From the NCBI GenBank assembly GCA_019054805.1, contig JAHQIY010000027.1:186001-250000 (forward strand): DNA of 64,000 bases, written 5' to 3'. Every line of letters begins with the position of its first letter. The first letter of the stretch is position 1. Made by a program: the position numbers and the translations under genes. Source of the stretch: Brachionus manjavacas (lineage: Eukaryota > Rotifera > Eurotatoria > Ploima > Brachionidae). Below, one piece after another: positions 1 through 64,000 of the stretch. The notes under the pieces are model-generated. The model was not told where the DNA came from, made no database searches, and worked only from the letters and a program-made list of their open reading frames with translations.

Positions 1-20
1 ATTTTTCTTAAAAAAAAAAG

Positions 21-914
21 TGGGTGAGCCGATAAATATAGAAGCTTGGAATTGGTATTACGAAATAGTTGGTGAAAAGCGCTGCAAAATAGCGGACACA
101 TGGTGGCAGACAGAGACAGGCAGTCATTGCATTACGCCTTTGCCATGCGGAATGCACGACCCAATCAAACCTGGTATGGCCATGCGGCCTTTCTTCGGTA
201 TTCATCTAGCTCTCCTGGACGAAGCTGTACTTTATTTTACACTCTTTTTAGTTCCGTAAAATTTTTATTAAAAAGGGAAACGAAATTGAGATGAAAAACA
301 ACAGAGGTATTCTGTGCATAAAGAAACCTTGGCCTAGTATGGCAATGACGGTCTATGGAGACCATGAACGCTTCCTGCAGACATATCTCAAGCCCTACAG
401 GGGATATTTTTTCACTGGCGATGCTGCACTCGCCGACCAAGACGCTCATTTGAGAATAACAGGCCGCGTTGATGATGTAATGAATGTTAGTGGACACAGA
501 GTCGGCACTGCCGAAATTGAGAGTGCTCTAAACGAGCATGAAGACGTGGCCGAGTCAGCTGTGGTCGGCTTTGCCCATGAGATGACTGGTGAGGCCGTGT
601 TCGCCTATGTTGTCCTTAAAGAGCAAACAAAAAGCCAGAATATTCCGGCAGAGCTAAAAAGTTTGGTCAGACAAAAAATTGCCGCACACGCTGTCCCAAA
701 TAAAATACTTGTAAAAAAAAAATAAAATTTTTCTAAATTAACTTTATTTTGTGTCAAGATAACCAAACATTTACCAAAGACCAGATCTGGTAAAATAATG
801 AGAAGAATATTGAGAAAATTTGCCAACAACGAGTTCAATGAGCTTGGCGATTTGTCAACTCTATCCGAACCACAGGCTATTGAAGAAATAAAAAATTTGC
901 TTTTAAACAATTAA
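21..914 (+). CDS. Acetyl-CoA synthetase (AMP-forming), 3' part of gene, three exons
   Basis: Makes acetyl-CoA from acetate, ATP and CoA through an acetyl-adenylate. Exons read as 21-226, 291-710 and 759-914; the introns are 64 and 48 bp, GT..AG, both in phase 0. The first exon carries the adenylation motif around [11 protein letters not shown] (written here as [11 protein letters not shown]) and KPGMAM. The second has YFFTGDAAL and the hinge/C-domain [16 protein letters not shown]. The third has [15 protein letters not shown], which includes the catalytic lysine region typical of ACS, and ends [20 protein letters not shown]. The valine codon at the first exon start is split by an upstream intron, so the gene continues off the left edge. 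An AATAAA lies at 935-940. Cytosolic (ACSS2) versus mitochondrial paralogue cannot be decided from this end. No frameshifts seen. Confidence 0.93.
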
Positions 915-1031
915 ACATAACATTTTAGAGATTTAATAAAAAATTTTTTTCAAATTTTTTTATTCTAATTTATTTTTTTGATGGGTTTAAGTTAAATAAA
1001 TCAATTTTTGCTGACACAATAAAAAAAGAGC

Positions 1032-1370
1032 CTAGTGCTTTTGGCTGTGATCGATTGGGTATCGTTGATGCTCCAAATCATGGGCGAATTTGTGCCCAAT
1101 GCTGTGATGCACAGCGCTGTAAGGAGTGAAAGACACATCGACACCTAAAACCAAAAATTTGAGCTGTTCTTTGCCAGAGCTAATTTAGCTATTGAGAAGA
1201 TTACCTTTGGCAATGATGTAGACCCATCCACTAGCTAGAGCGAGACCGGTGGCGCAGAAGGCTCTAAAGTACATCGAGTTGTGGTAGAATTTTCGCCATG
1301 GAAAAGTGGCGAACTGCTGGCTTAATGACATTGGATACAAGACACGTCTTCCGTGATCGCCTAGAACCAT
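1032..1370 (-). CDS. Small predicted single-pass membrane protein, 92 aa, two exons, unrecognised
   Basis: Exons 1370-1205 and 1144-1032 join across a 60-bp GT..AG intron (1204-1145). Together they give 92 codons plus TAG. Residues 1-35 are polar and aromatic (MVLGDHGRRVLYPMSLSQQF at the start). A hydrophobic stretch around residues 36-54 (FCATGLALASGWVYIIA) looks like one membrane span. The tail is rich in His (SIGHKFAHDLEHQRYPIDHS). Size, a single span and charged ends recall small mitochondrial inner-membrane subunits, but I do not recognise the family and assign no function. The sequence CAG immediately before the ATG could be a 5'-UTR splice acceptor. GC content and an undisturbed frame across the intron support a real gene. 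It converges with the acetyl-CoA synthetase gene, leaving about 115 bp between stops. Confidence 0.7.
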
Positions 1371-1929
1371 TCTGAACGGATTTTAATGTCTAAAAAGGAC
1401 AAGAATTAGTCAAAAAGCATTTATTAGTACCAATTTGATATTTAAAAAAAAATTAAGATTGTGAATAGCGTATTGATGCAAACAATGCTATGAATGCAAA
1501 AAGCGTCTAGAGAAAAAAGTAAAGCTTGGTAGAAATTGCAAAACTTTAGCTTCTAAAACTCAAATTAAAATTATTATTAAATTAACAAAAGAATTAAATT
1601 TTATATTAAATTAAATTGTAGAATTAATTCAGCTTCAGACATTAATTTTATTTCAAATATTATTGTTATTCAAATTAGCATCAGATTTGTTTCGTCAGAT
1701 TCGGAACTTTTAAACAACTCTGATTAGCACCTTATGAGCGATGTAAGAAAAGCTAAAAAATAAAATGAAGATTAGGAAAAATTGATTTTTTTTCAATTTT
1801 AAATTTTATTAAAAAAAATTATTAAATAAACGAAAATTTTTGCTTTCCTTTTTCTTCATTTTTCGCTCCATGAATAGACAATGAGATTCGACTTTTTAAA
1901 GATATCATGAGAGGTAAATTTTGGAATGA

Positions 1930-2046
1930 TTATTCTCTAGCAATGACCTCCAACTGCGCCAGCTGGGCCTTCTGACCTTCCTTCTTATAGATAGTCTGGT
2001 GTGCCAATTCACTTCTTTTTTCTTCGAAGGATTTTAAATTGTTCAT
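1930..2046 (-). CDS. Short coding-like island, 38 codons from ATG to TAA, possibly a terminal exon
   Basis: A GC-richer stretch stands out in AT-rich sequence. It reads MNNLKSFEEKRSELAHQTIY then a charged helix-like end QKAQLAQLEVIARE and a stop. The composition (alternating charged and Ala/Leu) suggests an alpha-helical or coiled C-terminus. It may be a complete small protein or the last exon of a gene further right on the minus strand; I see no convincing upstream exon. Family not recognised. Confidence 0.35.
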   Translation of the reverse strand: MNNLKSFEEKRSELAHQTIYKKEGQKAQLAQLEVIARE

Positions 2047-2657
2047 TAAAGCATTATTTTAATCATTATATAAAAAATTAAACGTGGTAGGGGAAAATAA
2101 ATAAAAAAAAAATCAAATAAAATTTTTTATAAAATTAAAAAAGTGATCTTTTCAAAAAAAGTTAATCGAACATGTTAGTCTAGGGATGCTAGTCATGTTA
2201 GATAGGAAAAATACTAAGATAAAAAGCCCTTTTTATGATTACAACTCTTATTTATATCTAAAAGTTGTAACTTAAAAAGACCATCGACAATAAAGAAGTA
2301 AGATCAAAAAAAATTGTGCATTAAATTGGTCATTAAGATTTATGACTCAGATTTATGATTCAAAAAAACATAAAGATATAATCTAGATTGTAAATTTTAT
2401 TAAGGTTGATTTAAATTGTTGTTACGGTTATTTCTTACCGTCTAATGCTTGATCAATGTTAAAAAAATTAAAGTTCTAGATTTGAAGGAGTAAATTGAAT
2501 TGGGAATCTTGCATTTGGCTAGATTTCTCAATTCAAGTTTGACTTGGGTCAGCTTGGGTGGTGTTTTTAAGTTGAGGTCTCCTTTAAACATGAAGAAGTT
2601 TCAAAAGCCTCAAATTCTTTTAGATTTTTTTTTAGATCTTAAAAAAGAAGTTTTTAA
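2047..2657. other. AT-rich gene-free stretch
   Basis: Homopolymer-rich sequence without a long reading frame or recognisable repeat. It separates the small minus-strand island from the Tc1-like element. Confidence 0.5.
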
Positions 2658-3069
2658 TACAGTAATGCTATGATAAACTGTTTTTACGTATTTTTACGTG
2701 AAATTACCGGAAATTAAGTAAATTTGCGTAATTTTACCTAAAATTTAAAAATTTTTTCAGCCTGAATTCGAAAAAAAAGAAATTACTTTTTATCAAATTT
2801 CATTTAATAGTGGTAATTTTTAGTAAAAAAAAGTAAATTTTGTACAAATTTAAAAAAGGTTAATTACAAACAATAAACAAAAAGGCAAAATAAAAATTTC
2901 AATTATACCCATCCCAATATAATTCAATGATTCGACTAATCTCCATTTCTTTCTATAACCACTTTAATTACTTTAATTTTTATTAAAATTTTTTTTAAAG
3001 ATTAAATTGAAAATAAAAACTAATAAAAACCTTTTTTTAATGATTTATATTATTTTGGCATTTTTCTTT

Positions 3070-3390
3070 GGTCAAAGATTTTTCGAAATCTTTGACCGCC
3101 ATTTCGGCATCAACTTCCGATAAAATCATTCTCTCCCTAACATTCTGTTTTAAGTCGTTCCACATAAGTTCAATGCGATTTAAATCGGGAGACTTTGGGG
3201 GAGATTTAATCTTTGTTTAAAAAAAATTAGTCAAATATTATCGACAAAGAATAATTACTTAAAAGCAATTTACCCAAACAATATTGTTAAAATTTAAAAA
3301 AGTAGTGCACAATAAAGAACGATGCTTTGGGTCGTTGTCCTGGTGAAGTTTAAAGTCTAAATAGTAGTTTGAAGCCCCAAATGGTAGTAA
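3070..3390 (-). pseudogene. Tc1-like transposase remnant (DDE catalytic region)
   Basis: Read on the minus strand, one frame gives KLHQDNDPKH followed, after a damaged stretch, by SPPKSPDLNRIELMWNDLKQ. These are the second Asp motif (DNDPKH) and the SPDLNPIE-W motif with the third catalytic acidic residue of Tc1-type transposases. The two blocks are in pieces separated by stops, and the N-terminal DNA-binding half is missing, so it is inactive. Confidence 0.8.
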
Positions 3391-3468
3391 GTATTGCATC
3401 CATTTTGCTCTTAAAAATCTTAAAAATTCTTAAGTAAAAGCTTTTCTTTTTATCTGTTTCTTACAGCG

Positions 3469-3928
3469 AAAATGAAGCCATTAAAAAATTCATTACTGGG
3501 GGTGAAACTGACAGTTCTTTCTATTCAGCAGGAACCAAAAGAAAAGCCGAGAGAACTTAAAGTAGTTCCAGTGAGAGCGAAGCTATTGAAACCATAAGTA
3601 TTCTTATATTTAAGTTTAAAATAATATTATATTTAAAAAATCTAAAAATAAATAAGTCAATAATAAGCCATTTACAAATCGTCTCAGAAGTGAAATAATG
3701 AAGAGATTTGTAAATGACAATGGTCAGACTCTAGGGTATTATGAAAAAAAATTTCCTAATGAAATAGAGGAAATAAAAAGTGAGTATTTTAATGAAAAAA
3801 AAGCTTTAATTTTTAATTGTTTTTATTAAAGAAGATTTGTTGAAGCTGGTGCCAAAAAATTCAAATTTCAAAGAAACATGGAAAAAAGCTGTCGACAGCT
3901 TTAAAAATGATAAAAATAAAAGAGAATA
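3469..3928 (+). pseudogene. Three exon-like fragments inside the Tc1-like element, opposite strand to the transposase
   Basis: Three short coding-like stretches, each following an AG, lie in order: about 3469-3560 (ENEAIKKFITGGETDSSFYS), 3688-3777 (IMKRFVNDNGQTLGYYEKKF) and 3832-3928 (DLLKLVPKNSNFKETWKKAV). All are short, polar and end at stops or possible donors. They do not resemble a transposase. They could be captured host exons or a second element gene. I do not recognise the family. Confidence 0.35.
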
Positions 3929-4181
3929 AAATTCCGTAAAAAATTTGTACAAAATTTACTTTTTTATTTACCACTATTAAATAAAATTTCACGTAAAATT
4001 ACGTGAAAAAAAGTGATTTTTTTTTCGAATTCAGGCTGAAAAATATAAAAAAAGTCAAAAAATGTCAAAATTCTCAAAAAAAATAGTATTTATGGAATTT
4101 TTACTTTTCACAGAAATTTACGTAATTTCCGGTAATTTCACGTAAAATTACGTAAAAACAGTTTATCATAGCATTACTGTA

Positions 4182-4642
4182 TAATTCTAAATAAAATTAA
4201 CAATAGTGTGTAAATTTTATTGATATTTGTTTATTCATTGGTTTTCTGAAATTCAAAATAAAAAAATTTGTTAATTAAAAGCATAGCAACAAGCAGTGGC
4301 AAAGTGTGGTGCCGCCATTATTTAAAAATTTAAATTTAAAAAGAAAAATTTGTTTTTATCTCTTCTTATTTCAGCCAACTTTAGAAATAAAAATTAAACC
4401 AAATTAACAAACAAAAAACATCATTTATTTGATACTTTGAAGCTTAATAAAATTATTTTTGGAATATTTGATTAAAAATTTTTATTTTATGAGAAACTAG
4501 CGGTCGAATTTTTTTGATCAATAAAGCGATACGTTTTTTTTAAAAGCTCCTTTTTCTTGTCTAAAAATTGTCTGTTTTCTTTATATTTTCCGCAGATAAA
4601 AAATTTTTTCGTTAACTTAACTGCTTTTAAAAAAAGCTAATT
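4182..4642. other. AT-rich spacer
   Basis: No frame or RNA gene seen. A CAGTGG at about 4296 followed by a GC-richer 20 bp could be a hAT-type left end, but no matching 8-bp target duplication was found with the right end at 5122. Confidence 0.35.
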
Positions 4643-4860
4643 TCAAATGCGGAGGCAGAGAGAACTTTATCTGCTTTAAAAAGAATAAAAAATTGTCTCT
4701 GAAACAGGACAGGTCAAGAAAGATTAAATAAAATAAGCCTCATGAATATTGAGTCATTTGAATTTCAAGAAGTTGACGTTTACAAAATTGTTAAAATTTC
4801 TGCTAGTCAAAAGAATAGAAAACTTAGATTTAAAAAAATATCTTCAATAGTTTTAAAAGA
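4643..4860 (+). pseudogene. hAT transposase C-terminal (dimerisation) remnant
   Basis: The frame starting at 4643 reads SNAEAERTLSALKRIKNCL, an in-frame TGA, then NRTGQERLNKISLMNIESF. This is the conserved hAT C-terminal pattern (ER.FSALKRIKT.LR...GQERL..L..L.I). The rest of the protein cannot be found upstream. At least one nonsense codon is present. Confidence 0.75.
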
Positions 4861-4949
4861 AATTTTGAATATAATATTGAAGAATAACAAAAATTCATTT
4901 TTTTTAAAAAGTGCCAAATTATTTCAATTTTTTGGACATTTTTTTTTTA

Positions 4950-5122
4950 CATAAATTTACGTAAAATGATCGAAATTTACCAAATTTTACATAAAATCTA
5001 GTAAATTTACGTTTTTTTACTTTTGTTAATTTACGTAAATTTACAATATATTACGTAAAATTCGGTAAATTTACTATTTTTTACGTAAATAATCGTAAAT
5101 TACTAAATCCGGAACACCACTG
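4950..5122. repeat. Transposon-end-like stretch with repeated TTTACGTAAA motifs
   Basis: A run of ACGTAA/TTTACG motifs in both orientations ends with GGAACACCACTG at 5122. The terminal CACTG suits a hAT or Tc1-type right end and follows the hAT remnant. The motif resembles the subterminal sequence of the 2660-4179 element and of the degenerate stretch near 14270. Confidence 0.5.
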
Positions 5123-5511
5123 TATATAAAGATTATTTAAGATACAAAATTCAATTAGGTAAAAATTGTATTATATTGAGTCAGTTAGTTCAGAATTGTT
5201 ACACTCATTCAATCAAAAGAACACTGAAAGCTAGATTTTTTTTATTTGTTTTGGTCAGGAATTTAGTGAACACAAAAATAAACTTTTTTTTAAATTAGCC
5301 TAAAAAGGGTGAACGAAATCAATAAATGAGTAAGTACGGAGAGGTTAAACATTTTAAGTTTAAATTTGGTCACATAAAAATTTTTTGTATTTTTTTTAAA
5401 ATGATTTGCTAATGTATGCTCTTCAAGAAGATCGTTAAAAATATTTTGTCTCTTATTTTTTACGATATCCCTTGTTGTTTGTGAAACTTCACAATTATCA
5501 TCAGATTCAAT

Positions 5512-6733
5512 TGTTTGTTTGATCTTAAAAAATTGAAAAACTCTTCGTTAAAAATCATCTCAAATAAAAGTCCCTAAATTGAGAGCCTTTATGTATTCAT
5601 AAATCGGATTTATTATTTTAATAACATTGAGAAAATTTTAAATGAATAAAACATTTCTAATTGTAAAAAATAAAAAAACTTATTACGCTTAACTATTAAT
5701 TTAGTTTAAGACTTTGTGCCTAGTTTTCATATTTTAACTTTAACTAGCAAAAGATTTTGAAAAAAATAAAAAAAAAATTTTTGGTTTAATATGAGCCATT
5801 TTAACTCAAGTTAAAACTAAACTTATACTTTCAGCTGTTAAGGTTCACATATTTGAAAGAAGTAAAAAAATTGTTCATTTTAATCTAACATAAATTCAAA
5901 GAAACAAAGATAAAAATAAGATTTAAATGCGCCATAACTCTGCCGTTAGCCGGTCCCAAGCCCAGGATGAGAAAAGAGGAGGGTGGTGGCAGCCACACAA
6001 TGTGGTCTTCTACGAGTCTGAAGAAGAGCTGTATTACGGGTACATAGATCTACGGGTCTTTGTCCTAGTCTTGTCGTATGAGGGTGCCGCTGGCTTTGAC
6101 CATCACCCAGTATAGAATCTTAACAGAGCAAGAACTTGTTTTACAGCTGACCCTCTTTGGATAGCCGTAACTTTGGAAGCGCTAAAGTTAAGGCATTCTC
6201 TCTTAAAGAGAATGTCGCTTGGTTTGTGGTTCCAAGCTAGTCTAAATAGTTGTCGAGTTCGCAGCCTTTTAGTGCTCGGATGAGTGGCGCTGTTTATGAT
6301 GAACGTCCCACGTGCTTCTTAGGGGAAGACGCCGTCATAACTATGCCGTTTGCCGGTCCCAAGCCCGGATAAAAAAAATAGGAGGGTGACATAACTTTTT
6401 GAAGAATACCATTTAGTCTAAAACTTTTTACTTAAATCCAATTTTTTATTCACAGACAGAAATTTATTTCCAAAAAAAAAATTTTTTTATCTAAAATTGA
6501 ATTTAATTTTCCAAAACCAAATTGTAAATACTAAAAAAATTTTTTTTTTCAAAATTAAATTTTATTCCCAAAAAATTATTTTAAATAAAAAATTTAAAAA
6601 CAAAAAATCTATATATTTTAAAATTTTCAATAAAATTTTTTTATAAAGATAGAATATTTTTCTTAAAGATTAAATTTTAAAATTTCAGAAAATATTTTAT
6701 GTTTTAGAAATACTTTATTATAGAAAGAAAGCT
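5512..6733 (+). repeat. Repeat R, copy 1 (GC-rich core 5929-6389)
   Basis: AT-rich leader, then a 460-bp GC-rich core that starts and ends with imperfect copies (about 52 bp) of ATAACTCTGCCGTTAGCCGG...CCCAAGCCC...GGAGGGTG. The core recurs near-identically at 12460, 30141, 42147 (-) and 50557 (-). From memory, the GTCCCAAGCCCGGAT..GGAGGGT ending resembles the 3' tail of RTE-type LINEs. Copy 3 carries LINE coding sequence just upstream, which supports a LINE 3' end. Copies 1 and 2 alone also share about 340 bp downstream, ending in GAAAGAAAGCTGGTGA. Confidence 0.85.
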
Positions 6734-7028
6734 GGTGACAAGACTAGGACAATGCTTAAAGTTTAAGCATTAGAATAACAATTGTATTGTTAAGGGTTTT
6801 GATATGATCAACTGGTACAATCCTTTTACATTCCTAATCTGTTCAAAATATTCAAATTAAATGACCAAGACAAATAATCAGTCATGTCATTAAAATATTC
6901 GATACAATCGATCACTGTTTTCGGATATTGTCCATGTTTAATTTATGCACCAACAATGGCCATTGTGATTTAAAAAAAATCCGAATTTCTATTCAAAACC
7001 AAAATTATTCTTCTAGCACACAAACAAA

Positions 7029-7889
7029 ATGAACTTGGCCAAACAATCTTCCAAAGTAGTCCTATGCCTTATCACTCTAGTCTACTGGCTCACGTCCGGC
7101 AGTCTGGCCTACATCGGCATCAACATGCTGCTCACATTTGAAAAGTACGGAGACCTAATCTCCTACATCTATTCAATCATCCCAGCGTTCATAATACTAG
7201 GCATGGCTTTGGTCATTTTCCTGATAGGGATAATCGGCATATGCGGCCTGTTCAGCGAGAACAAATGTCTGCTGGCCACATTCTTCTTCCTCCTGTCTAC
7301 TCTCCTCAGTCTCCAGATATCTGCAATTGTGCTCATGCTAATTTACAGAGACAACGTGAACAGATATGTGCGCAGCCTTTTTGACGAACTGCTCGACTCC
7401 TATGGCCACAAAGAAATGTCCTCGCTGAGCCAAAACTTTGACTTCATCCAGCATAAACTAGAATGCTGTGGGCAGTTCAACTACACGGACTGGAAGGACA
7501 CGTGGTGGTATGAGAACTCCCGCAGCCGAGTCGGAAGTGTGCCTCAGTCGTGTTGTGCCAATTATGCGATGAATTCAGACGATGAGAGAAGTGGCTTTGT
7601 GAAAAGAGTTGGTGGCTCGGCCGAGTCCGCTCTGCCGAACTATTGTAGAGCCGAGTCGCCAGAACCCACCCCAGTCGACAATTACTACCCGAACGGGTGC
7701 TATACAAAACTAAGGTCCCTGATCAAAGATCAATTTGTGTACATCTCAGGCGTTTGTCTTGGTCTTTTGGTGGTTCAGTTTGTGGGCATATTTTCAACAT
7801 GCATTCTCATGTTCATCAAGAAAAGCGATAAAAAACAGCCTGGCTATGTAAACATTGCCACTCACGATGACATTCAGTACAATTTGTAA
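7029..7889 (+). CDS. Tetraspanin, 286 aa, single exon
   Basis: A four-span membrane scaffold that organises receptors and adhesion proteins into microdomains. Membrane segments fall at about residues 12-35, 50-75, 83-106 and 237-262. The large loop between spans 3 and 4 (about 107-236) has the family signature ECCGQFNY (CCG motif), then PQSCC and a later NGCY, giving the paired cysteines of tetraspanin loops. Short polar N- and C-termini (MNLAKQSSK; DDIQYNL) face the cytosol. Length is typical to slightly long because the loop is expanded. The gene is intronless here and GC-richer than its flanks. AATAAA follows at 7968-7973. Antisense frames in the same stretch are shadows. The subfamily cannot be named. 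Confidence 0.93.
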   Translation: MNLAKQSSKVVLCLITLVYWLTSGSLAYIGINMLLTFEKYGDLISYIYSIIPAFIILGMALVIFLIGIIGICGLFSENKCLLATFFFLLSTLLSLQISAIVLMLIYRDNVNRYVRSLFDELLDSYGHKEMSSLSQNFDFIQHKLECCGQFNYTDWKDTWWYENSRSRVGSVPQSCCANYAMNSDDERSGFVKRVGGSAESALPNYCRAESPEPTPVDNYYPNGCYTKLRSLIKDQFVYISGVCLGLLVVQFVGIFSTCILMFIKKSDKKQPGYVNIATHDDIQYNL

Positions 7890-7967
7890 ATAGGTTTATT
7901 ATGAGATCAGACAAAAAGAATTCTTACTTTTTTTTTTGTTCATTTTTATTTAATTTTTTTGTAACTA

Positions 7968-7973
7968 AATAAA
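7968..7973 (+). terminator. Polyadenylation signal AATAAA of the tetraspanin gene
   Basis: First canonical AATAAA, 79 bp after the tetraspanin stop, followed by a T-rich stretch. The sequence is AT-rich, so position rather than motif gives the support. Confidence 0.5.
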
Positions 7974-8288
7974 AGTTTTATCCTCAGCTTTTTTTACTCT
8001 CTATGTTGACTTAAGTTGTTATTCAATTCAAGAAATTGCTTTTCAGTCCAAGGGTCGGTAATCTAATTGCTAGATGATAGAATAGATTGACAAGGTGTCA
8101 CGCTGCTAAAGAAATTGAATAAAAAGAGCAAAAATTCAAATTTTTTATTTAATTTTGTTTTGAAAAGATAAAAACATTTTCAGCATTTTTTACCATTACT
8201 GACAAAATACTTCGTCAAATTACTCATTTTTTAGTAAAATTTGGTAATGAAAATATGACTGATCAAAGTTAAACTCAAAGTTATTTAA

Positions 8289-9233
8289 CACTTAAAGGAC
8301 CAAGGGGTTTTAAAGACCATTTTTGATGCTTATTTTGCTCTTTGCTCAATACATTTAATCATTTTTGACAATTTTTTTTTCATCAAATCTAAAATAAAAA
8401 AAATATTATAATTAATTCATTTTTTTTAAAATTCTTTCTATTTTTCTGCAAAAAAAATAATATAAACGTTAAGGCCCAAGAAGAGTTTTTTGAACCCAAC
8501 AGCAATGTTGTCTTTTTTTTGTTAAATAAATTGAAGACCAAGCTAATTATGCTTTAAATTTCAAAATCTACTTAAATTAAATAATTCCTTTTATAAATTA
8601 CAATTTTATGAACCATGTCTCGACGAAAAGCTGCCTTACAAGCCCCTGAACTTCTTAGAAATGCTGTCGAATGTATTTGAGATCATTGGCAGATGAATTA
8701 CTGGAAATGGTAAATAAAAGTGTACAGCCTACAACTCAAATTACTCCAGTTGCTTCTAGAAAGCGCTTAGCAAGCACAGAGATTGATTCGTCAAATTAAA
8801 AAAAAAGTGTCAAATTAGGTTATGTAATGGAAACAAATCGAACTTTAATTGTGACAAATGCAAACAATTTACATGTGGTCCTTGTCTAGGGGAGAAGGTT
8901 TTCAAATCGATTTGTAAAAATTGCTACGATCAAGGACTGAGAATTTAGATAAAATTTTATTTTTTTTAGATTTAAAATTTTTTTCTTGATTTTTTTTCAA
9001 AATTTTTTTTTATAAATAATTTTAGGTTTTTACTTAAATCTAGACATAATTTTTCTGAAAGTATAACAAAAATGATAAAAGACATTTATTTTTAAAATCT
9101 GTAACATTTTTTAACATAATTTGAATAAATAATCTAGTTTATTTTATCTAATAAGCAAATCTTAAATTTAGGGTTTTTTTGGACCCATTTGGTCCTTAAC
9201 GTAAAAAAATAAAAAAAATTGTGCCTTTGAGTG
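8289..9233. mobile_element. piggyBac-like element, non-autonomous or decayed, TTAA-flanked
   Basis: TTAA occurs at 8285-8288 and 9234-9237. Inside it the ends read CACTTAAAGGACCAAG (left) and, reverse-complemented, CACTCAAAGGCACAAT (right). GGACC/GGTCC motifs recur near both ends. Toward the right, a plus-strand frame at about 8800-8948 reads CNGNKSNFNCDKCKQFTCGP then CLGEKVFKSICKNCYDQ and a stop. This spaced-cysteine tail resembles the C-terminal zinc finger of piggyBac transposases. A short ATG frame near 8616 is interrupted. No intact catalytic domain. Confidence 0.6.
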
Positions 9234-9237
9234 TTAA

Positions 9238-9833
9238 ATAGACTTTAGATCAAAAATTTTTTAAGAGAAAATTTACAATTATTAATAGACTTTTTCAATC
9301 TAATAATATTTGTATTGATATCAATGCACTAACTTTAAAAACTTTAAATTTTATTTTTTTGAAGTTAAGTTAAAATTAAAATTCTTTTTTAAAAATTTTT
9401 ATTTTAAATAAAATTTAGTTCTCGAATTTTAATGTTTTTAAATTAAATTTTATCATTGTTAATTTTTCATCATTAATAAATAAAGTGATGTTTTGACATA
9501 AATTATTTAAATAATGAAAACAATAGATAAAATAAATCATTATTTATTCCTATTTCAAATCGAAAATATGAAAATTGAATAAAAAATTTAAATCAAGTTA
9601 GAAAAGGTTTAATTTTTTGTGTTTGAATTAAAAAATGTATCCAATGTTGAAATAACATTGAAAAAGTGCGATGTTTCAAATATTTTTTTCCGTTTCAAAA
9701 AAAAAATTATTTTAAGTTAAAATTGCAGGCATTTTCATATTTGAAATTAAACTCTTTGGTGAAATAGAATGAGTTTAATTTTTGTTTGGAAATTTGAAAA
9801 AAATTTTGAAAATTATTTTTTAACTTTTAAACA
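9238..9833. other. AT-rich gene-free stretch
   Basis: No coding frame or repeat recognised; very high A+T. Confidence 0.5.
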
Positions 9834-9893
9834 ATTAATTTATTTATTTTTACCGAGCAAATGCTCCTTCAGAATAAAAATACATGAAAAAAA
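9834..9893 (-). repeat. LINE 3'-end signature (minus orientation)
   Basis: Reverse complement reads TATTCTGAAGGAGCATTTGC followed by TCGGTAAAAATAAATAAATT. It matches the 3' end of the LINE at 28.3 kb (motif CTGAAGGAGC..TAGCTCGGTA then an AAATAAATAAA tail). No coding sequence is attached, so it is a severely truncated copy. Confidence 0.7.
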
Positions 9894-9995
9894 TAAAATT
9901 AAAGTTAAATAATTTAAAATAAAATAAAAAATGAATAGAAAAAAATGATAAATAATTCACTTAGAATAAAGTTTCTATTCAATTGTTGAAAAATT

Positions 9996-10593
9996 GGGTC
10001 TAGTCGGTTAGTTAAACCATAGTTAACTTATTATCCGAAAAATTCTTGTTCTCAGGTTTTGTGAACTATTGGTTCACTCATTTTTTTTTGTTTAAAATAT
10101 AATTAGGGTGAACCAAAATAGAATTAGACGAACAATTTTTAGATTATGTGAACAAATTGAATGAAGCTATATAATAGAATTCTCGAAACTGATATAAAAA
10201 TTAGTTAAAAACTATTTAATTTTTAATTTGAAGGAGTTTTAGAAATAGCATTTGCTCTGATCTGGTTGACTTGGTATTACACTTTCAACAATCCCAAATA
10301 CCCAAATGCGCTCTTTACTTAAATCTTTGCCTTTCCGCATAAAATAATAAAAATTAAAGGAAATTAAACTTAATTTTTACCCATCAAGTGTTTGACTTTG
10401 GGGAACAAAGATTCATCTATTTCGCAAAATTTCCTACTCCGTCCAACTTTAAATTTTCTATTAAATTATTTTTTCTATCTTATGTTTTATCATTACATTA
10501 GCTTTTTTAAATTAGGTGAACTAATAGTTAAAACATAAAACCTGAAAACAAGAATTGTTCCAGGCGAACCATGGTTTACCTAATCGACCAGAC
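9996..10593. mobile_element. Merlin/IS1016-like element with about 95-bp inverted ends
   Basis: Left end GGGTCTAGTCGGTTAGTTAA and the reverse-complemented right end TGTCTGGTCGATTAGGTAAA form imperfect inverted repeats. The match continues inward through ATTCTTGTT(C/T)TCAGGTTTT and ACTATT(G/A)GTTCAC. The only coding sequence inside is an ISXO2/Merlin transposase fragment on the minus strand, so ends and contents agree. About 600 bp, internally deleted. Confidence 0.7.
10250..10470 (-). pseudogene. Merlin (ISXO2-like) transposase fragment
   Basis: Minus-strand reading gives RSRKFCEIDESLFPKVKH then GKN, a short intron-like gap with stops, and KERIWVFGIVES. GKxxEIDESxF and the IWVFGIVER motif are hallmark ISXO2/Merlin catalytic motifs. 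Only the middle of the domain remains. Confidence 0.75.
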
Positions 10594-10599
10594 ACAGAT

Positions 10600-11870
10600 T
10601 TTTTTTTTTCTTATAAAATTTTGACTTAAGTGATAATTTACTTTCGTTTGGTGCATTTTAACAAAAACTTAATTGGAAAACATAGCGTAGTAAGTTTTTT
10701 AAACTACAAATATTATCTTTAAGGATCATCATACCATAAATCCAAAGTCAAAATTTATGAAAAAAAAACTTTGTATTAAATACCGTAAACGGAACTAATA
10801 CCATCGAAACCATGTTATAAAATTTTTTTATTTTTTTTATAATAAACCTTGATGTCTGACTTTTAACTAAGAGTAAGCGCAAAAGCTTGATTTTTTTCTT
10901 AGAATAATTTCGAATTTATTTTGAAATAAACTTGAAGAATTGTAGAGTTAAATTCGAAATTAAAAAAAATTAATAATTAAACTTTAACTAATTTTTGTAT
11001 TTATTCTAAGAGCAAAAATTTTTAATTTTTTTTGCAATAAAAATCAAAAATTTTCTAGTTTTTTTTATTCAAAGATTAGAATAAAGTTTAATATAATTAA
11101 GTTTAAGATGAATAAAATTTCGTAATTTTTTTTTTCAATTTTCTTTTTAATTTTCTAAAAAAGAGAAAAATTCCTAAAAATCGCCATTTTTTCAGTTTTT
11201 TCTTGAGTGGACTCAAGTCAAAGTTAGACTTTGACTTTTAACGATTCTGACTTTAAGTTTGATTTTTGACCAACTCTGTTTTTACCTCAATATTATTTTT
11301 ATCTAAATATCAGTTATTTTTGTCATTTTATTTTATAAAAAAGGAAAATTTAAAAAATTTAATTTAATATTAAAAAAACTTTTTTTTGGTCTAAAATAAC
11401 ATGTCATTCTTAAACGAGTCTCATCTAAAGTATCAAATTTGGTATCAAAATCAAATGGGTAATTTTACCCAAAATTACTTTGAATAGTTAAAATGAAAGT
11501 ATAACTGATTATTTATTACTACACTGTAAGCGAATGAGGTACAGAGCAATGTATAAAAGTATGAAAAAACTAGATGTTCTTAATTTGAATCTTTGAATTT
11601 TCTTCAAAAAACTTAGTTCAGATTTAGCTTGAAATTAAAGCACATTTTTATTGATTTTTAAATATTTCCTTCTATGAAAAAAATAAAATAAGAAAATAAA
11701 TTAAATATAGTCAATATATAATTTATTTAGAAATAAACAAAAGAAAAAAAATTTAATTAACTTTTTCCATTTAAACTTTTCAATTTTTTTTTTACTTTCA
11801 TCACCCAAGTGGTGTTTTTTTGAAATAAATAAAAAAATAAAATACTCAATTTTTGATTTTAATTTATTTT
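10600..11870. other. AT-rich gene-free stretch
   Basis: No long frame or known repeat. The only landmark is a TTTGAC/GTCAAA-rich stretch at 11210-11280 that vaguely recalls 61690-61800. Confidence 0.45.
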
Positions 11871-11875
11871 TTATA

Positions 11876-11930
11876 TTTTTATTCTGAAGGAGCATTAGAT
11901 TGTTACAGATAAATAAATAAATGAATAAAT
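11876..11930 (+). repeat. LINE 3'-end signature (plus orientation)
   Basis: TTATTCTGAAGGAGCATTAG followed by ATTGTTACAGATAAATAAAT. Same 3'-terminal family as the LINE ending at 28348; no attached coding region. Confidence 0.7.
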
Positions 11931-12055
11931 ACTCCGAAAGTATTATGGATAGGTATGAGTTTCATTTTTTATTTAATCAAGAACTTAGCTTTGTGTGAAT
12001 GTGAGTTTGTACTGAAACTCATTCTCAATACTTAAAAATACCAGCTACAATTGAA

Positions 12056-13266
12056 TGTTTGATCTTAAAAAATTGAAAAACTCTTCGTTAAAAATCATCT
12101 CAATTAAAAATCCCTAAATTGAGAGCCTTTATGTAATCATAAATCGGATTTATTATTTTAATAACATTGAGAGAATTTTAAATGAATAAAAAATTTCTAA
12201 ATGTAAAAAATAAAAAAACTTATTACGCTTAACTATTAATTTAGTTTAAGACTTTGTGCCTAGTTTTCATATTTTAACTTTAACTAGTAAAATATTTTGA
12301 AAAAAAATTTTTTGGTTTAATATGAGGCATTTTAACTCAAGTTAAAACTAAACTTATACTTTCAGCTGTTAAGGTTCACATATTTGAAAGAAGTAAAAAA
12401 ATTGTTCATTTTAATCTAACATAAATTCAAAGAAACAAAGATAAAAATAAGATTTAAATGCGCCATAACTCTGCCGTTAGCCGGTCCCAAGCCCAGGATG
12501 AGAAAAGAGGAGGGTGGTGGCAGCCACACAATGTGGTCTTCTACGAGTCTGAAGAAGAGCTGTATTACGGGTACATAGATCTACGGGTCTTTGTCCTAGT
12601 CTTGTCGCATGAGGGTGCCGCTGGCTTTGACCATCACCCAGTATAGAATCTTAACAGAGCAAGAACTTGTTTTACAGCTGACCCTCTTTGGATAGCCGTA
12701 ACTTTGGAAGCGCTAAAGTTAAGGCATTCTCTCTTAAAGAGAATGTCGCTTGGTTTGTGGTTCCAAGCTAGTCTAAATAGTTGTCGAGTTCGCAGCCTTT
12801 TAGTGCTCGGATGAGTGGCGCTGTTTATGATGAACGTCCCACGTGCTTCTTAGGGGAAGACGCCGTCATAACTATGCCGTTTGCCGGTCCCAAGCCCGGA
12901 TGAAAAAATAGGAGGGTGACATAACTTTTTGAAGAATACCATTTAGTCTAAAACTTTTAACTTAAATCCAATTTTTTATTCACCGACAGAAATTTATTTC
13001 CAAAAAAAAAAATTTTCTTTATCTAAAATTGAATTTAATTTTCCAAAACCAAATTGTAAATACTAAAAAAATTTTTTTTTTCAAAATTAAATTTTATTTC
13101 CAAAAAATTATTTAAAGTAAAAAATTCAAAAGATAAAATCTTTATATTTTAAAATTTTAAACAAAATTTTTTTAAAAAAGATAGAATATTTTTTTTAAAG
13201 ATTAAATTTTAAAATTTCAGAAAATATTTTTTTGTTTTAGAAATACTTTATTATAGAAAGAAAGCT
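12056..13266 (+). repeat. Repeat R, copy 2 (GC-rich core 12460-12919)
   Basis: Direct copy of the 5512-6733 block, including the AT-rich leader and the downstream 340 bp, so the whole 1.2-kb unit is duplicated 6.5 kb apart. In the core I noticed one change near the middle (CGCATGAG against CGTATGAG) and a small difference near the terminal A-run, while the AT-rich flanks carry several indels. Confidence 0.85.
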
Positions 13267-13267
13267 G

Positions 13268-13410
13268 GTGATAAACTGTTAACAATGTCACAATTTTTTG
13301 TAAGCAGAGTGTCAAGTTCTTGGAATTGTCTACCAAAAGAGATAATTTACTCATATACTATTAATCAGTTTAGAAATAAACTAGATAATTTAGATCTGGC
13401 AAGCTATTAA
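13268..13410 (+). pseudogene. LINE reverse transcriptase C-terminal remnant (CR1/L2-like)
   Basis: A frame reads FFVSRVSSSWNCLPKEIIYS then NQFRNKLDNLD, matching the FxNRVVNxWNSLPxxVVxxxSxNxFKxRLD end of CR1/L2-type open reading frames. It sits exactly where repeat R copy 2 stops matching copy 1. Confidence 0.65.
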
Positions 13411-14239
13411 AATTTTTCATGTTTGAAAGATTGAATTTAATTTTCCAATATATAATTAAATATCACACAGAAAAAATTTTTTTTCTTCAAAAATTAAAAT
13501 TAATTTACAAAAAAACTAGTGATGAAAGCGAATTTGCATATTCGAGCCGATATTTGAATATATAGTTTTTCGATCGGAAATATTTGAATAAAAAATTTTT
13601 TTAAATATAATGTATTTAAATATAATTTCATTTTAATTTAAAAATTGAGTCTCTCAAACATTTGAATTATAATTTGAAAAAAGAAATATTTGAAAATAAA
13701 ACCGAATTTAATATTTTCACTCATTTTTTTTTATTTTGAATGTGATTATGAGTAAAAAACAATAAAATCAAATTTATTTATTTGTTCCATTTAATTTAAT
13801 CAGAATAATATTTATATTAAATAGAGAATAGGGAATAAAAAAAAATATATAAATGTAATAAGAAAAAATCTATCTTTAGGTGGTCATCTAATTTAGTATA
13901 AACTATAGTGTACCTGTTTAACTCTTCATCTAAACTTTTAAGACTGATAATGTGTCTTTAAAAACAAATAATAAACTGTCCATTTAACATAACATATTGT
14001 CGTAAAAAACAAAAAATTTTTGAATTCTAAATAAATAGTCAAATTATAAATTTTTCATATATTTTATTCAAATTTTAAAATTTTTAATTTTTTAGTTGAT
14101 TTTAATTTAATTAAAAATTGCTTTTCAAGTTTAACTATCGCACGAATTTTAATTTGAAAATTAAAAATGCATTATTTATGGTATTCAAAATATTATTCGA
14201 CTAAATTGCACATTCAATTGTCTGTTCAAATTTTTTATT
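13411..14239. other. AT-rich stretch with a possible MITE at 13517-13725
   Basis: Imperfect inverted ends (TAGTGATGAAAGCGAATTTG left; reverse-complemented right TGAGTGAAAATATTAAATTC) enclose repeated ATATTTGAA motifs. No coding potential. The MITE reading is tentative. Confidence 0.3.
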
Positions 14240-14639
14240 TACAGTGCCGATTTGACACATGGATTTCTGATAATTTTACGCAAAATTACGTAAAAACTGG
14301 TAAAAATGTAAGGAACAAATAAAGCTCAATTTTTTGAATTTCTTATTTTTTTCTAATAAATTTTGAAAAAAGTATTTACTATTTATTTGTTTATATTTTT
14401 ACCAAAAGTTACTTATTTTAACTAATTTTAGGTCAATTTAGGTAAAATATTGTAATAAATAAGCATTTATTCGAAGATTAAACTATCTAATTCTTCGTCA
14501 TTTTGAGAATCATTTTCACTAATAAATTTTATTTTTTGCTTTAATAATTACAAACCGTATCTCTATACAAAAATTGATCCATATTTTACACAAATACCTT
14601 TATGATTTAGAAATGATAACTAAAGAACAATATTTTTTT

Positions 14640-15125
14640 TAAGGAATAGAATATACTGCTAATGCTGTAATTCCTTTACGAGATATTTCACCCAGATATA
14701 AATTTCACTCTTAAACTTAGATGTACATGGTATTGCTTCTGGTTGAGACGAAAAAAGTCTTAAATAGTATGTAGGCTTCTTCTTCTTCTTCTCTTCTTCT
14801 TCAATCGAAAACTGATTTACAGCATTCGGCGACATTTTTCTTACAAAGTAGGCGATCCATTGCAAGAATCTCCAATTCTGATTTAGCTACCTCTGCGTTC
14901 TCAGGAAACAATAATCCACATATATACTTATAAAAAGTTGTTGCTTTTCTACCACGTTTGACTACACCATAATTGATATCAGGTTCATAGAAAAGAAAAA
15001 TTTAGGCTTATGTAGGCTTATCATAAACTATAATGCTTGTTTCATCTACAAAAACATAATCATCCAAATCACAGTTTTTATGTTTTAGACACCAAATCAA
15101 ACTTATGCAGTTCTGTAAAATTAAT
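14640..15125 (-). pseudogene. Tc1/mariner-type transposase remnant
   Basis: Minus-strand reading from 15125 gives LKHKNCDLDDYVFVDETSII, then VYDKP, a stop and damage, then NYGVVKRGRKATTFYKYICG and LEILAMDRLLCKKN. The VFVDETS block is the usual first catalytic Asp motif of Tc1-type enzymes. ACGTAAA-type subterminal sequence at about 14270-14310 and a CAGTGCCG at 14244 could be one end of the element; the other end was not found. Confidence 0.55.
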
Positions 15126-15491
15126 TCGATTTCATCACTTAAAATTTAAAAAAAAAATATTTAAAATAAAAAATTTTATTTTTTCTAAGATCGAATTTAT
15201 TTTTCCAAAATAAAATATAAAATCACAAAAAAAAAATTTTTCTTCAAAAATTGAATTTTATTCGAAAAAAAACATTTTAAGAGAAATATTCAAAAAAAAA
15301 TTTTTTCAACATGACATAAGAGAGCAATTCGGCCAAATTATGTTGTTCAACTTAGAAATTGCGATTGCATGTGCACAGGCGCACACTCAGCCGTACCACC
15401 ACCATCATCATTCACTTTAGAATCACTTATGAGAAACAAAAATATTAAAGCGAATATTTTATGCATATGAAACAAATAATAAGAAAAAATT

Positions 15492-15515
15492 GAGAGAGAG
15501 AGAGAGAGAGAGAGA
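15492..15515. repeat. (GA)n microsatellite
   Basis: An uninterrupted GA run of about 12 units, 195 bp upstream of the REPS-like coding start. It could act as a GAGA-type promoter element, but this is speculation. Confidence 0.8.
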
Positions 15516-15709
15516 AAAACAACAAAAAAACATTCCTTCCTTCTCAATGACTACCATTTTGATTGATCAGACTGTGAATTTATTTAGATAGACAATCTAA
15601 ATGAGCTCATTGACGCATTGTCACGAAGCAAGCCCCTCCAACGTAACGTACTTTGACTAGATCATCAAACTAACGAATAAACTTTTCTCTCTCACAGTGC
15701 TTAGCGGCG

Positions 15710-17323
15710 ATGCAGCGGAGAGCGGACGCGAGCTTTGCAGCCAAGCCGGCCGACTTCGACACCACGTCCATAGCGTCTGTCAGCGAGAGCTCGCACTGGT
15801 CGGGCGGCGCCGCCGACGACCTCGACAACGTGGCCCTGGTCAACGGCTCCGACGCCAACCCCATGGAGAACAAGGACTGGTCGAGCTACCTGCGCATGGC
15901 CAAGAACGGCTACAACTCCAGCGATCAAGGCGATGAGGACGACGACGACGAGCCCGCTCAGCACAACGAAGCCAACTCGTCCAACGACGAGCTCACCGAC
16001 GACGACGACGATTTGCCCACCTCAAAAAAATGCTACGATTCCGACGAGCAAGTCGACGACGACGACAGCTACAACACTGACGAAGACCTCGACGACGACG
16101 ACATCTGGACCATCAAGCCAAAACTGTACTCATACTACGAAAAACAATTTAGAACAATGCAGCCGGATCTAAACGGCTTCATAGTGGGCTCAGTGGCCAA
16201 GCCATTTTTCGAGCGCTCCAAGCTGCCTCTGAACGAGCTGTCCAAAATTTGGGAGCTGTCCGACGTGACCAAAGACGGCGCACTGTCCTTTGCCGAATTC
16301 TGCACGGCCATGCATCTTGTGGTTCTGCGAGTGCGCAATTTCGACTTGCCAAACGAACTGCCGGCCAAACTGCAGCCGTACGCGCCCCTCATCGACTTCA
16401 ACTCAGAGACCAGCTTGAACAGAACATGCGACGCGTACGGCGACGAGCCGGTCCACTTCGGCGTCAAGCCCCAAAGCGACGCGGCCATAGCGCACCCGGT
16501 CGCTTTGAGAGCGAGGCCGGCAGTGCCCGAGCCGCCACCGCGTCACTCGCGCAGCTCAAGCCTAGGCGCAGTCAACCACAACAACACATCTATCCCGCCG
16601 CCGCCGCTCTCCCAGCCAAGCAGCACCCAGGCCCAAGTGAGCAACACGCCGCGCATATTCCAACAGCAGCCGACAGTGCCGCCGCGCATCACATCGCCCA
16701 TCAGCAGCCAAGAGAAGCCCGTGCCGCCGCCGCCTCCGCCTCCTCTGCCCCAAAGCTACCACCAGTCGCGAATACTGAACTTTCAGATAAGCAAACAGAA
16801 CAGCGCGTGTCAAACAGTGTCGAACATTGGCGACGCCGACTTGGTCACGTGCGTACAAGAGCTGGTCGAGCGCATGAACAAATTGAGTGTTGAGCGCACG
16901 GCCAGATTGAACAGCAGCAGCAACAGGAGCAAAGAGAGCGGCCAGGGGCAGAGCGAACAGCTGGTCGAGTCGATTCGCCATCACACAGAACAAAATCAGA
17001 TGCTCAGAAGAGTGTTCAATGAGCTGGAACGCGAGCTCAGAATGCTGACAGATCAGCGGGTTGCCTTGGAAATAAAGCTGGATTGCTTGAACTCCAGGAG
17101 TGGTGGCTGCATGACGAATAGTGCGTCGACGCCCGCGATCAGCCTGTCGACTCCGCAAGTTGCTGGTTCGGCCAAGCAGTTGGCGGTGAAGGGCGGTGCG
17201 GTGGTAGGCACGCCGGTACTGGCTCAACCGGCGGCTACGTCGCCCGTGTCCGTCAATGTAAATAGTTCGAGTCAAATTGGCCAAGTCAACAGTCAATTGG
17301 TGTCGAATAAGCTTAATATTTAA
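15710..17323 (+). CDS. EH-domain protein of the REPS (RalBP1-associated) type, 537 aa
   Basis: REPS proteins bind the Ral effector RalBP1 and NPF-containing endocytic proteins, linking Ral signalling to receptor uptake. Residues 1-135 are acidic with many DDDD runs. An EH domain spans about 136-230 (IWTIKPKLYSYYEKQFRTMQ..LNGFIVGSVAKPFF..LSKIWELSDVTKDGALSFAE), with EF-hand loop D-V-T-K-D-G-A-L. A Pro-rich and Gln/Ser-rich linker (about 280-355, with PPPPPPPPLP) could bind SH3 domains. A predicted coiled coil follows at about 380-465 (MNKLSVERTARL; RRVFNELERELRMLTDQRVA), where RalBP1 binds in REPS1/2. The coding sequence is far GC-richer than its surroundings. CTCTCACAG just before TGCTTAGCGGCGATG may be a splice acceptor, so an upstream exon is possible; I took the first ATG. 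The family usually has a similar length or somewhat longer. Confidence 0.85.
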   Translation: MQRRADASFAAKPADFDTTSIASVSESSHWSGGAADDLDNVALVNGSDANPMENKDWSSYLRMAKNGYNSSDQGDEDDDDEPAQHNEANSSNDELTDDDDDLPTSKKCYDSDEQVDDDDSYNTDEDLDDDDIWTIKPKLYSYYEKQFRTMQPDLNGFIVGSVAKPFFERSKLPLNELSKIWELSDVTKDGALSFAEFCTAMHLVVLRVRNFDLPNELPAKLQPYAPLIDFNSETSLNRTCDAYGDEPVHFGVKPQSDAAIAHPVALRARPAVPEPPPRHSRSSSLGAVNHNNTSIPPPPLSQPSSTQAQVSNTPRIFQQQPTVPPRITSPISSQEKPVPPPPPPPLPQSYHQSRILNFQISKQNSACQTVSNIGDADLVTCVQELVERMNKLSVERTARLNSSSNRSKESGQGQSEQLVESIRHHTEQNQMLRRVFNELERELRMLTDQRVALEIKLDCLNSRSGGCMTNSASTPAISLSTPQVAGSAKQLAVKGGAVVGTPVLAQPAATSPVSVNVNSSSQIGQVNSQLVSNKLNI

Positions 17324-18318
17324 TTTTTGTTGTCGTTGGACTACAAAATGACAGCCCGATGATTTACAGCACAATTTATACAGGTTTAGTAGCGATTTTG
17401 GAGCGAGGCTTATTTTATTTTATTTTTTGGGATTTTTTTTGTTGGTCAGACTTTTCATTCACATTTTTAATTGATTATTTAAATTAATTATTTTCAAAAC
17501 AAAATTTATTTAAAATTTTTTTAAAAAAAGATTTGCTAATAGGTTTATTAATAAAAGAGTATTAGTTGTTTTTTTTGTTGGATTTTTTTTCAGTGAGAAG
17601 GCGATGTCTAGTTAATTTTTTGCCTAAAAAACCAAAAAAAAATTCAAGTTATATTTTACTTTATAAAGCGATAAGAACTTAGACATTTAAAAAAAAAAAA
17701 TTTAAATTCTAACATTCAAAATAATTGTGAAAAGTAAATTTTGAAAGTTTCAAGTTCTAGTTTGATTTTGAGAAATGCTTTAGATTATATCGATACAACA
17801 GAAAACCACATCTCAAAGATCGGACTTAAATTACATAACAAAATAGTGACATGGAACATGCTTTACAATAACTAATGACTCAATTGAAAGAAACTTAGTC
17901 GAAATGTGGTCATAAGTCAAAATACTAGTTATTCAAGTAAATGTATCAAATTGACACTGTTTCAAAATAACAAGTTTAGAAAACATAAAATTAAAATGAC
18001 AAGTGTCAAAATGACTTAATCAAAATATCTTTATTAAAATGACATAAAAAAAAGTAAAAAGTTAAATCAATAAAATAAGAAAATAATTTTTTTTAAACAT
18101 CAATGATTCAATCATAGTAATGCTAGATCATTCAAAGGAAATAAAGTTTTTTAGTACCTCAAATTTATTATAAATTTTCTCAAATTTAATAAAAGACTAT
18201 TTTTTTATTAAAAAAGTAGCAAAATATAAAAAAAGTATTCAAATAAAAAAAAATTACATCAATTTATAAAAAAAGAAAGCAATTACATTTTAAAACCGCA
18301 AAAAGTTAATACTCACCT
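17324..18318. other. 3' flank of the REPS-like gene and AT-rich spacer
   Basis: T-rich 3' UTR-like sequence, then A+T-rich spacer with scattered GTCAAAATGAC-like motifs. No frame recognised. Confidence 0.45.
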
Positions 18319-18640
18319 CTAAAAATAAAAAAAATTAACAATTATCACAATAAAAATATCTTTTTTTTTCGTAATTAAGCCAAATTTTTCACATGTTTTA
18401 GATTCATTATTTTGAGTAGATTCTTGATTGAATGTTTTTTGTTTTTTTTGATTATTAGGCACAACTTCGGTTATATCATCATCATCATAAGAGATGCCTT
18501 TTGGATCTCCACCACCGCCAACTGTATCTGAAGGCGTCAAACAAGGAGGTAAACTTTCCTCATATTCATTCAACTTTTTTATAAACAACCTATTGATTGA
18601 GTCTACTGAGCTCAAAATTGGTGCAGAAAAATTAGCTGAA
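18319..18640 (-). CDS. Exon-like open stretch, unrecognised
   Basis: After TTTTTTTCAG (minus strand, about 18640) the frame reads ANFSAPILSSVDSINRLFIK, KLNEYEESLPPCLTPSDTVG then GGGDPKGISYDDDDITE and continues open to about 18319. There is no ATG in this stretch, so it would be an internal or later exon. Ser/Pro, a GGGG run and an acidic patch suggest a disordered linker. No partner exon was found. It may belong to a host gene or a transposon gene. Confidence 0.3.
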
Positions 18641-18762
18641 AAAAATATTTAACTGATGAAAAGAGATACTTCTCGATAATTGTTCAGGTTTATTTTTTTT
18701 TGTTTAAAATAAGAAATACGATTTAGATTCCTGTTGTGCACGTTCAAATATTGATTGAATAT

Positions 18763-19707
18763 ATGCCAATGTAAATGATCATCTAAGTGAGCAATATCCT
18801 ACTAAGGCAGGAGTTGCACAGGGATCAGTAATTATTTCACTTCTTTTTAGCATATTTTCAAATGACATACCAAAACAAAAACAAAAAATTTTGCAGATGA
18901 TTTGGCTAGTTTTTTTTTTTATTTAAAAAAAAGTTGAAAATCCTTAAAACTACTATTAATTAGTTAGATTAATTAGTACCTAGAATGAAAAATTAAAGTG
19001 TCTGTTGAAAAGTCATGCTACAAGATCTTTGAGAAAAAACAAGAGTTAAAATCAATCTTGACCTTAAAATTAATGGCAACAATTTTAATAATTAGGAAAA
19101 AATCACATTATTAGGAATCATATTGTACTCAAAACTTACCTTTGGTCCAATGGTGGATGAATTAAAAGAGCGCAGTAATTCAAGGTTTAATATAATAAAA
19201 TACCCCTCAAATAGAAAATGGGGTCTTAAACCAAAAAAATTAGGTAATCTTTACAAATCCTTAATCTTGGATTATTCTTTTCCTTGTTTGAATTCATTCT
19301 CAGAAACTCACATCAAAAAAATACAAGTTCAAAATACATTCAAAATTCAACAGTTTGAACTTTTTTCAAACTCTAATATGCTACCCCCTCCAATATTATT
19401 CACCAAGAGGCCTTCAATAAACTAAATCTACTAACAGTCTCAAATCGACTTTTTGGTGAAAAAATCAGAGAAGGTTTTGAATCAAGATATATTGAATATT
19501 AAACTCCATTGTGTAATTGTTACAAAAAAATTTTCTCTTTTCTTCTTGAACTAACAAATATTAAGCATGTCTGACCTCTAGCAGTTTCAAATCAATCGTT
19601 TTTAATTTTCTCTTCATTACTAAACCCTATTTATCCTTTTATCTATTTATATTTTTATTCTGAAAGAGCATTAGCTCAGCACAGAATTACAAATAAATAA
19701 ATAAATC
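18763..19707 (+). pseudogene. 5'-truncated, decayed copy of the 24.4-28.3 kb LINE family
   Basis: Begins in the reverse transcriptase region: ATGTAAATGATCATCTAAGT corresponds to the stretch just before the GVPQGS box, here degraded to GVAQGSVI. A decayed FADD box follows (CAGATGATTTGGC). The frame at about 19123-19425 reads LKERSNSRFNIIKYPSNRKW and LGNLYKSLILDYSFPCLNSF, matching the LINE C-terminus at 27.65-27.8 kb. It ends with the family's 3' signature TATTCTGAAAGAGCATTAGC and an AAATAAATAAATAAA tail. Many indels and stops. Confidence 0.85.
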
Positions 19708-20659
19708 TTTTAAAATCTGTTGAACTCCTTTTTGAGCCAAATGACCCTTTGGTTTTTCCAAAAGATAGCGCTTTGGCACATACCAAAAAAAATGAAAATA
19801 AAATAAAATAAAATGGCAATTTAAATGAAGTTTGAGCTTAAGATCATAAGATCAAAGTGTAAATTTTATATTTTTTTTCTTAAATAGAGAAAAAAATAAT
19901 TTTTTTTCTTAAGCAATTATTCTTTAATTTCATATATAGAATTATAAAATATTAATTTACTGTAACATTTAATGTAACTGACGTTGAATCAGTGCGAGAA
20001 AGTGTCTCGTCGTCATATAAATCAGATTCTTTTTCATTTTCTGACACTTCACCTTCAGAAAACCTTCATCAGTCAAATCATTATCTGAATATGGCCTGGC
20101 GTGTGAAAAGAAGTTCTTTAAGGTTTCATTAATGCAGAATAAAACTTAAAACTTCGAATATTTAAACCAACTACTGAAGGATATTGAACGTGGGCAAACA
20201 TTTGCTTTAATCCATCAAAGATCAAATTTGTAACTATCGATAAAACTGAACTTGTAAGAATGGCTTGTTATTTTAGACCATAAAAACAGGATTTTTATTA
20301 TTATTAAGATTTTTCATTCATTTTAAATAAAATGAAAAAATAATAAATAAGGAATATCATAATTCAAAAATGTTTATAAGAAAAATAAATTTATAAATAA
20401 TAAACAATTGTCCCTTTTTTATCCTTGTGCTCATCTCATTTTTTTAAACCTTTTTTTTAGCTGTAGAATGGAATGACATTCTAATACAAACTTCAATTGT
20501 AAGGTTTTTGTCTTTTAAATTTGACAAATATTCCATCTTCTTTTTCTAATGTTGATCTGTAAAAATTGACTGAAAGTTAATAACCTATTAAAACTTATCA
20601 CAAATATAATCATTAGTAAAAACTGACTACAACAAAAGATTACAACGTTTTTTGACAAA
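19708..20659. other. AT-rich spacer
   Basis: No supported gene. 20030-20170 has slightly higher complexity but no open frame in either direction long enough to call. Confidence 0.4.
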
Positions 20660-21021
20660 ATGAATTCTAATGAATCAGTGAAAAAAAAATATCTTTGAAA
20701 AGAAATAATATAAATACCAGAAGTCAAAGTCATCTTTTTGGCAACATGTAAATTATTTTACATTTTCAAATTTTTAAATTTTCTATTATTTTTGTCCAAT
20801 ATATTAGAAAATTTTTTAATTACTCTTTCATAATTTAATAATTTTTGAGTTTTTTTATTTTTGAAGGAGTCAGAATAAATTAAAAAAAGTATTAACTAAA
20901 ATTTTATTCTTTGTTCAAACTTTTGGCCTAATTAGATCTTTATCTTGTTTTATTTAAAGTTTTAATAATTAAAAATTTTATTTTCTAAAATAAATTCTCA
21001 CATTTGCAGTGCTTTTTTTAA
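20660..21021. repeat. Repeat Q, left part (interrupted by a MULE)
   Basis: Matches 39615-39965 (for example the block with ACCAGAAGTCAAAGTCATCT and AATTCTCAC(A/C)TTTGCAG). At 39.6-40.4 kb this sequence runs on directly into a Merlin transposase fragment; here the continuation is displaced to 23037 by a 2-kb insertion. Confidence 0.8.
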
Positions 21022-23031
21022 GGGTTAGATTAATTCGATTAAATCGATTAAATTAGCACTAATTTATAATTAGCAAGTTCAAAAAAAACATTAAAGTTAG
21101 AAAAAATTTTATTTAGTTAGCATATTAAAAAAATAAAATCAATTAATTGAGCAATATTTACCTGAAATTTTTTAATTATTGAATAGTCTAAATATTTTAA
21201 AATTAGAGATAAGCTCTCATAAAATAATTCAAAATTATCCAAAAAATAATTTTTAGCTATTTCTCGAATACGCTCATCCAATACAATATAATTGGGCTTA
21301 CGTTTATATTTAACACCAGACCTTAATTGAACTAAAAGATCCATAGAACGCTTCTGTTCTTCTCTGAACTTATCAACCAAATGGTATATGGAGGGGTGCT
21401 TATTTAGAAGATTGCTAAACACATTATGCCATGCCTCCACATAATTATTAGTACGAGGAATGCAATCATTAATTCGGCTATGTATACTCCATAACTCAAT
21501 ATCAAACAAGGGTCTAGTATAAATATGGTGTGTTTTTACGCCACGACCTCTTCCTGTTTTTACAGTCTCTTCTTTCTCAATCCAAGTTTCTTGCAAGTAT
21601 TTAAAAAATTCATCTTACTTGTTAAAATGCTCTAAAGACTTATCAATACTAGAATAAATTTTGTTAAATAAAATTGGAACATGATCTGGTGGGACAAAAG
21701 CGAGGTACTTGTGGTAATTTTAACATTTTACTGTAAATTTTTGACTCAACATAAACAACACTTAAACCAACATTTTGTATTTTACGCCAAACAGCTTGTT
21801 TCAAATGATAAAAACAACCATATACAGTAGTTTGGAGTAGAATATTTAAAATACTATTGATAAAAGCTCTCTCAAAGTCGGTCGTTATTGATTTTGGCAT
21901 GTTTAATTTCTCAACTAGAACTTGAAGAACTTTTGTATACATTTGTTCAGTTTTTCTTGGCAATACACAATAAATAATAGGCACACAACGACCATCGATC
22001 AATGAATCGTGTAAACTTGGTAAAACAACTTAGGCGCTATGCTAAAAGTTCCATCCGCAAAACAATGGCTATTTTCTAGTAGTTTCAAATTATTCAAAGT
22101 TGAGATAATAAAAAAACGATCTGGATCGTCTTTGCCCGAATCATATAACAAAAATTTTTCTTGATCATCATCACATAAACATTTTGTTAAAAAATCCGGA
22201 AAATTAATTTCACTTGAGGTTTTAGGTTCTTGAGAATAACTAGGCAAATTTAATTTTTTGCAGCGATTAATTGACTGTCTATCTGCGTCTTAGAAGGCAT
22301 TGGTGCTATTGCTTCTTTGGAATTTATAGTTCTAACACAACTTGTTAATATTTGACGTGGTCTTACATTATTTACTACTTTTGAACAAGCTAAAGTTGCT
22401 TCTTTAATAATTCTTCTTTTTTCTTTATGTTCAAATGCTACAATATCGGGTGCATGATTATGGATTAAAACTGTGTCATTTGTAGTTTTAATAATATATT
22501 CTTGGCCAATAATGTTACCATCCGTTTCACATTTTGCATGACAGCATTGTCGAGTTTCTAAACATCTCCACTTGGTACCATTCTTATCATAATTACGAAA
22601 TAAATAACCATTTAAAGGATAAAAGTGGTTTATTTTTCTGTGACATGGAAATTTTTCCTTTAATATCTTTAATTTGATTGACATCCAATCGATCAAATTC
22701 ATTTGTTATTTCATTTAAGCCTTTTTCAGCCATGAAAAAAAGTTTTGATAATTTTAAAATTATTTCAAATTTTGATGATTAATGCTTTTTTCAATGCTTA
22801 TTTGATTTGCTTTTTTTTGGATTTTTTTTTTGTTTTATTTTTTGCGATTTCTGACACCTAAATTAGTCTGCTCAATTAACTATGCTATTTTATTTAATTT
22901 TTTTTTGCTTTATTTTTTTTGCGATTTTTGACACTTAATTAGTCTGCTATTCTTGTTATTAATTTTAAACTTGCTATTTTTCTTTTGCTTTATTAACTAT
23001 GCCATTTTTTTGTCTTGCTATTTTAATACAG
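21022..23031. mobile_element. MULE-type transposon inserted in repeat Q
   Basis: Defined by comparison with the uninterrupted repeat at 39.6-40.4 kb. Flanks read GTG-CTTTTTTTA (left) and GAGC-CTTTTTTTA (right), so a target duplication of about 9 bp is likely. It contains a broken FLYWCH-MULE transposase on the minus strand. Ends are AT-rich with scattered TTAGCA/TGCTA motifs, and CTAAATTAGTCTGCT-like blocks occur twice near the right end. I could not define clean inverted repeats. Confidence 0.65.
21117..22733 (-). pseudogene. MULE transposase with FLYWCH zinc finger, frameshifted
   Basis: From an ATG at 22733: MAEKGLNEIT, then a FLYWCH-like finger (WRCLETRQCCHAKC ... LIHNHAPD) at about 22570-22440. 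The MULE DDE domain follows (HCFADGTFSIAPKLFYQVY; ITTDFERAFINSI; GCFYHLKQAVWRKIQ; LAFVPPDHVPILFNK). The two Asp motifs are visible. The C-terminal part to 21117 has NNYVEAWHNVFSNLLNKHPS, typical of these enzymes, but no SWIM finger. Frame breaks lie near 22640, at an A-run near 22255, near 22005 and near 21690, plus an in-frame stop near 21618. Inactive as assembled. Confidence 0.85.
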
Positions 23032-23036
23032 AGCCT

Positions 23037-23443
23037 TTTTTTAGCGTACAAGGATTCGTCAATTTCAACAATCTTGCCTTGTCCGCAAAGTTTTAACTTT
23101 TTTTGTCTTAAGACAACGAGCAAAGCTGTCAAATTTACAAGAAAATTTACGAAATTGTTTCTCTGTTTTAACTGTGATCAAAGTGGAGAAGAATTGAATC
23201 AACTGTCTTTGAAACAGTCAACTCTGCAGCGCAAGATTAAATGACAGCCAAAATTATACAAAGCGGCTTTTTAAAAAATTAAAAATATTGAGCTCTCAAA
23301 GATGAAATAAATGATCCACAAGAACAACATCGCAATGAAAAAATATCATTCTTGGCATTGGTAGCTATATTCTCAAAAAATTTTAAATCTTCACTTTCAA
23401 TTTCATTTTTGATATTTGATTCAAGACATTCAAAGTTTAACAT
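23037..23443 (-). pseudogene. Merlin/ISXO2-like transposase, N-terminal half, in repeat Q
   Basis: From ATG at 23443: MLNFECLESNIKNEIESEDL, then FFENIATNAKNDIFSLRCCS, a gap with stops, LTVSKTVDSILLHFD, and finally KLCGQGKIVEIDESLYAKK near 23037-23095. GKIVEIDES is the first catalytic Asp motif of Merlin/ISXO2. A donor-like GTGAG follows in the uninterrupted copy at 39.96 kb. Several stops in between, so it is a relic. The MULE insertion sits immediately after YAKK. Confidence 0.75.
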
Positions 23444-24424
23444 TTTCTATCAAGATAAGTTAATTAAAAATTTTATATTTTAATGATCAATATATAATAT
23501 AAGGTATATAATTATTACCTTTGTTATTTTCATGCAAAAAAATCAAAAATACAGAAATTAGGAATAATTTTATTTATTGATAATTAATATAATAAAAAAA
23601 GAGAGCAAAATTGTACAAATTAATGCAAAAATAAAACAAAAAAAAAACAAAAAATTTTTTTTAATACATCAAATAATGGCCATCAATTAATGGACTGACA
23701 AAAAAAATTAAATTTTACTGCCAAAAAGACTAACTCTACTGACAAAAAAAACTACATATGATGACAAATAAATTAATTGACTGATAAAATAATGATTTGA
23801 GTGACAAAAATACTTTTTGACTAATTAATTATTTTTACAACAAATTAATGATTTTGAGGTCACAATAAAGATCAAAATCTTGAACTATAGCACCAAAATC
23901 GGAAGGAAGCTCCAGACGATTATGAAAAACCGTTTTGTCCAAATCTCATCATCAAGCTAGAGTCAACTATGAGAAAACGTCACAATTTAAGTTCATTCCT
24001 TACAATCCTAGAGAACTAAATTACTAAATTGCTTTCTTTTTTTTCCTTATTCACTCCTTGTGAAGCATAGGGTCATTACTTTTGATTTCCACTCAAGTCC
24101 ACCTAAATAGCTTAATTAGAACTAAAATAATATAAAATAAAAATGAATAAAATTTTGTCAGTGCAAAATTATTAAATAGTCATCTCAATATATATATATT
24201 TGTCAGTCGTTTAGTTTTTTTGTCAGAATAATTAGTTTTTTATTGTCAGGTAAAATATATTAAATAAGTAACCGCTTTTAGGTATTTTTGTCATCTTAAA
24301 AAATTTAAATTTGTCACCCCCAAAAAATTTAAGCCAAAAATAATTAATACTTATCTTTGTTTATTTTTTGATCCAGCAGGTCCACCACGTTTTCGTTTTG
24401 CTACCGACTCACTGTTTCTTTCTT
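23328..24424. repeat. Left copy of the 1.1-kb direct duplication flanking the LINE
   Basis: Near-identical to 28349-29444. The only difference I saw is one A in a run near 23750/28765. It includes the start of the Merlin relic and an internal segment (about 23690-24340) with five TGACAAA motifs at the left and five TTTGTCA motifs at the right. That pattern looks like a MULE-like non-autonomous element, although no clean target duplication was found. Confidence 0.9.
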
Positions 24425-25298
24425 TCTTGCCCTCTGATTTCGAGAATCATAGACTTGAAACCTTCTTTAATGCTGTTCGAATTGATGGACTCAATATTGA
24501 ACACATTACCGAAGAAAAATATAAAGATAGACCCGAGAGGAAAAATGGTGTCAGAAGAGTAAGAATATCATTTCCAAAAGAAGTTGAGAACATTATTGGA
24601 AGCTTGTCAGGCCCTACAATAATGTATGGTTTAAAGTGTCTTGTGTCAATTGTTGGACAAAAGCAGAAATGCTATTTTTGTGATGAAGAAGGGCACAACA
24701 TAGCGAAATGCCCTGTCAAAGAAAAACTATGCGAAAAGTGTCATCAGAAAGGACACTTAACACAAAAATGCTCCATTGCTGAAAAGCTAAAGTCGCTTGA
24801 GAGGAAAAAGATTGACTACAATGATCTTTACATTGACCAAGAAGAAACCCAATCAATAATTGAAGCTGACCTAAAAGACAATGATGAAAATCTGATGCCA
24901 AAAACGCCTGGATATCAGCCATCAAATCTCAATGACGTAATGTCAGAAATTAGTCCTCAAGACCTCAAAACTTCAGTGTTAGAAGACAGTTTGGTAAGCC
25001 ATTTAAACGATCTTCTACCAATAAGTCAGAGACCTGTCAATGTCCTCTCAAATGATCAGAATGAGACTGAAGCTTTTTCCAAACAAAAAATCAAATCAAG
25101 AGATTTCCCGAATTTGATCCAAATGAAAAAGAGCTAACCGAAAATGAATCAAAGAAACCATTAGTTGTATTAGAAAATCAAAACGACAGTACCTTCGAGT
25201 CTGAATCAAACAGTTCAACAACTGAATGTTCAATTCAAGTAGATCAATCATCTAACAAAATTGGTCAGCAAACTGCCAGTCAAGAAAATTTAGAATGA
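24425..25298 (+). pseudogene. LINE ORF1, gag-like nucleic-acid-binding protein, 5'-truncated
   Basis: Entered without its start codon (LPSDFENHRLETFFNAV). Paired zinc knuckles lie at about residues 79-115: CYFCDEEGHNIAKC (CX2CX4HX4C) and CEKCHQKGHLTQKC. These bind the element RNA in Jockey/I-type LINEs. An acidic, Ser/Gln-rich tail follows. A one-base shift near 25100 moves the frame; after it the reading continues (FDPNEKELTENESKK) to TGA at 25296-25298. That stop overlaps the ATG of ORF2 (ATGA), a normal arrangement in such LINEs. Confidence 0.88.
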
Positions 25299-28106
25299 AC
25301 AAGAAGCTAAATAAATCAACTTTAAGAACAAAACCTCTTAATAAAACAAGGTTAGTAATTACACACTGGAATTGTCTTCATTTACCTAGTAGGGTTCATC
25401 TCTTAGACAATTTTTTAGCTCAAAAATGTCCCGACATTGTTTTGCTCAATGAATTAAAGATAGATTTGAGTGAGGCAAATATTTATCTTGATTTTCAAAA
25501 TTATCAGTTCTTAACAAAACCACGCAACAAGTACGGAGGAGGAGTAGCTATTTTAATTAAAGAAGGAATCGAATTTATACAAGATTTTTCTTACGAGGAA
25601 TTCAATTCCGAACTCCTTTGTATAAAAATGAACTTAGGAAAGAATAATGAACTGTTTGTATTTAGTCTTTATAATCCACCTAATGTGCTTCTGAACTTTG
25701 AGTTTTTTAAAACAGTAAATAAAACATGTAGAAACTACATTTTAGGTGGTGATCTAAACGCTAGAACAAAGCAAATAGGCTGCGTAGGGGAAAATGAAAA
25801 CGGGATAATATTAGAAAGAATAATCAACGAGCTAGACTTTTCAGTAATCAATGATAAGCATCCTACTTTCAATATTTTTAATAAGAATTACTTTGAAATT
25901 CTTGACCTTTTTTTAGTTTCATCTTCATTGATTGACAAAATTACCGACTTTAGTGTCTTAAATAGTCAAGACATGACTAGTGACCATTTCCCAATCGAAG
26001 CATCGATTTCTATGGGCTATCAATTAGAAAATAAATCAGCAGCTAAAAGGCTTAACTATAAGAAAGCAAACTGGCAATTATTCAGCGAGATTTTAAATTC
26101 TCAAATAGTGAATGTCACTGAAAGTTCCCTCACAATAGATCAACTAAATGATAAAATAACAGAAAAAATTATTTCTGCTTCACATAAAAGCATTCCATAT
26201 CTTTCTCAGAAAATCTACAAAACGAGTCTTCCGCCAAACATTGTTAATTTGATAAAAGAACGTAGGAAAGTAAGAAGAAATTACCAGAAAACTCGCTGTC
26301 AAAAGCTCAAGCAAAAATTTAATCAACTTACATCTGAGTTAAAGGCCTCTTTAAAAAATTCTGGAATCAAAATTGGTTTGATTTTATTGAGAAGATGGGA
26401 AAAAACCCACTGACAAGTAGACCTTTTTGGAAAAAAATAAATAAATTTAGAACAAAAAAAGGATCAAATTTAATTCCTAAATTGATTTTAAATGAAAGGG
26501 AATTTAAAACTAATGAAGAAAAGGGAAAATGCTTTGGAGAACTCTTATCGTCAATATTTAGTCCTAATTCTGATTTAATTGATACTGAGAAAGATATCGA
26601 AATTCTAAATTCTAACTCTGTTTTCTTTAGGAATTATAACCAGTCTAATTTTAATGATCCAATTTGCTTAAATGAATTAATTATGGCTTTAAAGAGATTA
26701 AAAAATGAAGCGGCATCAGGACCTGACCAAATTCATAATTTAATGTTAAAAAACTTACCTAGAAATTCATTAATAGAAATCATAGAACTTTTTAATTTAA
26801 CTCTTCGAGAAGGTAGAGTCCCGAAAGCGTGGAAAACATCTTACATTACTATGATTCAAAAAAAGGCCTCTAGTTTACACGATCCTTTAAATTATAGACC
26901 AATTAGTATAACGAGTTGTTTAGGAAAGCTACTGGAACGCATAGTATATTCAAGATTATACAATTTTTTAGAGCAAAATTCACTCCTTATCCAGGAGCAA
27001 TCTGGATTTAGGAAACACCGGCGAACAGCAGATAATCTTTTCTTCTTAATTCAAAAAATTGTGGAATCATTTAATAGAAAAAGAGTTTGCGGCCTTTTTT
27101 TGATATTTCTAAAGCCTTTGATAGGGTTTGGCATGAAGGTTTACTTTTTAAATTGATTAAAATAAATCCACCTCATTACTTGACTAACTGGATAAAATCC
27201 TTTTTAGACTCTAGGACATTTAAGGTAAATGTGAATGACCATTTGAGCGAAGAATATCAAATAACTGCAGGTGTTCCTCAAGGCTCAGTAATTAGTCCTC
27301 TTTTATTTAGTATATACATTAATGACATCCCTAAAAGAAACAAAACAAATAATGAATACTCTCTGCTTTTTGCAGATGATCTAGTTACATTCTTCATTTA
27401 TAACAAAAAAGAGAACCTAGAAAATAAGATCAATAAATACCTCAACGAATTAGAACAATGGCTTATTAAGTGGAAAATGAAGATATCGGTTGAAAAGTCG
27501 TGTTCATTAGTCTTTTCTAGGTACAAAAAAGAGAGTGATAATCTTAACTTAAAAATTTATGGAAACAGAATAGAGAGACAAAAAGAAATCAAGTTTCTTG
27601 GTATTAAATTTGATTCTAAATTAAACTTTAATATACTGGTAGATGAAATTAAAGAGCGCTGCAATAAAAGGCTAAATATTATTAAGATATTGTCAAACAA
27701 AAAATGGGGTCTTAATCAGAACACACTAGGAAATCTATATAAATCTTTAGTCGGATCAATTTTAGACTATTCTTTTCCTTGCTTGAATTCATTTTCAGAA
27801 AATAATATCAAAAAACTACAAGCAATTCAGAATACAGCAGTCAGATCTATTCTTAAGTTAAAATATGATACTCCCTCCAACATCGTACATCATGAGGCTT
27901 TTAATAAACTAAAATTACTAACAGTCTCGAATCGGCTTTTTGAATTGAGTGAGAAATATGTTGGGGCAGGACTGAGTCATTCTATTCCATTGGTTGTAAG
28001 ACTGGTGAAGGAATACAAAGAAGGTTTCGAATCAAGATATATTGACTACCCAACTCCATTGTGTAATTGCTACCTTACTATTTCTTCTTTTTTTCCTGAA
28101 ACTTGA
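25295..28106 (+). pseudogene. LINE ORF2: APE endonuclease plus reverse transcriptase, two frameshifts
   Basis: Copies the element RNA at a nicked target. The endonuclease (about 25340-26030) shows ITHWNCLHL, LLNELKID, GGGVAILI, GGDLNAR and SDHFPIEA, with the expected catalytic Asp/Asn/His positions. The reverse transcriptase (about 26690-27400) shows SGPDQIHNLMLKNLP, NYRPISITS, QSGFRKHRRT, DISKAFDRVWHEG, GVPQGSVISPLL and FADD. The C-terminal region runs to 28106 (LGNLYKSLVGSILDYSFPCL). Frame breaks at about 26350 (A-run) and about 27100 (T-run) both lie in homopolymers, so they could be sequencing errors or real decay. Without them the enzyme would read through about 940 codons. Confidence 0.92.
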
Positions 28107-28348
28107 ACTATTTAAACATGAGCCACATGTAACAATCTTTTCCAATTTTATATATTCTTAATTTTCATTTATTTAGCTTATTTACTTTTTTTTAATTCTT
28201 TTTTTTTTTTTTTTTTTTATCTTATTTTATTAACTTTAATTTTATTTTTATTTTATTTTATTTCATTTTTATTTTATTTTTTTAATTTTTAACTTATTCT
28301 GAAGGAGCTCTAGCTCGGTACAGAAAACAAATAAATAAAATAAATAAA

Positions 28349-29444
28349 CATCGCAATGAAAAAATATCATTCTTGGCATTGGTAGCTATATTCTCAAAAA
28401 ATTTTAAATCTTCACTTTCAATTTCATTTTTGATATTTGATTCAAGACATTCAAAGTTTAACATTTTCTATCAAGATAAGTTAATTAAAAATTTTATATT
28501 TTAATGATCAATATATAATATAAGGTATATAATTATTACCTTTGTTATTTTCATGCAAAAAAATCAAAAATACAGAAATTAGGAATAATTTTATTTATTG
28601 ATAATTAATATAATAAAAAAAGAGAGCAAAATTGTACAAATTAATGCAAAAATAAAACAAAAAAAAAACAAAAAATTTTTTTTAATACATCAAATAATGG
28701 CCATCAATTAATGGACTGACAAAAAAAATTAAATTTTACTGCCAAAAAGACTAACTCTACTGACAAAAAAACTACATATGATGACAAATAAATTAATTGA
28801 CTGATAAAATAATGATTTGAGTGACAAAAATACTTTTTGACTAATTAATTATTTTTACAACAAATTAATGATTTTGAGGTCACAATAAAGATCAAAATCT
28901 TGAACTATAGCACCAAAATCGGAAGGAAGCTCCAGACGATTATGAAAAACCGTTTTGTCCAAATCTCATCATCAAGCTAGAGTCAACTATGAGAAAACGT
29001 CACAATTTAAGTTCATTCCTTACAATCCTAGAGAACTAAATTACTAAATTGCTTTCTTTTTTTTCCTTATTCACTCCTTGTGAAGCATAGGGTCATTACT
29101 TTTGATTTCCACTCAAGTCCACCTAAATAGCTTAATTAGAACTAAAATAATATAAAATAAAAATGAATAAAATTTTGTCAGTGCAAAATTATTAAATAGT
29201 CATCTCAATATATATATATTTGTCAGTCGTTTAGTTTTTTTGTCAGAATAATTAGTTTTTTATTGTCAGGTAAAATATATTAAATAAGTAACCGCTTTTA
29301 GGTATTTTTGTCATCTTAAAAAATTTAAATTTGTCACCCCCAAAAAATTTAAGCCAAAAATAATTAATACTTATCTTTGTTTATTTTTTGATCCAGCAGG
29401 TCCACCACGTTTTCGTTTTGCTACCGACTCACTGTTTCTTTCTT
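28349..29444. repeat. Right copy of the 1.1-kb direct duplication flanking the LINE
   Basis: Starts CATCGCAATGAAAAAATATC directly after the LINE tail and ends ACTGTTTCTTTCTT, where it passes into unique sequence. The left copy breaks into the LINE at the same base. So the second copy holds the original right junction and the first copy holds the original left junction. Confidence 0.9.
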
Positions 29445-29505
29445 CTTCGACGCGTAATTTTTTTGTAACAGGTTGCTCATTAAATATTGGCTTGGAGTCA
29501 GACAT
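29372..29505 (-). pseudogene. Exon-like N-terminal fragment with a basic patch
   Basis: From ATG at 29505: MSDSKPIFNEQPVTKKLRVE then KRKRGGPAGSKNK. The basic KRKRGGPAGSKNK motif resembles AT-hook/nuclear targeting tails seen in many transposon proteins. The frame ends at a TAA shortly after, with no clear donor. The LINE insertion point (24424/29444) falls inside this exon, so the left copy is truncated. Confidence 0.35.
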
Positions 29506-29554
29506 TTCACTGCTGCTCAAAGCTATACTAGAGAGTGCAGTTGGCACAGCTAGA

Positions 29555-30600
29555 AAACATAGTGAAGTGGTACAGGTTACGATGGGCTGGACACGTAAGA
29601 ATGTATGGAGATAACCGATGGGCTAAGAAAGTGCTTTTCGGTGATCTCGTTGGTGGAAATACTTAAAAAATGTCTGCTACAATTGTATGTTTGGTTTTAA
29701 AGAATTGAAATTCTTTTCGTCAAAAAGCATCTGAAATAAAAGTGTCGAAATTAAGAGCCTTTTTGTAATCATTAATAGCTGTCATTTAAAAAGACAGATG
29801 GCTAGCAAGTCACTTTACTCACATTGGGAGAATTTCAAATTAAGAAAACATTTTTTAAATGTAAAAAATTTAAAAAACTTAAAAAATGTGAATTTAGTTT
29901 AAGACTTTTTATCAAAATTTCGCATTTTAATATTAAGTACCGAATTAACCAAAAGATTTCGAAATTAGATAAGAAATTATTTATGGTTAAAGATGAGGCA
30001 TTTTAACTTAAAACATTTTAATTCAAAACTAAACTTTTACATTCAGTTGTTATGGTTCACATATTTGAAAGAAGTAAAAAAATTGTTCATTTTAATCCAA
30101 CATAAATTCAAAGAAACAAAGATAAAAATAAGATTTAAATGCGCCATAACTCTGCCGTTAGCCGGTCCCAAGCCCAGGATGAGAAAAGAGGAGGGTGGTG
30201 GCAGCCACACAATGTGGTCTTCTACGAGTCTGAAGAAGAGCTGTATTACGGGTACATAGATCTACGGGTCTTTGTCCTAGTCTTGTCGTATGAGGGTGCC
30301 GCTGGCTTTGACCATCACCCAGTATAGAATCTTAACAGAGCAAGAACTTGTTTTACAGCTGACCCTCTTTGGATAGCCGTAACTTTGGAAGCGCTAAAGT
30401 TAAGGCATTCTCTCGTAAAGAGAATGTCGCTTGGTTTGTGGTTCCAAGCTAGTCTAAATAGTTGTCGAGTTCGCAGCCTTTTAGTGCTCGGATGAGTGGC
30501 GCTGTTTATGATGAACGTCCCACGTGCTTCTTAGGGGAAGACGCCGTCATAACTATGCCGTTTGCCGGTCCCAAGCCCGGATGAAAAAATAGGAGGGTGA
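29555..30600 (+). repeat. Repeat R, copy 3, with LINE coding end attached (GC-rich core 30141-30600)
   Basis: About 29555-29660 encodes YRLRWAGHVRMYGDNRWAKK, the conserved C-terminal end of many non-LTR reverse transcriptases (LRWxGHVxRM). The R leader (TGCTACAATTGTATGTTTGG, from about 29675) and the GC-rich core follow. This is the best evidence that R is the 3' part of a LINE. Copy 3 shares its leader type with copies 4 and 5 rather than with 1 and 2. Confidence 0.8.
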
Positions 30601-30673
30601 CTTATCTTTTAAAAGAAAACAAAAAATTTTTCATTCATTTATCTCTTGATATGCTTTTTATAAAGAAGTAGTC

Positions 30674-31609
30674 ATGGGGGACATTAAATCAGAATTTAAG
30701 CCAGTTACTAGCGGCGTACCTCAAGGTTCTGTTTTAGGACCAACTCTTTTCATCATATTTATAAATGATTTGCCAGATAAATTGAGAGATTGTCTTCTGT
30801 ACGCGGATGACACAAAGATTTTTAAGTTTCTGAGCAATGCATTTGACTACTCACTTCAAGCTGAAATAAACGCATTGCAAGAATGGTGCAGATTATGGAA
30901 AATGAGCCTAAATTGCAAGAAATGTAAAATAATGCATTTAGGAAAAGATAATCCTAAACAAAAGTATTTTCTCACCGATCAAAACACCGGCGAAACTGTA
31001 AATGTTGAAGAGACGACTGATGAAAGAGACCTTGGGGTTATAATATCATCAAATGGGAAATTCAATTTACACTCAGAAAAAATGGCTTCAAAAGCAAATC
31101 GTATTCTCGGTATGATGTTAAATACCTTCAAAAATTTTGACAGTCACATAGCAAAAATTATATATCCAACCTTTATAAGACCGCATTTGGAGTTTGCAGC
31201 ACCAGTATGGAATCCTCGCTTCAAGAAATCGATTGAACAAATTGAAAAGGTTCAAAGAAGAGCTTTAAGATCAATAAACGACCTAAGACACCTTGGCTAC
31301 GACGAGCGACTGCACAGAGCTGGATTTTCAGATCTAGTAACGCGCAGAACGAGAGGTGATTTAATTCAACAATTTAAGCTGTCCCGCGGAGCAGAACAAA
31401 TAAATTGGCCCTTCTTTGACAACACACCGTCAAGTTCATTGAATTTGAGAAGCCACAATCAAAAGATAGTGCGAGAGATCACTAGCAACTCAAATAGACA
31501 TCATTTCTTTAAGAATAGAGTGTCCAAAACTTGGAATCAGCTACCAAGGATGATAGTTGAACCACGAAGCTTAAACGTTTTTAAAGCAAGATTGGACAAG
31601 TGGTTATAA
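30674..31609 (+). pseudogene. CR1/L2-like reverse transcriptase, 5'-truncated
   Basis: The open frame of 311 codons starts within the reverse transcriptase: SGVPQGSVLGPTLFIIFIND, LLYADDTKIF (catalytic YADD), then ERDLGVIIS, YPTFIRPHLEFAAPVWNP, QRRALRSI and RRTRGDLIQQFKL. It ends FKNRVSKTWNQLPRMIV..SLNVFKARLDKWL, the usual CR1/L2/Rex end. The endonuclease and the first RT motifs are missing, so it was dead on arrival although the frame is intact. The 3' region ends in a short (TAC)n run at about 31677-31697. Confidence 0.9.
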
Positions 31610-31697
31610 TTATTTATTATTTATTAGTTTCAGGGCTGTAAAGTGCAACACTAGGCAGAAGCTGCCCAGCCATTTATTACTACTACTACTACTACTA

Positions 31698-32170
31698 AAC
31701 CAGGAGTTATTTTTGTTTTTATTTTCGGTTAAAAATCATTCCATTAATAATTTTAATATTAAAAAAAAAAAATTTTCTTAATTTTTGAATTTTCCATAAA
31801 TGCTTATTTTTTTAGCTGTCTAATCTTGTTATTCCACACTTTTAGTTCTCGAAAATCCTTGTCCGGATTAAGTTTCCGGCTTATCCTGTAAACTGGAAAT
31901 AAAAAAATATGACTTTCCGATTTAGGAAGTTTATTACAAATTGAGTCAAATCAGTATATATTATGTTTATTATAATTTTATAAGAGTTTAAAAAATTTAG
32001 AGTTTGTCTTGTTCCTTGCCTCTCCTCGCTATAGTTCTTCACTATCTAATTCTTCAGATCATAGCATTTGCTTTAGACTAATTGAAATATTTGCTTAACC
32101 AAATACACTGCAAGTCCTACATGTACGGATATGCAACAATCAAATTTGCCTGAATCAATGGAAAAAATTA
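31698..32170. other. AT-rich spacer
   Basis: No coding signal; ends where repeat P begins. Confidence 0.4.
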
Positions 32171-33489
32171 AAAAATTTCCGAATTATATATCTTAATCCG
32201 GACTAACCTCTAATTCTCAATATTTTAGTACGGACTAGCCAATTTTTAAACATAAAAAATGGTTTGACTGTATTTAATTGCCCACAATCAATATTAATTT
32301 TACACAACACAAAAAATTTATTTTGCTTGTCATGGCTAACATTAGTTTTTATTTTCAATTAAAGGTAAATTTTTAATTCGCAATTTTTTGAAAATATTAC
32401 GTATAATAAAATAAATAGACGCGCAAACAATATGAAATTTAGAAAATAAAATGATTTTCATAAATTATTAGTGTGGGAGTTAAGTTTTTTATTGTAATCT
32501 AATGTTAATCAAAAAAAATCTGAATTTTTTTCCAATTGATTGATTTTTTAATACTAATTAAATTTTTTAGTTATATCGAAAATAAAGGCGCATAAGATGG
32601 AGACTGTTTTGGATCGGAAATTTTAATATTTTTAGTTTTTGGTCTATTGAAAGCTCAATTTTATTTAAAATTTTTTAGCTGTTTTTTTTTTATTATTTTT
32701 ATAATCCGAAATATTTTTAAAAATTAAAGTAATCAAACAGAGTTAAAATGAAAAATTGATAATCTACAAATATAACTCAACAAGTCTTGTCTAAAATGCA
32801 AACACTGCACGCTTTATTTTACAGTGTGCTATCGTTGGTTGAGCGACAGCCTTAAAATTAAAATTTTTAATTTTGATTAATAACTCAAAAAGATATTTTA
32901 GTTGAAAAATCTTTAAAAATATGATCATTTAAAAGTTTTTTATAGTTAAAAAAAAATTTCTTTTTTTAGTATTAAAATCATCTTTAAACATAAAAAGTAC
33001 ATGCTCAAAATACTTTGTAATTTCATCATTTGCAAAAAACACGCGGATATTCTTTTTTTAATTTGAAAAAAGGATTTTGAAGCTTAAACATTTTGAAATA
33101 TGCATTGCAATTAATTACGTAGTTAAAATATTTTGAGCAAGGGAGAAATTTTGAACTTTAATTTTAATTTTTGCTTTGCTAAAAAATAATTCTCTTTTCT
33201 ATTCAAGCGAAAAAAGGGGAGTTCTTCCTTTTCCTGTTCCTTTAAGAGCAATGGCTCTGAACTCACACAAAGGTTACTACATCGAATTGATCATCTACAC
33301 ATTTATTTTTACCCAGTCGAAACTGGCTTTAATCTTTGTTACTGCAGATACTGCAGAGATATTTTGAAGATTTTCAGCAGGTTTTGAATTTGTGATTCTC
33401 TGATTAACAGAAAACTTATTTTCAGTTCCTCTTTGATATGAATAATCAAGTTAAATGACCAATTCAGATAAAGAATTCTTTAAAATTCG
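32171..33489 (+). repeat. Repeat P, plus-oriented arm of an inverted pair
   Basis: Matches 40528-41787 in reverse complement along its whole length (for example TCTTAATCCGGACTAACCTC and TGACCAATTCAGATAAAGAA), with small indels and one about 48-bp block (TTAGTACGGACTAGCC...) missing from the other arm. Both arms keep a 63-codon frame with three substitutions, too little to call a gene. No terminal inverted repeats or coding domain recognised. Confidence 0.85.
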
Positions 33490-33667
33490 GAACAAATTCA
33501 CCCTATTTCGTGACCATAAATTGCTAAATGTAATTTTATTTAAAGCTTGTAATCTTGAATTCTAAAAATAAACAAAAAAATTTTCCTAATTTGAAAAATA
33601 ATTTTTTATAATTTTATTAATTTTATTTCCTTTATATTAAATTAATAAATAATACTAAGGGTTTGAA

Positions 33668-33980
33668 AAATGCATGGGAATCCACTGTTGCGGAGAAAGA
33701 AATAACAAAGGTGAAAGACTTGTAGATCTGTGTATGACTAACAACCTCTGTATAGTTGAAACAATGTTTCAGCACAAAAATATACGCAAACTGACATGGC
33801 GATCTCCAGATAAGAAAACTTTAAACCAAATTGATCATTTAATGATCAATAAGAGGTGGAGGTCTTCCCTAAATAACACCAAAGTCTTCAGAGGAGCCTA
33901 CATATATTGTGATCATTATCTGGTAGGAGCGTGTATAAAGCTAAAACTGAGTAAAGCCTATCAGCTAAAGGGCTGGTAGA
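33668..33980 (+). pseudogene. RTE-type LINE endonuclease fragment
   Basis: MGIHCCGERNNKGERLVDLC, FQHKNIRKLTWRSPDKKTLN and QIDHLMINKRWRSSL match the second half of the APE endonuclease of RTE/'craniofacial development protein 2-like' elements, including the conserved NQIDH and the (S/C)DHYLV catalytic His. It ends abruptly at about 33967, where a GGCTGGTAGACCG motif starts. Confidence 0.8.
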
Positions 33981-35976
33981 CCGAGTCCAATTTTAAAGCC
34001 GGTTTTTAAACCAGTTTCCAAATAAAATCGGTTTTAAAAACCGGTTTCAAAAAAGAACCGGTTTTCAGAATCAATTTTACAATTATTTTTTTTGGGTTAA
34101 AAATTTTTGCGAATAAAACTGATCTGTTGCTGTTTTTAAAAAAGCTGTTTTTTGATTAAAGAGGAACCTTTTTTCTAAAAATACTAATCTAGAAAAAAAT
34201 TGCACTATTAGGAACTTAAAATATTAACAATACTAAATAAAAAAAATGACATGTAAATTTCCAAGTCAATGCTTTTTGCATGCAAAGTACTTTTAATTTA
34301 CTATAAACATAAAAAAAGCTTCTAGTAAAAAATCAATCAAGCGTTAAAGATATTTTTCCACCTAAACTTGATTAATATGAGAGAAAAATAGAAAACTTAA
34401 ATTATTCAAAAGATAATTAATTTTACTCATTTGATTTTACACATACGTAAAAAAAAATTTCAGGCTTTGTAATTCTTCATCACCCAAAGTAATCATCATT
34501 CTTAAATAACTAAGTATTTATAAATTAAAATTAAATAAAAAACTCATTTGATATTAAAAAAAGTCTTTAAACTAAAATTGCTATTTTGATTTTAAAAATT
34601 TTATATTTTTATTTTTGACAGTTGTTAAAATTACTCAATAATACTTTTGAGAGATGCTGAGCTCTTAATAAAGACAAAAAAGGCTCTGGTAGGTCTTAAG
34701 AAGCAAGTGGTGTTCAATAGTTTTTTCTAAGTACAAAAAAATTATATGAACTTTTATCTGAAGTAAAAATAAAATCAAAATCAATATTTTGAAGTTCTGC
34801 AATACAAAATTTAACTTTTTTTCGCTTTAATATATTTTAATTAATATAGAAATATCATCTTAAGTCATAATTTGGATGCTTTAATGTGGATTTTTAAATT
34901 TGTCTTTAAAATTTTCAAACAAATATTTTATAAAACTCAATAAAGGATCATTTGGAAAAAAAAAGATTTAATAATAATAAGCATTTTGTGTTTAATTAAA
35001 AAGTATTTTAAAAAAGCTTTTTAATATAATATAATATAATATAAGTTACAACAAGCTAGCAAGCTAGACTTTCGAAGATGGGAAACAGTAGGATCCCATC
35101 TATGGTAACTGTGGTATTTAATAATAACAATAACAAAAAAAAAACTATGCTACTTTATACTTTCATATACTACATATATTAGATCAGCATTGCATTTTGA
35201 ATTTTAAATTAATCTTTTTCTTTTTTCTCCTTTTTTCTTCTTTTTGTATTCTTTCTACTAGTTATATTTTTAGACTGATCCAATCAAGCAAATTAACCAG
35301 ATTAATCAAATCAAGATTTTTTCATCATTTTTATTAAGATTTTAATATTTTAAATTTTGATCATGTGATCATGATCATGAACTTCAAGTTGCCATTATTT
35401 TATATCGATTTTGTTTGAAAATTTTTTCAAAAGAAAATTTGTGTAATAATGAAAATTTAAACTGTTTATTTTTAATATTTGTGGCTATTTAAATAAATTT
35501 TAGGTATAAAATTAAAAATTGTGGCGTCTTATTAAAAAAAAATTGCGCACATGATTTTATATCTTTTTTTTTTTGAAAATTATTAAATTTTTAGCATTAA
35601 AATGTTTGAGTTAGTTATTAGTTTGTTTAAAACAAGAATGAACCGTGTCAATTTGGCATCGTCTGTAATTGTGAATATCTAAAAGAAGTTCTATTAGGCT
35701 TTTATTAAAGTTATTTTATTTTTTTCATTTATCTATAATCTATAAGATCAGATATATATCGTCAAAATTTAACAACAGATTTTTCGTTTACTTGCTTTCT
35801 AAAAAAAGTATTATTCTGAGTTTGGTCTTTTCAGTGTTAAGAACTGTATGCAGAATAGATTTAAATCAAGGTTTCAGCTTTAAGATGCTCAAGTGACTTT
35901 AAAAATAACTATTTGTCTAAAATAGTAAGTAAAAGAAGGAGAATATAGCAAATTAGGCAGCAAATATATATTATAG
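33968..35976. other. AT-rich stretch with a hAT-like end motif
   Basis: GGGCTGGTAGACCGAGTCC with several AACCGGTTTT motifs (33966-34065) resembles the CCGG-rich ends of hAT-family MITEs, and a similar end occurs at 38329. A short TATAA run lies at about 35022-35044. No gene found. The last 300 bp are the 3' flank of the DUF229 gene. Confidence 0.4.
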
Positions 35977-37983
35977 CTAATAGCAAAAACAAAATTGTTT
36001 AAGGATTCTATCGTCGATGCAAAATGGTTGATTTCCGTAGGCACTTAAACGAACTGTTTCACTGCTGAATTCAAATTTATTGTTGACATAATAAACAAAA
36101 CTCTCAAACCAAGCATCACCGGGCTGCAACACATATACAATTCGATATAAAAGCTTATTAATTGTGTTTGCTTTTTGAATTTTGACCAGTTTTTCAATTT
36201 TATACATTTTGCATTTTGATCTAATCATGTTTGTCTTTGAAACAACATGGTCTAGAACAAATTTAGACATGGTTTTAAAATCAAATTTTGTTTCTGATTT
36301 TAACATTTTCTCGTCTATGTCGGTGTATTTTAAACATGGACAAAATTTTTCAGGAATGTAGGCTTCATCGCACGATCTATTTAGGTGAACATTTTCAAAA
36401 AGGGAAATTCCGCGTTTTTCTCTTTGATTAACTGAATTGCTGCTAAATTCATGTTCGTAGCCAGTTGTTGGTCCATGAACATTTAAGAACAAAAATTGTC
36501 TAAGAGTTTGAAATATGTCAAAAAAAGAAATTAGTTTTTGTTTGTTTTTTTTTAAATTTTCATAGTAAATAGTATTTTTCATGTTGTTCGGAATTTTGAT
36601 GCTCAAAAATGGCAGAAATTTTTCCATTCTGCCCATTTCAGTCTGGTATGAATAGGAAACAAGTTTATTGCCATGATCTGTGAAAAATATAAACAATGTT
36701 TCATCAAGAACAAGTTGTTTTAGAAAATCTCTAAGGTGTTGGTCCATCTTTTGCGGTATTGCAAAATAGTCATGAGTATACTCGGTCAAATAGTTTAAGC
36801 TAAAATATGGAATTTTTTCACTGCTGTCTTTAATTGCTGTGATAAAATGTTTCATCATATCAAACCAAGTAAAGTAAGTCGGATAGTTAAAATGACATTT
36901 ATCCGGTCCACTTCTAATTTCGTAGTACTTTGACCAGAACGGTCTGCCATATAAATCGGTTGGCCATTGTTTAAAGCCTTTTTTCAAGTAGTTAAACATG
37001 GAAATCGATGGATAATCTTGCTGATACATGGTTACATATCCATTTTTTTCATAATCATACCATAAAAAAGGTATGTGATCGTGAAATGTTGAATATTTAT
37101 TTCTGAATTCATTTATTTCGTTTCTTGAAGAATCATCATTTTGTGCAGTAACAGCTGACAGCATGGCCAATAAGTTAGGAAAAGTGCTTCCATCTAATGA
37201 GTTAAAATGATCAAATATTACATTATTTTCAAGCGATGTCAAGTATTTCCTGGTTAATGGAAATATTCGTCTGAAATGCTTAGCAGATAGAGAATCAATT
37301 CCCATTATTAAAACATTCATTTTGTCTTGTTTAATGTAGTCTAGAGTGGGCAACTTATGAACTGAGCTTTGATTAGGGGTTATATATTTCTGTCTGTCTT
37401 TTATCAGCTGGCTCATGTCTTCCGGATACACAGTTAGAACTTGATCGAATATTTTTGAATTATTTAGTTTGTTTTCACAGATTAAATAGAAGAAGCCATA
37501 TGCTGATAATTTTATTTCACTTGAATTAAAGAAATAAATGGGTTTTATAATTTCGACCTGTCTATTTTGTTCGGACGCATTGATTTTCTTATCAAATTTA
37601 TGTGTATAGCATTGAATGTGTTGTGTGCTTGTCCTTGCCAGTTTGGACAAAAGATCAAAGTCCAATTTTATTTTATATTTTTCCTGTGAAATAACTCTCT
37701 GAAAGCTTAAGTCTATTCCGCAAGAGTCGAGTTTTTTCTGTAACAATTGTTTACGGGCTGAAAGCAGATATTTGCTTGTCAATTCATCATCAGCCTTGTA
37801 AACAAGATCATGGAACAAACATTTAGAGTTTCTATAGTCGTCTTTTTGAGCACTGATGTTGTCAGTGAATTCAGAAAGACGGCTCTTGTTTGCTTCATGT
37901 ATGCTATAATTGTTTAAGAAATAAATACAAAAAATTGAAATGATCAAAATACCAAAGACAAACAATTTAAGTTTTAGCTTCAT
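35977..37983 (-). CDS. DUF229 family protein (alkaline phosphatase/sulfatase superfamily), 668 aa
   Basis: DUF229 proteins are membrane-anchored relatives of sulfatases; substrates are unknown. Residues 7-25 (LFVFGILIISIFCIYFLNN) form a signal anchor after a Lys-rich start, implying a type II protein with a lumenal or extracellular body. The catalytic-like domain starts at about 222: MNVLIMGIDSLSAKHFRRIF supplies the first metal-binding Asp and the following Ser. DGSTFPNLLAML and later YFSLNYLTEYTHD and LFIFFTDHGNKL (second metal site, DHG) follow. Cysteines occur in the C-terminal part (SCDEAYIPEKFCPC). Length is typical. The gene is intronless from ATG to TAA. It lies alone between inverted repeat arms, and no frameshift is visible. 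Confidence 0.9.
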   Translation of the reverse strand: MKLKLKLFVFGILIISIFCIYFLNNYSIHEANKSRLSEFTDNISAQKDDYRNSKCLFHDLVYKADDELTSKYLLSARKQLLQKKLDSCGIDLSFQRVISQEKYKIKLDFDLLSKLARTSTQHIQCYTHKFDKKINASEQNRQVEIIKPIYFFNSSEIKLSAYGFFYLICENKLNNSKIFDQVLTVYPEDMSQLIKDRQKYITPNQSSVHKLPTLDYIKQDKMNVLIMGIDSLSAKHFRRIFPLTRKYLTSLENNVIFDHFNSLDGSTFPNLLAMLSAVTAQNDDSSRNEINEFRNKYSTFHDHIPFLWYDYEKNGYVTMYQQDYPSISMFNYLKKGFKQWPTDLYGRPFWSKYYEIRSGPDKCHFNYPTYFTWFDMMKHFITAIKDSSEKIPYFSLNYLTEYTHDYFAIPQKMDQHLRDFLKQLVLDETLFIFFTDHGNKLVSYSYQTEMGRMEKFLPFLSIKIPNNMKNTIYYENLKKNKQKLISFFDIFQTLRQFLFLNVHGPTTGYEHEFSSNSVNQREKRGISLFENVHLNRSCDEAYIPEKFCPCLKYTDIDEKMLKSETKFDFKTMSKFVLDHVVSKTNMIRSKCKMYKIEKLVKIQKANTINKLLYRIVYVLQPGDAWFESFVYYVNNKFEFSSETVRLSAYGNQPFCIDDRILKQFCFCY

Positions 37984-38094
37984 TTTGTTAATTCTAAAAA
38001 ATGATAATTGATTAAATAAAAATAGGATATTAAATATTATGCTAAAATAAAATAAGATTAAATAAAATTTTAAAACCCTTATTCTAAAACCTTT

Positions 38095-38325
38095 ATTTAT
38101 TTATTTGTTTTCTGTACCGAGCTAGAGCTCCTCCAGAATAAAATTAAAAATAAAGTAAGTAAGCTAAAAAAAAATGTAAAGATAGTTAAAAGACATATAT
38201 TGAAATAACCTTAAATGTCCTAGAGTCTAAAAAGAATCTAATCCAGTCAGTCAAGTGATCAAGTGGATTCATTTTAATCAATTTATAAATTAATCCTTCA
38301 TGCCAAACCCTATCAAAGTAGGGCT
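38095..38325 (-). mobile_element. Internally deleted LINE copy (same family as 24.4-28.3 kb)
   Basis: The minus strand begins CTTTGATAGGGTTTGGCATG (the AFDRVWHEG part of the reverse transcriptase) and continues to the TTTTTAGACTCTAGGACATT stretch. It then jumps to the 3' signature CTGGAGGAGCTCTAGCTCGG and the AAATAAATAAATAAA tail. Both the 5' part and the middle are missing. Confidence 0.8.
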
Positions 38326-39119
38326 GGTAGACCGGTTCCTTAAAGCCAGTTTCAATGTTTCAAAGCTGTTTTTTCTATATATATTTTATATAATTAAATA
38401 GAGTTATAATTCTAAGAATATTTATTTTTAAAATAAAAAAAAATTAAAAAAAAAAAGAAAAAAGAAACATAAAATAGATTTTTTTGATATTTTAACTCGT
38501 TTTTGGCTTTTTATTAATAAGAATTGAAGATTCCTTTTATCCAAGGTTTGAAAAAAAAAGTTAAATATGATCACTGAAGGATTTTAATTTAAAGACTAAA
38601 ATAACACAAAAAGAAATAAAAGAATCTCTAACAAAACATTAAATATTTAAGAAATTTTTAGCATTTTTTGAAGTGATCTAAAATTTGGTTAATTAAAGGA
38701 ATATTTATAGCCTGCAAAAAAAAGTTTTTTCGTAATTTTAATCATTTTTAAATTAGTTGCAGTTTAATGATTTTTCTTAAGTAATAATCAGATTTATTTC
38801 ATTTAAAATACAATAATTGTTATTTTTAATTTTTTTTGATGGAATTCAAATTAAATTTACCATTAAAAAAGAAAGAAAATATTATACCTATAATTTTTTG
38901 TATATTGGATAGTAATTTTAAATTATACGCACTGATATTTTAAATTAAACCTAATGTTTCTTAGGTAGCATTATTTTAAGAATTATTTTTAAGATGAACA
39001 CATCATGTTGTCGTAGTCATAAAAATTTTCGATATTGAAGAATTTATCTATCTCTAAAAATATTAAAAAGCATTCAATATTTGAAAACACTTTATGTATC
39101 AGTTGAAAACACCACCTTT
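38326..39119. other. AT-rich stretch starting with a hAT-like end motif
   Basis: AGGGCTGGTAGACCGGTTCC at about 38328 repeats the motif at 33966 in the same orientation. No coding sequence. Confidence 0.4.
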
Positions 39120-39612
39120 ATTAACACTAGATAAGTTTATGTGGGTCCCCTTTTAAGCTGGCTTCTTCTGCTTTGCTAGCACACTGGTTTAAATAGTTCC
39201 TCTTATTACGCCTTGCTCCTTTGTTCACCAGCCTAATCTTTATTCCATATGATGCTTCTAATTTATCGCGCATTCGGTCAGATTTTGCTCGAAGCATTTT
39301 CGCTTTGACTTCCCCTCTTTCAGCTATCAATGCCAATGTCCCATCGGATTTCCATTTTTTCCTTTGATTTTTTAAAAATCCGAGAACCTCTTCTGCTATT
39401 TTACAAAAGGCTTCCCGAATTTCGGATCATCTTCTCTGTATATTCGACTCCTCTTGTTGCTCAAGTTTTTGAAGGCTCTTTCTAAGCTTTGTGCTGTATT
39501 CTGTTTTACGTTTGGGATCATTTAGACGTCCAACATCGAATTTCTTTTCTGTTTTTCTCAGATAGGTTTTACTCAGTTTCAGCTTTATACACGCTCTTAC
39601 CAGATAAGCATT
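39120..39612 (-). pseudogene. RTE-type LINE fragment, linker after the endonuclease
   Basis: The minus strand reads AYLVRACIKLKLSKTYLRKT, VGRLNDPKRKTEYSTKL, then after a stop near 39420 FLKNQRKKWKSDGTLALIAE and RNKRNYLNQCASKAEEASLK. This is the region between endonuclease and reverse transcriptase in 'craniofacial development protein 2-like' RTE elements. It overlaps the 33668-33980 fragment by about 45 bp (RACIKLKLSK) in opposite orientation. Confidence 0.8.
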
Positions 39613-40470
39613 CTTATGAATCAGTGAAAAAATAGTATCTTTGAAAAGAAATAATATAAATACCAGAAGTCAAAGTCATCTTTTTGGCAACATGCAAATT
39701 ATTTTACATTTTCAAATTTTTAAATTTTAAATTTCTTAATATTTTTGTCCAATATCTTAGAAATTTTTTTAATACTCTTTCATAATTTAATAATTTTTGA
39801 GTTTTTTTATTTTTGAAGGAGTCAGAATAAATTAAAAAAAGTATTAACTAAAATTTTATTCTTTGTTCAAACTTGTGGCCTCATTAGATATTTCCCTTGT
39901 TTTATTTAAAGTTTTAATAATTGCAAATTTTATTTTCTAAAATAAATTCTCACCTTTGCAGTTCTTTTTTTAGCGTACAAGGATTCGTCAATTTCAACTA
40001 TCTTGCCTTGTCCGCAAAGTTTTAACTTTTTTTGTCTTAAGACAACGAGCAAAGCTGTCAAATTTACAAGAAAATTTACGAAATTGTTTCTCTGTTTTAA
40101 TTGTGATCAAAGTGGAGAAGAATTGAATCAACTGTCTTTGAAACAGTCAACTCTGCAGCGCAAGATTGAATGAAAGCCAAAATTATACAAAGCGGCTTTT
40201 TAAAAAATTAAAAATATTGAGCTCTCAAAGATGAAATAAATGATCCACAAGAACAACATCGCAATGAAAAAATATCATTCTTGGCATTGGTAACTATATT
40301 CTCAAAAAGTTTTAAATCTTCAATTTCAATTTCATTTTTGATATTTGATTCAAGACATTCAAAGTTTTAAATTTTCTATCAAGAAAATTTAATGAAAAAA
40401 TTTTATATTTTAATGATCAATATATGATATAAGGTATAATCTATGTTGTTTTCTTGCAAAAAAAATCAAA
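39613..40470 (-). repeat. Repeat Q, uninterrupted copy with Merlin transposase relic (39971-40370)
   Basis: Same order as 20660-21021 followed directly by 23037-23480, without the MULE. The minus strand shows KLCGQGKIVEIDESLYAKK and the FFENIATNAKNDI part of the Merlin N-terminus; the start ATG is lost to an indel (AAATTTTC for AACATTTTC). This copy proves that the MULE at 21-23 kb is an insertion. Confidence 0.85.
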
Positions 40471-40527
40471 AATACTGAATTTAATGCAAAAATAAAACAA
40501 AAAAAAACAAGAATTTTTTTAATACAA

Positions 40528-41787
40528 ATTTTAAAGAATTCTTTATCTGAATTGGTCATTTAACTTGATTATTCATATCAAAGAGGAACTGTAAATAAGT
40601 TTTCTGTAAATCAGAGAATCACAAATTCAAAACCTGCTGAAAATCTTCAAAATATCTCTGCAGTATCTGCAGTAACAAAGATTAAAACCAGTTTCGACTT
40701 GGTAAAAATAAATGTGTAGATGATCAATTCGATGTAGTAACCTTTGTGTGAGTTCAGAGCCATTACTCTTAAAGGAACAGGAAAAGGAAGAACTCCCCTT
40801 TTTTCGCTTGAATAGAAAAGAGAATTATTTTTTAGCAAAGTAAAAAATAAAATTAAAGTTCAATATTTCTACCTTGCTCAAAATATTTTAACTACGTAAT
40901 TAATTGCAGTGCATATTTCAAAATGTTTAATGTTCAAAAACCCTTTTTTCAAATTAAAAAAAGAATATCCGCGTGTATTTTGCAAATAATGAAATTACGC
41001 ATACAAAGTTTTTTGAGCATGTACATTTTATGTTTAAAGATGATTTTAATACTAAAAAAAGAAATTTTTTTTTAACTATAAAAAACTTTTAAATGATCAT
41101 ATTTTGAAAGATTTTTCAACTAAAATATCTTTTTAAGTTATTAATCAAAATTAAAAATTTAAATTTTAAAGCTGTCGCTCAACCAACGATAGCACACTGT
41201 AAAATAAAGCGTGCAGTGTTTGCATTTTAGACAAGACTTGTTGAGTTATATTTGTAAATTATCAATTTTTCATTTTAGCTCTGTTTGATTACTTTAATTT
41301 TTAAAAATATTTCGGATTATAAAAATAATAAAAAAAAAACTAACAGCTATAAAATTTTAAATAAAATTGAGCTTTCAAAAGACCAAAAACTAAAAATATT
41401 AAAATTTCCGATTCAAAGCAGTCTCCATCTTATGCGCCTTTATTTTCGATATAACTAAAAAATTTAATTAGTATTAAAAAATCAGTCAATTGGAAAAAAA
41501 TTCAGATTTTTTTAATTAACATTAGATTACAATAAAAAACTTAACTCCCACACTAATAATTTATAAAGATCATTTTATTTTCTAAATTTCATATTGTTTG
41601 TGCGTGTATTTATTTCATTATACGTAATATTTTCAAAAAATTGCTAATTAAAAATTTACCTTAATAATGTTAACCATGACAAGCACAATCAATTTATTAT
41701 GTTGTTTAAAATTAATATTGATTGTGGGCAATTAAATATTGAGAATTAGAGGTTAGTCCGGATTAAGATATATAATTCGGAAATTTT
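40528..41787 (-). repeat. Repeat P, minus-oriented arm
   Basis: Reverse complement of 32171-33489 with small indels. Together with R copy 4 it mirrors the R-P order found at 29.6-33.5 kb. Confidence 0.85.
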
Positions 41788-42146
41788 TTTATCTATTTAA
41801 AGAAAAAAAATAACAATTTTATAATTATTAATCGATTTTAAGATTAAGTTTTTGATTTGATTGATTCTAATCTTTGGTTTTTAAAATTGTTTCACTTTGG
41901 GTTCAATGATAATTTTTTAGTTCTTCTTTCCAAATATTATACTGAAAAATCCAAGCCTACTCCACTCAAGTTAGATGTACCGAAGGAAAGAAGAACCGTG
42001 ATTCTGACTAATGGATTGCCGATGCGATGAATTTGACTCATAAAATTTTACTTATTGGTCATGAGTACAGTAGGAATTTTTCTTTAGATAAGGCATATCA
42101 AGAGATAAATGAATGAAAAATTTTTTGTTTTCTTTTAAAAGATTAG

Positions 42147-43090
42147 TCACCCTCCTATTTTTTCATCCGGGCTTGGGGCCGGCAAACGGCATAGTTATGA
42201 CGGCGTCTTCCCCTAAGAAGCACGTGGGACGTTCATCATAAACAGCGCCACTCATCCGAGCACTAAAAGGCTGCGAACTCGACAACTATTTAGACTAGCT
42301 TGGAACCACAAACCAAGCGACATTCTCTTTAAGAGAGAATGCCTTAACTTTAGCGCTTCCAAAGTTACGGCTATCCAAAGAGGGTCAGCTGTAAAACAAG
42401 CTCTTGCTCTGTTAAGATTCTATACTGGGTGATGGTCAAAGCCAGCGGCACCCTCATACGACAAGACTAGGACAAAGACCCGTAGATCTATGTACCCGTA
42501 ATACAGCTCTTCTTCAGACTCGTAGAAGACCACATTGTGTGGCTGCCACCACCCTCCTCTTTTCTCATCCTGGGCTTGGGACCGGCTAACGGCAGAGTTA
42601 TGGCGCATTTAAATCTTATTTTTATCTTTGTTTCTTTGAATTTATGTTGGATTAAAATGAACAATTTTTTTACTTCTTTCAAATATGTGAACCATAACAA
42701 CTGAATGTAAAAGTTTAGTTTTAAATTAAAATGTTTTAAGTTAAAATGCCTCATCTTTAACCATAAATAATTTCTTATCTTTTTTCGAAATCTTTTGGTT
42801 AATTCGGTACTTAATATTAAAATGCCAAATTTTGATAAAAAGTCTTAAACTAAATTCACATTTTTTAAGTTTTTTAAATTTTTTACATTTAAAAAATGTT
42901 TTCTTAATTTGAAATTCTCCCAATGTGAGTAAAGTGACTTGCTAGCCATCTGTCTTTTTAAATGACAGCTATTAATGATTACAAAAAGGCTCTCAATTTC
43001 GACACTTTTATTTCAAAGGCTTTTTGACGAAAAGTGTTTCAATTCTTTAAAACCAAACATACAATTGTAGCAGATAACTTTTAAGTATTG
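42147..43090 (-). repeat. Repeat R, copy 4 (GC-rich core 42147-42606)
   Basis: Minus-oriented copy, leader of the same type as copy 3 (ATACAATTGTAGCAG... in plus reading). Core differences noticed: GGGGCCGG for GGGACCGG and AAGCTCTTGC for AAGTTCTTGC. It lies within duplication copy A; its partner in copy B is R copy 5. Confidence 0.85.
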
Positions 43091-43299
43091 AGAATGTTTT
43101 TCAGTACAAACTCAAACTCAAACTTATACCTAAATTTTTTTTAAAATAAAGTTAATAGGTTTTCATTTATTTAGATTTATAAATATAATGAATTATTAAG
43201 AATTATTATTATTAAATAAAAAATTATTATTAATATTATGATTACAAAAAGGCTGCCAATTTAGACACTTTTATTTCAGATGCTTTTTGACGAAAAGAA

Positions 43300-43789
43300 T
43301 TACTTATTTTTTAATGGCAAACAGTTATCAACGTCAGAAACCGAAAGAGATCTTGGAGTTATCTTCATACAAATCTAAAATGGAAAAATCAAGTGATAGA
43401 GGCCACAAATGTTTGGTCGTTTTGGTTGTAAGTTATTTAGTTCATTCTATTTAACTTTAGTTCGTTCTCTTTTGAAATTTGCTGTGCCTGTATGGTCTCC
43501 AATTCTTAAGTCGGACTGTGAGAATGTTGAAAGGATTCAACGCAGAGCCAAGAAACTTGTTTCTTCAATTAGAAAAAAACCGTATGAAAGCAGATTGAAG
43601 GCTTTGAACATTCCAAATCTGGTGAAAAGAAGAGGTCACTACTTCAAATATCACGAAGAAATTTCGAGGCTCCAACATAGAGATAACTTTTTTTTAACAG
43701 AACCGCTAACATATGAAACTCACTGCCAAATCAATTTGTTGAAGCCCCTAATGTTAACAGCTTTAAAGCAGGCTTTGATTGCTGGATGA
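43300..43789 (+). pseudogene. CR1/L2-like reverse transcriptase C-terminal fragment
   Basis: SETERDLGVIF, a broken stretch, then FYLTLVRSLLKFAVPVWSPI, CENVERIQRRAKKLV, YESRLKALNIPNLVKRRGHY: the thumb/C-terminal region shared with the LINE at 30.7-31.6 kb. Cut off at GCAGCA (43795), where the sequence jumps into the 620-bp unit; in copy B the LINE goes on to its natural 3' end. Confidence 0.8.
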
Positions 43790-44552
43790 GCAGCATCTTA
43801 CTTCCTGGTCATTTTTATTGGCGTGGAATCATAAAATTTATCACTCGTTAAAACGAAATTGATGGATTTATTAAAACGAAACCTATAATAAATTGTGGAA
43901 TTACCTTTTGTTTTGATTGGAATTGAAAAACTGATCAGAAAATGTTTGGATTCCTTAATTGCAGTTAAAAGTGGAGAAACGAATTTATATCAAAAGCGAA
44001 ATTACCGCAATAGGAGTTCAAAACTTCTTATCTGAGAGAGCATTTTTCAGTAATTATTTTCAAATGTTTGTAGTTTCTTTTAATATTTCAATTTTTGATG
44101 GAAATATTCTATAGGACATTTTTTTTTAAAAAAATTGAAAGGGTCAGATTTAGAGTTATTTTAAAAATTCTTAATTTTATTATCATGGGTTCAAATTTGG
44201 TTTATAGATTAATTCCTAAACAAATCAGATAAAAAATTTAAATTTAAATTTTTAAATATTTACTATTGATATAAAATTTTTTCTAATATTCATTCACATT
44301 TACAATTATGCTAAATATTTTCCTTAAAACAATTATTAAACAGTTATTTAGCTATATTTTATTATTTAACAAAAGTTTAAGAATTTTTTTTAATTTAAGA
44401 ATTCATCAATTTTTAAATTATATATTTTTTTTAATTTATTTTAGATATTTACATTACTAATTAAAAACTTAAAAATTACTGCAATCGTGCTGAAAATAAG
44501 CGTTTTTTTAAAAAAACTGATTCTTTTAATTTTATTGAAGAATTAGAGAATT

Positions 44553-45689
44553 TTTTTGAGTAGCTAATTTATTTTTTTCGAGTAGCTAATTTACTTTTCA
44601 AAATAGCTAATTTATTTTTGAAAAATAGATTATAAAAGTAGCAAAAATAATTTTTTTTTGTAGCTAAAATATTCAAAAAGGAAGCAAAATAGTTTTGTCA
44701 GTAGCAAAAATAGAAAACAAAAAATCGAAAAAAAAACACAAAAATTAATTTTTATTTTTTCTTGGGCGACCTTTTGGGCGCTTTGTTGGGGCTGATTGAT
44801 TTGTTAATTCATTAATGACTGGCTGAGAATCATTTGTTTCACTATTTGAGACTAATTGTGTTGACATATTGAAGGCGTCCCGATTCAAAGGGCCAGTTGA
44901 GTTTCTCTGTAGTGCAGAAGAAGCTTTTTTGCGTCTACCTCTCTTCGAGTTTTGCTCAATATTCAAGTCCAAAGCTGGAAAGGTATCAAACTTAGACAGT
45001 TCATAGCTTATACCTATTACATGTTTGCAAATGTAATTTTTTTCAAAACTGACAAGAACATTCACTTAATTCCCATACTTGTTCATTGATTTCGATTATC
45101 TTGTAAGAATCGTTCCATGACAAATATTCTTTAAAAGTAGCCCAAGGTCATATTGAGTTCAAATAATTTCGTTTCGATTTGACCCGAAGAAAGTTCTCTT
45201 ATACATTCTTCTAGATTCTCATACGTTTTGTAAGAATCATACGGTTTAGAAGAGCCACGAAACTTTTTGGAAGGCAATTCATCGGCGTCGTTGTCATTTT
45301 GATTCGCTTCATCATATTCATCCTCTCGTCGAACAAGTGAAGTCGTTGATGATTCAGAATTTTCTTGGCTCATAATTTGTATTTACTTTAAATTTTTTGT
45401 TTCGAAGTTACTCAAAAGTCTGTTAATTTTAAACTCATAATAATTAAACATTATAATTACCATTATAAAAATTATAGAATTCTGACTTCTTATCTAATTG
45501 TCACTGATTTGATGTCAATTAAGTGTTATTTTAGATTAAAATTAATTTTTTATCAGTTGCTACTTAAAAAAATAAATCGCAAATAATTTAGCTACTGTCG
45601 AAATATTTTTTTTTTATTCAATTAGCTATTTTGAAAAGTAAATTAGCTACTCGAAAAAAATAAATTAGCTACTCAAAAAAATATATGCC
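44553..45689. mobile_element. MULE deletion derivative with TAGCTAATTTA subterminal arrays, copy A
   Basis: Bounded by ATTAGAGAATT at 44542-44552 and 45690-45700 (11-bp target duplication). Inverted ends contain GAGTAGCTAATTTA, CGAGTAGCTAATTTAC and AATAGCTAATT on the left and their exact reverse complements on the right, over 50 bp. Inside is the C-terminal end of a MULE transposase on the minus strand. Removing the insert and one duplication restores an open frame across the site, which confirms the boundaries. Confidence 0.85.
44745..45373 (-). pseudogene. MULE transposase C-terminal part with SWIM finger, copy A
   Basis: From ATG at 45373: MSQENSESSTTSLVRREDEY, acidic, then SSGQIETKLFELNMTLGYF. 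After a frameshift, ECSCQF ... NYICKHVIGISYELSKF gives the CXC..CXH SWIM zinc finger. A basic tail ends RPKGRPRKNKN, AT-hook-like. A frame break sits at an A-run between CSC and CKH, and the run length differs between copies A and B. Confidence 0.75.
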
Positions 45690-48600
45690 ATTAGAGAATT
45701 CAGAAAATATTGAAGCATTTGTTATTTCAACTTCAAACAAAATAGGAGTATTTGAAAATAATAATATTTTTCAATTAAATGTTACTACTAAAGCAATATT
45801 GAAGTATTAAAACAGATTAGGATTTCAGTTTCCGATAATTAATTTCGAAAATCAACCTGAAAATGAAATTCTTATATATGCAAATACATTTATTCAAAGG
45901 AATTGGTATTCAAAATTAAAAAAAGCAATTTTAAAATTTTTTTTTTTCTAATTAAGAATAAGTCATTTGAAACTGTTCAAAATGTAAGTAATACCTTAGT
46001 TTCATCAGTTAAAAACAAAATGGAACATATGATTGACAATGTTGATATAAAATTTGTTTTTTTCAATTTATTGTTCAATTAATTCCAAATTATAATTTAC
46101 TTAGAAATAATATAATATTATCTAAAAAAAGGGCAATTATCAACATTTTTCTACTCCCATAAATCGTTCACTTGAATTCGAAGAAATAGTTGAAAATAAA
46201 ATTGGCCTAATAGAAGATCCTTGATTGCGAGAAAAAAAAGGAGCTTCTTTACGCATTTGAAGTTAAAGAAAAAGAATGCATTTCTTTAAACGGTAAGATT
46301 GAAGACATGATGGATGATTATCAGAAATCAATTTTACTTCGTTCAGAAGAATTTGAAGCCCTCAAAAAATTTCTTTATTTTTATATCAAAAATAATAATT
46401 AAAAAAAAATGTTTTTATTAAGCGGTCTTGTGAAAAAAGAATTAAAAATTTTGAAGGACTGATCATTTTTAATTAAATTTTGAATATCGAAAATACGGGA
46501 TTAATAGTGGAGAATAGAAAAAGAAAATGCCAGTATAAAAAATGCAAAAATTCTTGTAATGTTAACAAAAAAAATCGATCGGCTAATTGAATATGAGAAA
46601 GATAATAAAACATTAAAAACAAAAATACATGAATCGGAAAGGACTAAAATTCAAATAAAAAAACACCATCAATCCACCATCAAGGTTTATAAAGATCAAA
46701 TTTACCATCTTGATAAAGAAACATTGTGAATAACAACTGAACTTAACGAGTAATTATCAGATTTGTAAAATTAAATCATCATTCTTTTAAACTTTAATTT
46801 TGAAATTTTGATAAAATCAAGAATTCAAAAGACATAATAATTGAAATGCAAAACAAAATTGCAATTTAAAAAGATTTGAAGACATAAAAAATTTTTGCAA
46901 AGAATCTGAAGTCACACCAATAAGGATTTGAAAGAATAAATCAATAAGTAATTTACCAGAAAAATTTAGAAAATGAAAAGATTTCAAATAATTTTAAAAG
47001 CAACTTTGAAAATAAATTTAATGTAGCCAATATTTAAGGAAACCAATATTTTTTTTAATTAATGAAATTAAAGAATTGACACAACATCAGAAAAAATTAT
47101 TTGAAAAAAATATTAAAGCATTTTCGAAGTTAATAATGTATCAGAAGCGTTTGGAAGAAGCTAAAGCTAATTTAAAAAATTAAAGAAGGATCATTAAGAA
47201 ATGATAAATTTTAAAATAAATTCTCATATCCTTTTGTTAGTTGTAATCTTATTTTAGATATTTTTTACTGGCTTTTAAAAACGAGGAAATATTTAATTCT
47301 GTTAATGTTCAAAATAATGATATGTTAAGATAAGAAAAGTGGCTTTCTCCAATTTTAAATAATTTTATTTAAAAAATTACTTTTGAAGGGAAACTGCATT
47401 CAATTAATTGAATGATGAGTTTGATGAGATTAAGACAATATTTTCTGCTTTAAATTAAATAAAATCAAAGGTAATTTCCGTCGAAAAGTCTCAAGATTTA
47501 TCTCATATTTTAAAAGAAAAGCAAAAATTGCTTTTAACCATTGACTACTTAAATTTAGAAAACAAGTGTAAATAAAAAAAAATTATCATTCAATGTGGTG
47601 CAAATTGTCCCCATAATCCCAAAAATTTAGTAAATTTAAGGAAAATCAATGAATCAAAGGAAAAAATAATTGTTGACTTGGAAAATAGAATTTCAGAATA
47701 TACTTAGCTAGTTAACCAAATGATCGAGAAGTAAGGCGAAATATTAAATAATTTGTAATTAATTTAGAAACATCACAATCATCTGGCAAAATGAATGATC
47801 AAGCAAATCATAAATACCAGATATTCAGAAGAATCAGACAATCAAGAGGGTGATACCAAATCAAAAACTGGAAATGATTCTATAATGACAGATGAATATG
47901 AATCAGATGAAAATCCTGCGCCCCAAAGACCAGCAAGGTTTTTGCTTTAATTTTATTTTTAATTTAAATAAATTACAAAATACTTTCAAGAAAAAAGGAA
48001 CATTTGCTGACTCTTAACGATATTCAACTCTATTATCAAAATTTAACAACCGCTCAAAATTTGAAAAGGATTCATTTTCATGACATAAACGTCGTTTTCG
48101 TTCGAATTACTAAAAATTTGGGATTTAGTCGTTTTTTTAGAATTATTAATCATCCAATGCTTACGAATTCATTCACTGGTGAAATATTCAAAGTTATTTC
48201 ACAAACAATAAAAAGATACATTTAATTGTAAAATTGTTTGATTGTGCGCAAAATTAAAAAATTTTATATTTTAACAAATTTTTAATATTAATTTTTTTGC
48301 AAAATCATTTAATTTACTTTGATGGAAAAATTAAATTTATGCCGGAAATAATCACCGAATTCAGTGTTTTTTTGGCCAATCTTTCAACTGTCTCTTCTCA
48401 TAGTAGCCTCCAACTAGGTCATTTATGTCCTGCATCTTATGAAGGTGACTGATTGCATCATCGCTGACTGAATTAATTAAAAGTACTTCAAATGTTTTTT
48501 TGGCTGTACATTTCCACGTCTTTTTGAATCTATATTTGGAGTAATTTTTTGAAATTATTTTCGTGGACCGGTTAATCAATCTTTCTTGCTAGAACTTGAA

Positions 48601-48869
48601 GCTTATTAATTTATTTTTTAGTAGGTATACTCTTTAATTAATATTAACAAAAAAATATATTTTCTTTTAATTAATGATAAAAATTAAGACTTTAGTAATG
48701 ATAAATATTTAGATTATAAGAATGTGATATTTTAGTAAAATTAAACTAGCTAAAGAAAAAAAAAAATAAAAACTTTATAATTATTAATCGATTTTAAGAT
48801 TAAGTTTTTGATATGATTGATTCTAATTTTTGGTTTTTAAAATTGTTTCACTTTGGGTTCAATGATAAT

Positions 48870-50320
48870 GGACGTTAGTAAACTATAACCATAAAAATAG
48901 TAAAACATACCACAAATTTAATAATTCAACCACTAATTTAGAAATAAATTCCCACATTTTAATTTTTTTCCATTAATTTAATAAAAATACTACAATTATC
49001 TTGATCAAACAATATTTTTAATAAAAATGCCCTTATATTCGATTAAAACTCCACTAATTAAGTAAAAAAAATTCAATCAACTTGATAAGCGACAGTTAAC
49101 TCTTTTACTATTTAAACCAGTAAAATGAAAGTTTTTTTCATTCAAAAATGTCTGAAACACAGTCAAAAGAAAGGATATATTAAAGATATATGTTTTCCGT
49201 CAACGAGCAACGGTCTTGAATCTAGTCACGATAAGATCAAGCAAGCTCTTCAAAATAAAAGATTAGGAATCATCGAATTTTTGAATGAGTGTCGTTCGAA
49301 TTTAGTCGAATATTGGTCCAAACAACGATCGGAAACAATTTCAACAATCAACCAAGTTACCAACATTTCAAACGAGTTCGAAAATTTAAATCACAAAAAA
49401 TTTCACACAGAGCCAATTATTGATAAAAATGATCTATTATAAGCTTACAAATGGAACGTCAAAAAAAAAACAATACAACATCTTGGCGAATTTTACAGGG
49501 TTAAAAGTGATAAAGACAAAAATTCAAAAAATTTGTCACGTGACTACTGCAAACAATTTTTACAACGCTTAGATGAAAAACCTTGGGACAATTTCAACCA
49601 AATGATCAATGATGTTTTTAGTATTCGTTTGATTAAATTAAATCAACAAAATTGGAAAAACACAACTTGTACATGTGTTGATTGGTTAAAAAACTACAAA
49701 TGCTATCATACAATTGCAATTGCGTATCGTCTCAAATTGGTCAATTTCAATTGCATTTTAATGGATAAACCAATATGCAACAAAAGAAAGAGAGGGGCTG
49801 CAAAAAAACTTTAAAAAGCCTACATTACCAACCTTCAGATTTAGTTAGTGATGAAGAAGAAACTAATGATGAAGAAAATGGTATCGAAGAAGAAATTACA
49901 CAACCGAATAAAAGGATTCGTAATAATATACCAACAACAAGCTCAGATGTACCAACAACAAGCTCAAATAAATCAACTTCTAGTCTCTCAAACTCTGAAA
50001 ATATTTGCAAAAAATGTAATATGCCTATGAAAAAAAAGAAATATTTCTACTGTATTAAATAAATGCAAACAATAATTTTTTTGGTGGAATTTTGAAACAA
50101 ACAATAATTATTTTTGTGTAACTTTAATGAATTTTTTGGTAAATTTATTAATAAAATGGTAAAAAAACTAAATTTGTATTATTTTTAATTATTTTGAGGA
50201 TAAATAATTAAAATTAAGATAAACATACTGAAAATATGATAATTTTATTAAAATTGGGGTATGTTTTACTATTTTTGTGGTAATTTTTAACTAATTTTCA
50301 GGTATTAAAATATTATCGCT
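48870..50320. mobile_element. MULE insertion with CCACNAATTTA-type subterminal arrays
   Basis: The empty site in copy A reads GGTTCAATGATAATTTTTTA; here CAATGATAAT flanks the insert at 48860-48869 and 50321-50330 (10 bp, or 11 with a preceding T). Ends share AAAAATAGTAAAACATACC in opposite orientations. The left has repeated ACCAC(A/T)AATTTA, CCCACATTTTAAT and TCCACTAATTAAG; the right has their reverse complements (GGTGGAATTTT, GGTAAATTTATT, GTGGTAATTTT). Confidence 0.88.
49125..50062 (+). pseudogene. MULE transposase C-terminal half with SWIM finger
   Basis: One frame from ATG 49125: MKVFFIQKCLKHSQKKGYIK, FPSTSNGLESSHDKIKQAL (the NGLESSH..IK motif common after the MULE domain), one in-frame TAA at about 49440, then SRDYCKQFLQRLDEKPWDNF and TTCTCVDWLKNYKCYHTIAI, a CXC..CXH SWIM finger. 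After a frame slip in an A-run near 49805 the tail is acidic and Thr/Ser-rich with two CXXC pairs (CKKCNMPMKKKKYFYC). FLYWCH and catalytic regions are absent: an internal deletion derivative. Confidence 0.82.
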
Positions 50321-50556
50321 CAATGATAATTTTTTAGTTCTTCTTTCCAAATATTAAACTGAAAAATCCAAGCCTACTCAAGTTAGGTGTATCGAAGGAA
50401 AGAAGAACCGTGATTCTGACTGATGGATTGCCGATGCGATGAATTTGACTCATAAAATTTGACCTATTGGTTATGAGTACAGTAGGAATTTTTCTTTAGA
50501 TAAGGCATATCATGTGATTAAAGAATGAAAATTTTTTTTTTCTTTTTAAAGATAAG

Positions 50557-51069
50557 TCACCCTCCTATTTTTTCATCCGGGCTTGGGACCGGCAAACGGC
50601 ATAGTTATGACGGCGTCTTCCCCTAAGAAGCACGTGGGACGTTCATCATAAACAGCGCCACTCATCCGAGCACTAAAAGGCTGCGAACTCGACAACTATT
50701 TAGACTAGCTTGGAACCACAAACCAAGCGACATTCTCTTTAAGAGAGAATGCCTTAACTTTAGCGCTTCCAAAGTTACGGCTATCCAAAGAGGGTCAGCT
50801 GTAAAACAAGTTCTTGCTCTGTTAAGATTCTATACTGGGTGATGGTCAAAGCCAGCGGCACCCTCATACGACAAGACTAGGACAAAGACCCGTAGATCTA
50901 TGTACCCGTAATACAGCTCTTCTTCAGACTCGTAGAAGACCACATTGTGTGGCTGCCACCACCCTCCTCTTTTCTCATCCTGGGCTTGGGACCGGCTAAC
51001 GGCAGAGTTATGGCGCATTTAAATCTTATTTTTATCTTTGCTTCTTTGAATTAATGTTGGATTAAAATG
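50557..51069 (-). repeat. Repeat R, copy 5, first part (GC-rich core 50557-51016)
   Basis: Minus-oriented; its leader is split by the MULE at 51070-52524 and continues at 52525-52975. Core matches the other four copies. Confidence 0.88.
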
Positions 51070-52524
51070 GCTTGTATTTAACTGAGCATTAAAAAAATAC
51101 TGAATGAGCATTAATTTTTTAGGGTATTAGCAGTAAATTAAAATCATTAATGAGCCCAACACATCACCATATTTTTGTCATCGCCAAACACATTCGTAAA
51201 AGCATTTCTTATAGCTTCAGAGCCATCTGCAATCAAAATCAAGTTTTCTGTCTGAATTTCGAATCCACTCGAACTGGCACCTTGTTGAATACTTTTAAAA
51301 ACAAATTCAAAATCTTTTTGTTTCTCATTAGAGCACACTGCGAAACCATAAGGATGAAAATGTTTATCCATATCTGTTGTACCAACGATTAGACATGGAA
51401 AGCCTTGCCATTCCAACTTATAAGTTGCATCTGCATGAAGTCTGTTTGAAATTGTTGTATTTTATAAAAGTCTTTTTGTTGTGATAAAAAATCTGAATTT
51501 TCTGCCTGCTTCATCTATATCTTCATCATCATCAATTTCATCGTCATATATGATTTCATTATTTGATACCCATGCTGTGTCATCATCATCTGGTATTGAA
51601 TTGTATTGTTGACACCAAGCTTCAAGTCCCCCTAAACTAATAGTTGACGTACCATATTCTTTGTTTTTTAATAACGATAAATAATTCGCTAATTGCTTTT
51701 TTGTTGGTACTGGTAATGATTTTTCAGCTAAAATTTCCAGTATGCGCTTGGGTTTAATTTTCAATTTAAATAATTCACAGATCTCTTTTTTTGTCTCCTC
51801 TTTAATTCCTGTTGTTCGTCGATCTTCGTCGACATGATCATCATTTGTTGTAAACATACTAACATCATCACTATCGTTGTGATATAACAAATGTATTGTT
51901 GCTGGACATTGTTTTGCACGTCGTTTCACTTGATTGCATCTATAATACACGCGTTTCCCTTCACTTGTATTGTTTGTCATCGAAATACTCCAAATGCCAT
52001 CACTTTTGATTTTTTCCATTACTTCGTTCTTGTTGTTAAATGTACACAATGGAGTCCATTTTCTTCTTGTTTGTTTGGATCATTTTTTGACAGTTTCTGT
52101 TTCCACATATTCTGTATCATCAGTATCTGTATCGCTTTCATATTGTGCTACTCGTTGACTTGCCATTTTATGTATGACGTAAGTTTTTTCATCGTATTTG
52201 TATTATACAAAATGTACCGATACATAGTAAAAAGTACTTAATGGTAGCACTGTTAAGCAATTAATGTTGTTTTTTTTTTAAATTAATGTAAATTTTTTTA
52301 AATTAATGTTAACTGCAAATTTATAATGTTCCAAAAATTTAATTAATGCAAGTTTGATATAATAAATGCACACTTAAAATAATAAATGCACGTTTAAAAT
52401 AATTATTGCTTGTCGAATATTATTAATGTTCTTTCAAAGAAATTAATGCTAAATATTATTATTGTTCAAATCAATTAAATTAATGCTCAAATCAACAAAA
52501 TTAATGCTCATTTAAATATAAGTC
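51070..52524. mobile_element. MULE insertion with AATTAATGCTC subterminal arrays
   Basis: Flanked by GATTAAAATG at 51060-51069 and 52525-52534; R copy 4 shows the empty site with a single GATTAAAATG. Ends: GCTTGTATTTAACTGAGCAT (left) and, reverse-complemented, GACTTATATTTAAATGAGCA (right). GAGCATTAAT-like motifs repeat three to four times on the left. Their complement recurs a dozen or more times over about 270 bp on the right (TTAATGCTC, TTAATGCAAG, AAATGCAC, TTAATGTTC). Confidence 0.92.
51147..52166 (-). pseudogene. FLYWCH-MULE transposase, N-terminal two thirds
   Basis: One frame of 340 codons from ATG 52166 (MASQRVAQYESDTDTDDTEY), with in-frame stops after VETETVKK and after ITTKRLL. A FLYWCH-type finger is at about residues 40-75 (WSISMTNNTSEGKRVYYRCN, then RAKQCPATIHL). 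An acidic linker (DDEIDDDEDIDE) and the start of the MULE domain follow: RLHADATYKLEWQGFPCLIV, GTTDMDKHFHPYGFAVCSNE, LILIADGSEAIRNAF, NMVMCWAH. First Asp (DATY) and second (ADGSE) are present. It ends at CWAH where the left subterminal array begins, so the C-terminal third and SWIM finger are deleted. Confidence 0.88.
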
Positions 52525-52975
52525 GATTAAAATGAACAGTTGTTTTTCTCCTTTCAAATATGTGAACCTTAACAACTGAATGAAAAAGTTTTGTTTTAAA
52601 TTAAAATGTTTTAAGTTAAAATGCCTCATCTTTAACCATAAATAATTTCTTATCTTTTTTCGAAATATGTTTGTTAATTCGGTACTTAATATTAAAATGC
52701 GAAATTTTGATAAAAAGTCTTAAACTAAATTCACATTTTTTAAGTTTTTTTAAATTTTTTACATTTAAAAAATGTTTTCTTAATTTAAAACTCTCCCAAT
52801 GTGAGTTTTATTTAAAAATTTATTATTTATTATTTAAAAAATTATTATTAATATTATGATTACAAAAAGGCTGCCAATTTAGACACTTTTATTTCAGAGG
52901 CTTTTTGACGAAAAGTTTTTCAATTCTTTAAAACCAAACATACAATTGTAGCAGACATTTTTTAAGTATTGAGAA
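52525..52975 (-). repeat. Repeat R, copy 5, leader part after the MULE
   Basis: Continues R copy 5 from GATTAAAATG and aligns with 42650-43090 in copy A. A second GATTACAAAAAGGCTGCCAA block follows at about 53113, as at 43237 in copy A. Confidence 0.8.
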
Positions 52976-53149
52976 TGTTTGTCAGTAAAAACTCAAACTT
53001 ATACCTAAATTTTTTTAAAATAAAGTTAATAGGTTTTCATTTATTTAGATTTATAAATATAATGAATTATTAAGAATTATTATTATTAAATAAAAAATTA
53101 TTATTAATATTATGATTACAAAAAGGCTGCCAATTTAGACACTTTTATT

Positions 53150-53777
53150 TCAGATGCTTTTTGACGAAAAGAATTACTTATTTTTTAATGGCAAACAGTT
53201 ATCAACGTCAGAAACCGAAAGAGATCTTGGAGTTATCTTCATACAAATCTAAAATGGAAAAATCAAGTGATAGAGGCCACAAATGTTTGGTTGCATCAGA
53301 AATCATTCGCTCGTTTTGGTTGTAAGTTATTTGGTTCATTCTATTTAACTTTAGTTCGTTCTCTTTTGAAATTTGCTGTGCCTGTATGGTCTCCAATTCT
53401 TAAGTCGGACTGTGAGAATGTTGAAAGGATTCAACGCAGAGCTAAGAAACTTGTTTCTTCAATTAGAAAAAAAACATATGAAAGCAGATTGAAGGCTTTG
53501 AACATTCCAAATCTGGTGAAAAGAAGAGGTCACTACTTTAAATATCACGAAGAAATTTCGAGGTTCCAACATTGAGATAACTTTTTTTCAAAATAACCGC
53601 TAACATATGAAACTCACTGCCTAATCAATTTGTTGAAGCCCCTAATGTTAACAGCTTTAAAGCAGGCATTGATTGCTGGATGAGCAGCAATCAATCACAT
53701 CAGCTGTCATAGTGTGCCTTATCAGCACACTCGCTGGCTAGCCAGCTACAGTCAAAACTACTACTACTGCTGCTATA
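53150..53777 (+). pseudogene. CR1/L2-like LINE 3' fragment with its natural 3' end
   Basis: Same coding remnants as 43300-43789 (KFAVPVWSPILKSDCENVER, ALNIPNLVKRRGHYFKYHEE), continuing past GCAGCA into CTCGCTGGCTAGCCAGCTAC and a CTACTACTACTGCTGCTATA end. This resembles the (TAC)n end of the LINE at 31.7 kb. Copy A lost this 3' part. Confidence 0.75.
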
Positions 53778-54280
53778 AATTGAAAATGATTAAAGTTTGT
53801 TTAAATTTGCAATTAATTGGAGATTCTTCTAAATTTGAGGAACTTAGAAGAAATCGCTTAAATGATCAAATAAAAATTAATTATTTTAATAGAAACTAAA
53901 GTAAGAAAATAATCTGTATTTAGTTATTATTTCTAATTTGTATCATCATTTTTGTCTAACATTTTAATTGAATACATCCCCTGAATTTGCGGTTACTGAA
54001 ATAAATATATAAATAAAATACAATATTCGTCGTCTAAATTCTTAAAAAACTTTAGTTTAATATAATTTTAATTTATTATTTCATTTAAAAAAAAATATTT
54101 CAAAGAGCATTAAATTTTTTAAAATTTATTTGACCTCATTAAATTTTTCAATATAACTGTTTATTTTTAGTTAATTTTTTATTCATGGAGAACATTTTAT
54201 TTTTAAAAAGCTAATAAATAAGCTTCCTTAATAATTTGATTCTACTTCTATTTAAATAAGAGTTATCGCTTTGAAAGAAT
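53778..54280. other. AT-rich stretch before the tandem units
   Basis: No supported feature; present only in copy B. Confidence 0.4.
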
Positions 54281-56139
54281 TTATTAAAAATGCTAAAATT
54301 ATTTAATTTCAATAATACCGAGAAATCAGTCATTATAACAGCAGATTATATGATGGCTAATAATCTTACTGATCTTGAGGGTGGATTTGTCATTAAAAAA
54401 AAATTGTGGATATTTATGGTGCTTGCTCCTGTAAATGCTCCTGTGAATATTTATACAAATTGAAAAAGAAGCGATGGACATTTCAGGACGAAAGCAAAAG
54501 CCTTCTCTCATCAAAAAGCCTCAGATTTTATATCCGACAATAAAATTAAGATTTATTTCAATAATGTCGAATGGCGTATTATGCAGCAATGTATTTCAAC
54601 ATCAACACGACCGAGATTTTTGGGTTCAGCAAAACAAATGATGTTAATGAATGTTGGAATTAAATGTAGTTTTAGATTGAATACCAAAGATTTATTTACA
54701 ACATCAAAAATCTTACTTCCTGGTCATTTTTATTGGCGTGGAATCATAAAATTTATCACTCGTTAAAACGAAATTGATGGATTTATTAAAACGAAACCTA
54801 TAATAAATTGTAAAATTACCTTTTGTTTTGATTGGAATTGAAAAAACTGATCAGAAAATGTTTGGATTCCTTAATTGCAGTTAAAAGTGGAGAAACGAAT
54901 TTATTAAAAATGCTAAAATTATTTAATTTCAATAATACCGAGAAATCAGTCATTATAACAGCAGATTATATGATGGCTAATAATCTTACTGATCTTGAGG
55001 GTGGATTTGTCATTAAAAAAAAATTGTGGATATTTATGGTGCTTGCTCCTGTAAATGCTCCTGTGAATATTTATACAAATTGAAAAAGAAGCGATGGACA
55101 TTTCAGGACGAAAGCAAAAGCCTTCTCTCATCAAAAAGCCTCAGATTTTATATCCGACAATAAAATTAAGATTTATTTCAATAATGTCGAATGGCGTATT
55201 ATGCAGCAATGTATTTCAACATCAACACGACCGAGATTTTTGGGTTCAGCAAAACAAATGATGTTAATGAATGTTGGAATTAAATGTAGTTTTAGATTGA
55301 ATACCAAAGATTTATTTACAACATCAAAAATCTTACTTCCTGGTCATTTTTATTGGCGTGGAATCATAAAATTTATCACTCGTTAAAACGAAATTGATGG
55401 ATTTATTAAACGAAACCTATAATAAATTGTGGAATTACCTTTTGTTTTGATTGGAATTGAAAAAACTGATCAGAAAATGTTTGGATTCCTTAATTGCAGT
55501 TAAAAGTGGAGAAACGAATTTATTAAAAATGCTAAAATTATTTAATTTCAATAATACCGAGAAATCAGTCATTATAACAGCAGATTATATGATGGCTAAT
55601 AATCTTACTGATCTTGAGGGTGGATTTGTCATTAAAAAAAAATTGTGGATATTTATGGTGCTTGCTCCTGTAAATGCTCCTGTGAATATTTATACAAATT
55701 GAAAAAGAAGCGATGGACATTTCAGGACGAAAGCAAAAGCCTTCTCTCATCAGAAAGCCTCAGATTTTATATCCGACAATAAAATTAAGATTTATTTCAA
55801 TAATGTCGAATGGCGTATTATGCAGCAATGTATTTCAACATCAACACGACCGAGATTTTTGGGTTCAGCAAAACAAATGATGTTAATGAATGTTGGAATT
55901 AAATGTAGTTTTAGATTGAATACCAAAGATTTATTTACAACATCAAAAATCTTACTTCCTGGTCATTTTTATTGGCGTGGAATCATAAAATTTATCACTC
56001 GTTAAAACGAAATTGATGGATTTATTAAAACGAAACCTATAATAAATTGTGGAATTACCTTTTGTTTTGATTGGAATTGAAAAAACTGATCAGAAAATGT
56101 TTGGATTCCTTAATTGCAGTTAAAAGTGGAGAAACGAAT
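54281..56139. repeat. Tandem triplication of a 620-bp unit
   Basis: Units 54281-54900, 54901-55519 and 55520-56139 are almost identical (one A lost in a run in unit 2; one A/G change, CATCAAAAAGC to CATCAGAAAGC). Each unit carries two open plus-strand pieces, one around LFNFNNTEKSVIITADYMMA and one around MQQCISTSTRPRFLGSAKQM, separated by a TGA. I do not recognise them. Copy A has only the last about 190 bp of a unit. Confidence 0.9.
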
Positions 56140-56706
56140 TTATATCAAAAGCGAAATTACCGCAATAGGAGTTCAAAACTTCTTATCTGAGAGAGCATTT
56201 TTCAGTAATTATTTTCAAATGTTTGTAGTTTCTTTTAATATTTCAATTTTTGATGGAAATATTCTATAGGACATTTTTTTTTAAAAAAATTGAAAGGGTC
56301 AGATTTAGAGTTATTTTAAAAATTCTTAATTTTATTATCATGGGTTCAAATTTGGTTTATAGATTAATTCCTAAACAAATCAGATAAAAAATTTAAATTT
56401 AAATTTTTAAATATTTACTATTGATATAAAATTTTTTCTAATATTCATTCACATTTACAATTAAGCTAAATATTTTCCTTAAAACAATTATTAAACAGTT
56501 ATTTAGCTATATTTTATTATTTAACAAAAGTTTAAGAATTTTTTTTAATTTAAGAATTCATCAATTTTTAAATTATATATTTTTTTTAATTTATTTTAGA
56601 TATTTACATTACTAATTAAAAACTTAAAAATTACTGCAATCGTGCTGAAAATAAGCGTTTATTTAAAAAACTGATTCTTTTAATTTTATTGAAGAATTAG
56701 AGAATT

Positions 56707-57852
56707 TTTTTGAGTAGCTAATTTATTTTTTTCGAGTAGCTAATTTACTTTTCAAAATAGCTAATTTATTTTTGAAAAATAGATTATAAAAGTAGCAAAA
56801 ATAATTTTTTTTTGTAGCTAAAATATTCAAAAAGGAAGCAAAATAGTTTTGTCAGTAGCAAAAATAGAAAACAAAAAATCGAAAAAAAAAAAAAAAAACA
56901 CAAAAATTAATTTTTATTTTTTCTTGGGCGACCTTTTGGGCGCTTTGTTGGGGCTGATTGATTTGTTAATTCATTAATGACTGGCTGAGAATCATTTGTT
57001 TCACTATTTGAGACTAATTGTGTTGACATATTGAAGGCGTCCCGATTCAAAGGGCCAGTTGAGTTTCTCTGTAGTGCAGAAGAAGCTTTTTTGCGTCTAC
57101 CTCTCTTCGAGTTTTGCTCAATATTCAAGTCCAAAGCTGGAAAGGTATCAAACTTAGACAGTTCATAGCTTATACCTATTACATGTTTGCAAATGTAATT
57201 TTTTTTTCAAAACTGACAAGAACATTCACTTAATTCCCATACTTGTTCATTGATTTCGATTATCTTGTAAGAATCGTTCCATGACAAATATTCTTTAAAA
57301 GTAGCCCAAGGTCATATTGAGTTCAAATAATTTCGTTTCGATTTGACCCGAAGAAAGTTCTCTTATACATTCTTCTAGATTCTCATACGTTTTGTAAGAA
57401 TCATACGGTTTAGAAGAGCCACGAAACTTTTTGGAAGGCAATTCATCGGCGTCGTTGTCATTTTGATTCGCTTCATCATATTCATCCTCTCGTCGAACAA
57501 GTGAAGTCGTTGATGATTCAGAATTTTCTTGGCTCATAATTTGTATTTACTTTAAATTTTTTGTTTCGAAGTTACTCAAAAGTCTGTTAATTTTAAACTC
57601 ATAATAATTAAACATTATAATTACCATTATAAAAATTATAGAATTCTGACTTCTTATCTAATTGTCACTGATTTGATGTCAATTAAGTGTTATTTTAGAT
57701 TAAAATTAATTTTTTATCAGTTGCTACTTAAAAAAATAAATCGCAAATAATTTAGCTACTGTCGAAATATTTTTTTTTTATTCAATTAGCTATTTTGAAA
57801 AGTAAATTAGCTACTCGAAAAAAATAAATTAGCTACTCAAAAAATATATGCC
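56707..57852. mobile_element. MULE deletion derivative, copy B
   Basis: Same as 44553-45689, with the same ATTAGAGAATT duplication (56696-56706 and 57853-57863) and the same TAGCTAATTTA arrays. Differs mainly in homopolymer lengths. Confidence 0.85.
56907..57537 (-). pseudogene. MULE transposase C-terminal part with SWIM finger, copy B
   Basis: Copy of 44745-45373. The A-run between CSC and CKH is two bases longer, so the frame is broken differently. N-terminal acidic part (MSQENSESSTTSLVRREDEY) and RGRRKKASSALQRN tail unchanged. Confidence 0.72.
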
Positions 57853-60020
57853 ATTAGAGAATTCAGAAAATATTGAAGCATTTGTTATTTCAACTTCAAA
57901 CAAAATAGGAGTATTTGAAAATAATAATATTTTTCAATTAAATGTTACTACTAAAGCAATATTGAAGTATTAAAACAGATTAGGATTTCAGTTTCCGATA
58001 ATTAATTTCGAAAATCAACCTGAAAATGAAATTCTTATATATGCAAATACATTTATTCAAAGGAATTGGTATTCAAAATTAAAAAAAAGCAATTTTAAAA
58101 TTTTTTTTTTTCTAATTAAGAATAAGTCATTTGAAACTGTTCAAAATGTAAGTAATACCTTAGTTTCATCAGTTAAAAACAAAATGGAACATATGATTGA
58201 CAATGTTGATATAAAATTTGTTTTTTTCAATTTATTGTTCAATTAATTCCAAATTATAATTTACTTAGAAATAATATAATATTATCTAAAAAAAGGGCAA
58301 TTATCAACATTTTTCTACTCCCATAAATCGTTCACTTGAATTCGAAGAAATAGTTGAAAATAAAATTGGCCTAATAGAAGATCCTTGATTGCGAGAAAAA
58401 AAAGGAGCTTCTTTACGCATTTGAAGTTAAAGAAAAAGAATGCATTTCTTTAAACGGTAAGATTGAAGACATGATGGATGATTATCAGAAATCAATTTTA
58501 CTTCGTTCAGAAGAATTTGAAGCCCTCAAAAAATTTCTTTATTTTTATATCAAAAATAATCATTTAAAAAATATTTTTATTAAGCGGTCTTGTGAAAAAA
58601 GAATTAAAAATTTTGAAGGACTGATCATTTTTAATTAAATTTTGAATATCGAAAATACGGGATTAATAGTGGAGAATAGAAAAAGAAAATGCCAGTATAA
58701 AAAATGCAAAAATTCTTGTAATGTTAACAAAAAAAATCGATCGGCTAATTGAATATGAGAAAGATAATAAAACATTAAAAACAAAAATACATGAATCGGA
58801 AAGAACTAAAATTCAAATAAAAAAACACCATCAATCCACCATCAAGGTTTATAAAGATCAAATTTACCATCTTGATAAAGAAACATTGTGAATAACAACT
58901 GAACTTAACGAGTAATTATCAGATTTGTAAAATTAAATCATCATTCTTTTAAACTTTAATTTTGAAATTTTGATAAAATCAAGAATTCAAAAGACATAAT
59001 AATTGAAATGCAAAACAAAATTGCAATTTAAAAAGATTTGAGGACATAAAAAATTTTTGCAAAGAATCTGAAGTCACACCAATAAGGATTTGAAAGAATA
59101 AATCAATAAGTAATTTACCAGAAAAATTTAGAAAATGAAAAGATTTCAAATAATTTTAAAAGCAACTTTGAAAATAAATTTAATGTAGCCAATATTTAAG
59201 GAAACCAATATTTTTTTTTTAATTAATGAAATTAAAGAATTGACACAACATCAGAAAAAATTATTTGAAAAAAATATTAAAGCATTTTCGAAGTTAATAA
59301 TGTATCAGAAGCGTTTGGAAGAAGCTAAAGCTAATTTAAAAAATTAAAGAAGGATCATTAAGAAATGATAAATTTTAAAATAAATTCTCATATCCTTTTG
59401 TTAGTTGTAATCTTATTTTAGATATTTTTTACTGGCTTTTAAAAACGAGGAAATATTTAATTCTGTTAATGTTCAAAATAATGATATGTTAAGATAAGAA
59501 AAGTGGCTTTCTCCAATTTTAAATAATTTTATTTAAAAAATTACTTTTGAAGGGAAACTGCATTCAATTAATTGAATGATGAGTTTGATGAGATTAAGAC
59601 AATATTTTCTGCTTTAAATTAAATAAAATCAAAGGTAATTTCCGTCGAAAAGTCTCAAGATTTATCTCATATTTTAAAAGAAAAGCAATTGCTTTTAACC
59701 ATTGACTACTTAAATTTAGAAAACAAGTGTAAATAAAAAAAATTTATCATTCAATGTGGTGCAAATTGTCCCCATAATCCCAAAAATTTAGTAAATTTAA
59801 GGAAAATCAATGAATCAAAGGAAAAAATAATTGTTGACTTGGAAAATAGAATTTCAGAATATACTTAGCTAGTTTACTAAATGATCGAGAAGAAAGGTAA
59901 AATTATTTAAAAGCCAAATATTAAATAATTTATAATAAAATTTAGAAAAATCACAATCATCTGGCAAAATGAATGATCAAGCAAATCATAAATACCAGAT
60001 ATTCAGAAGAATCAGACAAT
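57853..60020 (+). pseudogene. Decayed coiled-coil protein gene, copy B
   Basis: Repeats the fragments of copy A (ENSENIEAFVISTSNKIGVF to VDLENRISEY) with few changes, among them an extra AAAATTATTTAAAAGCC block at about 59898. It stops matching at 60030, before the ESDENPAPQ end found only in copy A. Confidence 0.5.
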
Positions 60021-60044
60021 CAAGAGAGTGCCCAGTAAAATTTA

Positions 60045-60350
60045 TCATCGAAAATTTTCGACAATTTTCGTAAAAAAATGTTTTTTTCGAAATAATTACG
60101 ATTTTTTCTAATTTTTTTTTTTCGAAAAATTTATTATTGCAAAATTTCGAAATATTTACGATTATTAAACATACATTTTTTACGTAAAACTATTTGTTGA
60201 AAATTTTCGAAATATTGGCGATTTTATTCCAATTTTTTTTTTCGAAAAATTATTTATTGCAAAATTTCAAAATTTTTTCGATTATATAACATTCAATATT
60301 TACGTAAAACTATTTTTTGAAAATTTTAAAAATATTGGCGATTAATTGAG
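60045..60350. repeat. 120-bp tandem repeat, about 2.5 units
   Basis: Blocks at 60111-60230 and 60231-60350 align along their length (TTCGAAAAATT.TTATTGCAAA, TACGTAAAACTATTT.TTGAA, AATATTGGCGATT), with a partial earlier unit from about 60045. Rich in TTTTCGAAAA palindromes. No coding potential. Confidence 0.85.
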
Positions 60351-61241
60351 AATTTTTATTTATTAATTTTTATATATTTACATGAGAATAATTATTTTAG
60401 GAAAAAAAGTGCAAAAAGTATGATACACTAGGTTGCAGTATTTTTTTTATATTTTTCTATTTTTATTTTTTTTTGCTTTACAATACCGAGCTTAAACTTC
60501 TTTAGTATAAAATAATAATTAAAAAAAGTTTAATAAATAAAAATCAAACAAAATATTTGTTTGTATATTTATACCGAGCTATTGCTCCTTCAGATTTTAA
60601 ACAAAAAAAAGAAAAATATAAATAAAAATAAATTTATGACAAAAAAAAGAGCAGCATCCGATAATTTTAAATTTAAATGTTAATTTTTATAAATTATCTT
60701 TAATTTCAAAAATTATAATTTTTTTTTCAATTTTCTTTTCTCTTTTCTCTTCTTCTTTTTTTTGTAAAATTTCTTAGCAACCGAAGAAATTATAATGCAT
60801 ATTTTAATAAAAAGACAAAAATAATTATATATGAAAAAATTTTTTAATAGATGTATCTTTTTTGAATTTCCAAAATTATTATTCGTGTTTTATTTTCATG
60901 TTTTCATTTTTTTTTATTTTATTGCCGCTATTTTCATTTCAGGTCGAGATCTGACAGCTATGGAGACTTCCTTCTAGGTAAATAATTTATTTATTTGTTT
61001 TCTGAACCCATTTTTGCTCATTTCCTAAATGTTTGATTGTTCTAGGAAAAAAGAAGAAATAATTAGGTAGCAATTACACAGTGGAGTCGGGTATTCAAGA
61101 TACCTTGATTAGAAAGACCTAGACCTAACCAAGACCAGCACTTTCATATATCTCACAAAAATTCAATAAGTCGACTCGAGACGGAAATAAACAATCTAAT
61201 AATTTTTATTTTTTTGACGCTTTATACAGGCTTTATGATAA
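60351..61241. other. AT-rich stretch with a LINE 3' signature and one exon-like island
   Basis: 60555-60600 carries the LINE 3' signature in minus orientation (ACCGAGCTATTGCTCCTTCA). At 60943-60977 a GC-richer 35-bp island lies between TTTTCATTTCAG and GTAAATAA; one frame reads SRSDSYGDFLL. It could be a micro-exon, but no neighbour exon was found. Confidence 0.4.
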
Positions 61242-61400
61242 TTAAATTTATTCAAGTTCAAACTCCATTTTAGGTCAAACTAAAGAGCAAGCTTGTAGAT
61301 AAATTAATTTATGCAAGTTCAAACTCCATTTTAGGTCAAACTAAAGAGCAAGCTTGTAGATAAATTAATTTATTCAAGTTCAAACTCTATTTTAGGTCAT
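61242..61400. repeat. 61-bp tandem repeat, about 2.5 units
   Basis: CAAGTTCAAACTCCATTTTA recurs at 61253, 61314 and 61375 (the third with CTCTATT), giving a 61-bp period including AAAGAGCAAGCTTGTAGATA. Confidence 0.9.
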
Positions 61401-61502
61401 ATTAAGATCATGCTTATATAGATTAATTATTTCTTTCGTTTGTAATTTTTTGATTCGGTTTGAACTAAGAGTGGGTATTTTAAAATCTAAATTGGAGTTA
61501 TG

Positions 61503-61932
61503 GTAGCGAACCAAAACAAAACCATCAGCGGCGCCGTATCGTACCAACCGTACCGTATCAAACATAAAGGTTAGGGTTAGATTTGCCATATATAAGAATT
61601 TTCTTGCAATTTTAGCACACTTAAACCCTTAAAGTTCTTATTCAGAATTCAAAATTAAAAAACCTGGACTTCGACTTTAGAATGAAAATTTAAAAAAGGA
61701 TTTTAACTCTCAAGTCAAAGTCAAGACTTAAAAAATTTAAAGTCTTTGCTCGTACTTTTGAAAAAAAAGTTCGGACTTTGGACCAGACTTGAGAGTTGTG
61801 ATTTTTCTCTGAACTCAACTCTGAATTTTATTTTTAAAATTCGTTTTTTATCATTTTTTTGAACTGTTTTACTTGGGTCGGTTCGGTTGGTACAGTATGG
61901 TTGGTTCGGTACGGGGCCGCTGATGGTTCGGT
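61503..61932. repeat. Foldback (inverted-repeat) element with GC-rich arms
   Basis: Left arm ACCATCAGCGGCGCCGTATC + GTACCAACC and right arm GGTTGGTTCGGTACGGGGCC + GCTGATGGTTCGGT are imperfect reverse complements. A second inner pair, AACTCTCAAGTC (about 61697) and GACTTGAGAGTT (about 61785), is also inverted, so the 430-bp segment can fold on itself. Probably a MITE; family unknown. Confidence 0.7.
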
Positions 61933-62116
61933 ATTAAGTCATGACCCTACGATCCATCAAGTTTTTAAAATACCAACTGTTATTCAAAATCGAACTTTGA
62001 ATTAATTTTTCAAGCTAAATTATTAAATTTTAATTATTTTTATCGTATTTTTTAACTTTCTACTGATGCTTAATTTATTTTAGAATTATCGGAAATTTTT
62101 GATTAAAAATACGAAG

Positions 62117-64000
62117 ATGAGTTTTAGAAGAAATTATTTGTCCATAAATAATTCCAATGGAATACCACGGTCTTCAAGACATCTTTTTATTAGAAAAATT
62201 CCAAACGGAATAAATGAGGAACAAAAAAATGAGGAATTTATCAATGATGACGAAATAGTTCCATTAGCGAACAATTCAAATTTTCTAAAAAAAAAAAATA
62301 GTCCAAAAAAAAAAATTCCGATTTCGAACCCATCTCTTGAAGTCGAAATTTATGATAATAAAAAAGAAATATCCTTAGATTTATATAAATTATTTATTGA
62401 AAAAAATATGACCAAGTCTTCGATAAATGGAGTGATTAATTTATTTAGAAAAACTAATCCAAAATTTGATTTACCGCCCAGTATTGATAAGATAATTGAT
62501 TTTTTAAGTGATAATTCAAAACATCCATTAAAACATGAATGTTTCGAATTTTGTCACTCGTGTAATATTGTAAAAATATCAACAACCAATTCCAATAATA
62601 GATGCCTTGAATGTAGAAGCTTGACTTCAAAATTTTATAAATTAAGTATTTTAAATCAGTTAAAAAATATATTTAAATCAAACAACTATTTTATCAAATT
62701 AATAAATTCTAACATTTACTCGAATGTGTCGGTGGACCAAAATAGTGATTTTTTAACTTTTACATTAAACACAGATGGTATATCACCATTTAAATCTTCT
62801 AAATTAACTATTTGGCCAGTTTATTTAGTTGTGAACGAAATTGATTTAAAATATAGGTTCAATTTTTCAAATATGATTTTAGCTGGCATTTGGATCGGGC
62901 GGAAAAAACCTTCAATATTCGAATTTTTTAAACCAATATTAAAAGAGCTAATTAGCTTGGAGAGAGGCGAAATAATGGACATAAATAACAAACCTCAGCT
63001 AATTAAGTTTTTCCTTTTATTTTCAGTTTTGGACAAACCGGCACGTGCTTTAATGCTCAATATGAAGCAATTTAATGGTCAATATGGATGCAGTAAATGC
63101 TATCAACCAGGTGAGTCTATACGGACTGTGAAAAATGGTCATCTCCGTGTGTATCCTTACAAAAATTTCAACCCGGAAGGACCCCTGCGAAGTCAAGGTA
63201 AGTACAATAATGACTTAATTAACAGCTTACAAAGAGACTGTTTCGTAAGAGGGGTAAAGGGTTTAAGTGTACTTAATGATCTTAAGTATTTTCTTCCTAT
63301 TGAGTGTACCATGATTGATTATATGCACTCAATTTTAGAAGGAGTTGTTAAAAAATTATGTGAATATTGGTTTGACCCATCTTTTTCTAAAGAATCATTC
63401 TCCCTCAGACCTTTTCTGGAAATAATAAATAGGAACTTAAAAGAATTTCGTGTGCCTAAATTTGTACCTAGACTTCCAAGAGACATTGATGATCTAAAAT
63501 ATTGGAAAGCAAATGAGTTTCTAGTTTTCTTAATATATTATACACTCCCATTATTTAGAGGAATAATGCCTCTTGATCATCTTAATCATCTTATTAATTT
63601 AGTTATTATTGTAGAAAATTTATTAAAAAAACAAGTTAATTTAGAATATTTTAGCAAAATTCAAATTTTAGCTCGTGATTTTGTCAAAGATATGGCCTTT
63701 CTTTATGGACCTAAATCTTCGGAGTTCATGAACTTCTGCACTTGGTAAGAGACATTCAAAATATTGGCAATATAAATGAATTTAGCTGTTTTCCATTTGA
63801 AAATGCTAACCGTGAACTATTAAAACTTATAAAAGGTAAACGCTCAATAGGAATTGAAATAATAAATCGTTTTAATAAATTACAAAGTTTTAGTTTTATT
63901 TCTAATAAAACAATTAAGAAGACTAGTCTTTCATATAGTGGAAATAAGAATATAGTAATGTCATTAGTTGAAAAATCATTATCAAATGAAATGGGTATTA
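62117..64000 (+). CDS. EnSpm/CACTA-type transposase, partial (runs off the window)
   Basis: Starts at MSFRRNYLSINN (62117). Cysteine/histidine cluster at about residues 143-175 (HECFEFCHSCNIV ... RCLEC). Then LNTDGISPFKSSKLTIWPVY, the transposase core start seen in animal EnSpm elements, and MLNMKQFNGQYGCSKCYQPG. CTMIDYMHSILEGVVKKLCE is the (M)DYMHxVLEGV motif; PKFVPRLPRDIDDLKYWKAN and the DUF4218-like region follow. At about 63722 the frame shifts by one: reading stops at 63748, but the neighbouring frame carries on with VHELLHLVRDIQNIGNINEF and CFPFENANRELLKLIKG to the window end. So one indel (or assembly error) separates two otherwise continuous parts. Terminal CACTA repeats are not visible on the left. 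Confidence 0.82.

Follow-up and report, generated by a model that had tools for sequence, protein, structure and literature searches.

A single 5′-truncated LINE in the window (the whole stretch of Brachionus manjavacas DNA analysed here, 64,000 nucleotides long) is bordered on each side by a directly repeated copy of a 1.1-kb segment, designated T. This structure was probably produced by one LINE insertion by target-primed reverse transcription (TPRT), with a second break 1.1 kb away and an oversized target-site duplication (TSD). The two T copies and the LINE are confirmed as a real arrangement in the sequence, as first described, and consist of the following parts (window coordinates; X and Y are the older left and right neighbours of T):

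23328-24424, plus strand: left T, 1,097 bp, contiguous with X; placed by its identity to right T and by paralogues across the X-T border

about 24425-28348, plus strand: LINE of the endonuclease-reverse transcriptase (EN-RT) kind, 5′-truncated, with an AAATA-type A-rich 3′ tail

24427-25137, plus strand: remaining part of LINE ORF1, in which two zinc-knuckle motifs of CCHC type were recognised by eye

25295-28106, plus strand: LINE ORF2 region, endonuclease followed by reverse transcriptase, in three frames (25295-26413, 26395-27156 and 27087-28106)

28349-29444, plus strand: right T, 1,096 bp, contiguous with Y; placed by its identity to left T and by paralogues across the T-Y border

23678-24336 (left T) and about 28699-29356 (right T), no strand assigned: older dispersed repeat of ~660 bp with inverted sub-terminal arms

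The limits of T given by the sequence-only reading of this DNA proved right to the base. Recomparison of the two copies also reproduced its result of no substitutions and one A-run difference, the run having eight A in left T and seven in right T. As had likewise been claimed, the LINE occupies the gap between the copies: T abuts both LINE ends, the A-rich tail is seen to pass straight into right T and the truncated 5′ end to follow directly on left T. The T/LINE border is uncertain by 2 bp, since the last two bases of the LINE tail are likewise AA and extend the match on the left. On the comparison itself, chance can be taken as excluded as the origin of a substitution-free match of 1.1 kb. 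The assembly (a Brachionus-type rotifer, 114 Mb in 61 contigs) was searched with T; among the best 40 of 962 candidates, which were scored, the only full-length matches are the two window copies, and the remaining 38 cover the ~660-bp dispersed repeat inside T together with short margins.

Both outer borders of the structure are found uninterrupted elsewhere. The X-T border is crossed by a paralogue at window positions 39964-40483 with 95% identity, which bears out the earlier claim of an independent copy of the left junction near 40.26 kb, and also by shorter matches on C3, C17, C13, C10 and C5 that continue 35-36 bp beyond the border. The T-Y border is crossed by C13:2147056-2147182 (89%, 37 bp beyond the border) and by two weaker pieces, C34:384033-384116 (81%, 16 bp beyond) and C3:4944199-4944343 (71%, 66 bp beyond). 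Two paralogues, one on C13 and one on C25, have the inner left and inner right parts of T side by side and lack both the ~660-bp repeat and the LINE; the C13 paralogue extends 37 bp into Y and that on C25 about 10 bp. Because X-T and T-Y are uninterrupted in the paralogues, X-T-Y with one T appears to be the older order, now turned into X-T-LINE-T-Y, as far as can be seen from paralogues, which are not an allele. Compared with this older arrangement, which has a single T (again in paralogues and not in an allele), the LINE has direct target repeats on both sides. At the 5′ junction, intact right T passes into Y beyond CACTGTTTCTTTCTT, and TTCTTGCCC holds the start of the LINE part; the exact overlap, judged by eye, is about 1 nt and lies within a CTT-rich stretch.

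The ~660-bp repeat inside T contains repeated GACAAA-type motifs and occurs at 38 other places with 91-96% identity (best 40 of 962 candidates scored). Because both T copies contain it, the repeat was probably in T before the LINE arrived; it is perhaps a MITE-like element. An open frame on the minus strand (29370-29560) crosses the T-Y border, and is whole on right T and broken by the LINE junction on left T. It includes the stretch RKRGGPAGSK, which we take to be AT-hook-like.

The LINE itself has the features expected of an element mobilised by TPRT, namely endonuclease and reverse transcriptase domains, an A-rich 3′ tail at the junction and a variable 5′ truncation. Both domains of ORF2 were recognised by Pfam (PF14529, PF03372 and PF00078 score above the cut-off), and a Pfam search with the ORF1 remnant gave no match. 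About 420 bp of the family 5′ end are missing from the window copy by comparison with five full-length copies; the 5′ end of a sixth copy, L065, was also seen, and other copies of the family are 5′-truncated at many different points. The window copy looks inactive, because its ORF2 is broken into three frames. With 94% identity over 73% of its length, the ORF2 endonuclease part matches a Brachionus plicatilis protein that bears the name jockey-like, taken here as a database name and not as a phylogenetic placement of the reverse transcriptase; by this match the host is a monogonont rotifer of the Brachionus type. A family search returned 4,419 candidate places, not all of which are true copies. 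At least 20 places, the window LINE included, are 98-100% identical to the query over >99% of its length, and on account of these the family is judged to be young, as well as abundant. Some copies (L033, L040, L049, L059, L079 and L091) lie directly beside or within LINEs that belong to their own or to a related family, and do so in either orientation.

For its lineage, the window LINE was compared with 29 other copies, the 5′ part being read for six copies only. The nearest over the whole compared length are C12:660439, with 3 substitutions over 3,738 aligned bases, and C18:795024, with 4 over 3,731, and these two alone have in common with the window LINE rare alleles at LINE positions 709 (2 of 6 covering copies) and 2078 (2 of 22). 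At position 2420, C12:660439 and C18:795024 share an allele that is absent from the window copy and from the other 21 covering copies. On the 3′ side of position 2400, L032, L035, L041 and L053 differ from the window LINE only at the two substitutions private to it (2985 and 3528, where the other 29 copies all agree), which is one difference fewer than for C12:660439. The pattern at 2420 fits an earlier branching of the window lineage, and would also fit if the lineage had switched somewhere between LINE positions 2078 and 2420. Since the T copies show no substitution between them and the LINE shows the two private ones, the ages of T and of the LINE are compatible with one recent event; both the duplication and the LINE are young.

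A survey of other LINEs of the family for long flanking duplications, proposed together with the sequence-only reading, covered 39 other copies, in which the 5′ and 3′ flanks were compared in both directions with a reach of about 1.45-1.55 kb. Four of the 30 3′-end loci (L040, L042, L049 and L052) were left out and L038 was taken in. As a positive control, the survey recovered the window T with a length of 1,099 bp, in which the ambiguous 2 bp are counted. One copy, on C5, was positive (667/669 bp), and 38 of the 39 had no long flanking duplication within about 1.45-1.55 kb, so that a long duplication is not the usual outcome for this family. Flanking duplications of >600 bp thus amount to two in 40 copies, the window counted. 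For 12 of the 39 copies, 110 bases of 3′ flank were compared with the whole assembly, and no second copy was found near the LINE among the best 40 of 262 candidates scored. Short TSD-like matches (≥5 bp, up to 13 bp) were recognised in 7 of 39 copies, against 6% in shuffled pairings, by a strict automatic rule that is weak and required a tail without TT, so that 7 of 39 is a lower bound; copies with no recognised short TSD could have one past the ~1.5-kb reach. The TSD at the window locus (1,097 bp) is outside this short range of the family (up to 13 bp under the same strict, weak rule).

The second locus comprises the following:

C5:1322575-1326485, minus strand: second LINE, with a TSD-like flank duplication of 667/669 bp

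C5:1326684-1328400 and C5:1334855-1336571: tandem copies L088 and L111, period about 8.17 kb

The flanks of the C5 LINE (C5:1326926-1327592, 667 bp, and C5:1321905-1322573, 669 bp) have no mismatches between them and differ by six gap bases, which fall in homopolymer runs. The right flank copy begins directly after the tail, which has a variant letter, and the left copy stops 24 bases before the full-length 5′ end of the LINE. The LINE 5′ end, the duplicated flank (T2) and the outer neighbour recur with 99% identity at C5:1334855-1336571, a distance of 8,171 bp, and the T2/LINE junction is identical in both tandem copies apart from the A-run length. The simplest order of events would be LINE insertion followed by tandem duplication. 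Because the locus is also tandemly duplicated, with a period of about 8.17 kb, C5 is the weaker second case: its geometry is TSD-like, though it may have had another origin.

In the TPRT reading, the first strand would have been nicked at the X/T border, now the joint of the A-rich tail and T, as the position of the tail suggests. The second, completing break would have fallen at the T/Y border, 1,097 bp downstream. It may have arisen at a distance on the same duplex, as a nick or a break, or on the sister chromatid, as a break that received the cDNA end; the two would give an identical sequence product and either is possible. Fill-in or copying of the intervening stretch would leave one T on each side, and the truncated 5′ end would have been attached within the CTT-rich stretch through an exact overlap of about 1 nt. 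The literal reading of the structure as a long TSD is the best supported one, through the uninterrupted outer borders in paralogues, the LINE-like junctions, the youth of both T and the LINE and the 667/669-bp case on C5, and on the same grounds the TSD of about 100 times the usual LINE size put forward in the sequence-only reading is upheld. Long TSDs in LINE cell assays are those of >20 bp (PMC2666801, in the part available); at otherwise ordinary LINE junctions, the TSD is 1,097/1,096 bp in the window and 667/669 bp on C5.

Three other explanations are less likely, because of the second locus and because each of them needs extra coincidences. The first, which we regard as improbable but the strongest of the three, is recombination between two LINEs that stood 1.1 kb apart on homologues (X-LINE-T-Y and X-T-LINE-Y), where a crossover within the LINEs would give X-T-LINE-T-Y. 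It yields the same geometry, it could draw on an abundant and young family (the at least 20 places at 98-100% identity over >99% of the query), and the allele pattern of the window LINE shifts between positions 2078 and 2420, as a crossover there would make it do. However, the change at 2420 is a single site, equally well explained by branching before that mutation, and the T copies are without substitution although they would be alleles of two chromosomes. Two polymorphic insertions in the same orientation 1.1 kb apart would be required, and a similar pair again, 0.67 kb apart, at C5.

An assembly artefact, in which two haplotypes or two LINE loci were merged through the LINE, is very unlikely. 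A near-identical multi-copy LINE can mislead an assembler, and the one-site change of allele pattern inside the LINE might be read in this way; yet both junctions are base-exact, a misjoin would need two LINE alleles or loci each abutting T, and the same architecture recurs on C5. Least likely of all, with hardly any probability left to it, is a tandem duplication of T into whose junction the LINE inserted afterwards: tandem duplications are known nearby (window 54273-56159) and at C5, but the insertion would have had to strike the junction within 1-2 bp and make no TSD of its own, the absence of substitutions between the T copies would make the duplication as young as the LINE, and no LINE-free tandem T is present among the scored matches (best 40 of 962 candidates).

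LINE TSDs of this size have precedents in cell culture. For ZfL2-2 in wild-type chicken DT40 cells, the available part of PMC2666801 gives changes of ≤20 bp in 24 of 25 insertions and a TSD of 1,228 bp in the remaining one. The rotifer case resembles it in being a single LINE insertion with a TSD of one size class, which is rare in wild-type cells, and differs in that ZfL2-2 was an engineered element in cultured cells, whereas the rotifer LINE is a naturally occurring copy, seen in the genome assembly of an animal. LINE TSD length at large is not fixed, according to the same text (PMC2666801), and for this reason a window TSD beyond the short range of its family does not exclude the element from the LINE/TPRT class.

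For L1 in NER-deficient human cells, the accessible portion of PMC5223499 gives TSDs of >100 bp in 4 of 7, 21 of 23 and 22 of 28 insertions, with >1 kb in 18 of 47 of the insertions with TSDs of >100 bp; in HeLa cells such large L1 TSDs never exceeded 10% of events. Its authors suggest that L1 insertion may be completed by a nick lying more distally (PMC5223499). The likeness is in the TSDs, from >100 bp to several kb, but a large TSD is the common outcome in NER-deficient cells and is seen in 2 of 40 surveyed copies in the rotifer LINE family. In one cancer, a single L1 was found at the joint of a 22.6-Mb somatic tandem duplication, for which the model is cDNA invading a downstream sister-chromatid break (PMC7058536, in part). 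There too one L1 stands at the junction of a direct duplication; that duplication is somatic and measures 22.6 Mb, against 1.1 kb for rotifer T. Kilobase and larger duplications around one LINE are therefore, on the partial texts at hand, a known and rare outcome. Since LINE TSDs of >1 kb have been recorded before (PMC2666801 and PMC5223499, both in part), the window case is rare rather than new in kind, a natural example of a known rare type.

Among rotifer elements, comparison may be made with R9. This element is reportedly site-specific, with a set TSD length of 126 bp. In the LINE family described here, by contrast, the long TSDs are not of one length from copy to copy, and they are missing from 38 of the 39 copies surveyed besides the window LINE. 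R9 belongs to bdelloid rotifer rDNA and is a retrotransposable element whose TSD is termed "exceptionally long" in a title cited in PMC2861651. The available parts of PMC4245944 and PMC3846280 added no TSD of kilobase size. A literature search for "kb target site duplication" with retrotransposon returned no earlier natural kilobase TSD, the precedents being from cell culture and cancer, and titles and abstract openings in the literature searched reported none in rotifers or Brachionus.

The completion of the second half of LINE integration is still poorly understood (PMC6895275, in the part available). The window case is useful in this respect because the long TSD seems to recur within one young family: where a young and abundant LINE has left kilobase TSDs naturally in a small animal genome, one can measure how often distant second breaks occur in a germ line instead of in cell culture. 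Such TSDs also show a direct route by which LINEs could create local duplications. We suggest, tentatively and while leaning against it, that in the germ line a measurable share of this young family (two of the 40 surveyed) was completed at second breaks 0.7-1.1 kb away. If so, the second strand would be cut by a host or chance nick and not by the element itself. LINEs would then continually generate kilobase duplications that have a LINE at the joint, and these in turn may give rise to larger ones, for instance that of 8.17 kb on C5.

Other repeats are present in the window. A direct repeat of 4 kb (43795-47852 and 55949-60030) is 98.7% identical between its copies, and the start of the second copy lies in a tandem array of about three 0.62-kb units (54273-56159). 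Five matches to the Rfam RNA family RAGATH-11, with scores of 108-110 bits, were found at 6197-6316, 12728-12847 and 30409-30528 on the plus strand and at 42219-42338 and 50629-50748 on the minus strand. Each of them lies within one repeat family, roughly 0.5-1.2 kb long, that is common to those parts of the window.
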